This document shows, one piece after another, positions 1 to 64,000 of a DNA stretch of 64,000 nucleotides. This DNA is from Nautilus pompilius. Taxonomy: Eukaryota; Mollusca; Cephalopoda; Nautilida; Nautilidae. The stretch covers positions 1,860,001 through 1,924,000 of the forward strand of contig JACATO010000304.1 in NCBI GenBank assembly GCA_018389105.1. Reading direction: 5' to 3'. The position numbers were made by a program, and so were the translations under genes. The notes below the pieces were generated by a model. That model ran no database searches, was not told the origin of the DNA, and saw only the letters and a list, made by a program, of their open reading frames with translations. The stretch's first letter is position 1; every line of letters begins with the position of its first letter.

Positions 1-216
1 GACAGGGTGTGATCACGCAGATGGCTCCATCATGTAAGTAAAAAATAAGATGGATAAGAAACAAAATACGTATTCCCTTTTCCAACATAACTCCGTCCTG
101 GAACTACTAAAACACAGTCTAAATTTTTTGTGAGAGATTTCATGGGGATAGATTAAGATGCAATTCATCTTTATCTTTGAAGCACAGGTTTGTTTCTATT
201 TATCTTGTTCAAATAA

Positions 217-317
<101 letters not shown>

Positions 318-1394
318 TTCTGTTCTCAATGTGTTATAAATCCTTTAACTGACTGTCAGTCGATTGTTGGCCTTTACGTGTTTGAAATACAGTATACGAT
401 CGACCAGAAGATAAAAAGCCATTTCCAATATGCCTGGCTCGATGTTTACTCGTGTGTTTCTTGCTAACTAATTTAAAAGAAAAGATTCTCTTTAGTCAAG
501 ATTTTTTGTTGTAAAAAAAGGACTTGTTTTCGTGTATTTATCCTTGGGTGTATGATTTACTTATGCATATAAACTGACTTAAAATAAATATGATGGCTAC
601 ATTAAAAGAAAAAAAAAGGTAAACGAGAAGAGATGTTAATAACGAAAGGAATAACAATGTATTTGCAAAATGGTATCTAAAGCCATAATTATTCATTTAT
701 ATTCTTATTATTTATCACTTCTAAATGTGATCAAACTAAGTTTTTTGTTATTCCTCTAGTTATTTGTTCCATTCTCCTATTTTTATTTAACCCTTTATCT
801 TCTGAAGCTCTCAAGAGCAATTACTTTGTTCGCAATTATTAAAAATAATCACATTTATTTCTAGAAATAACTTTGCACAACAAGAATATGCTTAGACATT
901 TCTAATTTCAATTAGTTTATCTTTTGTAATTTTCTTCTTTTATTTCTTTATTTCTTACTCTTTTTTCCCATTAAATTTGATTTCAGTGACTAAAATGTTC
1001 GGTAAACCGTCGCATCCTTTTCCGCATAGTAATACCGAGTCTTTCTAATTGTCTCTTTGTTTTCGCTTCATTATACCTCACTGTCGAAATCGATAGTACT
1101 GGATCACTATCCATAACACAAGATATACTTGTGGCTCCCTACTAAAATTCTTCATTTCTTTAGATGTGAGAGGAAACTGGAGTATCCGGGAAAAGCCTAC
1201 GCAGTAAGACCATACCATAACGATACACCAAGCTGGGTCGGCGATTTTCTCCATCATTTATTTCTGATCATGGGTGGTGATCCAGACCGCTTGCCTCGGA
1301 ATCGAGAAAGGAATTTATGGAAGCAAGTGTATATATTCAGAACAGAGCAGTGATTTAAGAAAAAAAATGTAAGGTGGGATATAAGAAAACAACA
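318..1394. other. AT-rich DNA, no gene seen; one short dispersed repeat
   Basis: I see no coding signature. Positions 1159-1185 match 58172-58198 with about five differences (TTTAGATGTG, then GGAGTAT), so this is a fragment of a dispersed repeat. The core around the GGAGTAT sequence recalls a short repeat seen in several animal genomes, but I cannot name it. Reading frames around 1129-1353 have no recognisable product. Confidence 0.6.
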
Positions 1395-1480
1395 AAAACT
1401 AAGTAAGAGATCCTGGTGCAAAGGACACTGGAGTCGAACTCTCAGTAATTTAACCACAGTGTTACCTCCGTATTTTCCAA
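1395..1480 (-). repeat. tRNA-like fragment, possible SINE head
   Basis: Read on the minus strand, this stretch has a box-B-like GAGTTCGACTCC preceded by a box-A-like TGTGGTTAA. The spacing between the two is shorter than in a real tRNA and no acceptor stem could be drawn, so a truncated tRNA-derived SINE is more likely than a functional tRNA gene. Support is weak. Confidence 0.25.
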
Positions 1481-1625
1481 ATAAATAAATTTATTATACC
1501 TGTATCAACATACGGCCGGCCTTACAAGAAAAATTATTCTATTTTCAAACATGAAAGCATTTTAAAATAAACATAGAAGCCACGTCTAATTCAATTAGAT
1601 AAATTAGTTAAATGTGATACATTGC

Positions 1626-1637
1626 GCCACCTAGTGG
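1626..1637 (-). promoter_or_regulatory. CTCF-like core motif
   Basis: The plus strand reads GCCACCTAGTGG. Its reverse complement, CCACTAGGTGGC, fits the conserved bilaterian CTCF core CCASYAGRKGGC at all twelve positions. It lies in unique-looking AT-rich sequence just before a LINE scrap. Such sites can act as insulators or loop anchors, but binding is inferred only from the motif. Confidence 0.45.
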
Positions 1638-1689
1638 TTGTTTTCTAATGTTTTAATCGTCATTACATTTTGTCCAGCTCATATTTTCG

Positions 1690-1935
1690 TCATCTTAAAT
1701 GGTTGTGTAACCTGCGGACCTCGACGAAGGTGGCTGTCTACCGGGTCTTATGTCTGGCAGCGCCGAGTGTTGGACCCTGTACTGTCGACATCGGCGATGA
1801 CTCAAGGAGTTTCGCATTCATTTCCGGCATTACCTGGGGGGATCGCGAGCCCACGAGGAAATCCTCCGGTGGGCCAACACACCCAGTGTGGAGACCATAA
1901 TCGCCAGGATGAGACGTCGCTGTTACGAATCTAAT
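1690..1935 (+). pseudogene. LINE reverse-transcriptase C-terminal fragment
   Basis: After one early frameshift the plus strand encodes a stretch resembling the region just after the reverse-transcriptase domain of non-LTR retrotransposons: a KVAVYR start, a YCRHRR-(stop)-LKEF segment, then HYLGGSR and ILRWANTPSVETIIARMRR. The family pattern there is Tyr-Arg-Arg-His, Leu-Arg-His-Ile-Leu-Gly, and Leu-Arg-Arg-Ala with Val-Glu. Only about 80 residues remain, with at least one stop and one frameshift. It is a dead 5'-truncated copy; the clade is not determinable. Confidence 0.5.
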
Positions 1936-2425
1936 CGCAGTTGAATACTGTATGGAACTGTACTTACCATCCCCAATTGTCATTGACTCTCCCTTACCGC
2001 CATTTACCAGCTATCCGACGCGTCACATCGATGACTCACGCTTGCGTCACAGGCCACCGACTGCCGCCGCGGACAAGGGCTGGCAGTCGAACTGTGACCG
2101 CCAGTGCGGCTGACACAACTGAGGTCGCGTTTCCATTGGCTAACGCCGCTGGGGCGTTCCGCCTGGGTAAATTCGGAACTGCCACGCGCCGCACCTCGTG
2201 GGCAAGCGGTCAGCAAGAGATACTTGCGAAGACAGCGAACCAAGGGCCGGACGCACACCATTTCGGCTCTGCTCCCTAGAAAAGCCAGGTGCCAACAACC
2301 CGAATAGGCAAACGTTATTTCTCCACGTGGTAACAGGTGCGAGTAAAACAAGGGAGGTTGATCATGAGCACAGGGAATTTAATCCAGAACGGACAACCAA
2401 ATACTTCTTTTTTTAGTCAAATCCT
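1936..2425. other. CpG-containing stretch, no recognised gene
   Basis: This is noticeably richer in G, C and CpG than its flanks. Several overlapping frames of 60-115 codons are open on both strands, which is expected from base composition. I recognise no protein. It could be the rest of the LINE fragment, the 5' part of the following hAT element, or a CpG island remnant. Confidence 0.35.
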
Positions 2426-2849
2426 GTCACTTTCACATGCCTCGAGTGTTTGAAATGTGTAGCAGTGGCAAAAGAATATAATTTACGAAGACATAAAGAA
2501 ACAAAATACCCAAAACGTAGCGATCCACAAGGTGAGAACAGAACGCAAAAGATAGAAGTCTTGAAAAAGCAATCTGTGCGTCAACAAAGCGGGTTTGAAA
2601 AGAGAAGAAAGGAGTCGGAGGCAGCTACCATTGCCAGCTATCGAGAAATCTGCCCGTCCCTTCACCGATGGTGAGTTTGTGAAAAACTATAGTGAAGATA
2701 TATGACGTACTTTGCCCGAAGGCCAAAGATGTTTTTAACCATACTATTCTTTCAAGAACAAGCATTCAGCGACGCATTTTTGACATGGCCAATAATTCAT
2801 ACGATCAATTAAGAAGCAAAGTGAATCACATCACGTATTTTCTGCTGTT

Positions 2850-3119
2850 TTGGGTGAGAGCATAGACAAGACCGGCACAGCACAGCTCTCAGAATTTATT
2901 CATGTTGTCAACGAAGCATGTCAAGTCTATCAAGAACTTGCATCACAAGTGTCCTTGCATGGCGGAACAACCGGGTCCGAAATTTTCAGTGCCTTCAAGA
3001 AAACAGTCGAGGATCTAAATTTATCATGGAATAAGTTAGTAGCCGTGACAACAGATTGTGCTCCCGCCATGATCGGTGAGACGAATGGCTTCATCGGATG
3101 TCTGAAGAGAGTCCCCTAG
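2850..3119 (+). pseudogene. hAT transposase, central catalytic segment
   Basis: An 89-codon open stretch carrying two hAT core landmarks. The first, usually Leu-Asp-Glu-Ser-Thr-Asp, reads LGESIDKTGTAQL here, so the first catalytic aspartate is replaced by glycine. The second, VTTDCAPAM, keeps its aspartate. A stop follows CLKRVP, and the coding sense resumes in other frames (HREFQSFLKDF near 3250). Upstream, an ESEAATIASYREI segment lies one frameshift away. This is a broken DNA transposase that cannot be active as read. Confidence 0.75.
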
Positions 3120-3507
3120 GACCGGATCTCGTAGCACAACTGAAAGATTACCACTGCATAATTCACCAGGAGGCATTGTGCAGAAAACAAAGATATAATG
3201 GACTTTGTTATATCTACTGTTAATTTTATCCGTGCAAGCTCAATAAATCACAGAGAATTCCAGTCTTTTCTGAAGGACTTCAGTGCGGGTTATGGCGACG
3301 TTCTCTGCCACAAAGAAGTGAGGTCGCTGAGCCGTGGTAATGTTTGAAACGATTTTTTGCTCTGCGAAATGCAATCAAGCTGTTTTTACAGCAGAGAGAA
3401 AGGGCACTTCAGTCAGAGAGAACGATGACTGGATTGCTGATTTTCCTTTTTGACAGACCTCGCTGGACACTTGAATGATCTCAACCTGAAAATGCAGGGG
3501 AGAGAAA

Positions 3508-4098
3508 TTGATTTGCGATTTGTTTGAGGCAGTCTGTGAATTTGAAATGAAGCTGAAACGTTTTGCAACCCAGTTCAATAAAGGGAATCTGACACACTTT
3601 CCAGCATTCCAAGACGCCTTTTCGCACAAGCATTACAACCGGGGCCATCACAGCTGCGTGCTTGAAGACCAGCAGCAGGCGTTCATCATCAGATTTGGGC
3701 AGTTCAGGAACCAACAGGCTGCGTTCAGACTATTTGCAGATCCATTATCTGTGGTTGCTGAACCTGTACCTGGTGACGTACATCTGGAAGTAATTGAACT
3801 CCAGTGCTCCGCAGTGATGAGGAGTAAGCACAGGGAGATGCCACTCCTACAATTCTATCAGGGCCTGGACCGGCATCTGTTTCCCAATATCACTGCGAAT
3901 GCACAGAAATGGATCTCAATGTTTAGAAGCACCTACATATGTGAACAGGTGTTTTCCTTAATGAAAATGACCAAGTCTCCCCTGCGAACAAGACTAACAG
4001 ATGATAACTTGCAGGCAGTGCTCAGAGTTGCGGCTACCCCATTGGAGCCCAACGTTAACCAGTTGGTGTCAGAGAATCGCTGCAATGTCTCCCACTGA
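3508..4098 (+). pseudogene. hAT transposase C-terminal half, open 196 codons
   Basis: This is the longest uninterrupted part of the hAT element. It covers the end of the alpha-helical insertion region (FEMKLKRFATQFNKGNLTHFP) and the C-terminal hAT dimerisation domain (FRSTYICEQVFSLM, then RLTDDNLQAVLRVA, and a final ENRCNVSH before the stop). The glutamate in CEQ matches the third acidic catalytic position of hAT enzymes. It begins in mid-protein, so the reading start is not a genuine translation start. Loss of the N-terminal half makes independent function unlikely. Confidence 0.75.
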
Positions 4099-4281
4099 CC
4101 ACTACCTTTTTTATAATTGTCATCCATGTAAGTAGAATAATATATAACAAATTGATCTGAGTAAGTCTATAAAAAAATTTCATGTTGTAAGGTATAGAGA
4201 TGGATGCTAAATTTTTGTGGCCCGCTGATGGAGGTTTCACGTGAAAGTGGCCTGCGTTGAAAAGAAGTTGTGCACCCCTGT

Positions 4282-5765
4282 GCTAGACGTTACCATCACA
4301 ATGTTTCCCTAATGCTCTTGATAATTACTTTAGTTGAAACCATAAGTATGATCGCTGGTGATTAGTTCTGAATAGTTACCATAAGTTTAATCCCTTCAAA
4401 AGTCAGCTACTTTACTGTCTCACAAAGGAACCAGTTGACTATGCGCTAAATATACGAAAGTGTTCAATAACTTTTCGCATTCTTTTGCCATCTGTAAAGT
4501 TACGAGACTGGAGTTTAGAATTTTCAGAATCGACGTTAATCGATTTCTGACTCAAAGGTGCCATAGTCTTTTAGCGTTAGCTGTCCTCTTTGTTGGCTTT
4601 TGATGTTATTATTGTTTTAAAAATAACTCCATGAAAAATTCAACTCTCTTTTTTTTTTACTTTTCTGAAAAACACACAAAAAATAATTGTTAGAAATAAT
4701 TCATAGTTTTCCTAGCTGTACCATTAAGAAACTGCGCTTCTCCTGGCTTTAGAAAATGTAGATTCTGCTTCCCATAATTTCATGATAAAAAATATAGATC
4801 CCAATTCGTGTTAATCCACAGCTAAAAAATCTGGTTCCTGACTGATAATGGTCGATGGGTTATAAAATTTACTTACGGTTGCAGAGACTCCGTCTACCCA
4901 AGAACCCCTCGTCCGGATTATTCTGACGGTAGGGTTCGTAATCTCCTGGTAAGGAAATGTACACCGACGCTGATTCTGTAGCTTTCGGGAAGATACAGTT
5001 GTTGAGAAAATGAGAACCAGCTCTTTTTTTGCCGATAAATCCTGAGTTTAGAAATGGGAATCCTCATCATGGATGCACTTTTGCCGTCACATCTACCCAC
5101 TAAATTTGAGAATAAAAAGGAAAATGCTTGATCATGTTAAAAAAAAAACAAAAACAAACTCCTTTCCGGGCGGCTAGTGTCTTGGTTAAGTCAACACGAG
5201 CAGCCATCACGTTCTCGGCCATTAAAATGGTCGTTTTAAACTGAAGCAAGCGATCAAAGATGATCTCTCATCAGACCTGCTTTCACTGAAGCAGACGTTC
5301 GCTCTCCTCTTATTTTATATAAAAGGGATGGCAGACGCAGTGACGCAACGTTATTCTTTAAAGATTTCTCTTTTGATTGGCTTATAAAACACAAACTCGA
5401 GGGTCCGGGCCCTTTTCCTAAAATAATTTTAAAACATAAAATGGAAAATGTAAACTTCAAGATTTCAAATAGCAGCGTAACTAAAACAAATACCAGGCGT
5501 TCAGTAAAATAGGCACAAGGGCCTCCTCGCGCTCCCTGTATACAAGATTTGCTCTTTCTTTATCCAAAGGATCCTGGATTATTACTACACCATTTTACTG
5601 CATTTTTTAAATTTGGAGCTTTCCCATTTGCCCTTTCTCAAACATCAAGTCTACATATCATCCATAAACTACACCCATCATCATCTCTTTGTGATGTTAA
5701 AATTACTTTTGCTGGTTATAATGTTATAATTTCTATTTGAAACTGAAACAAAATTTTTAATAACT
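4282..5765. other. No gene recognised
   Basis: Moderately AT-rich DNA with only short open frames on both strands. I see no transposon ends, coding motifs or RNA gene. It separates the hAT element from the start of the first Polinton-like relic. Confidence 0.5.
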
Positions 5766-5769
5766 AAAA

Positions 5770-6960
5770 AAAAAATCCTTTTTCAACTATTTTATATCCA
5801 GGTGAAACAGTTATAAAACACGAATATAACGTCTGAAAACTACTTCCTTTAATATATGATTCTTTTCTTAAATCACGATGCACAATACTAGAATTGATGA
5901 AATATCAAATGAATTATCACCTTCATTATAACCAAAAGATAAAATCTTAGCGCTAAATTCTAATAGATTTAAAAAAATATATTCTCTGGAGTAAAATAAA
6001 CTTCATAGTTAAACTAATAATGATGATTTTAAAATAGCAGAATTAGCTTCAATGGCCTATATTATTCTTTATTCTCTGGATCCAAGTGATTGTTAATTTT
6101 CATCTCTCTTTGAATTTCACCGCTAGTTTGTGCGAGTTCTTACAAATATGTACCTAGATTTATTGCTGTCTATGTAGTTCGGTTATCAGCACTATATTTA
6201 AAGATATTATTTCTATTACTAACATATGAAGAAATATGTCTCAAGATTAATCAGATCAATATCATAATGTTTTATAGAATCTAAATTTAATGTTCGATAA
6301 TCATTTTTGAAATTTGCAGTCTTTGATGATAAAACAAAATTATGAGAATCTTTTGGTCCTAAGCTTTTTGCCATTTTATTAATTTTAATTATATTTTTAT
6401 TATTTTTATGCTATACTTTTATTGTAACATTTATAATGTTTGAGAAATAGTTTTATCTATTACATTTAATTTAAATAATTGATCAGCAATTGCATTTATT
6501 TATAAAGACATTATTATTTTGATATTAAAAGTAAACTAAATCTTTCAATTAACTGATTTGTATCTGAGATGGAAATTTTGACTTTTTCACCGTCACCAAA
6601 ATAGAGATGTCTCATATTCTGCAGTTTAAATTATCTTAGTCTAGATTAATCTTTTGTTGGATTTTTAATAATTACTTTTCGTCTTAATTCTAGAGCAATA
6701 TATTTGTTCCATTCGTAATCTTTACTTAACTTAATTTATTTTGCGCAGTATCTTCTTCAGTAAGAATATTTTAACTAGTTCTGGTTTAGTTAAGTTCACG
6801 TAAACCAGATTGGTGCAAAATTTACAGTCCTTTGCAACATTAAGCTTCTTATAAATTATTTTGATGTTAGATGATACAATTAAATATTTGTTAGATTCTA
6901 ATTTTTGTAAAAAAAATGCAGACAAAGTGATGATTCGTAAAAAACAATATAATCTACTGC
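5770..6960 (-). pseudogene. Polinton-associated virion-type protein, decayed (copy A)
   Basis: The minus strand from about 6960 down to 5770 encodes, across several frames, a protein also present in copy B. Recognisable stretches are NNIFKYSADN (about 6205), SGEIQREMKINNHLDPENKE (6067-6124), GYNEGDNSFDISS (5896-5933) and VSPGYKIVEK (about 5780-5805). This motif order matches a protein I have seen in Polinton-like elements of invertebrates, probably structural, though its precise role is unknown to me. Upstream, a clear stretch around 6731-6925 is open for 64 codons. Stops and frameshifts throughout mean it is dead. One in-frame stop at 6646-6648 is shared with copy B. Confidence 0.55.
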
Positions 6961-7379
6961 ATTTGCATCTACTTCAATTTAAGGACTGCTATCAGCTTTT
7001 AAAGGTAAACTGAAGATATTGAGAATGGACCAGGTGAATCCAACATTTCCGAAGACTCTACAAGAGATTTTTCTACTAATGGTGGAATTTCTTAGATGTT
7101 AAAGGTACCACTTATAAACCTTGAGTAGGCGAAGTAAGTGACGGCTGCATGTTTGTATTTATAATTGGCTAAAATAAATTAGTTTCTTTTTTGGTATAAA
7201 AATTATGCTCATCTATTTTTTCATCAAGAAACGTTCGTTATTTTTTTAAATATGACATTAAATTCTTAAATTGTTTAGCTCGTCTTTTTAGTTTTTATTT
7301 TATAAAACAACATTTAATGTATATATAAATCGACATTATTTAACGATATAAACAAAGATTAATAAATTCCTTAAAAATT

Positions 7380-7860
7380 TACGATGCTTTTTTATTCTAT
7401 TTATCAAATGATTTATCTATAACTGCAAACCCATTGGTTGGTTTTCGATATTCTACTGTTAAAAATCTAAATTCGTCAAAATTCATATCTTTACTAACCA
7501 AATCATCACAAAAATTGTGGAAATCATTTTAAATAATGGAAATAAAATAATTACTTTGATGGTTTATCTGGGAAGTTTGTGGCAGTTCTGAAAAATATTT
7601 AAAAGGTCGACCTCTAATATAAAAAGGCTCGGAGTTTATTTGATTTTTAAGGTTATAGAAAATGATTAAAATATGTAAAATTGGAATCAATCGCTTTTTG
7701 GATCAAAAATATAATTTTGGTCTTCAAAGTATTATACACTTATTCCATATTCGTTTTTAAATCCCGCTCCTGTTATTTTCAAACGTTTAGTAGATCTAAA
7801 TTTAAACTCTAATGCATTTTCATTTTCAGAAGAGTTTATAATGTTTTTTATTCACTTATT
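7380..7860 (-). pseudogene. Unidentified decayed protein segment in copy A
   Basis: The minus strand reads almost without interruption through RLKITGAGFKNEYGISV (about 7740-7790), then FYIRGRPFKYFSELPQ and FHNFCDDLVSKDMNFDEF, with an FAVIDKSFDK end near 7400. The coherence of the frame, broken by only a few stops, shows a former gene of the same element. It could be the N-terminal domain of the polymerase, or another Polinton protein. I do not recognise it firmly. Confidence 0.4.
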
Positions 7861-8059
7861 TTAATGTTTATGTAAAGATTTTCCAAAATACATAATCTAG
7901 AATGGTCTGAAAAACTGAAATCTAATAACATATCCATAAGTAGAATAGTTTTAATATATCGACTTCTCTTATAATCAATCCACATTTGTTTCTAGCTAAT
8001 AAAAACAATGATCTTCACCGTTATCATTTTAATAATATGTTTTAAATTCATTAATTTAT

Positions 8060-8265
8060 AAAAGGTTACTACGTTTTACTTCATCTTTCGTATTTCTCTG
8101 CAAAAGTAGGACTATCAGATATAGCAGAATCTTCAAAATATTCATAATGATGAGATTCAAATTTATCATCTTTAACTGTAAACTTCTGGGTTATCTGCAT
8201 TCTCAGACAATTCAGATTCATACTCACATTTGTACTCATCTTTTATAGTAGCTCAACTAAGTTTT
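8060..8265 (-). pseudogene. Acidic N-terminal segment of a decayed element gene
   Basis: The minus strand encodes two joined acidic stretches with one frameshift between them: an EYKCEYESELSENADNPE part and a KFESHHYEYFEDSAISDSP part. Both are rich in Glu, Asp and Ser, as in flexible N-terminal regions. It reads into the copy A relic toward lower coordinates. No function is assigned. Confidence 0.4.
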
Positions 8266-9048
8266 CCTGACCTTTAAATTATAAAAAAAATTGAAAAAAT
8301 CCATTCTATAAAATGTTTTTAAAAAATGTAAAACATGTTATCAAAAAGATAATCGCAAAACGCTTTAAGGGAAATGTGATGAGTGTAGAATTGTAAATTC
8401 AAAGTTTCTTTCAAAAAACTTGGTAAGAAAATGGCACATTCAATAATTTAATTTAACAAATATAGGAGAGTGGTTCAGTATCTCCCAGAGCTTTGCGGAA
8501 GATTGATTTTTTTTAGATGAAGTGCATGTCTTCTATAGAGAAGGTGACGTGAAGTTCCTTATATCTATGCAACTGTGTCCAACATTCGTTGGTTTTTTTT
8601 TAATCCGAGAAGCATTGGATTAATCAATATGCTGTTTCTACAGAAATGGAATGAGCTACTTGAATAAAAGTATCCATGCTCCTTTGTAATCTCTTTTTCT
8701 TTCTGTTTGTTTCATTACCATTTACCATTGTGCATCAAAACAAGCATTTTCCATTTTTGCATTTGATTTCGTTTAGATGCTGTAAAAGTTATACATCAAC
8801 TTTAAATTATATAATTTTGCTTGATAATGTCGAATTAAATCTGCTGAAGTTTCATAATGTTACCTTAGCGTGTTAAAAGCATGTCACTTTGTACTCTTTC
8901 CAGTTAATTATTAGTAAATAAAAAGAATGATAATAAGCTTCGGGTTTAATTTTTACAATATAAATTTTTTATGCTTGCTTTATCTCAGCAGTTTGACTTA
9001 ATTAATATTACAGGTGATGAATATTTCTAAAATATCAGATTTTATTGA

Positions 9049-10318
9049 TACGAGGTCCGTCGAAAAAGTATCCGACCTTAGGCTTGGAAAAAATTACTTA
9101 CTTAGTGGGTTCATTTGCTAATCCCCTTCGAAGTAGGCCCCTTATGCCTCCACACACTTCCCAGCGATCTTTCCACTGTTCGAAGCACGTCTGGAATGCT
9201 TCTTCCGGAATGGCTCTCAGCTCCGCACGATGGCCTCTCGGCTCTCAAAGCGGGAACCTTTCGGTGGCATCTTCATTTTTGGGAACAACCAAAAGTCAGA
9301 AGGAGCCATGTCTGGAGAGTAGGGAGCCTGGCGAATGAGCGAAATGCCTTTCAAAGAAATCTTGGATCAGCTGAGACGAATGAGCCGGGGCGCTGTCATG
9401 ATGCAGCTGCCAGTTTTGCAAGGCCCACAGATCCGGTCTCTCGAGTCAAACCGCATCACGAAGACATCGGAGGACTTCCTGATAGTACTCCTTTGTAACT
9501 GTTTGTCTTCTGTGCATATTCGTGATGCACAACACCTCGGTAGTTGAAGAAAACAGTCAGCATCACCTTGATTTTGCTCCGGACCTGACGTTGGGTGCTT
9601 CCACTGTGATGACTGAGCTTTGGTTTCCGGGTTGTGCTCATATACCCATGTCTCATCTCCAGGAATTCAGGATCCCTGTTGGCAGTATCCAGCAGGTCCT
9701 GCGCAACCTCAAGACGAAGTTGTTGTTGTTCCTGAGAAAGCAGCTTGGGCACAAATTTCGCTGCCACTCTGCGCGAGCCCAAATCCTCCTTTAAAATTGC
9801 ATGTGCAGAATCTTTACTGATCCCAACCTCGTCACCAATTTCCCGCACCGTCAAACGACGATCCTCCATTATCAAGGTTCGCACTTTCTCGATAACAACT
9901 GCATTGCAGCTTGTTGATGGCCTCCCGGAACGCTGGTCACTCTCCAGCGATGTGCAGCCATCTTTGAACCTGTTGTGCCATTCTTTTATTTGGGTAACAC
10001 CCATGGCATCGTCACCAAAAGCCTGTTGGATTTTGCGAATTGTTTCTGCTTGGGTATCTCCAAGCTTTTGGCAAAACTTGATGCAAGATCGTTGCTCCAC
10101 ACGTTCCATCATCACGGGCGAAATGAAAATGCGACGAGTAGGTAGTACAGCACCTCACACGCTGGCTGCCTGACAGCGACTGACGCATCCAGCAAGCCCT
10201 CCAAAACCACGCATGCGCATGAAGGCATGTGACTCCACTATGCACACTTTTGCCTCCTTAACGTCATTGCTTCCCACGAGAGAAAATAAAGTCGGATCCT
10301 TTTTCGACAGACCTCGTA
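9049..10318 (-). mobile_element. mariner transposon, about 1.27 kb, with TIRs and TA duplication
   Basis: The element proper spans 9051-10316 and is flanked by TA on both sides. Its terminal inverted repeats, starting CGAGGTCYGTCGAAAAAG at each end, match at about 27 of 30 positions. Length, TA target and encoded protein are all typical of mariner. It sits inside the AT-rich Polinton-like relic, so it inserted later. The transposase lies on the minus strand and is frameshifted. The high TIR identity indicates a fairly young but already inactive copy. Confidence 0.93.
9120..10115 (-). pseudogene. mariner transposase, frameshifted (DD34D type)
   Basis: The first 150 or so residues are in one frame: a paired-like DNA-binding region (MERVEQRSCIKFC, KEWHNRFKDG, RSGRPSTS, LTVREIGDEVGIS) followed by KFVPKLLSQEQ. 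A small deletion after DPEFLE then shifts the frame. The DETWVYEHNPETKAQS segment holding the first catalytic Asp is readable only in the next frame. The second Asp motif (LHHDSAPAH) and third (YSPDMAPSDFWLF) lie in further frames nearer 9300-9400. All catalytic residues are thus visible in the DNA but not in one protein. Expected family length is about 345 residues. Confidence 0.9.
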
Positions 10319-11230
10319 TATTTATATGGTTTTACAAAAACTCGTCTGGTGGACAGAAGTTAAGCAATAAATTAACCAAACTCATGTATGTGTTAAGGTA
10401 TAAGATTTGTGTTTCCATTCTCACGATTATTTCAGATGTTTTCTGTTGTTGATTCTCTTAAGTTATCTTCAAAATTTCTACGGAAAAAGGACATTCTAAG
10501 GAGGATAATTTTATAGATTTAGAACATTCTTTTAACTTGAGTGCATTAAACTTAAAATTTATTTCAAATTACATACTGACTTTATTAATTTAATATAATC
10601 TATTTTGCATTAAATTTTGTTTAATTAACAAAAACATTGGACTGAATTTCACGAAAAAAATCCTACTATTGTTTAATACATATTTTCATTTCGGTTATTT
10701 ACACTTTATGAATCATCTTAAAAACTAATTTTAAAATTATATTGATTTTCAGAATAAAAATGTATCTTTTCATAGCAGAAATTTTGACAAAATCTAAACC
10801 AGAATTTCGACACAGCATAAGGATAAAAACTGATTATAATAATAAACAATTCATTTTTTTTAATGTGTATAAATCGATTTAAGGATTTCGCAATAGCTTC
10901 ATCAGATTAATTTTATCTTTTAAGTCAATATTTTTTAAGTTCTCTGAATTCTTTGAATTCTAACCTTTGAATTTCATGCCATTAATAAGTATTTGAACTG
11001 ATTCTGTAACCTGTGAATTTGCTCTCACTATTATTACCATAACATTTACTGCAACTCTTTTTAATAACATTTCTTCACAACTTACATTGGACAAAAATTA
11101 TCTTTAATTCGTCATTAATGACTGGAATAATAATAAAATAAATAATATTTAGATGACATTGAAGATGAAAAATAGTAAATTAAATATCACCTAAACACGG
11201 TATTTCTGTTTTTTTATATATTACTTATTA
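10319..11230 (-). mobile_element. Polinton/Maverick-like relic, copy A, part 2
   Basis: The AT-rich composition and minus-strand coding signal resume after the mariner. On the minus strand near 10830-11080 a nearly continuous frame contains CSKCYGNNSESKFTGYRIS and EIQRLEFKEFRELKKY, then ELFIIIISFYPY. The Cys-x-x-Cys pair preceded by another Cys suggests a small zinc-ribbon-like element. I infer that this is the same relic interrupted by mariner, because composition, strand and decay level match. No homologous block in copy B was identified for this part. Confidence 0.4.
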
Positions 11231-11589
11231 AAGTTGAAGTAGTCTTTTCGTTTATTGTAAATTACTTTAGCGGAGGTACTAGTTGTATTAATGTTTAGTA
11301 TAAGTTTATACATATTTCACATCGATTTTTATTAGAAATTATTTAAATATCTTTCTTTATTTAAGCATTTTTGTGGCTAATACTAATTTATGAATATGTC
11401 ATGGTAGTTAATGTACTAATTATATAGTTATATGTATTATCTATCCTTAGAGATGCCTACCCGATTTAATTTGGTTAGATTTTGCACTTATGTGATTCAA
11501 AATGGATTTGTGTCTAAACCAAATATTTATTCGTTTTTCTTTACAGTGTTCCAAACAACCGTTTCAATAGTCGATTTTACTAACCCTTT

Positions 11590-11830
11590 CCGATTTACTG
11601 ATTATATTGAAAGTAGGATTTCCCCAAACTGTCATAACAGATTCTGCTGCACGTATTTAACGATATTTGTATTCTTAACCAGTTGCAATGTAACCTCAAC
11701 TTCTTCATACCTTGTGAATACGTTTCTTACGTTTTCCTAATGTCCACTGCCATTTCCGAATTACTGCTCCAGTAACCGTGCTATGGCTGTGTGTCGACTA
11801 TTCAACAAATCACCGACAGAACCTTTAAAA
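11590..11830 (-). pseudogene. Possible Tc1-like DNA-binding fragment
   Basis: The minus strand contains STVTGAVIRKWQW followed by a basic stretch. This resembles the helix-turn-helix motif (Ser-Thr-Val, Ile-Arg-Lys-Trp) near the N-terminus of Tc1-type transposases. A nearby segment, GDLLNSRHTAIARLLEQ, lies in another frame. No catalytic domain or TIR is seen next to it. This is a tentative call. Confidence 0.3.
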
Positions 11831-12698
11831 TAATGAAGATTACAAAAGTATGAGGCAACGTTTTGGTAAAAAAAATTCGAGATATAGGCAATCAAAACCG
11901 ATCGCAAAACTTTACATAAATATAAGAAAGTGGTGTGTATTTTTTTACACGACTACTCTGTTTATTATTTTAGCTGAGAAAACATTTGTTTTCCAGCCAG
12001 AACATCTGCCGTACAATAGTCTTGGAAGAAGAAGAATTCTATGACGTGGGTTGTTTGCCCTTTTAACCTTTCGACGGAAGAACCGGAATTAAATAGACTA
12101 CTTCCTCCCGCGTATATTGAGCTAGTTATGGAACTAGATGCACTTCGGCTTTTGAATTCATAACCCGTTTCCTGTTTGGTAGCATGCAGATGACAAAAAA
12201 AACAAAAAACAAAATGTCCAGAGGTAGAAATATAGTATATAGGTTTCTAATTAAAGTTCTGGACCTACTGGTATTGACAGAGAACACGTAGCAGCCATTG
12301 TACTTGTTCCTATGAATAATGCAGTATTACCGAAAAAAAGATCTCAGAAAGTCTGTCAGGAAAAAATAGCTCATTTCTCTTCTAGGAATGTAAGACAAAT
12401 AAGATATACTTTATTATACATGTCAAATTCTTTACCTTTTTATTTTACTCTTCTTTTACTTGTTTCTTTAGTAGCAGTTTTCATTGTGGTCCCCTTCTTT
12501 TGTATAATTATTAGTTTGTTTGTAGCATTGTTTAGAGAGAACAGGTTCGATTTTTCGCGGAATTCGACTCAGTTTGCCGACTTCCGCGGCGCAGTTTCTC
12601 CTGCCTCTTCCATACCGATTTACGCCGATTTCCTTCCATGAGATTCCTGTAGGAACTTCCCTGGACTTGTTGTGGTACCCGGCGGTTATCTCGCTTGG
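11831..12698. other. No gene recognised
   Basis: Mixed-composition DNA with short open frames only. The plus strand around 12420-12540 encodes a hydrophobic stretch (Phe, Leu, Val rich), but it arises in T-rich sequence and has no other gene features. Confidence 0.4.
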
Positions 12699-12956
12699 TC
12701 ACGAAAGATGAGGATGCTCGACCGCTTGCCCGTGACATGTTCTCATTGTCCCGACGAAGGATGGAGATTTGTCGGTAGGTTCTGAGCCATCAGCCTCGCT
12801 AAGATGAGGATGCTCGACCGCTTGCCCGAGACATGTTCTCATTGTCCCGACGAAGGATGGAGATTTGTCGGTAGGTGCTGAGCCATCAGCCTCGCTTCCG
12901 TTGTCGCCGGTCGGACCACGAAACAGCACCATTTTCACCTGGGAATGACTGGCCAC
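12699..12956 (-). CDS. Hypothetical ORF containing a 32-residue tandem repeat
   Basis: An 85-codon minus-strand frame starts with MASHSQVKMVLFRGPTG and then runs through two copies of a repeat with EADGS, PTDKSPSFVGTMRTC and GQAVEHPHLS, each holding one cysteine. The frame continues to 12532 in an overlapping frame with no clear product. I do not recognise the protein. It could be an untranslated repeat that is open by chance, since only two unit copies exist. No splice or promoter context was identified. Confidence 0.25.
   Translation of the reverse strand: MASHSQVKMVLFRGPTGDNGSEADGSAPTDKSPSFVGTMRTCLGQAVEHPHLSEADGSEPTDKSPSFVGTMRTCHGQAVEHPHLS
12705..12896. repeat. 96-bp direct tandem duplication
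   Basis: Unit 1 is 12705-12800 and unit 2 is 12801-12896. They begin AAGATGAGGATGCTCGACCG and differ at only about two positions. Because 96 is a multiple of three, the minus-strand reading frame passes through both units as a 32-residue repeat. The near identity indicates a recent duplication. The sequence is GC-richer than its surroundings. Confidence 0.95.
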
Positions 12957-14507
12957 CTCTTAGACCGTGTACCAAATGTATCGATCTGTTTAAGCTATGT
13001 TGAAAAGGACGTCCATCAGTATTTACTTTTCTATAATTTCATAAATACTTTTACGTTAAACAGCCTGACAAAATATCCGCTTAAGAGTCAACTCTCTCTT
13101 CTTTTTCTCGTCTAAAACACGATAACAGAGTGGAAGGTGGGCAGGGAATAATTCTAAATGGAAAGCCTGCGGGTGCCCAGTTTTACTATTTCCCTCCGCG
13201 CTGGCCTTTACTTCAGCTGACAAGAGCTAAATTTAAGCGAAGAAGTCGGCCAAAAGGCCGACAATCTTTTCATATGGTTTGCCAAAATTTGGCAAGGTGA
13301 CCGCATTATTTCATAATGCAGATAGTTTTGATTGATTGACGTATATACAGCGTCGATTAGATCAGCCCCTCTCTTCCTTTCTTTTTTAACATGCTATTTA
13401 GTCTTGATAAAGTCTATCGATCAGCCAGACCAGCGATTTGAGAGAAAAATTCTGGAATGATAACATCTGCATTTCAAATTCGTTCTTCACATCGTAGCAG
13501 ACAGACAGCGATGGCTTCATTTCCAAGGAAATCAAAAGCAATTCATTGAGATTTATGCTTCTTCTGAGAAAAAAGAGTTGGCGGAAGAATTTTTTTTATG
13601 TTTAATTTAAAATCCTGCCCAAATATTCTTTGTTATATTACGAAAGTGCGCGACAAATCAGTTCTCCAAAAATCCTTTTTGGAGAGCGAACTTACATTTA
13701 CCTATTCTGTCCGTATTCACCTAATTAGATATAATTAGCAAACGTTTAATTCCCTAGCTAACACACTTCATTTAGGCTGAAAGCACATTTTTCTCTTAAT
13801 ATCCGTCCTGGTTTTTAAAAAAACCACAGAGGACATAAGCAACTTCTATATTTTATTGATCCTACGTTAACAGCCTTTCCCCTTTATCCCCAGTTTGGCC
13901 TGACAAGAACCGTACTGGCATCCAATGTTTTTATTCTGGTGGTAGGTTTTTCTTACATTAAGAGTTTCAAAGAAATAGGAAAGTCTGCTTTATGATCATT
14001 CTAGCACACTGATCAGATTAAATTTTTATTGATTTTTAAATTAGTAAATATAATAATATATTAGTCAATATTTTAAATATAAATACTGTATAATACACCA
14101 AATATATTGATTGTTTCCAAAAAATAATGTAGATGCTTGTAGCTGGAGACTTTCGAATGAGATCCAGCCGGGGTACCATGTCAGAATGTTATTTGAGCCG
14201 GTTTTCGTTACTTATACTAGTGCAAATACACTATGTTAGTGTTAATATTATTTAAGTTCAGGGCACTGAAGAATAGCTATTAATTATTGATTTGAATTTT
14301 TGGTGGGGGTACATGAATAGGGTCTTGTCCCGGACGGACGTCAAAAGTCCGCTCTGCTCTTCCCGAATATTGTACCTTATTTTTAAATGATTTATTGTAG
14401 ATTTAGTGACAGTTTTATAAAATAACAGTGATATCAGCGCAGCGAGGGGGGGGGTAAGGGAAGTACGGGTGTTTAAGATTGAAATACACAAGAGAAAGCT
14501 TTCAGGG
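12957..14507. other. No gene recognised
   Basis: AT-rich sequence with several short self-complementary stretches, for example GGCCAAAAGGCC near 13248, but no coding or transposon signature. A short G-run occurs near 14446. Confidence 0.4.
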
Positions 14508-14640
14508 AGAGACCACGAACATGGTGCAAAGATGTGCTGGATCGGAACATAGGGTCAGTTGGAGCGGTAGATTGGGCAGGGAGAGATACAGAGGGTCTCG
14601 ATAGGCCTGCTTTTAAAGTATATATTAGATAGGTAAAGAT
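14508..14640 (+). pseudogene. LINE C-terminal tail fragment
   Basis: In one plus-strand frame the sequence reads PRTWCKDVLDRNIGSVGAV followed by DWAGRDTEGLDRPAF. This resembles the short conserved C-terminal block of many non-LTR retrotransposon polyproteins (Gly-Arg-Pro-Arg, Arg-Trp, Asp, then Trp-Ala, Asp-Arg). The first Gly-Arg is one frame away. Only about 40 codons remain, consistent with an extremely 5'-truncated copy. Moderate to low confidence. Confidence 0.4.
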
Positions 14641-17188
14641 AGCACAGTGCTCAGCTAATATCGTTTAAAGGGTTAATAAAGATTAAATTATAGACTTATG
14701 TAAAATATTACTGGGTACGTACCGCTTTAAAAATTGCGGATTACGGATCGGGAGATGTGTCTGCCTGTACAAGGAATGGTCGTCCGCTTTTGTCGTGTAG
14801 GCGAGCCTTACAGTCCATCAAAGGAGCCTAGTGACGCAAAATAAGGAATACCTGATGGGGTTCGTGTTCTCACTAATTTGTAAGAGAGCTGCTCACGTTT
14901 TCTTCGTGATAGACAATTATTTTAGAAAACCGTGTGAAAATTACAGCTCCTGCCACACGAGATGTGTTCGTTTCGGTTCTACCCCTCCCGCATATACATG
15001 CGCTCACAGATCCGATAACTGTCGAAACCCACCTCAGCGCGACTGGTAAGAGTAGTCAATGCCAATGGGCGACCGTCTGTTATTATTCTATCGACTTTCC
15101 ATAAATTGGTAGTTCAGTAAGGTAGCGATCTGCCGGTTTTAATTAATGTTCGGCGTCTTTCTTCTATTGGAACTGCAGTACTCAATTCATCCTCTCGGCT
15201 TCTTCGGCGTAAGAGAGTAAACATTAAATTCCATGTCATTCCAACAGGTCTATGCTGTGCTCGCTGGTATTTATATTCCAAAGCATTTACTGAATACTTA
15301 CGAAGCATCTGAAGCAGAAGAAAAATGCTGTTCCATGGCACAGACTTGTCGTTCAGTTAATCGTTCTTTCAGATCATTTTCAGAAAGTATTATAAAATTT
15401 GTGAGCATCGAGGAAGTGTCGAGAAATGTGACTCGTTCACTGTTGTACGCAGTTTGTGACACCCCAAGAGCGTCAGTCCGATCTCTTTGCGCTCAAATCT
15501 GAAAGCAAAAGGATCCGTAAATTTAATCGGTTGCAATTCCTCTAGCAGAAAAATGTCTCGTTTTTTAATCACTCAGCTTATCTTTTGAACGTCTTATGAA
15601 AACAAGTAATGATTATAAGTGGTATAACATCAGGGGCATGGACAAACCCAGTGCCACCACGAAGAGTGCACCAACACCAACCAATGTCAGTATCTATTCA
15701 CTAAGAACCAGCACTTAGATAGAATTGCCAAAGTTAGCATCATCGGCAAGACAGCATCAAAGAGAAACAATACAGAAAATCGCTACTAAAACCTCGGCAC
15801 CCCCAGACATCACTGAGATTAGCACCCTAACCTACACCGTCACCAACAGAACCAACACAAGCTCTAACAGTTACGACGGCACCAATTTTAGCATCGTCAT
15901 CAGTGCTGGTGCTATTAGCAACATGACCAACCCTAGTAACATCAGTGCTGGTGCAGATAGAAGAAAACATCAAAGTTAACAATGATAGTTAGATTAACAA
16001 CACCGATGGCAATCTGCTTGCTTAAATATTGACCAGCAAGTCTGTTCTTGTAAATTCATTATTACGCGCATGCACACTGAAGGTAACAGGAATAAATGCT
16101 GGAAGTTAGTTGGAGTTAACTCCCATTTCGAATGATCGTTTTAATATAAATCCGATTCAGTCAGAAGAGGCCGCACTATAAATAATTTTTATTTCAGAAA
16201 TGTATTCAATTATTCTGCCGAATAGTGAAAAAAAAGTTTGAAAATTGTTTTTATGTTCCTCGGTGTGCTTATGGATTCCTGCTTATTGATTTCTACAGTG
16301 GCAATAGTAAATGTTATATAAATGAAATATTAAAGTAAGAAATAGAGTTGTTAACTCTGAGGAGACTAATGTTCTCCCAAGTTAAATATGTTTTGAGGTC
16401 TAACATTTTAATCAGTTATACCGAAACTGAATAACCCTCTTAACAACGAAACATACATAATTCTCCTTCCAAGCTCCACTCGGTGGTGGCACAGCCGGAT
16501 TTATATGTAGGTGTTTCTATAATCACCCCTGCCCGGCCGTATACCCATGTCTAAACGACTAACGGTTTTATTGCTTCCTTTTCGTGGCTGGTCATCGATT
16601 CATAACCTAAAATTATCCGCATTGGTTGCGAATAGGCGGCAATCAACTGCTTCTCGCTTTGATTGCACCATCCTATCGGCGGGTTGTCCATCTCTGAGGT
16701 AATGCAAACACGATGTGGCGGATAGACAAGATCGCTTTTGTGGTGAGTATGGATTTTCACTGGATGATTATGCGAATTCCCACGTTGGCCGTAGAATCTG
16801 TGTCGGGTCTTTAGAATTTATCTTTGCCTATTGGTATAAACGTGAATTGAATTAGACCCGAAAGGTGTCTCTTTCTTATTAAAGACGGCGATAACCGAAT
16901 AAAAGAGGCTTGGTAGTGCACGCGATACTGCGAAATTTATTAAAATAGAAACGCATTCTTAATGTCTTTAGGTATCTTTTCTGGTGGCGAACAAAAGTCT
17001 GCAGATTATTGGAGAACTGTTGGTTAGTAAAGGAATAAGATCAACCATATTTCGAAACTTAATGCTACAGTCTTCTTGTTTAAACCTTTTCTCTGGTTTC
17101 GTTTTAAGATAAGTGATTTTTTTTTTCTTCGAACATCGTATACAATTTTATCGACTGATGTTACGAGTCCGTATAATAAATGACAAAA
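14641..17188. other. No gene recognised; degenerate ACC/AAC repeat inside
   Basis: Positions 15640-15975 are a degenerate run of ACC, AAC, ATC and AGC triplets (Thr/Ser/Asn-rich if translated), probably an old microsatellite. A 69-codon minus-strand frame at 16551-16760 has no recognised product. The rest shows no gene or transposon ends. Confidence 0.45.
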
Positions 17189-19275
<2,087 letters not shown>

Positions 19276-19277
19276 TA

Positions 19278-19857
19278 CATTTGTCCCCCGGTATTCGCGG
19301 AGGTTACGTCCCTTGAGCACCCGCGAAGAGTGAAAAACCGCGAATATTGGACGTGGTCCATAAAAATGCCTATAAACGTCAAAAGATAACGTAAAATATA
19401 ATTAAAAAATATAAGTAAATATATAATAATAATTTAATAAAAAATACAACACTCGAGATAGCTACACGCGGTAAACTGGGATGATGCGGGGATGCTGGGC
19501 TACATCTGCCTGAGACAGCGCCTCGTGGGCAGCAGCCAATCAGCAGCAAGGAGAAATGAATAACGCTCTCGGATTGGCTACTTTCAAACCTCCAGCCAAT
19601 AGCGTTAATTTATATTGATATTTTGCTGAATTTACGTTAGTATTTATATTACAAAATTAGTAAATTATATTGTTACTAATAATTTAGCGTTAAAAAGCAT
19701 GAAAAAATGTATATTGCCACGAAAAAGCCATAAAAAATTGCGGAAAATATTTGCGATTCCGCGAATATGCGGGGGTTTCCACGAACAATTATTAGTTGGG
19801 TTCTAAGGAAAATTCCGCGAATAACCGGGGCCGCGATTACGCGGGGGGGGTCGACTG
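19278..19857 (-). mobile_element. Tigger-derived MITE, 580 bp, internally deleted
   Basis: Flanked by TA at 19276-19277 and 19858-19859. Its right end reads as the inverse of the left end of the full Tigger at 40089, and its left end (TTGTCCCCCGGTATTCGCGG) is the inverse of that element's right end. The interior joins the parental 5' region, up to about 40505 (CTCGAGTGTT), directly to the 3' region from about 42399 (the TTTTATTAAATTATTA stretch), removing the whole transposase. It is therefore a reverse-oriented deletion derivative mobilisable only in trans. Confidence 0.92.
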
Positions 19858-19859
19858 TA

Positions 19860-21769
19860 TTAACCTTTTTAAAGATTCATATTTGAGATTTATTCCTGTT
19901 TTACATTTTTCTGTAGGATTGTTTACAATGTGGTAATCAAATACAATGATTATTTTCTTACTTAAATGTCCAGTATATAATCACACCTGAAAATGTGGCA
20001 AGCTGTGTGACACGTGGACTACTAAAAGAAAGAATATCTTTTTTCTTTTTAATTTTAATTATGTAGCATTTACACGATATTAATTATCTTCCAAGCTTGA
20101 TGTCGTGTACCTAGTCATTAGACACTCATTGCAAAATAGGTGAAGACAGACACTCGTCCGGTGAAGAGGATGAGAAGACGAGACATCTGTTTGCTAAACC
20201 AGGTAAGTTCGGCAAGATAAGAGTGGTGACAGGTAAAGTGAGTTGGCGAATGACGGTAAACTCTTCAATATAAGAAGCCGGATTAGTGTAAAAAGAAAGA
20301 ATGGGGTTTTACTGCAAGATAACTGTTCGCCACCAACAGTAAACTGTAAAGCATGGAGAAGATATGGAGGTGTTCAGATGTGTAGAAAGTCAGAAGCGTG
20401 AGCTCCTAGTTTGAGGAAGAAATTCACCTTGAACGCAGCTCTAACTTGTGTCGGAACCAAAAATCCAGAGTTCAATCAGTGCACTATTCACTTCAGGGTG
20501 ATTGAATAAATTTGTGGATCAAAATCCACGTGCGTACATAAAAATCTAAGAAAACCCAAAGAGCTGAACATGTGGACTGTAGCCGGGCTCTTGAGGGATT
20601 CGCTTGGTGAGTAAAAGAAATCTAACGAACCCCTATGAAGAATTTCCAGATAACTGAAGGCCGGAGTAAAATTTTCTTACTTGTTTACTTTCTATTACAT
20701 CGGACGAATGTTCATCTTTAGAATTTTAATGGCTGACAAAAAAAAAAAAAACTAACTAAAAAGATTTTTACTTTTACTATATTTGCTACAATTTCACATT
20801 TAATTTGATATAAATAGTTCGTGAAGATGGTCATTTGGTCTTTCATGATAGTAATTAATGAATTTTCGTCTAAGGTCCATATGAACGCAGATTTAGTTCT
20901 CCGTCGGATATCCGAGTTTAAGAAGATGAAACGTATCACAAAATGTGGATGGACGTTTGTCTGCAGAACTCAGGTAACTACGTGCTAGAACAAAAGCTTG
21001 TTTCGCATTATTTTTTTTAGATTAAATACATTTACATTTATAAAAGGCAATTTTATAGAGCGATATACTTGCCCGAGTGCATTTATTTATAGATTAGCAA
21101 ATTTTAAAATTATTTATATCTAATATCCCATCCCGATTTAGGATAAAACATAATTTATTTATATTGTTTAGCGGGTGTGAACTTACAGCTTTACCTTTTA
21201 CTTCCACCTCTAACGAGATACTTATGCAATCAGTTAGGTTAAAGTCTCCTGCCAAATAGTTTTTATTGTTTCGCCTTTGTAATATCGATAATGTGGACAT
21301 ATATAAATCTTGCGTACTCAATAATTAGTATCGGAATTTCATTATATTAGATACGGAGCAAAAATCAATACACCATTTGTCATTATATTCTTAGTATACC
21401 CTGAAAAAGAAAAAAAAAAAAAATATATATATATATATTCTTTTTAATGCATATTTAAAACACCTGGAAGCCAAATATATGAAAAATTATTTTATAATAG
21501 ATTTATCATTAAAAACAATCAATACATAAATGTCAAGTTGACATCTCCATATTTTAAGCGATCTTACTTGATTTATGTAAAGATGTTACAATGTATTTAC
21601 AATAATAAACAACTGTTCTCCCATTCCTTCATCTTGCAGCAGCTATATGTAAAAGACCAGTAGTTCCTTTGCATCATTCCTAATTTTTACACTATAATTT
21701 TATGAACAAGAAGAACGATAAAAAGCCATAATTTCCTTTAAATGCTTTAAGAATGTCTAGAGCAGAAAT
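19860..21769. other. No gene recognised
   Basis: AT-rich DNA with an (A)n(TA)n tract at about 21409-21439. Short frames such as 20718-20939 and 21094-21321 on the minus strand have no recognisable product. Confidence 0.4.
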
Positions 21770-23440
21770 TGGCGATCTAAGACTCGAGTGCCGTGAACAA
21801 CACGCGAGCAGGTTTCATATGGAGAATTACGGCTCTCGGCAGCAACAACTGTGCAGATGGATGTTGCCGAAGCCCAACGGCTCGCACGTCCGCTCACCGA
21901 TTAATTGACACCGGAAGCTCGGTGTGATTAGTCAAAGCAGAGCCGCAGACCAGACGTCTGTAAAGTATATGAAGACTACACAAGCGGACGAAGGTATCTG
22001 CACAATGCTACTTTATCAGACGAGGGCCCTGTTCGAGTTGTCTAAGCTTCATTAGATGATAGTTAATTTCGAGCTGCTTAGACAAGTCAACCAGAATTTG
22101 TGCCCAGTAAAGATCGTGCTGCTTGTGTCGTTCATCAAACGGTTCAAGCAGGACAGAAAAGGTTCTCTTTTGATGAATCTGACAAGACTGGGGTGATTAC
22201 AAACTCAGTAGTGCCAAACACAAGTCAAAGATACATTTACACATGGAAAAGGACTGGTAAGAAAAAGTCTAGTTACAGGAAAACGTTCCAAGATCGCGCA
22301 GAACTTTGCGAAGCATCGTAAACCATTTACCGAGTATTTAAGGGAAACTTTTCTCAACAGCTCTGTGTATCTGTTCAATAATTTACGAAATGAAAACAGT
22401 ATTTTCTTAAATAAAATAAATACCAGCTTCTGCAGATATAGTTGAATAGTGTGTGAGGACGTAGCAGAAGATGCTGGTGACCAGCCAACTGCAGCATTAG
22501 AAAATGTTGGTTTTCACAGCGGTGAAATCATCGATATTAACGATATTCATTGTTTTGTCACTAATCCAAAATACTGCAATTCAAACCCGCTGGAAGAAAT
22601 CGACTCTTTGTGTACAGACATCCATCTTCATACCAGGATCCGCTGGATTATTTGTGGCATAGTTCTGGATCAGTTTGTAACAATACTCAATGATGTAGAG
22701 ATTTTATTTTAAAAAGCCAAACAAAATGCTCTGGAATAGTTGTTGGCAAATGGCTGGAAAAACTTAAAATTAACTTTTACCTAAATGGGTTCGGACAAAC
22801 AGTTTCTACATTTGTATCAAAGCTTGAAAATATTTTTCGAGAAACCGGAGGCTTTTTTTCTGGGATATTTTCACATAAAATTTCCACTATTTCTGTTGAT
22901 GCCAAGACTGGAATCTCACAATTTTTGAAAGACTTCAAGGTTTTCAACATTTTGGGACCAATGTATTCATTTATAATTAACCCTGACCATTTAACGAGAG
23001 TGATATGGAGTGAATTGAACAATCTGAAAAGCAGCTAATGGATTTAAAGAGCTCGCACCTGATGACCGCAGGTTTGGAAATCTGCGAACTGAATTAAAAA
23101 CTAATGAAAAAGATTCTGGGTATCTGTTGTGACTCGCTGGGCTTTACTTCCTGATTCATTAAAACTATTTGAAAAAAGGTCCTTTGCTATGGTTTTAACC
23201 TTAGATCTCATACTTTTGTGAGCAGATATTTTCACATGGAATGTGTTGTCTTTCCTTCATGCAGCAGACTGACAACTGGTCACTTAGAAGCCCACGTGCA
23301 ACTGAAAGTATCCAAATATACACCAGACACTGGAACCGTGACTGAAAGAGGCATACATCTCATTAACTACGTTCCGGAACTTTCCAATCCAACTGATGAA
23401 TTTTTAAAGTGGTATGTATTAGTAAAGTAACTAACACTAT
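21770..23440 (+). mobile_element. Second decayed hAT transposon
   Basis: The element begins with GC-richer sequence containing GAGTGCCGTGAACAACACG, which resembles the terminal region of hAT elements, but a clear inverted repeat pair was not defined. Inside are scattered transposase segments on the plus strand: a zinc-finger-side segment (22100-22320), a middle segment with RIRWIICGIVLDQFVTILND (22620-22700), FGQTVSTFVSKLENIFRE in another frame (22788 on), and a C-terminal CEQIFSHM and SRLTTGHLEAHVQLKV region (about 23215-23320). The order matches hAT transposases. Many frameshifts show it is inactive and older than the element at 2430. Confidence 0.7.
22449..23430 (+). pseudogene. hAT transposase remnant (middle and C-terminus)
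   Basis: The 87-codon frame at 22449-22712 holds the Val/Ile-Arg-Trp-(Leu)-Ser/Cys-(Arg)-Gly landmark of hAT proteins. The next 200 bases continue the helical region in a different frame, ending ISQFLKDFKVFNI. The C-terminal dimerisation domain lies in two frames near 23213-23375, where CEQIFS (with the third catalytic Glu) is one frame from RLTTGHLEAHV and SKYTPDTG. The central catalytic Asp motif was not recognised, so part is missing. Confidence 0.65.
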
Positions 23441-24040
23441 CATCAAAATAAAAGCATTCTGTTTTAGTTGCTTTAAACTTGATGTGGATTCACCGAGTAG
23501 CATATTTGCATCTATTACTTTCTTGTAACTGGGGTAGCTTATTTAAATAGTTTAAATAACTTGGCTAATGTTTGATAGACACCATCCAGTTTCGTGTCGT
23601 TTAATTGTAACGACTCTGAATTAAGAACAAGGTTCGCCTTATTAAAAGGCACTTATTACGGCCAGTGTAAGTTACCGCTCCTGTTTAGTTTGAAGCGTTA
23701 TTCTTTTTGATTTTTTTTTAAAACTACGATTTATTTCTGGCGAAATTCTTTTTTTTTCTAGCATTTTACTTCACGCGCCATACTGATTTGATGATCGTGA
23801 GGTTCTGTAGCGTTTCATTGTGGGAAGATTTTTCTAAATTATCGGAGGAAAAAAATGTTTCCTAGATTCTATACAAAGTCGCTTTAAATTATTTCCTTCA
23901 CAGTCTATTGTAATTCTCGCTTATTTGTTGTTTTTATTAAATGCTTTTTCTAAGTTACAGAAGTTGTTTTTTGATGCTTAAATCAAGTTGATTAAAACGC
24001 GAATACATAATATGATCGTAGACGCTTCCCATTTGTACCG
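23441..24040. other. No gene recognised
   Basis: AT-rich DNA following the hAT remnant. No coding motifs or repeat ends seen. Confidence 0.4.
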
Positions 24041-24042
24041 GA

Positions 24043-24290
24043 TGGATGCCAAAACACGCGGACCTGCCACGCAATGAAATAGCTAATAAAACTGTCACAG
24101 CTGCCGCTAAATTATCGCAGTCTGACTGGCATCGGACTATTCGGGTATAGAAACGTTTCAGCCGAAAAATTAGGGATCTATGGAGGGTTAAATCCGAAAA
24201 CACGATGTACCGCGATTTGAAAAAAAAAATTAGAACGAAAGAGATTTTCAAAAGTTACCAAGAGACCTACAGGGAGAAATTAGCAGACTG
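24043..24290 (+). pseudogene. LINE-type RNase H C-terminal fragment
   Basis: A plus-strand frame reads WMPKHADLPRNEIANKTVTA, then AAKLSQSDWHRTI and a stop. The pattern Trp-x-Pro-x-His-x-x-x-Pro-x-Asn-Glu-x-Ala-(Asp/Asn) is the C-terminal RNase H motif found in several non-LTR retrotransposon polyproteins. The usual catalytic Asp after Ala appears as Asn. A basic stretch continues in frame after the stop to about 24290, ending YREKLADW. No reverse-transcriptase domain is attached. Confidence 0.5.
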
Positions 24291-25049
24291 GTAAATGCCC
24301 GGATGATAATAGAGTAGGAATGGCCACTTCAAAGATATTCCTCAATTGCAACACAGCATGGCTAAAACTGTTGGACACAATCTCGAATACCAAAAATACA
24401 TATCCAAGACAAAGATATTTGTCGTTCCTCATTACCAGCTCCTGCTGAGATTCCTTTCAAAACCATTAAACCGAAAAGAGCTGTTTCAGCGTCATCATTA
24501 TAGGCGCAATAAAAAATTTACTCCTCTAAAAGAGGAAACAAAATTTTTTTAAAATTATTTCTTGATTATAATCCACGCATTTACTCGTTTTTAAAGCCAG
24601 TGCTTTGTTTATTTTATCTTAAAAGAAGTCGGTTTAGTCGGCTGAGTTATTTTTAGCAAAGTAGTTGAAAAAAACCTTTTGTTTTTTTGTTTCCCATTTT
24701 TCGTAAAAAAGTCGCTGATTTCTGTGCCACATTAAACATAATTAATACAAATAATTGTTTGCCTGCTAAATGATGCAAAATCAGTGCAAACTAAACTCAC
24801 AGTCATCATCAGGATCCGACTGTCGACTTTCGCATGAGCTACAACACTGACAATGATCGCCATTAACCTATAATTTTTGGATTCTATGTCACTTGTTCTA
24901 CGTATTGATTTTTAAGGGTTTTCCCAGAGCCCCGCACAAAGAATAAAAATATATTCCAAAACCAGGAGAACTTAAGGATAACATAGTAAATGCCCCCTTT
25001 AGCTGGAACCAATCTTACTATTTAACAACTTACTATATTCTCTGCTATT
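24291..25049. other. No gene recognised
   Basis: A 68-codon plus-strand frame at 24346-24552 may be a continuation of the upstream retroelement fragment, but it has no clear motif. The rest is AT-rich non-coding sequence leading into the second Polinton-like relic. Confidence 0.35.
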
Positions 25050-25639
25050 TAAATATTTGTAAAATATTGCTGTTTCCTTATTCCAATATACTAATATTGT
25101 ATATTAAAATACTTATATAACTGACTGCGTTTTACAGTGATAGTATTTTTAAATCTAGATTACTCAGCAAACTTGAAAAACTGAATGAGTGTCAAATGGG
25201 ATAAAAGTGGCTTAGACCTAATTATCAGGCACCGCAAATCTAGTCTAATTTGTCATGACAAGAGTCAAAATGGAAATCTGGCCATAAAATGGTTATTTCA
25301 TTGTGAAGTTAAAATTATTTTTCTAGTTTTTAAAATCTCTTTGACATTGAACCAAAATCGTTCAAATACTTGTAAGAATAAACTGAAATACTAAAATGCT
25401 AATATTTAAAGATGAAAAATGTTCACTGCATGGGATATTTTAAAATAAGGGCATACAAATTCTCTTTCAATTTTTACTTATGTAGTGTGAATGACAGTCT
25501 ACCATGAATTAATAAGCTATTTGAATATATTAGTATAACTGCTAATCCCATTTGCATATCTACATTTTAAACGTTTTTACTAGTAATATTCCAAGCAGTA
25601 AAATAATATAGTGTTGTTTTCAATTTTAAACTAATCATA

Positions 25640-26350
25640 ATTTCCATCTCTGGATGATGGAGATTCTATATCTGTAATATATTTTTTGTTTCACATCTAT
25701 GTTACCTTTCATGCTAAAAGAATTGTTAGTTTTAAATATTTTGCATATCCAGCTTGTTTATCAAGAAATTTATTATAAATATAAGTTTTATTTGCAATTC
25801 TTTACTGTTTGAATTTATATTATCTTCTGAGTCTAGTGTAAGAACATTTGTTAAACTATCATCTAGATATTTTTAAATTATCAGCAGCATTATTATTAAT
25901 TAGCTCAGCTAGATTAATATTTCATTACTCATAATTCCTCTAACTTTTTATCTAATGTTAGATCAAAAGTTTGTGTTTCAAATAATTTAGTACTGTCTTG
26001 AAATTCAAACTGTTTGATATTATGTTGATAACCAATTAAACATAAAATATATATCTATTTCTTTGATTTTTCGCAATCATTCTAACTTTTAAAACTTTAG
26101 ATTAAAAGCGTTGGTTTATTAATTGGTTCATTACCTTTTTATCAAAATAAGCCAGTGTTATATTACTCGCTTAAAAAATCTTCTGAAACACTAATCGGTA
26201 TTTTGCTTTTATCACCAATAATAGTAATTAGATTGTCATTATATTCATATGTCTTAACTTCGCGACATAGAAATCAGTGATTAAGCATATTTTTATTATT
26301 TGAAGCATCATTATCTCTTGGCTTTTCTGAGCTATTAATCTTTTTCTTTT
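25640..26350 (-). pseudogene. Unidentified element gene remnants
   Basis: From about 26340 down to 26170 the minus strand reads INSSEKPRDNDASNNKNMLN and then CREVKTYEYNDNLITIIGDK with KIPISVSEDFLSE. From about 26040 to 25640 it reads LIGYQHNIKQFEFQDSTKLF, TFDLTLDKKLEEL, LAELINNNAADNLKIS and LTLDSEDNINSNSKELQ in neighbouring frames. These are two or more former genes of copy B. No function is assigned. Confidence 0.4.
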
Positions 26351-27329
26351 TCAAATATTAATATCTTAGTAAATAAGCAGTATGACTATTATAACTTATA
26401 TATTTAAATTTCATACCTATCTTGTGCTGAAGAAAATCACTGTTTGTAAAAATTTTTTTACTGTTTTGTTAAAAGCTTTAAATTTTGAACTAACAATTCA
26501 ATTTTTAAATCTACGTGATTTTTATACAAACTAGAAATGTTACTTTAAACTTTACATTTTTACTTGTTACTGAATGAACCATTGTGACATGACACCTGTA
26601 TCAGGAATTTATTTTCATTAAAAGCTTAAGTTCCACTAAGTTAACAGGCTGAGAACTTCCAGAATCACATTCTATCGAAAATGTTTTGATTTACTGCGCT
26701 GAATTATCTACATATTTTGTTAATAGTTATAATTTTATCATCATTTGGATTTTAATCTTTACTGATTAAACTTGTACAATCTCGTTTTTAAAAATTCACG
26801 TTTACACGAGAATATACTGATGAAATATCTTTTTTTAACTAAAATCAATTTAATACTTAAAATGAATAACAGTTTTTATTTATAAAGTTAAACCATTTCT
26901 TCGTGTACAATTTTGATTTTAGAGAACCATTACATGAAATTATATAATCAAAAGTTTAGCATAACTTTTCATTAGATTTTTAAATATTTTCTCTTTATTG
27001 TAATTTCAATTTCCTTGATAATATATTTATTATTAAAAATGTGAACCAAATGTATTAGTGATAATGGATGACATTATAAGTGGTGAAAAGGGCAAAAATG
27101 TAACGCTACATGGAAGTGAAATAGAAATAATGCCAATTATATAAATTAACTTACTACATTTGTTTTTTACTTTTTTACTTAATTAGCTCTTCATAATTCT
27201 GAATCTGTTGTTTTTATATTATCTCAGCTGTAATTAATTTATTTCACAAGGAACAATAATACTAAATTTTATATTTACAATATAACCATCTACGATTATC
27301 TAGAAATTTAGTTTTATTTATCACTTTTA

Positions 27330-27720
27330 ATATATTCATTTAATACGCTTGATATGTCGCTTTGAAAAAATTAATTGCCTGTTTATACATTTTTATTTCT
27401 TTTATTCTTTCAGAAAATTCAGAAATATATTGTAAATATAACTGACCCCAAGTTAAACTACTTCTATTTTGAATGTTAAATTTGTGGTCACGCGTTCATC
27501 AGATTTTTATTTTTAATTTGATTATTTGATTATAATAAACTAAAAGAATCGTCATAATAAGCGTTTTATTAATTTTATTCCAGAAATTTCAAAGTGTACC
27601 AAAATTTTAAACTTAATTTAAAATTAAACACCATATTTTACTTTACTGAGTTTACTAGGAATAGTATTTTTTCTAAAAGCATCACTGAAATTGCTCAATT
27701 TTCTACCATATTTGTTTATT
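27330..27720 (-). pseudogene. Unidentified element gene remnant
   Basis: The minus strand reads NKYGRKLSNFSDAFRKNTIP and KLSKVKYGV near 27640-27720, and then SSLTWGQLYLQYISEFSERI and KEIKMYKQAINFFKATYQAY near 27350-27460. Frames this long with balanced composition are unlikely by chance in such AT-rich DNA. A capsid-type or DNA-processing protein of the element is possible, but no motif decides this. Confidence 0.35.
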
Positions 27721-28059
27721 TTGTAATGAATTAATGGTATATTACTTTTAAAATAGCGTCATTGGTAATTGTATAAAGTGAATTAGTTCCAAGTACTAAA
27801 TCTGCTTTTACAAATTTTTCCCCCTATTTCAAACACCTCTAAGCAAATATCTGTTATTTTTTTATTAATTTAAGTATATATCACCTGTAATATTTTCTAA
27901 CCTTTACATCTACAACCACTTCCACTTTTTAAATGTAGAACATTTCCTGAAGTATTTTATTTATCAACATGAGCTATACTTTGAAGAAAAACTTTTACTA
28001 TTGCACCGAAAGATGGCAGAGTAGTTTTCGTAATATTCAATAGTGTCGGTAAGATAACA

Positions 28060-29160
28060 CAAAGAAATCTGACAACGTTTTCACTTTTAATTACACGTTA
28101 TATATCTTTATTAAAAATCCATTAAATCTAGATGAATCATTTGTTTGGAATTTTGCTATAAGACTGTCAATAAATTCTATTAAATATTCGGTTTGATTAT
28201 AACTACAGCAGAAAGTAGTTTAGTTAAAATGCTAATTCTTATTTGATTCATTTGTGACGTACTAATTTTTCGATCAGAACCATTAACTTTTAAACTATAT
28301 TTTTTCCGTTTTATCAGACAAAAATGGCTACAGAAACCTGAGTATTTCCAGAACGAATTTATTTTAAGGTAACTTTGTGTTTTACGTTAGCTAGTCTATA
28401 TTTAGTTTTCTGATTGTATATTTACATCTTACATGAAAAATTACCAAAGAGTAAAATTCTTTTAACTCAATTTGTGATATTTAATTATCTCAAAAAATAT
28501 CAACTGTTCGAAAAAAATTTATGTTAAAACGTTCGTCATTTTTGTAAATTAGACTCTAGTGATTTCTTCCAAAATCCAAATTTATATTAAAACCAGGATA
28601 CTTGTCAATGTTCAGAAAAAAATAAGCATTAAATTGAAAAGTTATCCAATGCAGAAGCATTTGCTTTATGATTATTAACTTAAGAGGTTTTAAATCCCAA
28701 AACAGCATATTTAGGGTTTTTCTGTTCTTGATATAATAGTCAGCATCCAATTGAAATTTATATCTAGTACAACTGATATTGAATCAACATAGCCAATATC
28801 ATATTACTTTACTTTCAAGCATGTTAACAAAAATCAGTTTTTCACTAGACGACTTTACGCGAAAAATATACAGCGGTATTTTTTATTAAACTAATTTTCC
28901 AAATATCAACTTCGTTTGCTTGGTATTTTTTATTAAACTAATTTTCCAAATATCAACTTCGTTTGCTTCATAAAGTATTTTTTATATTATCTTCACAATA
29001 AGTGAGCTATAGGAATAAAAAAAACTAAAATTATCCCTAAGACTTGATTTTTCTATTATTTAATCATGCATTGCTTTAAATTCTAAACTTGCACCTGCAG
29101 CTACTAGATTTGCGTTTTTAAGTTTGTTCGACTATAATCAAAGCATTTTTTTAAATCTCG
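28060..29160 (-). pseudogene. Unidentified element gene remnants
   Basis: Two coherent minus-strand stretches occur. Near 29040-29140 the frame reads NANLVAAGASLEFKAMHD. Near 28200-28340 it reads KRKKYSLKVNGSDRKISTSQ and then MNQIRISILTKLLSAVV. Between them lies a 47-bp tandem duplication and a 64-codon open frame at 28556-28750. The Lys/Asn/Ile-rich composition matches the rest of copy B. I do not recognise the proteins. Confidence 0.35.
28875..28968. repeat. 47-bp perfect tandem duplication
   Basis: The unit at 28875-28921, beginning GGTATTTTTTATTAAACTAA, is repeated immediately at 28922-28968 without differences. Since 47 is not a multiple of three it shifts the decayed minus-strand frame. 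The perfect identity inside an otherwise strongly decayed relic means the duplication is much younger than the relic. Confidence 0.97.
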
Positions 29161-29199
29161 AAAAGACAACTTATTTTCTTTACAACACTCCTTTGATAA

Positions 29200-30360
29200 T
29201 AAACTGTATATTTTCCCGACCAATTAATATCTCATTAAAACGTGGAATAGATGAATATAACGGTTGAAAAATGACTCTTAATATATTATCTTTTTGTTAA
29301 ATCACACTGCACAAGAATCCACTTTCGTTATAAACAAGATAAAATTGCAAGGTAAATATTAATGAAGTTCTTAAACAATACCTAGTTCCTAGTTAGAATA
29401 ATAACGTTAGATTTGAGGAAACTATATTTAGCTTTAATTGTAATATAATAGCATTCATTGTTTTAAACTCAATTATTGTTATTTTTATCTCTCTTTTAAT
29501 TTTACTATTAGTTTATGTGAATTCATAAAAATCTGTCTAGATTTATTATTTGTTGTTCTGGATAGTTCCATTATCAATGCTATATTTAAAAATATTATTT
29601 GTATCAATATTACTTAAAAAAATAACGAGTCTCATTGTTTTGTAAAATCTAAATTTGGTGTTGGATAAAAATTTGTTTAAAAATTTTTAGTTTTGATGAT
29701 AAAACAAAACTGAGAATTTTTTGTTTTTAGCTCTGCTGCTATTTCAGTGTTTTTTACTATTTTATTAAATAGTTCTTCAAGCAGTCATGGTGCTTTAAAA
29801 ATCGGTTTTAGCTACTACATTATCTTCAGAAAATTTCTCAGCAATTGCGTTATTTCATTATAAACTTTATTATTTTCAATTTTTTTCTTATGCTAAAAAT
29901 AGGATAAGTTTTTCAATTAATTAAGTTAGATCTAAGAAAAAACTTCGGCTACTGTACTTCAAATATAGTTGTCTCGTGCTCTGTACCAGCCGTCTTATTT
30001 CAGATTAATCTTTTGCTGGACTTTTCATAATTTCTTTTCGCCTTAACCGAGGAGCAGTATGATTGTACCATTTCTAATTCATGTTTTCTGTTAACCATTG
30101 TTGTGGTAAATAGGCTCACTGTATACCAGAAATGTAGCATAAATTTGAATATATTCTTCAGTAAGAAAATGTTTGTCTGATTTTGTTTTTAGTTAAAAGT
30201 TTCCATAAACTAGGAATTGAGATATGCTTATGGTTATTATTATCAATGTCAAGCTTATTAGATATTACTTTTTTGGTAGTTATTCTAATTGATTTTTTAC
30301 ATTTTAAATATTTAAAGTAAATGAAGACTGATTATCCTCAGAAGCTGCATCTATAATTAA
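29200..30360 (-). pseudogene. Polinton-associated virion-type protein, decayed (copy B)
   Basis: This is the counterpart of 5770-6960. Matching stretches include KSPAKD-(stop)-SEIRRLVQST (about 29990-30030), NSQFCFIIKTKNF (about 29690-29730) and NNIFKYSIDNGT (about 29575-29605). Copy A and copy B align colinearly over roughly 1.1 kb with substitutions and indels, and the homology is clearest at protein level on the minus strand. It lies directly downstream of the polymerase remnant, which supports a Polinton-type gene cluster. Function of the protein is not established here. Confidence 0.55.
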
Positions 30361-30629
30361 TTTTTGTCTGCTGTCAGTTATTAATAGTGGAGCGATTGAA
30401 AATATTGTTGATAAAACAAGTAAATTCATTCAGGTTTCTACTTCTACCGGTATTACTTTTGGAGACGTTAAAGTTATGTTTCGAAGACTAAATGTAGCCG
30501 ATAAAGCTACTTATTTTTCTAATGTTTGTAATTTAATAGAGTCCTTTTAGGTACATCTTTCATAATTATATAAATTATGAAAAATTACATGTGATTTGGA
30601 TAATTAAAAGTTAGATTACATTTATTATG

Positions 30630-31040
30630 TGCATTACCCTAAATTTACCTGTGAGATGGCAATGCTCTCTTACTTTTTAATCTTAATCAATAAGGGGTTC
30701 TTCACGTACATGACAAGTAATAGGTTTCATAAATTCCATGTGTTCTTCACTTGTGTGGATTATTGGTCTTAAATTTGACAAAATAGCACAGATATATTAC
30801 TGACTCATCTCTTAATACATTCTATAAAGATTTTAGAAATATGTTCTGGTTTTTTGTGCTCTGAACAACAGACTCACATTTTCATAATCAGAAAAAATAT
30901 CAAAATGATAGATAATGCATGTTATAAAATGTGTGTTTTTAGTAAAAACGCTTTCAAAATCTGCGTATGATACAAAAGATACTTTAACTTTTCTAAACTA
31001 TTTTTGAAATCTAGTTTATCGTCAAGTATACATGGTAATT
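30630..31040 (-). pseudogene. Protein-primed DNA polymerase B, N-terminal/exonuclease remnant
   Basis: On the minus strand the segment LDFKNSLEKLK (about 31020) is followed, one frame away, by FVSYADFES (30950-30973), the Exo I motif with its Asp and Glu metal ligands. About 280 bases further on come EEHMEFMKPITCHVREEPL and VREHCHLTGKFR (30640-30670), the Cys/His block that follows the first exonuclease motif in Polinton-type polymerases. The order and spacing match the family. Exo II and III and the palm motifs were not recognised. Several stops and frameshifts mean the gene is dead. Confidence 0.75.
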
Positions 31041-31385
31041 TAGAAAGAATTGAGGTAATTTTAACATTTTCTTCCTTTTGTTTCATAAGATCTTTCTCTT
31101 ATCTTTATAATTAATAAAACTTTTGTTATATATATAATACATATCTTCTTCATAAAGTGATATTTGTAATTAATCTAGATAAATTACTTATTAAAATATA
31201 AAAAGCCTTTTCACCTGAAATAAGTAAGAACACTGCATACTTTCGTTATCTATTTTTGAGAATCTGTGTGGCACAACATTTGTATTTTCTTTATCATACT
31301 ATAAAAATTAACAAAGATATCACATCATTAACGTAAATTATTTCATTCACATTTAATTCATGTTCAAATGGTTATACTTTGCTAC

Positions 31386-31490
31386 TTTCTAAGGTGCAGC
31401 ACCGTGGTTCAGTGGTTAACCTGAAGTTCACAGCCCAGTCTGTGCAGGCTCGGGTTTGTTTACCTTTCTGCTATAATTTCTTCACCAGCC
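31386..31490 (+). repeat. Possible tRNA-derived SINE head
   Basis: The sequence AGCACCGTGGTTCAGTGGTT contains a box-A-like TGGTTCAGTGGTTAA. About 35 bases later GGCTCGGGTTTG is a weak box-B match. This arrangement resembles the RNA polymerase III promoter of a tRNA-derived SINE. Target duplications and a tail were not defined, and an intact tRNA fold was not found. Confidence 0.35.
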
Positions 31491-32206
31491 GGAAAAGAAA
31501 AGTTTTTTCCGGGTATTTCGGTTTTTTCTCATATCCTAAAATAAAAATTTAGCTTCTTTATAAAGAACACAGTTTTATCCTTTTAAAAAACATTTTTTTT
31601 TTTACTTTGTTCATATTCTTAACACTATTTTTCCTCCACAGCCCATAAAAGCTTTATGGGCAACTAAAGTTGCATAAGGACAAGTATTCAAAATTATAAA
31701 CACCCTATTTATTATACAATAAAAACAAAAATTTTCACCTTTTGTTTTTTCTTATTGATGATTTTTTAAAACTTTTTTCAAAAACCTATTATTATTGAGC
31801 TATTTTGTCTGCATTAAAAAACTTGTCTTAAAACTAAAGCTTAAAATTGGAAAGCTAAACATATTAAATAATATTTTTAAATTTTATTTCTTGTAATTTT
31901 TTTCAACTCTCGTTGTCTAAGGTCGCTCTAAATATCTTTAAAAAGATTTTAAATATGTCAAAATTTTTACTTTTGTCTATAAAAACTAAAAATAGCAGAC
32001 GAATAGTTTTACCCAGCCAATACAGGTATTTGTTGAGCTCATCAATGGTCCAGTCGAAATCTCTGCCTGTACCAAAATAACTGATTTGATGGTCGGTCTT
32101 TAAAGGAATGTCTCAGCAAATCTATCTTAAAAATAGAAATTGCCATTATTTATACGATGGTATTTCAGAAAGTAAAGAATTCATAAATAAGACAAGTGAC
32201 CAAGTA
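31491..32206. other. No gene recognised
   Basis: AT-rich DNA with poly-T and poly-A runs. It may hold the tail of the SINE-like sequence and of the mariner scrap that follows, but no boundary is visible. Confidence 0.35.
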
Positions 32207-32395
32207 TCATTTATTGAACATGGGCAAGAAGGTAAAAGAAATAGATGGAAGAAACATTCTGACCAGTCCAAAGTGCAGTCTGTTTAAAGAGTCGATGGTG
32301 GCTCGGACGCTGTGTGGTTTCGTATTGTCGTGTTGTAACATATGACAGTAATGAGACGTCTTGGTCGATCTTGATCCATCCTGGTATTTAACCAT
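32207..32395 (-). pseudogene. mariner-like transposase scrap
   Basis: A 62-codon minus-strand frame contains MLQHDNTKPHSVRATIDSL, matching the second catalytic Asp motif of mariner transposases (His-Asp-Asn-x-x-Pro-His). The following LVRMF and PSISFTFLPMF may be the decayed third motif. No TIRs were found. This is a different and older lineage from the element at 9051. Confidence 0.5.
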
Positions 32396-35300
32396 GTTTA
32401 ATACTTGGCCGCTGCTGGATAGATAAATAACATTCTCTGCGGTTGAGTTTGTGTACCCGTGGTGGCGCTGTTTCCAAAAATATGTCGGGTACGACTGGCT
32501 ACGTCATTCTACAGAGAATGCTGACTGTACGATGGAAGTGTTGTAATCTTAACAAAGTAAAGAAGAATCCGTTATCTTGCTGTGGTTTTCTTTTATAACC
32601 CTGACTGCCTCGTTATTATGTCAATATGAAATTCGTTTTACCTACAAAAATGTCTCTTTAATTTTACGTTCTGATGTGTTTTCGGCGAACTATTTAGGTA
32701 GGATAAAACTACTTTATTGGGCGCCGAAACAGACTTCATCAAACTGAAAATTGGATTGACTTTTTTCTTAAATTATGTTTATTCGAGTGAACAAATTTGG
32801 CAGAACTGTAACGATTAATTTCAAATTATGGATGGATGCTGAGAATATTGATCGTCACCTGGAATTTCGTTTGTCTGCAGGCGGGCGTCAGACCAGCCAA
32901 ACATTTCTTTAATGGACTTAGTCGGACTATGCAACGTCGACCGGATTATAAATTATATTAATAGCCACGAAAGGGAAATTTATTGACCGTCATATACAAT
33001 AGAGTAAGATAAATTTACTAAGTAATAGGGATGGTGCTGTGTTATTGCTTAATATTACTTAAGAAGAATATTGCTTTCAGCTCTGTTTTGTTACGTCTGA
33101 GAACGTGATCACTGTTTCGCTATAAAAAGATCAACCAGACCAAAGTAAACCATTCATCGTAACCGATGCCTTTATAATGAACTATTTTTACGAAGTTGTT
33201 AACATGAAAAAGAAAATTTAGGAAATCCTGTTACTATTTCAATGCTTAGTAAATCTATCAATAATGGCGATTGCTTTTGACATTCAATATGTAGTAATTA
33301 GAGTAAACCTGAGAATGCTAATACAAAATAGGTGGCGCCACCGATGGACCGACGTCACAACTTACAAATCGTTATTCAAACTGGTGGCTATACAGCAAAA
33401 GCAGGGGCTCTGCCCCCAAACTGAGCCGTCGGATTCAGTCTCATTCCCGCTCTGAAAGAAGTACACGTGCATCCCCAACCTCATCTTACTCTGCAACACC
33501 ACAAAAGAAGAGAAGTTTGAATCCGTAATAACTACGCAAAGAAAATTCCGAGAAACGGTCAAAGGGCGAGATATTCAGACACATGGATCGGACGCAGCGC
33601 TTTCTTCACATAGGCTCCTCGGTTACCTAATCTGATACCTATAAGACTTATTTTAGTGAAAATCGAAATTTAACCTGTATTTAAACAAGCCTCGTGATTC
33701 GGAGAACCTTAAGGAAAGAATTCAACATGAGATAAGCCACATACTTCATGGATAGCTGCTAATGGACTATTTCACAGCATTTGAGACAGACCTCAACGAT
33801 ATATGTTGTAATAATAATTGATGAAGTGAAGAAATCTGAAATCCATTGTGCAAACATTCTCATTATTACTCCCCTTACTAAAACTTTACCGTTAGATTTA
33901 TTGAACTTTGACATAGTACAACAAGATTTTATATGCACCATGCAAATGATAACAGTTTTCTTTTTCACTGTTTTTTTTATCGTTATTCGGTTTTATTTTC
34001 AAATAACCAAAATATTTTATTGTAAAAAAAACAAAAAAAAAACAGAAATAAAAATTATGTCGTGGAAGTTCTTTAAAATCTTAGTGATTATGTCGGTGCT
34101 GCTATAGTTATCGGTCAGCAAATGAAGCAACTTAATGAGGTTAGGGTTAAGAGTTTTTATAACTGTGTCGGCCCTTCAGCTTTATCTGTTGTTATCAATA
34201 GATACAAATCAGCATATATTAAACATTTTTCAGATAAAGATGACGAAACGCATTGATGCTTCTGAACTGCAGTTTAAATGCAAAAAAGAAATTATGACTA
34301 TCAAACACATTTTAAGTATTGGAAACTACGGACAGTGATTTTTCGATTTTGAGTTTCAGTTATTAGAACTGGGAATTATATTATAGGGGTTTGGTTTATA
34401 GAATGTGGTTGTTATTCCTGGCCGCATGCTTGCGAATGTTATTTTGTTAATTTAATACCAGACGGTCTTCTTTGTGTGTGTTTAAAATACTGCCTTTATA
34501 GGAAGCAACCAATGTTGTTTAAGTAAACTGATAATGACTACAAAACGAAATACTGGAAAATATAGCTTTCGAAGACTTTCTGAAAGTACAGAAATAAAAA
34601 TATTAACGTAGCAGTTATGCTTAATAAATCACAATGGTATATAAATGAAAGTAGTGCGATAATTTTATTGAAAAAAATATGGCCAGATAGAAGAAAAAAA
34701 AACAGTCCGCAATTAGATTTTCACTGTTTTATTAACAAATCAAAACTCAACCGATTCTTGTAGAGATGAAATATAGTACATCACTCCTAAACTCGATACA
34801 AAATTACTATTTCATTACTTATTGTTTATAACAATGAAAAAAATACTTTTAGATGATAACTTTTCTGTTCTGAATCAGTTATCTTTCTTGGAATCATTCT
34901 GACATTTAACCGAGCATCCGTGATCTAGAACCTGCTGTGCGATGTTTCCCCAGTCTTCCTGCAAGATCTGAAAAGTTCCTCGTGAGTGTGAGGGACTGAC
35001 TGGCAACACCGTACACAGGTTGTTGCTTCCGGTACGCAGAAAATACCGATGGCCGAACGTTTTCTTCCGTGAATTTCCCATAAAGCCTAGCACTGTAGGA
35101 CTTCACCTGATGGCCGTAAGATTTTTCTCCATGCTTCAAAATCGGTAACACATTTCTTCCCACACCGAAAATGGGATTTATTTCAGAACAGTAGTGTTGT
35201 CCATCAAAATCTAGAGTCAAATTTCTGCCGTAGACACCATTAGAGTCGAGGTTGTTTCTGCATCTGGGTCAAGACAGTGCCATCCACATATTAATAAAGC

Positions 35301-36540
35301 CAGATACATGAATGGCGTAAGCGGTTCCCTGTGGTCAGGTCGGATATCCGCGTAGCGCACAAGTCAAGACGGCGGTAAATCGTTCCTGCAAGTGCGGTAG
35401 CTGTAGAAAGCGCCCTTTGGTCTTCTGTGAGAGACCTTGGTCCTTCTGTGACGATTACCATTTGTTGAAATCGGTCTCAGCAGTCATCTTAAGGTCGATC
35501 TGTACTCACTCGGAATGGCATCAACCTCATAATAGGTCACCTGAACTTGCAACCTGAAAATTGCGTTCTTTCTCTCTGTGTCAGATAAACCGGTAATTTG
35601 TCAATATTCATATTTTAAAAACTCATCCAATGCGACTATCCAGCCGAATATCTGGGCGTTTTATATACATGGAATCGTTTGGCATAATTTTCTCGTGGAA
35701 AACACGATTATCACAAGGTGCGTATACTCATCTGAAAAACCGTGATATTTTGTTCTTATAGTCACGTGAGATTTTTAAAAATAGTCAATCAGTCGACTGT
35801 ATACATAGTGCGTTTAACCCTGTTACGCCAAAGACAAGCCTGACGGTAGTTAAAAGTATGATCAGACAAATGGGTCTGCGGAAAATCTTACATCAATGGC
35901 GACGTCGAGAGAGTTTCAGACTATGGAAATGATCATGTGTTCTTTTTATTCAGTAGAGTGCGCCGGTACAGTTGTCTGCCCTTTTTAAGGCTATAAGATA
36001 TCAAAGACAACAGCCTCGCCTCAGCATTGATGAAATCTGGCTAGTAAAGAGTGTCTTATCTGCAGACGCTGGGATTAAAATGGAACTTTAATTCGTTGTT
36101 AAAATCCATGGGCTAATTTAGCTACAAAAAAATAATTTTTGCTTAACAACCGATCGAATTGCGTTTCTTCCCAAGTGAAAATGTGATGTCTAATTCCAAT
36201 GTTTCCTGATTTCTATGCTTAATATTTGTATATAAAAACACGCGAGAACCTATTGAGAAGGTTCGGGATCGGGAGTTATCATTATGATCTTTGAGATCAT
36301 CTGATTAACTTTTGATACCCTTCTCTCAAAGTTTATAAATAACATGGCCCTAAGCCGTCGATGGAAACTCCTTTAACTGCTCCTCGCCGCTGATAGGAAT
36401 ATGTTTGCAGAACAGCGGTCTTTCAGAAGAAACATCACCCTGAAAAACAGAATGAAACAAGGTGAAAGTTTCGTTAAGTACAAAGAAAGTGGAAGTACTG
36501 TAACCTATGATTGGTTGAAAATTAATGAGTAAATAGTAAT
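32396..36540. other. No gene firmly recognised
   Basis: A long stretch of ordinary composition. One minus-strand frame (34906-35220) is reported separately. A plus-strand frame at 33781-34107 is hydrophobic and T-rich, with poly-A runs, and unconvincing. No transposon ends or RNA genes were identified. Confidence 0.4.
34906..35220 (-). CDS. Hypothetical ORF, possible exon
   Basis: A 104-codon minus-strand frame with balanced composition. It reads DFDGQHYCSEINPIFGVGRN near its start, then HQVKSYSARLYGKFTEEN and VYGVASQSLTLTRNFSDLAG. The same frame stays open upstream for about 20 codons (NNLDSNGVYGRN), so it may be part of a longer exon. I do not recognise a domain, and no clear splice sites were verified. 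Chance openness cannot be excluded. Confidence 0.2.
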   Translation of the reverse strand: MTLDFDGQHYCSEINPIFGVGRNVLPILKHGEKSYGHQVKSYSARLYGKFTEENVRPSVFSAYRKQQPVYGVASQSLTLTRNFSDLAGRLGKHRTAGSRSRMLG

Positions 36541-36850
36541 TTATAGCAAGGTGTATTTTATTGTTGATGGATCCAGAAGTTCTTTGAACAGATCTTGGCG
36601 TTTGCGTCGCTCAGCATTAACGAGACGAATCTGGACGTTCTTGTAAAAGAGAGCACTGACTGTTTGTTCCTTGGAAACAAACTGCTGGTGAACAATGTCC
36701 TTGGTACCATAGAACATAACGGTCATCTACTTTTCGAGGGACCTCCTGTCAGTTCGGCATTTCTTCGGCCCGTGACAACGAAGATGACACAGAACCGATC
36801 ACGCAGGTACACGCATATTTTGCCTTCTTTGATGATGCGGTTCTAAATGG
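36541..36850 (-). pseudogene. mariner-like transposase scrap
   Basis: The minus strand encodes MTVMFYGTKDIVHQQFVSKE and QTVSALFYKNVQIRLVNAE, matching the segment between the first and second catalytic Asp of mariner transposases (Val-Phe-Phe-Asp-x-x-Gly-Ile-Val-His-x-x-Phe, then Gln-Thr-Val, then Tyr). A preceding RRNAELTGGPSKS piece fits the linker. The equivalent of the Asp in VFFD is Gly here. No TIRs were found. It is decayed and inactive. Confidence 0.55.
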
Positions 36851-39710
36851 GTCGTTATCAGTTCTACTTGTATGAAGTTATCGCTGCTGTTTCTTGCCTC
36901 ACGCGGCACCACGACGCATTTTTAAATCTCCCACAAGCATTGTATGACAGGACGCGCACAAGAGACCAAAAATCATAGCTATGGTTTCATTTGTTTGGCG
37001 GCGGTCACTGGGTACATGCTGAGAAAGGGCTCTACAGTGTCTTTGATGCAACTTGTCCATTGCCTTCCACTGCCTTCATCATCTTTAACGGAATATTTAC
37101 ATCTTCTGAAAAATCGTTTGTGTCACTCACACGCGAAACTTTCTCAGAGCATACGGTCCGCGTGAAGTACTTAACACCTGCAATGTGTGTGTGGTAGATT
37201 GGCCAGCTTTAGTGTAACACCTGATAATCGCATGTTGCTCAAACTGACATCTTCAACTTTAACGACTGACAAGTGTAATGCAGATTGTCTATTTTGTAGC
37301 ACTGGCTTGCGATACAGGCGCCATCTATCGTTGGCCGTGCACAACAAACTCGATCGCTGAGACGTCGATATAAGAAGTCACTTTAACCCAGTCTGCTGCC
37401 GTTCTCTCACACCAGGGGATATCTGGAACTTTATGAAGTTCTTGCATATAGAGAGAGCCCTACCAGAAAAAATGAACAACTATAAAATGATCGAGAAAAT
37501 CGGCCACGAAGGACTGGTAACTCTACAAAAAACTCTGCCTGGGCCAAACCAATGACGCACAGACTATGGAATTTTTTACGTACTGTTCTGTTCACTGAGG
37601 TCCTTAGTTTCGTCAATTTGTGTCGAATGTAGGAACGTGGATGTAGAAAAAGGCCAGACATGATTTCAGAAAACCTGCCGGAAGCCTACAGCTTTGCTGT
37701 TATGGTAAGAATTTTGAGACCTGGAGTTCATCGAAGTCTAAATTCATTTGCATACATAACTGTTTTTGGTAATCTTCTTATAAGACTTTCCTAACAGACT
37801 TTCGCAGTTCAGGGCATTTTTGCTGCAAAAAATTACTCCACTTGTCGCATGTTTATTTATTACCTTAAGGAAAAGACAAAAAAAAAACGTTGTACAGTGT
37901 TTTTCTGGGCACTTAAAAACCCTGACATGTACCTGATTTGACAAATCAGAGGACACCTTCATCAACATCTTCGAAGAAAAGTTGACCTCTGACTTCTGTA
38001 GCAGATTTTAAGAAAAATTAACTGAAACTTTGCCCATATTTTGACCATGCTGCCATAACTGGTCATACCCCTGTTATGGGGTTCGTGTAAATCTACTAGA
38101 TATTAATTTCAATTTCTCTGCTATTTTGTATGCCTTCTAAATTTACATACATGCGGTAGTTAAAGTAAATATCCGGAGCTCTTGTCGAGGCAGAGCCTAT
38201 GTAGCACTACGTAAGCGGCTGGTGTCGGACCGCTGACATAAGCACGGTCCAGAAGGGCACCTGCAATTTGCCCCAATATAATCGCCAGACGCCTCCCTCT
38301 CCGTCTTCGCGAATCGCTTAGTTCCGGCGATGAGCTGACCTCATCACTATCCATGCATTGCCCCTAACTGCTTCTGCTGGCCCTCCCACTTCAGCCCTCT
38401 CGTCCACCAGGGGCCGACTGTCTTTGGTGATTGTCATAGCTGGGAACCTAAGTCCACTGCATGCGTGTCAGGTTACTTCATTTTCTAGTGGCAGTGCATC
38501 CATACATAACTAAAATGCACACATCTAAATATACAATTTGGGGGGCCACCATATCTTAAGGCGAAAAACAAGAATCATCATACCTAACAGCAGCATTAAG
38601 GGCAAAACTAACAAGACATCGTTGAGGATACGATATTTTAAAACAGCACAAGAGGTAGAGGATTATTAGCTCATTAAAGTGCAAAGCTTCTGCAAGAACG
38701 TAATGAGTCTACTTTCATTTTCGAGAACTGACAGAACTCGTTTCCCCCGTTTTAACGTAAAACACTGCTTTGTGTTGTACTCACGTAGAGGTTTCGCACA
38801 GCTATCTTTATACATTTTCACGGAACCATTACTCCTGTGTCTATTGATTTTCATTACTATTAATATTTCCTTTCAATTAATATATATATATATATTGTTA
38901 ATGCGTCTCTAATATTTATCATATTTACGGAAAACTTTGATTTCTCCTCTCCCTTGGACAGTAAAATAAAGTCGTCGGGTTCACTGCGCAGACCGGATGT
39001 TGACACTTCACAAACTCCCTATCGAGCTACGCTGATCTTGTGTTCCGGTCGATCTATACTCACATCATGATCAGTCATGAATTATTTAGAGCTGTTTCTC
39101 CCCCTCCTCTTTCGTTACTTTCCTGGAAAGACAGTCTATTACTGATAGGTAGATAATGTACTATCAGAACGACCAAATGACGCTGTGTGGACGGTGGGAT
39201 GTCAGAACGCTTTCAGAGTTTCCCGCCCTGTGCATTAGCCGATTGCGTTAGATGTCGGGAAAGATGGTAACTTCTATTGTTATCTTCATTTTAGGAGATC
39301 AGAAACGTGTTGACCGGTTTTAACACATACAACTTTACACTACTTCACTTTATAATAAAAGTATGGCCGCAGTACAGAGTTTATTAAACCTCTCTGGTTA
39401 GGTAAATTCAAACTCCTCTAAAGACTTAGACAAGAAGTTATGCGTTCTGCTGAGACTGAATTACCTTTAATGTCAGAACTCAGAAAATTCCGACTGACTG
39501 CGCACGACTTTAGCTTTTGAAACTCGTCTTTTAAAACAAACTTCATTTCTAGTATTTTATCAGTTTACCGTCTCGACATATTATTAATAGACTGCACACT
39601 TTTAATTCTGAGAATTTGCGGTAGTTTCTATCAAGCATACTTAAAAAAAAAAATAAATTCATTTTTTCCTTCAGTCATGTCAACAGATTTTTCATAATAT
39701 TGCTCCCTAT
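36851..39710. other. No gene recognised
   Basis: Mixed composition with short frames on both strands. A CTCF-like near-match (CCACCAGGGGCC, 11 of 12) lies near 38406, and a short (AT)n tract near 38879. A frame at 38160-38354 (minus) is Ser/Arg-rich with no recognised product. Confidence 0.4.
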
Positions 39711-39895
39711 CACGTGACCGTGAATGACGTCAGCAACGGTACACTCCAGAGCTCCGCCACTCCAGAATACTTCACAAAGATATAAAAATTCAGCAGTTGG
39801 GTGCCGAACTACTATCCCGCACTTTTCTATTGGTTTGGTTCCTAACATCGGCAGTTGTCGACCCTTTCTCTAGCGGCTCTCACAGTCTCGGTAAG
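39711..39895 (+). promoter_or_regulatory. Candidate promoter with E-box, CRE, TATA box and first splice donor
   Basis: In order on the plus strand: CACGTG at 39711-39716, a palindromic TGACGTCA (CREB/ATF site) at 39725-39732, TATAAAAA at 39781-39788, and CG|GTAAGG with the intron side starting at 39891. The TATA box predicts a start near 39812, giving a first exon of about 80 bases that ends at the donor and lacks an obvious long frame. The arrangement resembles a cAMP-responsive TATA promoter. No downstream coding exon was recognised. The Tigger element would then lie in intron 1. Confidence 0.35.
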
Positions 39896-40088
39896 GAGTG
39901 TATATTGTAGACTTGCCCGATACGGTCTTCCGCCAGGTATAATGCCGTTGTTAAGGAGATAGTTGAACAAAACAGTTGGTAACTGGGCCAAGTAGCAGTC
40001 TTGGATACATGCATATAATTTAGGTAGTTCTGAATAATAATTTTAAATTTTCCATTTTTTTCTATTCAAAGTAGTGTTTTTAATAATG

Positions 40089-42558
40089 CAGTCGACCCCC
40101 GCGTAATCGCGGTTCGGCATTCGCGGCCCCGGTTATTCACGGAATTTTCCTTAGAACTTAACTAATAATTGTTCGTGGAAACCCCCGCATATTCGCGGAA
40201 TCGCAAATATCTTCCGCGATTTTTTAATGGCTTTTTTCGTGGCAATATACACTTTTTCACGTTTTTTAACGCTAAATTATTAATAACAATACAATTTACT
40301 AATTTTTTAATATAAATACTAACGTAAATTCAGCAAAATATCAATATAAAATAAATACTATTGGCTGGAGGTTTGGAAGTAGCCAATCCGAGAGCGTTAT
40401 TCATTTCTCCTCGCTGCTGATTGGCTGCTGCCCACGAGGCGCTGTCTCAGGCAGATGCAGCCCAGCATCATCCCAGTTTACCACGTGTAGCTGTCTCGAG
40501 TGTTTCTCTGAGTGTTGTGTTTTTCGCAGCGTGTTTCTTAAAGTCCTAAGATGCCGTCCAAACGCCCTGCACCTTCTGGCAATGAACCTAAGCGCCAGAA
40601 CAAGGTTATGACGCTCCAGGAGAAGGTACAACTGCTGGATATGCTCTGGGAAGGCAAAAAAGTTATGCCGCAGCAGGTCGCCATTATGGCGTCAACAAAA
40701 GCACTATACGATACATAAAGAATAACGAGGCAGCGATCAGGAGTACCGTAGCAGTAAGTTTCTGTGAAAGTGCCAAAATGGTAACGACAGTGAGAAATAA
40801 GCACATCGTGAGGATGGAATCTGCCTTGGTATTGTGGATCAGCGACTGCAAGAAAAAAACATCCCCTTGGACGGTAACATCATCCGCGAGAAAGTGCGGA
40901 AGTTACACCAGCAGTTCGCTACAGGAGACACCGAAGAACCACAACCAGGACCATCGACAGCACCGGAGCCTGAAGATTTTCAAGCCAGCAAGGGATGGTT
41001 TGACCGCTTCCAGAAACAGTTTAAAATAAAGTGTTTCTCTACATGGAGAGGCAGCATCTGCCGACAAAAAAGCCGCTGAGAAGTACCCCTAAACCTTCAG
41101 GCAGATCATCGAGGAGAAGGTATACAAGCCGCAACAGGTTTTCAATATGGACGAGACTGGCTTGTTCTGGAAGAAGATGCCTTCCAGAACGTACATCATG
41201 AAGGACGAAGCTAGAGTCCCAGGATTTAAGGCACAGAAGGACAGAGTGACGCTCATTATGTGTGGCAATGCTGCTGGCTTCATGATGAAACCAGGCCTCA
41301 TCTACAAGTCCGCGAACCCTAGGGCCCTCAAGAATAAGAATAAAAACCAGCTGCCTGTCCACTGGATGCACAACCCCAAGGCCTGGATTACAAAAATCCT
41401 AACTTCGAACTGGTTCCACCAATGCTTCATCCCTCAAGCCACGGAATATCACCACAACTTATGCATGGAATTCAAAGTGTTGCTCGTTATGGATAATGCT
41501 GGCGACCACCCTTTGGATTTGTATCACGAGGGAGTCCAGGTCGAGTTCCTGCCTGCCAACACCACCTCCCTCATCCAGCCTATGGATTAGGGCGTGATCC
41601 GTGCCTTCAAGGCACTTTACACTCGGAACTCTCTCCAACACCTTGTGGACGCAATGGACTCGGACGAGAATTTCACGTTAAAGGGGTATTGGTGTAAGTT
41701 CACGATCGCAACGAGCCTGTCAGTCATCCAAGCTGCTATTAGGGACATGAAAAAAGAAACCCTCAACGCATGCTGGAAGAAGATGTGGTCAGAGTGTGTC
41801 CACGACTACAAGGGCTTCTCACCTGAAGAAATTCAGCACGAGGCTGTCGACAAGGCGGTGAGACTGGCAAAGGTACTTGGTGGCGAAGGTTTTGACGACA
41901 TCACGCAAGATGAGGTCAACAACCTCATCGATGCCCACTCTGAACCCCTGACGGACGAGGATTTGTTGGAGTTAACGAGGTCTGCCAGCGAAGAGGAGGA
42001 AGCGACAGATGTAGAGCAAGAGGAGGAGGAGGAGGAGGGCCTGACACTGGAACGTTTGTCCGACCTTGACCTTATCAGGACAGCAAAGGAGATGCAAGGG
42101 AAGGCTGAACCATGGGATGCCTATATGGTTCGGTCTCTCCAATTTAAAAATGCCATCGATGCTGCCATGCAGACATATAAAACCCTCCTCACCACCACGA
42201 AGAAACAGCTTGAGCAACTCTCCATCACAATGTTCCTCAAGCCCACCAAGAAAGCCTTGCACGAAGATACGACTCCTCCTGAAGAAGAGGCGCCACCTAA
42301 GGAGCTGTGCAGTCATTATCTTCATCGTACTGCACAGCTTATTCATCATCATCTTCAATCAATATCATTCACTATTGGTGAGTACCCGTACATTTTACTG
42401 TATTTTTATTAAATTATTATTATATATTTTTTATTATATTTTACGTTATATTTTGACGTTTATAGGCATTTTTATGGACCACGTCCAATATTCGCGGTTT
42501 TTCACTCCCTCGCGCGGGCTCAAGGGACGTAACCCCCGCGAATACCGGGGGACAACTG
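40089..42558 (+). mobile_element. Tigger/pogo transposon, near full length
   Basis: About 2.47 kb bounded by terminal inverted repeats: the left end starts CAGTCGACCCCCGCG and the right end is the complement of CAGTTGTCCCCCGG. The right flank is TA and the left flank TG, so one base of the TA duplication has probably mutated. It encodes a Tigger (pogo family) transposase on the plus strand. It shares both ends with the 580-bp MITE at 19278. It is inactive through a frameshifted N-terminal region and one premature stop. Confidence 0.95.
40551..42412 (+). pseudogene. Tigger transposase (TIGD1-like), broken
   Basis: The start ATG at 40551 opens MPSKRPAPSGNEPKRQNKVM, a CENP-B-like N-terminus. 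Frameshifts follow near 40670 and again near 41050. The second helix-turn-helix (VRMESALVLWISD, then SKGWFDRFQ) is in other frames. From 41147 the DDE domain reads MDETGLFWKKMPSRTY (first Asp), VLLVMDNAGDHP (second Asp) and ANTTSLIQPMD (third Asp), then a TAG at 41588-41590 where the family has Gln. After the stop, 272 codons continue in frame with an acidic linker and a C-terminal end. The DDE residues survive, so decay is recent. Confidence 0.93.
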
Positions 42559-45383
42559 TACTTACACTCCAGAGTTAAAACGGCCTGGCATTATCCTTAT
42601 TATTCTGTCCATAAGAAATGTTAACTATGTAAGTAAAAATTTTCTAGTTTCCTTAACATAAAATTTTTTCCGAACATTTTTTTCTTTCTTTAAGTTACAT
42701 TCTTGGTTCTAAGATAAGGAATTACATTGTGATAGTGCAAATAATCCATTAATGTTTTCAAAACTTAAATACCGATAAGTCTTCGCTTTATTATTTTAAG
42801 TAAAAAGCCGTTTATCATTAACAGAATCACTGGATACTTATCTCAGAAGACAGCATTTCTAAATATGTACCATTCTCCAAAGAAATTAAGTGGTCGATAC
42901 GTTTTTGGTATTTCTGCAGATTGATTTTTCTATTAGGATTTTTCTACGAAACTTATATAGGTTACGAAACGGTACCTTGATTAGGGAATTTAACATAAAT
43001 AACTCAAAATGTAGTTTCTTATTTTAATAATATGGGAGACCGACACTAGATGTTACAGGGTTAAATTGTTACCGCACTGGCAATTCCTAATTAAAAGTAG
43101 AAAGATACGCTATAATCGATGTTATATGCTCTGGTTTTACGATGGACATTGATAACTTCGTCTACACGTAGCCATAACGACTTAGACAATAGTCCCATTT
43201 ATACGTGAGCATATGCATTCAATTATAGCCTCATCTCTGTTTAATTAAGAATTACTGGTGTTGTAACAGCTAGCGACCCGATTGTCTTCCCTATTTCTCC
43301 TCAGAATACCTCTAAGACCTACGTAATGATGGCGTTTGGCTCCAAAGACCCAAGTACTACTATAAAGTAATCTCATTATCCGATCTTTCATATTTTTGTT
43401 GTTTATTGTAATTTGTATAATTACCTTCATCAAATTTTCTATATACATTTAATTACCAGACGAAGAAACCCGATAAAATTTGTTCAGACTGCCAGATGTA
43501 AATGAACAAATGTTAACTCCATTAGTCTCAGAACGTGGACATCTTGAAGTCGCAATAAAAGTATTTTATTCTGGTCTGTATGTTTCTCGATTAGTGTCTG
43601 TCAGTCTGTCGATTGTATGCTGTTGTCTTTCGGTTTGTCAGTGCATGTGTAGCTCAATCAATGCCTGTTTGCGCCCGTCTGTCATCGTCATTCTCTCAAT
43701 GTTCGCTTGGCAGTGGCTCCTTCTTTCTGTTTGTGACTGTCAGTCTGTCAGTGTCTGTCAATCTGTGCGTGCGTGTTTATGTTTCTGGCAGGATTTCCTC
43801 AACTATTTATAATCCCACTCGCTCTAACATTGCTTACGTATGCACACAACCACTTTAATGATTTTAATTTAAATATTTCGCAAAAGGCGGAGATTATTTT
43901 TTAACAATGAAACACAAATGAACTCTAGCAACCTTTTAAAGCCAAATTTATATAAGCTCGCAAAATTTAAGAAACTAATAGCAGACAATCGGACTTCTGC
44001 GACAGATTTTATGCAAAGTTTCGAAAGTATCGGAAATATACATTTTTCAGATAATTATAGATGTCAGATATTAAGATACAGTTAGATAAAGTAAAGACTA
44101 GAACAGGATCGAGATGGCGAAAACAGCCTAAAATCCTATTTATTAGTATTTTTTTACTGTTACTTTACTACTTCGAGATTTTTTAACGGATTAACGGTAA
44201 TCCCCTACCTGACAAACACGGAATAACTTGCTCAAATTAAATTAGAAAGAAAGACAAATGTGGCACGTACGGCACCGTAAAAGTCGTTCTCACTAATAAC
44301 ACCTTCACACAACATCTGAAACAACTGTCTCTTGCAAGTTGACGTGGCGATAAAGTATTTCACCTAGATGTGAAGAAGTTTGTTTTCCAAACGCTTCATT
44401 TACGACATTAATGCGATGTTCTACTAAATTACGGTAAGACGTCATCGGTAAATGGACCTCGTTGCAGGCAACACCGAAAAATAAAGGGCATAAATAATCG
44501 CGTTTAACTGGCATTAAAGGCAGAGATAGCGATTTCAATTTAGAGACGAAGTGGCATCCAAACAGAAATAATAAAATTATGATTAGCACCTTCAAGCAAA
44601 GTGAAAATGCAGTTTTGAAAAACGTTTTACATTATTTGCGACAAAAAATCATTCGTGTTAAATCTGCACTATCTCTCCTAGACCAAGTAATACGTTAAAA
44701 AATAGCTGTAGAAATAAGGGAGGCGTTTGTTCCATCACACCAGCAAATAAAAATACAGATAGAAGGTAAAAGAAAAGCTTTTGAGATCTGTATAGATTCC
44801 CTTCCACTAAATGTTCGCCACGGCTCTGTTATTGTTGTTTTTAATTTTCACAGTTTGACTTGACAGGTATTAAACGGTTAATTAAAAAATATTGCTAATG
44901 TTTACTCCTGTACGCTTCCTATTTATCTTAAACTCTGATCCTGTCACCACGGTGAAGTGTCTGCAGGCAGCCAGCCAACAACAGCGGGCCATGGTGTTTA
45001 TCTACCGAGTGTTTCCTGGGTTTAAAAGAGTAGAATAAATTGGAAAATTAAAATATTATATTTGCTTTTTTTTTTACATGTAGATGTTCAAGCAGATCTC
45101 TGATAGAGGCTGCTAGAAAAATAGGGTGGAGGGTCTTTACGTTCTCTGCAGTAAGGCGAGTAATACGTGTGTGCATGTAAGTCGGCAGCTTTGGCTGTTA
45201 GTAGTGGGTGTAAATCAACTTTAAAATCGCCTGATAAACAAACTTCTTCCTGGGCCTCGTCAAATCAGCGATGGCTTCCTAGCCAAATATAACCAAAGGG
45301 AAAGTGGATTTATTCATTAGGTGTTGGGTTACACGTGAAGAACGGCAAAACGTCTGGCTCCAGAGATGGTCATTTTAGCCCCC

Positions 45384-45386
<3 letters not shown>
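42559..45386. other. No gene firmly recognised; degenerate TGTC repeat
   Basis: Positions 43595-43800 hold a degenerate run of GTCTGTCAGT-like units, probably an old microsatellite, which gives Val/Ser/Cys-rich frames. A hydrophobic-start frame at 44305-44595 is listed separately. The rest is ordinary AT-rich DNA. Confidence 0.4.
44305..44595 (-). CDS. Hypothetical ORF with signal-peptide-like segment
   Basis: A minus-strand frame of 96 codons begins with a hydrophobic segment LKVLIIILLFLFGCHFVSKL, followed by a dibasic Lys-Arg at residues 31-32 and a two-cysteine loop (YLCPLFFGVACNE, Cys 36 and Cys 44), then a longer helical tail. This is how many neuropeptide precursors look. However the first codon is TTG, and no ATG occurs in frame before the upstream stop, so it would have to be an exon with a spliced start. 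No known family was matched. A chance frame is quite possible. Confidence 0.2.
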   Translation of the reverse strand: MKVLIIILLFLFGCHFVSKLKSLSLPLMPVKRDYLCPLFFGVACNEVHLPMTSYRNLVEHRINVVNEAFGKQTSSHLGEILYRHVNLQETVVSDVV

Positions 45387-45472
<86 letters not shown>

Positions 45473-45475
45473 TCT
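45387..45475. repeat. (CT)n microsatellite
   Basis: Almost pure CT dinucleotide repeat with two CATCTC interruptions. It is followed by a degenerate CT-rich zone to about 45530. Confidence 0.97.
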
Positions 45476-45530
45476 GTGTTTCTATCTCCCCTCTCTCTCT
45501 ATAACTTTCTGTCTCTATCTCTCCTTCCTC

Positions 45531-46949
45531 TGCACCTTCGCTCACTGCTGATAGTGATTAAATCTAACAAAAATAAAATTTCTTTTAATATATTTATTTG
45601 AAATGATGCTATTATTTTAAACCTTATAATTTTTATATTTATTATAGTCCAGATATGAACTTTTTCTTTAGTTATCATGTGAAATAAGTTGAATTTTTAA
45701 TAATTATTATTATTAATATAACAATCATTGTCTGTATTTGCTTAAGCATTTTGAGTCTATTAAATCTTTAAGTGCTGTTGTGGCGATTGCAAACATGTGA
45801 AATGCTTGCATAGCTCAGTTTTAAAAAACAAATTAAAATTTATAAAAAAACAAATTATGAATATCTATTACTACACAAGCGAAAAGAAATCTCGTTAATT
45901 TGCCGAAGGTGATTATTGATTCGGACAGAGTAATTAACCTCTTAACTTCATAAATATAGAGAAACTCTCCTCAAAGGGTTAATTTGCTTTCTAGCCTATA
46001 TCTTTAACGCCAAGAAAAGTTCAGTAAATTTTAATTCAAACTTTGGATAATTTTAAAGCACAGCGGACAAAACGCTCTAACTCTTCTCTCAAGAAGTTAA
46101 AAAACGAACTTGGAGAGCGTCATAGTTGTGCAAGATAGCGTGTTGTAAGGCTTTGTATGAATTCAGAAGCCACTAGGTTTTCTAGTCTTTCATAGGAGCT
46201 CAAAACATCTTGGGTTATCTGTATGCTCGTGCTTTATTTATTTTAAATTTTGTATTTGTATTTGGCAATTTTTTTTTTAGTGTTTAAATCGATTCCTACA
46301 TGAAAGTTATGTATGTTAAGAACGTGTGGACGTTTGCCCTTTGTCCATCGCTGGTCGGTTTTTGGCACAAACAACCGCGGGTTTGTTCTCACCGGAATTT
46401 CTTTCTTCCGCTAGGGGTTACCTAGGAGTTATGCAACTGCTGTCATTCTTTGGAAAATCAGGCGGTGCGTTCTGATCAGCGCGGTCACGGGACGAGATGG
46501 TTAATGACTGCTGTCTAGCGAACGCTGACGAACTAATGGCGATCCCTTATCTCCAGCCCCACTACTTGCGGGAATTCTCCTTGGTTACTTAGAGACTAGG
46601 TGGACTATCAAAAAAGGTGAATGTAGGGTACACGTGTTATGAAAAGTTGGCATACCAATTTTTCCAAAGGAGTTGGGTATGCTGAAACCGAATATTTTGG
46701 TGGTGATGCTCTATTTCTATCTTTAGAATCAAAACTAGTCGCCACGAAAATGGCAAACGCCTATAACTTTTGAATAGGAGAAGTGATAAAGCCATAATCT
46801 TTGCGCTTAATATCATGTTTTTGATGCCTAGAAATCACAAATCTTTAGGAGAAAGTTTATTTGCCAACTTTTCCAAGTTTTAGGGTGTGACAACGAGTTA
46901 TAATATATAAAATGATATAATACAATTTCTTGTTCCATTTTTAGATCAA
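45531..46949. other. No gene recognised
   Basis: AT-rich DNA, then a less AT-rich part from about 46310. The last 300 bases may be the upstream flank of the following repetitive gene copy, but no boundary is visible. Confidence 0.35.
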
Positions 46950-47327
46950 TCCAATCATGAATCCAGTCAAGAATCTGAGGCGATCAGTTCCCGGTATCGC
47001 TTGATCCCTGCATCATTGGTTAGAATCTAAACGTGATGTACTCTTTGACAGAACACTACAAGACTTAGCCTCTAAGAAAGAATAACTAATTCAAGGCAGA
47101 AGTTATGTCGGGATGTTAAATATGAAGATAAATTCAGCCATATCTCGTTCCCTGAAGGGTTATTCTATGGAAAAGAGTTAATTAGAGGATTTACTAGTGT
47201 CTTTCTTAATCCAAAAGAAGATGACTGAGTTTCTCTTCATGATCCACGTAGCACTGAGGCTGCGATCAGAAAAAGTGTCTTACTTCTGATATAACGCAGT
47301 GGATGTTAACGAAAAGATAACATTATA

Positions 47328-48060
47328 TTGTGTTCCGTTGAGTTTTTACATGTTTTCTATCTGTTGCTGGATGACCGGTCATCTTTGAAAAGAAACTCTA
47401 AAGGACAGTATTATGATAAGCAAGAATTTCACAAAAGATCCAGGGTGCTTAGTAATGCAACGATCTTGTCAATAGCGCAAGTGACACCAAGGCATGTTGG
47501 CCTCAGATCAATTCTGCACCAGCTGCTAGATTCAAACAACTGGTGGAGCTACTTAATAGTGTTGGGCATACTGTTAATTAAAGAGATATCCTCTGGATTG
47601 ACACCAGATTAGAAAACATTGGCCGTGAAAAGGAACCAGAACAATTTGTTCACTTTTAAACAGACAACACAGACATCATTAATTCAACTCTAGATTGCAA
47701 AAACACTTCATGGCACAAAAATTTCAGTTTGACAGAGATGAGTGGTTCCTGGAGACCTGCTCGGGAACACGCGATTTTGAGTATTTTAAAGCCCTGATAG
47801 CTATCATTTCTACCAACCTAACCTAAAGAACCATCAAGCTACAATTCGTGGGATGTGAAAGAAAAACATCTGAGAAACAAAAGGAACCTATTGTTTGCTT
47901 AAAATCTACAGCTGCAGACGCAGATTCAAGTTTATACGCCAATATGAACAGCGAGAAAAGAATCCTGGCATTTTTCAATCAGATCACATTGGATGGATTC
48001 AGAAAAAACTACAGTTGGATAAATGTCAATTACATATTCAACCCTCCACAAATTACATAG
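47328..48060 (+). pseudogene. N-terminal third of the repetitive Cys-tail protein
   Basis: Open plus-strand stretches at 47328-47612 and 47848-48060, frameshifted relative to each other. The first carries EFHKRSRVLSNATILSIAQ and TPRHVGLRSILHQ, the conserved N-terminal landmark of the family. A frameshift within SNNWWSYL breaks the next conserved Leu-(Val)-(Asp/Glu)-Leu-Leu block. The second stretch ends FRKNYSWINVNYIF and shows no recognisable motif. Confidence 0.5.
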
Positions 48061-49799
48061 GAAAGTAGAACACAAACGTTCAAAGCGATCTCTGCTTACA
48101 GCTAACCAAACTCTCTTTCATGGATCGATGTAGCCCAAATGGGCAATGTCGCAGTAAAGAATGTTCTGATTCTGGATTAGAAAGCCTCCGCGCGTCAACG
48201 AACTCTCTTAAGATCGTTGGATCACATGCACTAAAGATTCTGGATTGGAAGACGTTTGAAAAAAGAGTAGAATTCTGAGATTAAGTTCAACAGGAATGTC
48301 AATGGATAGAAAATCTTTCCCAAAGGGAGTGTGCAAACTCTGTGGCAATGTTTTCTTCCACAACTCCTGTCATATATGGATTGGGAACGCAGCCCAATCC
48401 CACTGTCCACAACATTTTGATGCTCTAATGAAAACACTGACATTCACTCGATTTCGTAACCACATGGCTGCATTTATAAACAGTGAAGGAAAAAAAACGT
48501 AAACTTATAATACTGCTGGGAGTAAATTAACAAATTAACACGGTCCGCATACTGTTGTTTATCAGGGCCGCAGCGCGATAGTTTCTGGAAACTTAATCTC
48601 GTTACATTTTAGTAGATCTATTCTTCCATTGCCATAATCACAGTGACTATCCGGGTGGGCTTGTGTGTACTTAGCTCAGATAAACCATGAAGTCTACAAA
48701 CTTAAATTTTTTTGTGAAGGGATCAGATCGAGGTTTGACCTGACCCACAGTCATGGGTGGCTATATGCAACAGGGGAAAAGTGGTAGCACTATAAAAATA
48801 TAAGAATTACGAAAATCACGTCAGCATTGAGCGGATTTTCTCTGTTATATAACCTCAGAAATTGCATTAGACCAAAACGTAGACACTTTTGATGGCTGGA
48901 CATGAGTTATAATGGAACAATAAAGATAAAAATGAGTTAGATCTCCAGAGATTAAACGCATCTTCACCAGACATATTCTCTGATGTTCTACAAAACATTG
49001 CTACTAAGCACTTGGCAACCAGTGAGGTTCTGCAGTGAATCTCTTCCGAATTCTCGGGAGCTGAGCCAACTACAGCTTAACACTTTTGTGATGGAAAGAC
49101 TCGTCGTCTCTTATGGCGGCTATACACAAATTAAAGGTACTGACATTTCCACCTCTCTATGGAGTAAAAACAGAAACCAAACAAATAATTCACTATTAAG
49201 GCAGACAGGAATATACTTCACCATCTCGTCACTGCTTACAAAGCTGATAGAAGTGAATGTACACAAGATATCATGGCATGAGTCTATGAGTGTGTCAATT
49301 GCTCTTATATGCAAAAATATCTGTCCAAGGACTGGCAAAAAATCCATTTTAACTGGTAGGGTGACCCAAGGGTTGGGTTAGTCTACCAGATGTTACCCTT
49401 AATAGAATTGGTGATAGATGGATAAACTCTAGTGTTGCCACTTGGAGAACCTGCAACAGTAACGAACTTTGGTAAATGACGGATGCGTTTGTCGAACGTC
49501 CTTAATAAGGGAAGACTCTTTGAGAAGATCGATATTATTTTTGATCAGTATAGACAAACCTTAATCAGCGCTGGTAACAAAAAGAAACGTTCGGAACAAT
49601 TTCGTTTGCTAAGAAGAGTAGAGGAAGAAAGATAGCTCTGTACAAGTCTCCAGCGACTAGATCAATTTTCTATCCGTGCCTGCTAACAAAGCAAATCTAG
49701 CAGACTTTCATTCAAACCATCTGATCGCAGACAAAAAATACTGGTAGCTGCTGGTGGATTCTGGAGATAGGAAGAATTACAAACAACTAACCCTGATTT

Positions 49800-50480
49800 G
49801 GGCATTCACAGCTACAGACCAACCATGAATAGGCAGATGCGGTGCCGTATCAGCACGTGACACAGACGTATTAGTGCTGATGGTAGAACATTTCCGCAAA
49901 ATGATGTAGATTAAGGATGGCGCATCCAAATGTCGCACGTATATTCTAGCGCATGAAATAAAACCGAAATTTTCTTCAGAGCCAGTTTTGACGCCTTCTT
50001 TTCATGCAGTAACAAGATGTGATTTGTATTTTAATTTTCTAGAAATAGCAAGATAACTACAAGAAAAGCGTTCAACATAGACAATCATCTACTCAACGAC
50101 ATTGATAAAGGAGGACTAACGCATAAAACGATGATGGATGCAGAGACGCTTGCGCACGTGCTGTACAGGCTATCAGAAGCAAGCAGCTGTAACGATGCCA
50201 CGTCAAACTGTTTTGAAAATGCAACTTGCCAGAAGCTCTGCTTCTAACAAGTGATGCACTACAATGTCATGGTCAACAAGCACAGTACCATTGCATGATT
50301 TGGAAACAAGTCATCGATCTCCCTGTCCTACCCTTACCATAAACTGGAAAATACAAGATTGACAAGTTGTGTCACTTTTTTCGATTTTCGAATCGTGCAA
50401 AGATATCGTGGCATGTGGATGCACAAAGGAATGCACATCGCACACATGCAGTAAAACTGATACGTAGCAGAGCTTCCAGT
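49800..50480 (+). pseudogene. C-terminal region of the repetitive Cys-tail protein
   Basis: Here the DTDVLVLMVEHF motif, an acidic metal-site-like signature in this family, is followed by the HAVTRCD block (Gly to Arg change), a spacer, and a tail with Cys-Gly-Cys then Cys-x3-Cys-x3-Cys spacing. A PIN or nuclease-like fold for the Asp-Thr-Asp region is conceivable but not shown. Stops after the tail and in the spacer make it non-functional. Confidence 0.5.
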
Positions 50481-50540
50481 TGTAGAGACAAAGGCGGCAC
50501 TTGTGCGAACAAGTTCGGCTGAAGATTACCTGTCAATGTT

Positions 50541-51789
50541 ATGTAAAAATGTGTTCTGCTAGTAAGATATATATTTACTGTAATTAAAGTGCCTTATATA
50601 ATATTTTTGTGACTTTCATATGCCGTATATATTTACACTACATGGGCGTCCGCAGGATATTTTCCGTGGGGTGGGCAAATTGGCGAAAGGTGCACGAAAG
50701 GTGAATTACCGGCGGGATACGCAGGCTCTTCCGGTGCCTTATACTGTATTTTCCTATATTGCTACTCCCTTCTCGGCCTTTGACCTTTTGGCCTTTGGCC
50801 AGGTGCAGTCGGACTAGTTATTTCGTGTCCGATTTACAACGCACCAGTGAGCATGGGGAATCGGGCAAAAAATAGTGACATCATAAGACTGTGACCATCA
50901 ACTTTCCATGGGGCGGAAGTTTCCTCCTTTCCTCACGTCCATGAATATATGTTTATATTTTTGCATCATTTTCCATAACTGTTTTCAACTGAACTATTTC
51001 TCATAAAAGTTTTCACTCAGATATATGGGGCATAGCCTTATCACGATATTCTTAGGGTGTTTGTAGGCGCCAAAAACCTTCTGTTAGTCGCAGAGACCGT
51101 GGTCTCATCACCATCGTTCAACGGTTTTGAAAGTTCGAGGTTTTAATGGAGGCTATTTTCTTTGTTGTTTGGTGTGATTTCGGTCTTAAGACTTTGGAAG
51201 AGGGCGCGACAAACAAAATCTTCAGTTCCAGTAGCTTTAGGAAAATGGTTTGCGAACCTTTCTTCAAAAAATGTCTCATAAACTTTATGCAGCAACATAA
51301 TCTGAAGAAATGTAGTCTTTCATTTTTATGGTTTGGTCTGCAATCTGAGAATGAGAAAATAGCAGAAAAGAATGAATCTGGGAACTTTTAATTTATCATT
51401 GGGAAAAGTGAAAGTTCCATTCAAGTCTCTGCAGAACACCGCGCAAAACGACTTCATTTTTTAAAAACACACGTCTGCTTGAAAGAAACTTCTAGGTGTT
51501 GTTATCTATTGTTCTAACGACAGTTTTAGTTTAATTTCAAGGATGCAAAAAAGTGGAGCGAAACCTGTACAAGAACCTTGATGGTTGACCCTTTGATCGG
51601 GTAGAACTGCGGTGTCTAAAACAGTGAGAAAATCAATTATCTTATCTTACAAACGTTAAACTGTCGTCAAAAATTATAAACGCATCATCCGAAACACTGT
51701 TATCCGCCTTTTCAATACATTATTAATAAACAAATGCGTTATGCCAGCAAAAAAAAAAAACACCATACAAAATTAGATTCTCCATTTAT
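50541..51789. other. No gene recognised
   Basis: Short open frames only. Around 50640-50820 the sequence is less AT-rich, but no product or transposon end is recognised. Confidence 0.4.
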
Positions 51790-52330
51790 CAAAACGTATA
51801 AATCATTCATCGTGATATTATCGCGATTTCAAGCCTCTTTTATCAGAATATCCATTTCCTCGTGTGAATACTGCTGCACATATCCGATGTATTATCCCCA
51901 TTCCTCTTGCAAGTAGTTCAATAGCTGACTGACACTGGTTGAACCTTTTTTATTCTTCGTTCTGGTTAATCCCAAACGTTCAATAGAGTTCAGATCTAAA
52001 GACTGAAGGCGGCCAACCAAGATTCTAAGAAGTTATTCCCATTATTTTATATTAAAGTATTGTGTGTTTTTGTTTATAACGCGCTCCGGGCTATTTTCTT
52101 GTTGCAGTATAAATCCGTCGCTTATTAAGTGATGTCTCTATAGAATTTAATGGCGTTGCAGTATCATGTGATCTGTCTCTCATGTCAGAATCCTAGCAAA
52201 ACACTTCCATACTTTCATATTCCCACCACCGTTCATAACTGCAGGAAGACGCAGTTCTCCCTATAGTTTTCTCAGGTCTTTCTAGCTAACTTCTGTAAGC
52301 CATCTTTTGGTGGTAGATGTTGAGCTCGAG
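51790..52330 (-). pseudogene. Tc1-like transposase relic, C-terminal half
   Basis: On the minus strand, from high to low coordinates: LPAVMNGGGNMKVWKCFARI, matching the Lys-His-Gly-Gly-Gly-Ser-Val-Met-Val-Trp-Gly-Cys-Phe block; DGFILQQENSPE, matching the second catalytic motif (Gln-Gln-Asp-Asn) with Asp changed to Glu; WPP, then QSLDLNSIERLGL in the next frame, matching Ser-Pro-Asp-Leu-Asn-Pro-Ile-Glu; and LLNYLQEEWG at the C-terminus. It is decayed by several stops and frameshifts. No TIR pair was defined. The family is Tc1-like with good confidence. Confidence 0.75.
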
Positions 52331-55199
52331 ACAGCAGTTAATTGGTTACCCGCCACTTTTCGAATGGGAGTGAAGAGCAATAACGATTGTTAGCCTTACT
52401 TAAAATGAAACTTGCTTTTTAGGTTCCATTTTAATCTGCTAAACAAAGCAATATCACTCCTCAATAATGAGGTTCCTTAACATTTATAAAGTCAGCTGAC
52501 AATTACTCAAATTAGCAGTAAGTGGAGATATTCAATAAAACAATAGCATCATTATTTCTCCGTATGAAGCAGATCTGTCATCTCTGAGAATCTCTTGCTG
52601 GCAGTATAATTATGCTAAAAGCTTTGAATAATAACAACAGCGTCACATTCAATAGTCTATATGTTATGATACACAGTTCATCAGAATTTTAATGATTTGT
52701 TTGTTCTGATGGAATAATGCATTTTCACTAAGTGTAACGTTTTTAGCGGGCTTATAATTTTGAACGCCAGTTTACATAAAGTGGATCAATCGGTGCCACT
52801 ACAGAAAGGAAGTGTGAAAAGTGCTTTTTTAAAATGGTTCACGGTTTGTTTCCGTCTAAAAACACTTTATATAACAAAGTATTTATTTTTAATAGAACTT
52901 TTTATCGACACTTTATTACTTCCTCTATTTTCCCAGGTGAATAGCGATAGCCCATATTTACGAATCAACGATGGTCAGTTGCGTCTTCATAATTTAACTT
53001 TTCTTTCTCTTTTATTTTTCTTCAAAAGATAAAAATCACTTGAAAACAGAAAAATTGGATTTCGGAAAGTGTTCGCATCCCTCACAAAATCCCTAATTTG
53101 AATAGTATGAAATTACTTCTTGTAGCTTCAGCGTTAATGGGCCCGTGGAAATGCGAAAACATCAAAGTTAAAAGTACCAAAACATTTGTTTTGAAATAAA
53201 TTCGGGTGTTTTATTGCATTCTCCTAAAATATACGACGAAATCTTGCAAATAACGGAGACTATCGGTTCATTATGCGCTGCGAATAATTCGGCTCATTAG
53301 AAGTCGAAAACTGGCCCCTTTCCTCACTTTCTACAGTTAACGCTAACCTTGAAGCCGGCCACCAGTGACCGCTCTCCTCACAAAAAAACCTGATATCTTT
53401 GCGAGTTATCATTTCCGGTTACTTTAACATCAAGCTACCCGAGCCGGCGATAAATGACGCATCGCGCTCATGGCGGCTCGAGTAACTGGCACCAAACTTC
53501 CGGTTTCACCTGCCATGATTGGGATTAAAAAAATGGTGGCGTACTCTAGCAACTGATATTTTGTTGTTGTTTATAAAAGGGCCCGATGTATTGCTTCTCG
53601 ACGTCTCTCTTTACGCTATTCCAGGAGAAAATGGTGGCTTAATTAACGTTGCGCAAACTTCAAAGCAAAAGACTAACGTCATTGGCTACAAGCCGATGGC
53701 TTCCTATTACCTATCCACATCATATATAAGGCAGATTTTTTATTTAGCAATGATTATACCGACCGAGATCCCTTTCTTTAGCATCCCACCATCCAAGAAC
53801 AAAGTCGGAAACTAGCATTGCTGTCTTAGGGAACTTATATATGTAGAAAAAGGGGGGTATAAAATGTAAATAACACATAATAGTGGTTTACAGTACAGTA
53901 AATGTGATGATGTAGTAAACTGTGATTGCTTGTCATGCAAGCAATCAAAAATGTCGCACCTGCGGAAGGACTATAAAAGTATAGGGAGCGAAATATTTGT
54001 AGTGTGGTAAATTTGCGGTGAATATTATGGCTCCTGGAAAGTAAATATCACATGACAAGCCTGCAAGTGAAGGCTATTCCCTGCAACACATTTCCGCCTG
54101 ACTTCATGTTTCAGAAAGAGCTGTATTCAACACTCTGAGGAGAATACGTTGACCGGTAATGCTGACAATAGACGCAATCGAGAAGAAATCCCGGACACTT
54201 CAAAAGTGATGCTAAGTGCCTCGGGATATGTTTTTAGGTGATAGAAGACGAGCCGGTAGAGATCGTAGGGGTGCTAAGTTTTCTTTCAGAAAGGTAAGAT
54301 AAACATTGGCGTAAAATGGGCCAAAGATCTTCGCTGAGGAAAAGCAGCCCAAAGAGAGAGGCAGAAATAAAACAGTGGAATGACCAAACTTGGTGGCGGT
54401 TGCTCTTTACAGTTCAAAGATGGGCCGAGAAGTGGTATAACAGTCAGTGTACAGAACAGAAACAGTGAAGCATGGGAGTGGATCAATACACATGTGGGAC
54501 TGCATAAAATCGAAGGTATACTGACTGTCGACAGATGCAGGCAGAGATGTATCTGTCGTGCCATTCCCTCGGCATGACGTCTCATTGCACTGTACAACGT
54601 GTTCATTTTGTTTTTGTATTTTTTCCGTAATAATGCTTTGCATGTACTATATGTGTGTGTCTCGGTTGTTATTACTCCATACTGTTGTCCCGTTTGTGCC
54701 TTAGTCACGTTTACTAGTACAATCGGATATGATCTGCAGCAATGGAAAAGCGTTAAAGGATTCCTACTGTATTACATAATTACGCTTTCATTACACAGAA
54801 CAGTAAAGTTACCGATGAAAGTTACCAGCAATTTTCTTCTATGCTTTAAATCTAGTTTTGAAAATCAGTATAGAACTGTACCCCACCACGATAATTTAGT
54901 CAATGTTTTTTTTTTGTATTTTTATGTGGTTGTTGGGAAAGTGAAATTAAATTCTTTATGCTAATAGTTGGGACACGTTTTTGCAACACAAGAACTCTTG
55001 CGTGTAAAAGTCTCTTTGGTGCTATCACATCATCTGAACGTGAACGGTTCGTTCTCTGACGCTCTCACATTTAGGCGAGCAGTTATCAGGGTTTGGACGT
55101 ACTCAGCAAAGAAGTTGGGCGTACTTAATTCCTCTTCCAGATTTTAGTCACACACGTTAGCGCCATAATCCTAAAGAATTCCGGCTACGAAACGTGTCT
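52331..55199. other. No gene recognised; one strong hairpin
   Basis: Ordinary DNA. A perfect inverted repeat at 53923-53932 and 53938-53947 (TGATTGCTTG with a TCATG loop) is noted. Frames at 53519-53815 (plus) and 54286-54708 (minus) are open without recognisable domains, and I regard them as chance. Confidence 0.4.
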
Positions 55200-55780
55200 T
55201 TAAAATGGCAGTGTATCTGGCGATAATGAGAAGTCCCTTGACCAAACACCAAGTCTGTCTCTCCCGCTTACAACCCATACTGCTGCCAAAATGCTTGACC
55301 GTGGGTGGTAGACGCCGGAATCGAAGATCTTCGTTAGGTATTCTGCAAACTTGGTTGTAGCCTCCAGATGGGAATTTATGTAGCCTGGATTCATTAGAGA
55401 AGTATGCACGTTTTCAATGCCCCATGGTCTTGACAGACATGTGTTTTAATGTATAAGGAAAGATTTTTTTACATTCTATACACTCTTTGTAGCCAAATCG
55501 GTGAAACTGACGTCCAATCGTTTTTTTTTTAATTTTTAAAACTCATTCCTGTTTCATAGGCGATGTCAGGAAGAGAATTTTGTCGATGAGAGAAGACGTG
55601 GCGAGTAATGGGTACGTTCTTGTCGTGGTGTCACTGCTGAAGATATCCCACGTCGTTCTGCCACAGCAGTGACATTGGCCTCGGTGAACTTCCCCCCAAA
55701 ATATCTCGATCTTGAGCAGTCTGTCGTTGAATCTGGCCACAATACGATATCAGGTAAACGGAAGAATATCATGGGATCTG
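55200..55780 (-). pseudogene. Tc1-like transposase relic, N-terminal and catalytic parts
   Basis: The minus strand from 55770 shows a helix-turn-helix-like N-terminal part (CSRSRYFGGKFTEANVTAVA, then RRGISSAVTPRQERTHYSPR). At 55410-55200, across two frames, it reads SNESRLHKFPSGGYNQVCR and PPTVKHFGSSMGC, matching the first catalytic motif (Phe-Ser-Asp-Glu-Ser, here Asn for Asp) and the Pro-Thr-Val-Lys-His-Gly-Gly-Ser block. The catalytic Asp is mutated to Asn. The second and third Asp motifs were not located. It is unlikely to be the same insertion as 51790-52330, since that copy also holds the Gly-Gly-Gly block. Confidence 0.6.
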
Positions 55781-58269
55781 GGATCCGCTTATTCTCGGCA
55801 TCATAATGTATTGTTTATATGTTCACCTAAATGTCCAGTATATATAACCACACTTGAAATATGTACATTTCGGTCAGATGATCGTCTCTGTACGTAGACA
55901 AACGAACATGTCAGGACATCGTAGTTATTAGGTATTTCTTTTATTCTTTTAATTTGCTGAAATTACTATTAGATTTACAGTACATATTTATAGATTACCA
56001 GTGTTTGCATTTAATAATAAATGCATTATCCCAGATGTTCTGGTAACCTACTTAGAATCCTGTGATGTTGTCAGCTGGTGAGCATCAAATGTTTTGAAAA
56101 CTCGAAAGTCAGCTCCAGTGAACGGGTTACTAGATTTTCAAAGGTTACAAAACAAGAGTTTTTAACGAGATTTCAATGTGTTTTCTTGTATTCGGCTATC
56201 AGGCGAGATTTCCAGATAACTCATTTCTAATACAATGAATGTTCAGTTTTCATAGCATACAGAACAATGTATTTATGGTTATTTATAGAATAGCAGCGGG
56301 TGTTTTGGTTTACAAACAGCCACATTCTTTCACTGCGAGTTTCCTATACCCAACGAGACAACGCGGTTCTCCAGCCTCCTATCACAGTGCGTGTTTAGGT
56401 GATGACCTCTTGTATCTGCAAACCCGAAATAATCACACAGACCTTAATGTCTCCACTCGATTTGTAAGTCGTCTTCTATAGGCTAAACTAAAATCTACAA
56501 TACCTGCTAATTCCCCGAATTAACTGGCATCCTTTATTTCTCCAAGATCATTCAGGTAAAACACTTTTACACGTCTTCTGAACTGGTCATCATTCTTAAA
56601 CTTTTAACATCGATCGTGACTCGAACTGCTTCGAGAAAACTGTGGCTTTCAACCGAAAACTTCAAGCAAGCAGCTACAAAAGCAATGAAGGTACAGCAGG
56701 TGAGAGAACTCGAATTCACGCCGGTAAGATTAATCTGCTAATTAACTCGCTCAAGGAATCTTATCAGCTGCGCTGTGTTGATTGTGTTAACATGAGCACC
56801 TCTTGGCCTGATCACTGATCAGTAAGGCTTCGGTGAAATTTATAGATCGATCACCTACATGTGTAGTTTTAAGTAAATGACAGTCAGTGGTGGGGGGGTA
56901 GCGTTCTTATCAAAGAAACAAAAGGTCTTTTTCACTTGTTCTTCAATAACTTCCCTAAAAGGGGGCGTTTATATAGCACTCACGTGACTTGTAATATTCA
57001 TGTACGTGGATGCTATGTAAAGACAGTTTGTTTTTTTTTTTTCCAGTCATTAAATATGAAGTTTGGTCCAACATCTGACAGTGTCTCTTTAATCTAACTG
57101 CACCTGTTTGTTTAATTAGCTGTCGATGCACCCATACCCATAGTGCGATATGACTATCGGCAGGAGACGAATTGTGTTTGGGCTATCTTCCCAGATGAAA
57201 GGTATGTGAAAAGCAGAGCCTTCGATGGGCTACAGCTACTTTCGAATATTTCATCTTTCTCCTGCTCTCCAACCTAGCTCCTTTGCGAATGGGGTCCTAG
57301 GGCTAAATTCTTCCTGCTTCCGCAGCAGATAGCGCTTTTCCTTAAACGAAAGTCGGTAAACGTTTTTGGCACAAGTGACAAAAGTTTTAAAGGCCTAAAG
57401 GTGCGTATACCTGTGGGCCCCACGTACAGTAAGCACCCTTGCCAACGAAACGTTCAGTTCCCGGGTGTCGAGACGTCTGAACCATTAGAGCGCTGAAAGC
57501 CTCGGTCTCAACGTACGCTTCCGGCGAGTAGCGGAAGCGGGTCGGCTCACAATGCCTGCCAAAAATGTATGAATATATAAAGAGAACAAAAGGAACGAAA
57601 AAAATTTTAATTTAGCAAATCCGCGTTCATCGTTGTCAGGAAGTAAACCATCGAAATCTTCTCGACGACAGAGATTGGAAATCTTTCTAGATTATTTGGC
57701 ATAACTAACAGTCTCCCGTTACCTCCACCATTTAACAACATTTTGGATAATAGAAACGTTTATGGTCTGAATATCAATCTGAATATCAATGAAGAAAATC
57801 CTTACGTTTTTTCCTTCTTTCTTTACCTTTAGTGTTACAATCTTTAGATCGACTAATGTCACCCTCCTTCGGCTAATTTGTTCCTATTAATTTTAGCTAC
57901 GTTGTTTTTTATGTTTACTAGAAATCATTAAAATTTTTATTTGGATCCATGCTTGTTTTTGTTTTTTTCTATCTCTTCTTTCTACTACTATTGCTACTTA
58001 TCCTCTGTTGCACTCAACCGGTGACGTAGGCCAAAACCCGGAACACCAGCTGGACGGTGAAGAGGAAGTGCCTGACACCGGTAACTAAGGTCAGCACGGA
58101 AAACACCGGATGCCCTCCGACTTTGGCTGACAAACGAATCTATAAAAATCCCTCCTCTAGAATTATTCAATTTTAGATGTGGGAAGCAACCGGAGTATAG
58201 CTACCAGGCTGTATTTGCAAATTTTAGCTCGTTTTTCATATTTAGAATTTAGATCTATTCAGTTATAAG
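55781..58269. other. No gene recognised
   Basis: Mixed composition with several short frames. Positions 58172-58198 match the dispersed repeat fragment at 1159-1185. No RNA gene or element ends identified. Confidence 0.4.

Positions 58270-58316
<47 letters not shown>
58270..58316. repeat. (CT)n(TA)n compound microsatellite
   Basis: About 21 bases of CT repeat directly followed by about 26 bases of TA repeat. Confidence 0.95.
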
Positions 58317-59843
58317 CAGCTCGCACTGTCGTGACCGTTACGCCATCTGAAGAATTTTTAGACATTTTATTTCAACGATCGCATCAGTACCCCAAAAATG
58401 TATCAAAATAATTTGTGATTGTTTGCGAAAAGTACTTCAGTTGTTGTTGACCAACTGCTTAGCCAAGTTTCTTGACGTAATTATCGCATTATTTGTTTGT
58501 CAAAAAACGCTAAAAAAATAACAAATTCACAGAAATGGAAGGTTTTAAGCAACAAGACATTTTCCAAGAAGTCTGATCATACTGTAAAATTGTTAAGGTT
58601 CCTGACATCCGGTGTAACAGAAAATAAGTTTTATGCCAGGCCGGACTGTATGGTTAACTTTAGCCAATACAAGCCCTTCCAACAAAAACAGCGTGTTTTT
58701 GTCTGCAGAAATATATGCTATCGGCAGGAGAATGTTTATGAAAGACTTAATGCCATCTTCCGTGATAAGTCTAAAGACCCGAGAGCACAAATGTCTTCAT
58801 ACTGGTAGCAGCGCCGACACTGAGTCTCCCATACGTACAACTCACCGCATAGTAAAGATAGATCTTTCTATTCTATAGGGCGGTAGAACTGTCAAAATTT
58901 GTGGCGGAGAAAATATTATAAACCTACATATGTAAGTAATGGTGATGTCTATTTTAGAGAGAAATTTGGCAAGCGACATTGCTACGAAGACCGACCCTCG
59001 AATTAGTTTGATGGAGTGACACTGAAGACCGACAAACAGATAGCACGGATTTTTCACGTACGATTTTTAGTTTCTTTCTACGAGAAAAATGTTAGCGAAA
59101 GAGTTAATTCTCTGTCGCCTTTCAGATCTGAGACAGAGAGTTGAAGCAAGCACAACAAAAAATAACAAAACTATTTTGTTTCTAAAGCTAAGTGAGGAAG
59201 ATAATTTCTCAACATCTTCCAATTTAAATACATCAAACTTTAAAAAAAAAAACTATGAGTAGAGATTTTAAATTTAAATAAATGTTGTTTTAACCCTTTT
59301 CTTCATTCAACTTAGAAATAGATTAACAGATACAGGTGAACACACAAGTAATGGCAATAAGAATAACAAACTTTTCCTTAAAGAAGATATTTACAGTTGA
59401 TATAGAAAACAGGACTGGGTCTTTAGACAGAAATGATAATGTAAAACCAAAAGTATTAGAACTTTCTAGGTTGGTGTGCGATGCCAGATTTGAGTATTCT
59501 CTCGAGAAATTGTTGAGAGCCGTACTGTTAGCCACTGCTATTCTCTGATGGCTCCCTTTAAACTATGGCGGGCGAGTTTCTGTCCTTTTGTGAAAGCTAC
59601 ACTAACCTAATAACACTGTCATGTCCCTCTTCTACAACAAGCACAGAAAAGGAATAATTTAGAGCCGATAAACGGAAAATAGGGGTAATAAGGGAACTTT
59701 TGTGTTTCATGACGACAATTACGATATTTAAAAAAAAAAACTCAAAATTACCTTGGACAAAATCTTGTATTTTTGAGTCCACGAAAACAGATAAACTTCA
59801 CCTTTACATGAAGTTTCCTGGAATTTACTGATGGCGTTTACAT
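58317..59843. other. No gene recognised
   Basis: A 103-codon plus-strand frame at 58497-58808 is Lys/Ser-rich, starts with TTG and shows no domain. A 70-codon frame at 59336-59548 is similar. I treat both as chance frames. Confidence 0.4.
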
Positions 59844-60499
59844 CAGCGGTTTTCAACCTTTTTATGCTAATGGCCCCTTCTGACTCGTGATTTACTTCGG
59901 CGGTCTCCTCATAGCCGTTAGAGGTGAGAAAGAGCTTATTTTACTATTTACAGTATATATGAGTTGCATTTGTATTATATAAAACAACCAATTCTACGCA
60001 AATAAACTTACATTTTAACAAACAAAATTCTACGAAACATGAATGTGCACTAGTAGCACGACCTACAATATATACAGTATACGGACTGCCAAAGACCTAT
60101 TATAATGCGCACTATATTCATAAGGAATCTTTGAAACAAAACATTTTAATCACTGTTTGTTCATTCAATGCGATCCTTGTGGCTGATGCAGATCCAAGCT
60201 TTCTAATATCGGGCTCCAGCGTCGTCAATGACAGACGAGGATCAATCACTGCCGAATGTTCCAAGAGCGGGGGGAGCTACAGCTGTAAGCGTTGAGATAA
60301 TTAACCGCTGCTAAATAGTACGTAAGCAGACCAATCGTAGTGTTGAATAACACTGATCATGAAATTAGCACAATGTAATGTGGGGATTATGAGAAAGTAA
60401 TTTACTCCCCGAAGTTAAATTGGTATGGACCACTGAAATATGTCTTCGGCTCCCCAATACACTGTTTCCTTCAGGTGGTCCCTGGCTGAGAACCACGGC
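59844..60499. mobile_element. Non-autonomous hAT element, about 656 bp
   Basis: The left end CAGCGGTTTTCAACC and the complement of the right end (CCGTGGTTCTCAGCC) form an imperfect terminal inverted repeat of the classic hAT type (CAGTGGTTCTCAACC). The flanking eight bases, GTTTACAT and CTTTACCC, agree at five positions and may be a decayed 8-bp target duplication. No transposase is encoded, so it depended on a relative in trans. It is distinct from the two hAT transposase relics, whose ends differ. Confidence 0.6.
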
Positions 60500-60885
60500 T
60501 TTACCCGAACATTTACCGACGCGATGACGAGGGGGGGAGGGTTAATCCACTGTCGCGAACATTTAATGCGCTTTAATTAAAGGCGTACTTTAGTTTTTGT
60601 TTAATTTGTGTACCTTGACCAGCGTCTGAGAATTGAAGGTGACTCCCGGAAAACTGACAACCTTAAGACGGGGGGGGGGGAGTTCTTACTTCTGGGCTGG
60701 CGATTATTTATAGATGCGACTTCACGTGTCTGCGTACGGAAATCGGTGCACTGTCTGTGGTCAGGCGCTATTCGCTCCAGGGATTAGCGGGATATATTGC
60801 CGTCTTACTGGAATTTCCGGCTCAAGGTGGCAGCCAGACACCGACGGCGCTCGTGCCCTATTTGGCAACACAATGATCAACGTTC
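60500..60885. other. No gene recognised; G-run
   Basis: Contains a run of ten G at about 60671-60680 and a CpG-containing patch from 60710 leading into the next candidate promoter. Confidence 0.4.
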
Positions 60886-61020
60886 TGACGTCACAGGTGA
60901 CGTACGGCGCACCCTTACGACTGACAAAGGAGTCTAGTAGTCTGAGATGCTCCCGCTTAACAACCGGATTACTTTACCTAAATGTGTGGTAGACAACAGC
61001 TCTCACCTGCGCTATAAAGA
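60886..61020 (+). promoter_or_regulatory. Candidate promoter: CRE, half-CRE and TATA
   Basis: A palindromic TGACGTCA at 60886-60893 is followed by a second TGACGTAC at 60898-60905 and TATAAAG at 61013-61019, in a locally CpG-richer region. A donor-like G|GTGAGT occurs near 61354. No coding exon is recognised downstream. The combination is suggestive, but each motif is short. Confidence 0.25.
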
Positions 61021-61559
61021 AACAACGCAGCCAGGCATTCGTGTGCGATCAGAGGATGGTTGCCAGGAGCGACCATTTGTAGCCAACACAATAAGTCATA
61101 AACAAACTTTCCCGTTGCTCGAAATACTACTTACATTTAAAGTTAACTCGGCTTTCTACTTCTGGCGAATGACGGAACTTACTGGCTAATATAGCGGTTG
61201 CTTCTTTCTGCTTTTCTTTCGGTAACTAATAAGAGACAAATTACAACTCATCACCGAATGTCTATGGCAACGCGTCCGTGGATTTTGTTTCTCTTATGAG
61301 CTAATTTCGAGGACTACCGGCCTAAAGGTCAGCCCGTACATGTGGCTGGGTGGGTGAGTGCTGTATTGTAGTGTGAGAAATTATCGTCTCGCCAGGAATA
61401 GTAGTTTCGAGTGTTGAGTAACTTATTAGCATTCACCGACTTCTAACTTGTACCAGACCGCTTTTCGATAGCCGCGCTCTCGTCCCCAGGAAGACTAAAT
61501 TGTGCTAAATAATTAGCCAAAGAATACGTACATTATTTAAGTCCCCAGCTAATTAACAG

Positions 61560-62115
61560 GATAACTCGCTCTTATTTTTCCATTATTGTTATCATTATTT
61601 CTTTGTTATTACTTTCAATATTTGTTGTGCTGTTTTCATTACTGTGTTGTTTGGATGTTATTGTCGATATGACTTTTATTATTATTTTGAATCGCTGTTC
61701 TATGTTATTTATTACTGTTTTCCTTTCCCCATTTTTAATTATGCTATTTATTTTGCAGTATTCTATTAATTTTCATGTGATTGTGCTTATTCTCTTTGTT
61801 ATTACCGATGTATTATCATTATCGAACACACTGTTGCTTTTATCGTTATTTCCGTGGTTTCTGTTAATGCAGTTCTATATTTTATCTTTTCTGTTGTTAT
61901 CGTTCTTATTGCTACTTTTCTCTCTTGTGTACACTGAATCAAAAAATATTCAGCAACCTCAGGCTAATCAAGCTTCCGAACGTCTTCACTTACCTGTAAC
62001 CTGTATGTCGCCTGATGTTTCCATGTACGGAAAAATTACAGTAAGAAAAGAAGTGCTGGGAATATCGCCCCTTTTATATAATTTTGCCCTATTCTTTTTA
62101 GTAGGTCTGTGTTAA
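61560..62115. repeat. Degenerate TTA/TTC-rich low-complexity region with open frame
   Basis: T-rich sequence with many ATTATT, TTGTTATT and TTTATT units, probably a decayed trinucleotide repeat. It leaves a 170-codon plus-strand frame (61603-62115) that looks like a multi-pass membrane protein because T in the second codon position encodes Leu, Ile and Phe. The first codon is TTG and the last 55 codons show no domain. I regard it as a compositional artefact. Confidence 0.6.
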
Positions 62116-63267
62116 TTGATCAACTCCTATTGAGGTGATAGCCCTAATTCAAAGTCTTTCGATTAGCACTTTTAAAAGTTGTTACTGGACACGTATCATC
62201 AGACTCTTTCCTAGTCTGGACGCAGTACCATCTGTCGTAAAAGGGACCCTTTTCTTTTCATCACTAAAAACTATATCCCCTACTCTGGATCTGTCTCCGC
62301 GCGCTGCTCCTTTACAAACTGCGATGGTTTAGCTCTATTTTTTTTTTTTTTTCTTTCTGGCTACTCTTCCACCACCAAGCAGTCTGGGTTCTGCTGTTCA
62401 AGGACGGACTCCACATCCCTACACCTGCTGGACAACCCGACAGCCGGCCATCTTTCTCTCTTACCTTCTTACCAGCATCGCCTCTAGTTACTCCGAACTT
62501 CGCCGTGGCCCTGTAGAGTTTCGGTAATTGAAATGTTTCCCCGTTTTAGTGCCAGACCAGCCTCGCTCCAGCCAGCGCTGTACCGGAATCACCGCCTCCA
62601 TGTCCCCTACACGCTGTACATTGTCCACGTTTCTTTAACCGAAATGCATCTGGTAAATACGCCATCCCCGCGCAGTCATATTAAAATTTTAGAAGATCTT
62701 AAAATCTACGTGAATATATGGCTGTGATAAGCAGTGCATAATTAGACGTGGACGGGGAGATACTGACAACACGATCTATTGTACCTGATGGTCCAGCCTG
62801 ATCAGAAGTCAGGGCAGATTAGCTACTTCCTTTACCCGGTGTATTTGATATCGATAGGGTGAAGCCTCCCTACATTCTTCTTTTATTATTTTTGACATGA
62901 GAGAAGATAAGCCATGGTGAACCGGTCCTAGGGATGGAATTACAGTCAGCCATATGTGACAATTATTCCTGACACAAACTCTTTATTACCCATTTACTTT
63001 GCAATGATGAAAACAAACAAAAGATAAATAAATAACTCTTGGAAAACATCAAAAAGCTGCTCATGTCTGCTGTTACCCAGATGCACTTATATTCTCTTTA
63101 TTTCTTTTCTCTCTTTTTTTATGGCAGACCCAACTATTTCTAAGAAATAAAACTCCTTTAGAAATCCGGTTCACGGCTTGAATTTGATCGGATCTACGAT
63201 AGCTAGTCGCGAGCTATTTTGGCTGCCTTGCAAGCCTCGACGCCTTATCGTCGCCAGTTGCTAAAGA
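62116..63267. other. No gene recognised
   Basis: Includes a T-run at about 62338-62352 followed by a pyrimidine-rich, GC-richer patch to 62640. No product recognised. Confidence 0.4.
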
Positions 63268-63311
63268 TGACGTCAGATCGTGGAGATAAGTGCGTCTTAT
63301 TAGGGACCGAC

Positions 63312-63382
<71 letters not shown>

Positions 63383-63480
63383 GCTCCTCAGATCGGTAGT
63401 ATGCGTCAGAGGTAGGCGAGCGGCTACTACCGAGAGAGACCCACTGTACGCCAAACTACTGGATATTTGTTGCTATAAAG
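63268..63480 (+). promoter_or_regulatory. Candidate promoter: CRE, (CT)n tract and TATA
   Basis: A palindromic TGACGTCA lies at 63268-63275. A (CT)n tract at 63315-63378 provides GAGA-type elements on the minus strand, and TATAAAG lies at 63474-63480. Downstream sequence to the window end is moderately GC-rich but shows no coding exon. Of the three CRE clusters, this one also has the microsatellite that GAGA-binding factors could use. Inference only. Confidence 0.25.
63315..63378. repeat. (CT)n microsatellite
   Basis: About 64 bases of CT dinucleotide repeat with one CCTC interruption. Confidence 0.97.
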
Positions 63481-64000
63481 GAAGCGAATCGAATCAGGAA
63501 TTCGCCGGAGGAGACCGCTGTACGCACTGGTTTCGGACAACAGTAAAAGTTCCCTAACTTCATTCCCGTGCCAGGCCGCTCGGCGATCATCTTGGATTAG
63601 ATTTAAAAGAGCGGCCGGGAAGGAAAGAAAGAGCGCGTTTTCGTCAGACACAATAGAAATCGGATAGAACAAGCGATCCCAGCGGGAGCGGCGAGGGGGC
63701 TAGGGTCACTGTGAGGGAGGCAGATAATTTTTTGTGCATAATCGGTGTAACTGTAATCAGCGCGGTTGGTTCCAACCACCAATTAAAACCCCGTAAATCT
63801 GCTGTGGACTAATCGGGAAAACTTACAGCTGAAGCGTGTAGTGCTTCACACATTTCCCCGGCAGAACCCTGACTTCACTCTATCAACAGCTCCAGCACTA
63901 TTTCTAAATAATCAAGACATGCTGGTTTTAGTCAGTTTATACCTATAACCTTTAGTATTTATAACGGTGGGTGAAAAACTGGATTTTTGAATGGCTATAG
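63481..64000. other. No gene recognised
   Basis: Moderately GC-rich sequence with short frames on both strands. It could be the start of a transcribed region downstream of the candidate promoter, but no start codon context or splice site was convincing. Confidence 0.3.

What the first reader, a model, noticed from the sequence alone, without database searches (positions are those of the whole stretch)
25050..31375. Ancient Polinton/Maverick-like relic carrying protein-primed polymerase motifs
Seen: a 6.3-kb AT-rich block that looks empty, but whose minus strand holds many coding-like stretches. They include a YADFES exonuclease motif (30950-30967) and a HCHLTGKFR block (30640-30668) in the order found in Polinton-type DNA polymerases. 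Known: these motifs belong to protein-primed type-B polymerases of Polintons and related viruses. Inferred: the whole block is one fossil virus-like element whose other genes (25.6-29 kb) may belong to a poorly described lineage.
Basis: partly seen in the sequence, partly recalled or inferred. Interest (0 to 1): 0.8.

Follow-up and report, generated by a model that had tools for sequence, protein, structure and literature searches.

The report
Fossil Polinton virus, broken copy
This AT-rich stretch is the decayed remains of an ancient capsid-bearing DNA virus (a Polinton/Maverick) that inserted itself into the genome, one of many broken copies there, so it is a real but ordinary kind of genomic fossil.

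Summary
The observation and the main interpretation hold. Searched piece by piece, without joining frames, the minus strand carries a colinear series of Polinton-type PolB matches at 31245-30550, including both reported motifs. The chain scores 30.8 bits; the maximum was 5.4 in 200 random sequences of like dinucleotide content and 3.0 in 15 other blocks of the window. The open question about 25.6-29 kb is partly answered: 29119-28430 is a double jelly-roll major capsid protein relic, identified through sibling copies that match PF21738. A penton-like gene (30350-29243) and a small gene (28386-27921) flank it; both names rest on position and recall. Siblings place one end near 25293 and carry the element to at least 32065, beyond the stated end. 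This copy lacks the polymerase C-half and a region that holds a P-loop piece in siblings. The 728-Mb genome holds many degraded copies: 45 capsid matches (40 with in-frame stops) and 39 polymerase matches (35 with stops), both lower bounds. A second, shorter relic lies at 5675-8062. It is a new member of a known kind.

The parts
25293..32065 (-). Whole relic as bounded by sibling copies (the finding gave 25050-31375)
   Evidence: Left edge: matches on C12 and C95 start at 25293; L030, L032, L034 and L055 begin close to the same place, with two faint similarities 30-60 bp further out, so the edge is good to some tens of bases. Right side: L039, L038 and L029 follow the window to 31911, 32037 and 32065. 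4907 of 5937 bases of 25293-31229 are covered by at least one sibling alignment.
30550..31245 (-). Protein-primed PolB relic, profile positions 341-577, in six separate pieces
   Evidence: tblastn of an intact IMG/VR PolB (L041), residues 443-593 to 30994-30594, E 2.4e-6 in a database of the window and 32 loci; the second PolB tried (L042) gave no window hit
30950..30967 (-). YADFES exonuclease motif (motif name recalled)
   Evidence: Piece 30836-30997, profile 417-440
30638..30664 (-). HCHLTGKFR block
   Evidence: Piece 30614-30676, KVREHCHLTGKFR, 12 of 13 residues identical to P0073
31246..32065 (-). Upstream (5') part of the element, presumed PolB N-terminal region; no credible profile hit
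   Evidence: DNA matches in the same order to L029, L038, L039; spacing differs between copies
30351..30549 (.). Deletion junction: PolB from profile 578 on and the region behind it, roughly 3 kb in siblings L031 and L034, are missing here
   Evidence: Orders in L031, L034, L036
29243..30350 (-). Most repeated segment; gene just upstream of the capsid gene, penton (mCP)-like by position and recalled motif only
   Evidence: 47 of 49 non-self matches start in or behind this part (40 of 294 candidates scored); profile A3 hits 29385-29462 E 0.0028 and 29289-29327 E 0.22, with hits outside the block between and above them; no hhalign support
28430..29119 (-). Double jelly-roll major capsid protein (MCP) relic
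   Evidence: Sibling piece L047:1561-1926 matches PF21738 at 5.5e-11 and window 28785-28469 at 1.1e-9; profile A4 best hit 28559-28783 at 9.9e-5
28875..28968 (.). Perfect tandem duplication of 47 bp inside the MCP relic
27921..28386 (-). Small gene after the MCP, conserved among siblings; pX/pVI-like by recall only
   Evidence: Profile A2 best hit 28183-28386 E 0.0068; sibling pieces to 28207-27921; no Pfam match in the sibling pieces tried
25293..27900 (-). Distal part of the element up to its terminus, genes unidentified
   Evidence: 59 non-self own-genome matches at 65-79% for 25250-27950 (40 of 303 candidates scored); sibling pieces hit the minus strand at 27677-26625 and 25872-25774
5675..8062 (-). 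Second relic of the same family: terminus 5686-5758, penton-like segment 5744-6975, ATPase-like segment 7086-8062

Best explanation
The block is an old, internally deleted and heavily mutated copy of a Polinton/Maverick-type element, an integrated double-stranded DNA virus with a protein-primed DNA polymerase and a double jelly-roll capsid. Shown: the order on the minus strand is PolB (N-half), a deletion, a conserved gene that I read as the penton, the MCP, a small gene, unnamed distal genes, terminus. Shown: many similarly broken copies lie in the same genome. Inferred from the family: the ancestor replicated by protein-primed synthesis, packaged itself in a capsid and integrated with a retroviral-type integrase; the copies then decayed. 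The window copy is taken to be inert.
For: Colinear PolB chain of 30.8 bits, reached by 0 of 200 Markov-generated sequences (maximum 5.4) and 0 of 15 other blocks (maximum 3.0) (the chaining rule was set). tblastn E 2.4e-6 with an intact environmental PolB. 14 other own-genome matches of the motif region at 66-78% identity. MCP through sibling pieces and PF21738: 32 of the 40 listed sibling-piece hits inside 28414-29119 are on the minus strand, the 8 on the plus strand being 1.9e-4 at best (L048 and L059 repeat the places of L031 and L032). PolB, penton-like segment and MCP in this order in L031, L034 and L040. In the genome 45 MCP matches, 44 over the cut-off, 40 with in-frame stops, and none in 14 control genomes; 39 PolB matches, 35 with stops.
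Against: Pfam finds no polymerase or capsid family in the 10 window pieces given to it; its best match is unrelated, at 0.059. tblastn with the integrase, ATPase and capsid candidates of L041 and L042 gave no hit at 1e-3 in the window or the 32 loci searched. No pair of terminal inverted repeats was seen. PF00770 (adenovirus-type protease) has no match in the genome, nor in any control. The sibling pieces tried from the distal part match nothing named. Single PolB pieces are weak (best E 0.0046).
Confidence: 0.95

Rival explanations
1. The block is a composite: a PolB relic (30.55-32.07 kb) and a separate capsid-gene relic (25.29-30.35 kb) from two insertions that lie side by side in one orientation.
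For: The two parts meet at a gap (30549-30351), and none of the 12 sibling regions shows exactly this junction. L036 carries both parts with about 2.8 kb between them.
Against: L030, L031, L034, L036 and L040 have PolB and the 29.2-30.35 kb segment in the same order and orientation within 10 kb, so one internal deletion explains the window; low GC is continuous across the junction.
Confidence: 0.04
2. Host intron or AT-rich spacer with chance motifs.
For: No long ORF; no Pfam support in the window pieces tried; weak ORF-length excess.
Against: Colinear chain against controls, tblastn, multi-copy siblings.
Confidence: 0.005
3. A relic of another carrier of protein-primed PolB (adenovirus, virophage, cytoplasmic linear plasmid or bidnavirus-like element) rather than a Polinton.
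For: These share related polymerases (PMC11071308, passages; PMC4061559, start of abstract in a listing).
Against: A PF21738 capsid gene in the same element as a PolB with these motifs, and many chromosomal copies with a common terminus. That plasmids and bidnaviruses lack such a capsid gene is recalled. No tree was made.
Confidence: 0.02

Closest known systems
Polintons/Mavericks (Polintoviricetes), including animal adintoviruses
   Same: Protein-primed PolB, double jelly-roll MCP, a conserved gene just upstream of the MCP, many chromosomal copies. PMC4028283 (passages; [quoted passage not shown]
   Different: Window copy about 6.8 kb against the 15-20 kb given there; no intact gene; integrase, protease and inverted repeats not seen in what was searched.
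IMG/VR contig IMGVR_UViG_3300028392_002905 (L041), Polinton-like, with open genes
   Same: PolB of the same family (window matches residues 443-593).
   Different: Its presumed capsid genes, which are named from recall and have no Pfam match, do not match the siblings' pieces. Presumed MCP and the ATPase (PF04665) lie 5' of PolB, whereas here MCP lies 3' of it.
Protein fossils of transposable elements in vertebrates (PMC9004415, search listing only)
   Same: [quoted passage not shown] the listing counts 24 mentions of Polinton.
   Different: Vertebrate hosts by its title; not compared in detail.

Membership tests
[quoted passage not shown]
   the siblings' pieces together touch profile positions 252-1215 of 1252
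Polinton/Maverick | Double jelly-roll major capsid protein | tested here: met
   Through siblings: PF21738 and window 29119-28430
Polinton/Maverick | Penton (minor capsid protein) | tested here: inconclusive
   Position upstream of the MCP fits; Pfam and hhalign against two recalled minor-capsid candidates give no support
Polinton/Maverick | FtsK/A32-type packaging ATPase | tested here: inconclusive
   Not in the block. Sibling L031:3107-3256 has a P-loop piece, best Pfam match nSTAND3 at 0.0019, below cut-off; tblastn with the L041 and L042 ATPases found nothing; the second relic shares this segment by DNA; name partly from recall
Polinton/Maverick | Retroviral-type integrase | tested here: inconclusive
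   tblastn with the L041 integrase gave no hit in the window and 32 loci, but the fetched regions hardly reach beyond the PolB 5' end; no rve profile search was made
Polinton/Maverick | Maturation protease | tested here: inconclusive
   PF00770: 0 matches in the genome and in 14 controls; the Ulp1-type family PF02902 was not tried
Polinton/Maverick | Terminal inverted repeats and target-site duplication (recalled as 6 bp) | tested here: inconclusive
   A common terminus near 25293 and 5686; no inverted partner within reach among the 40 scored of 289 candidates nor inside six sibling loci; duplication not tested

The most novel reading that the evidence does not exclude
One capsid-bearing Polinton lineage, whose MCP and small capsid-side genes found no relative in two limited protein searches, was amplified to hundreds of copies in this host and then died out; the unnamed genes at 25.3-27.9 kb belong to no described family.
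Probability: 0.25. Interest if true: 0.45.

Novelty: new member of a known kind. Interest (0 to 1): 0.3.

Why it matters
A block that looks empty to ordinary annotation can be resolved by searching its broken pieces apart and comparing sibling copies. It adds a large, decayed, capsid-bearing Polinton family in one host to the fossil record of DNA viruses. It changes no general view.

Tried and rejected
Pfam on ten window pieces gave nothing usable. A viral-contig scan with one PolB found no relative; the scan with an alignment found two. The scan with the MCP alignment had 31 pattern matches, none confirmed; the penton-like alignment had no stretch conserved enough. Protein searches with the piece after the MCP (2 candidates, none significant) and with an MCP piece (no candidate) found nothing; both are limited, because a piece does not find full-length relatives. 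Profile comparison of the penton-like pieces with two minor-capsid candidates and of the MCP pieces with the presumed L041 MCP failed. Inverted repeats in six sibling loci: none but a local palindrome in L034. ORF-length statistics are too weak to carry the case. Composite, chance and other-virus readings were considered and set low. The host was not identified.
Full report
Observation. The block is AT-rich (GC 0.23-0.27 over 26-32 kb) with edges near 25.0 and 32.1 kb. Both motifs are on the minus strand: YADFES at 30967-30950 and HCHLTGKFR at 30664-30638. Minus-strand open pieces of 30 aa or more are in excess (0 of 200 Markov-generated sequences reach the total), those of 50 aa or more are not, and the plus strand shows an excess at 40 aa.

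Polymerase. A profile was made from the 85 proteins longer than 1100 aa among the 120 listed of 6419 hits to an IMG/VR PolB. It was searched against all 3420 six-frame pieces of the window, each by itself. Twelve hits reached E<=10. The best three and three more form one colinear series: profile 341-361 at 31245-31153, 417-440 at 30997-30836, 495-526 at 30796-30686, 536-549 at 30676-30614, 549-562 at 30638-30588, 566-577 at 30603-30550; five of the rest lie elsewhere and one overlaps on the plus strand. Single E-values are modest (best 0.0046). The chain scores 30.8 bits, against a maximum of 5.4 in 200 Markov-generated sequences and 3.0 in 15 other blocks; the chaining rule was set. tblastn with the L041 PolB gives 2.4e-6 over residues 443-593; the L042 PolB gives no window hit. 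The piece KVREHCHLTGKFR agrees with P0073 in 12 of 13 residues. Pfam missed all of it.

Own genome. The window lies in a genome of 727.6 Mb in 2558 contigs, unnamed. The motif region has 14 other matches at 66-78%; 28200-30600 has 294 first-look candidates, 40 scored; 25250-27950 has 303, 40 scored. These are overlapping views of one family and most candidates were not scored, so 'hundreds of copies' is an inference. Twelve 10-kb sibling regions (L029-L040), chosen by such matches, share DNA with the block in 12 of 12 cases. PolB profile hits at E<=0.3 occur in 9 of 12: L032 has only one at 0.087, and L033, L037 and L039 have none, though L039 shares the PolB DNA segment 30668-31020.

Order and gene identity. 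In L030, L031, L034, L036 and L040 PolB is followed on the same strand by the segment homologous to 30350-29243; in L031, L034 and L040 there follow segments homologous to parts of 29120-28328 and then of 28305-25784. A piece of L031 from the middle segment resembles PF21738, the double jelly-roll domain (1.6e-4, below cut-off). PF21738 gave 45 matches in the genome, 44 over the cut-off, best 2.1e-17, 40 of 45 with in-frame stops, and none in 14 control genomes. The piece L047:1561-1926 alone scores 5.5e-11 and aligns with window 28785-28469 at 1.1e-9. Sibling pieces hit 28414-29119 of the window 40 times, 32 times on the minus strand; the 8 plus-strand hits are weaker (1.9e-4 at best). So 29119-28430 is an MCP relic. 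A perfect 47-bp tandem duplication lies inside it.

Before the MCP, 30350-29243 is the most repeated segment: 47 of 49 non-self matches start at or behind 29243. Profile A3, built from sibling pieces, hits 29385-29462 (0.0028) and 29289-29327 (0.22), but also 48530-48592 (0.11), which I cannot explain. In Polintons the penton gene lies immediately upstream of the MCP or one gene away (PMC4028283, section 5). I recall motifs of this kind from Polinton penton proteins, but profile comparison gave nothing, against candidates that are themselves named from recall. The gene after the MCP (28386-27921) matches profile A2 (0.0068); its likeness to pX/pVI core proteins is recalled. Between PolB and the penton-like segment L031 has a P-loop piece (3107-3256, best Pfam 0.0019, below cut-off) that I read as the packaging ATPase, in part from recall; tblastn with two known ATPases of such contigs did not find it.

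Extent. Copies share an edge that falls at 25293 in the window and at L030 8610, where 16 of the 39 non-self matches begin. Two faint similarities reach 30-60 bp further out. On the other side L039, L038 and L029 follow the window to 31911, 32037 and 32065, past the stated end. At 30549-30351 the window lacks PolB from profile 578 on and the region behind it, roughly 3 kb in L031 and L034.

Second relic. The best window hit of profile A3 is at 5767-5904 (5.3e-5). The stretch 5675-8062 is a second, shorter copy in the same orientation: the terminus joins directly to the penton-like segment, then comes the ATPase-like segment. A mariner-like transposase relic (name recalled) lies at about 9.28-10.15 kb, with AT-rich DNA resuming at 10.5-11.5 kb, so the mariner may have landed in this relic; that was not tested.

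Age. Over 19669 aligned columns (72 alignments at E<=1e-6, six loci left out as duplicates or viral contigs) the K80 distance to siblings is 0.32. It is biased low, since only alignable parts count, and it includes divergence before insertion. No clock rate is known for this host, so no date is given.

Polymerase copies. P0040 gave 39 matches, 37 of 288 candidates scored; 35 of 39 have in-frame stops and the other four are short. No search for an open copy was made.

Literature. PMC4028283: passages and one section. PMC11071308: passages. All others named: listings only. PMC8502044 and PMC10748475 are not held.

Changes made on checking.

Noticed in passing
window 5675-8062 (perhaps to about 11500), minus strand: Second relic of the same Polinton family, internally deleted: terminus joined directly to the penton-like segment, then the ATPase-like segment.
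   Followed up: partly
window 9278-10154, minus strand: Mariner-like transposase relic (name recalled) with a 232-aa open stretch, apparently nested in the AT-rich second relic.
   Followed up: no
window 40592-42412, plus strand: Tigger/pogo-like DDE transposase pieces in three open stretches (recalled resemblance).
   Followed up: no
window 3490-4098, plus strand: 202-aa open stretch resembling a hAT/ZBED-type transposase (recalled resemblance).
   Followed up: no
window 32137-32219: Short segment with many 81-93% matches over the genome, a separate dispersed repeat outside the relic.
   Followed up: no
window 48530-48592, minus strand: Weak hit (E 0.11) of the penton-like profile A3 outside both relics; perhaps chance.
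   Followed up: no
L017 2066-3478: Long open frames on both strands (up to 436 aa) beside a sibling segment, perhaps a tandem repeat array.
   Followed up: no
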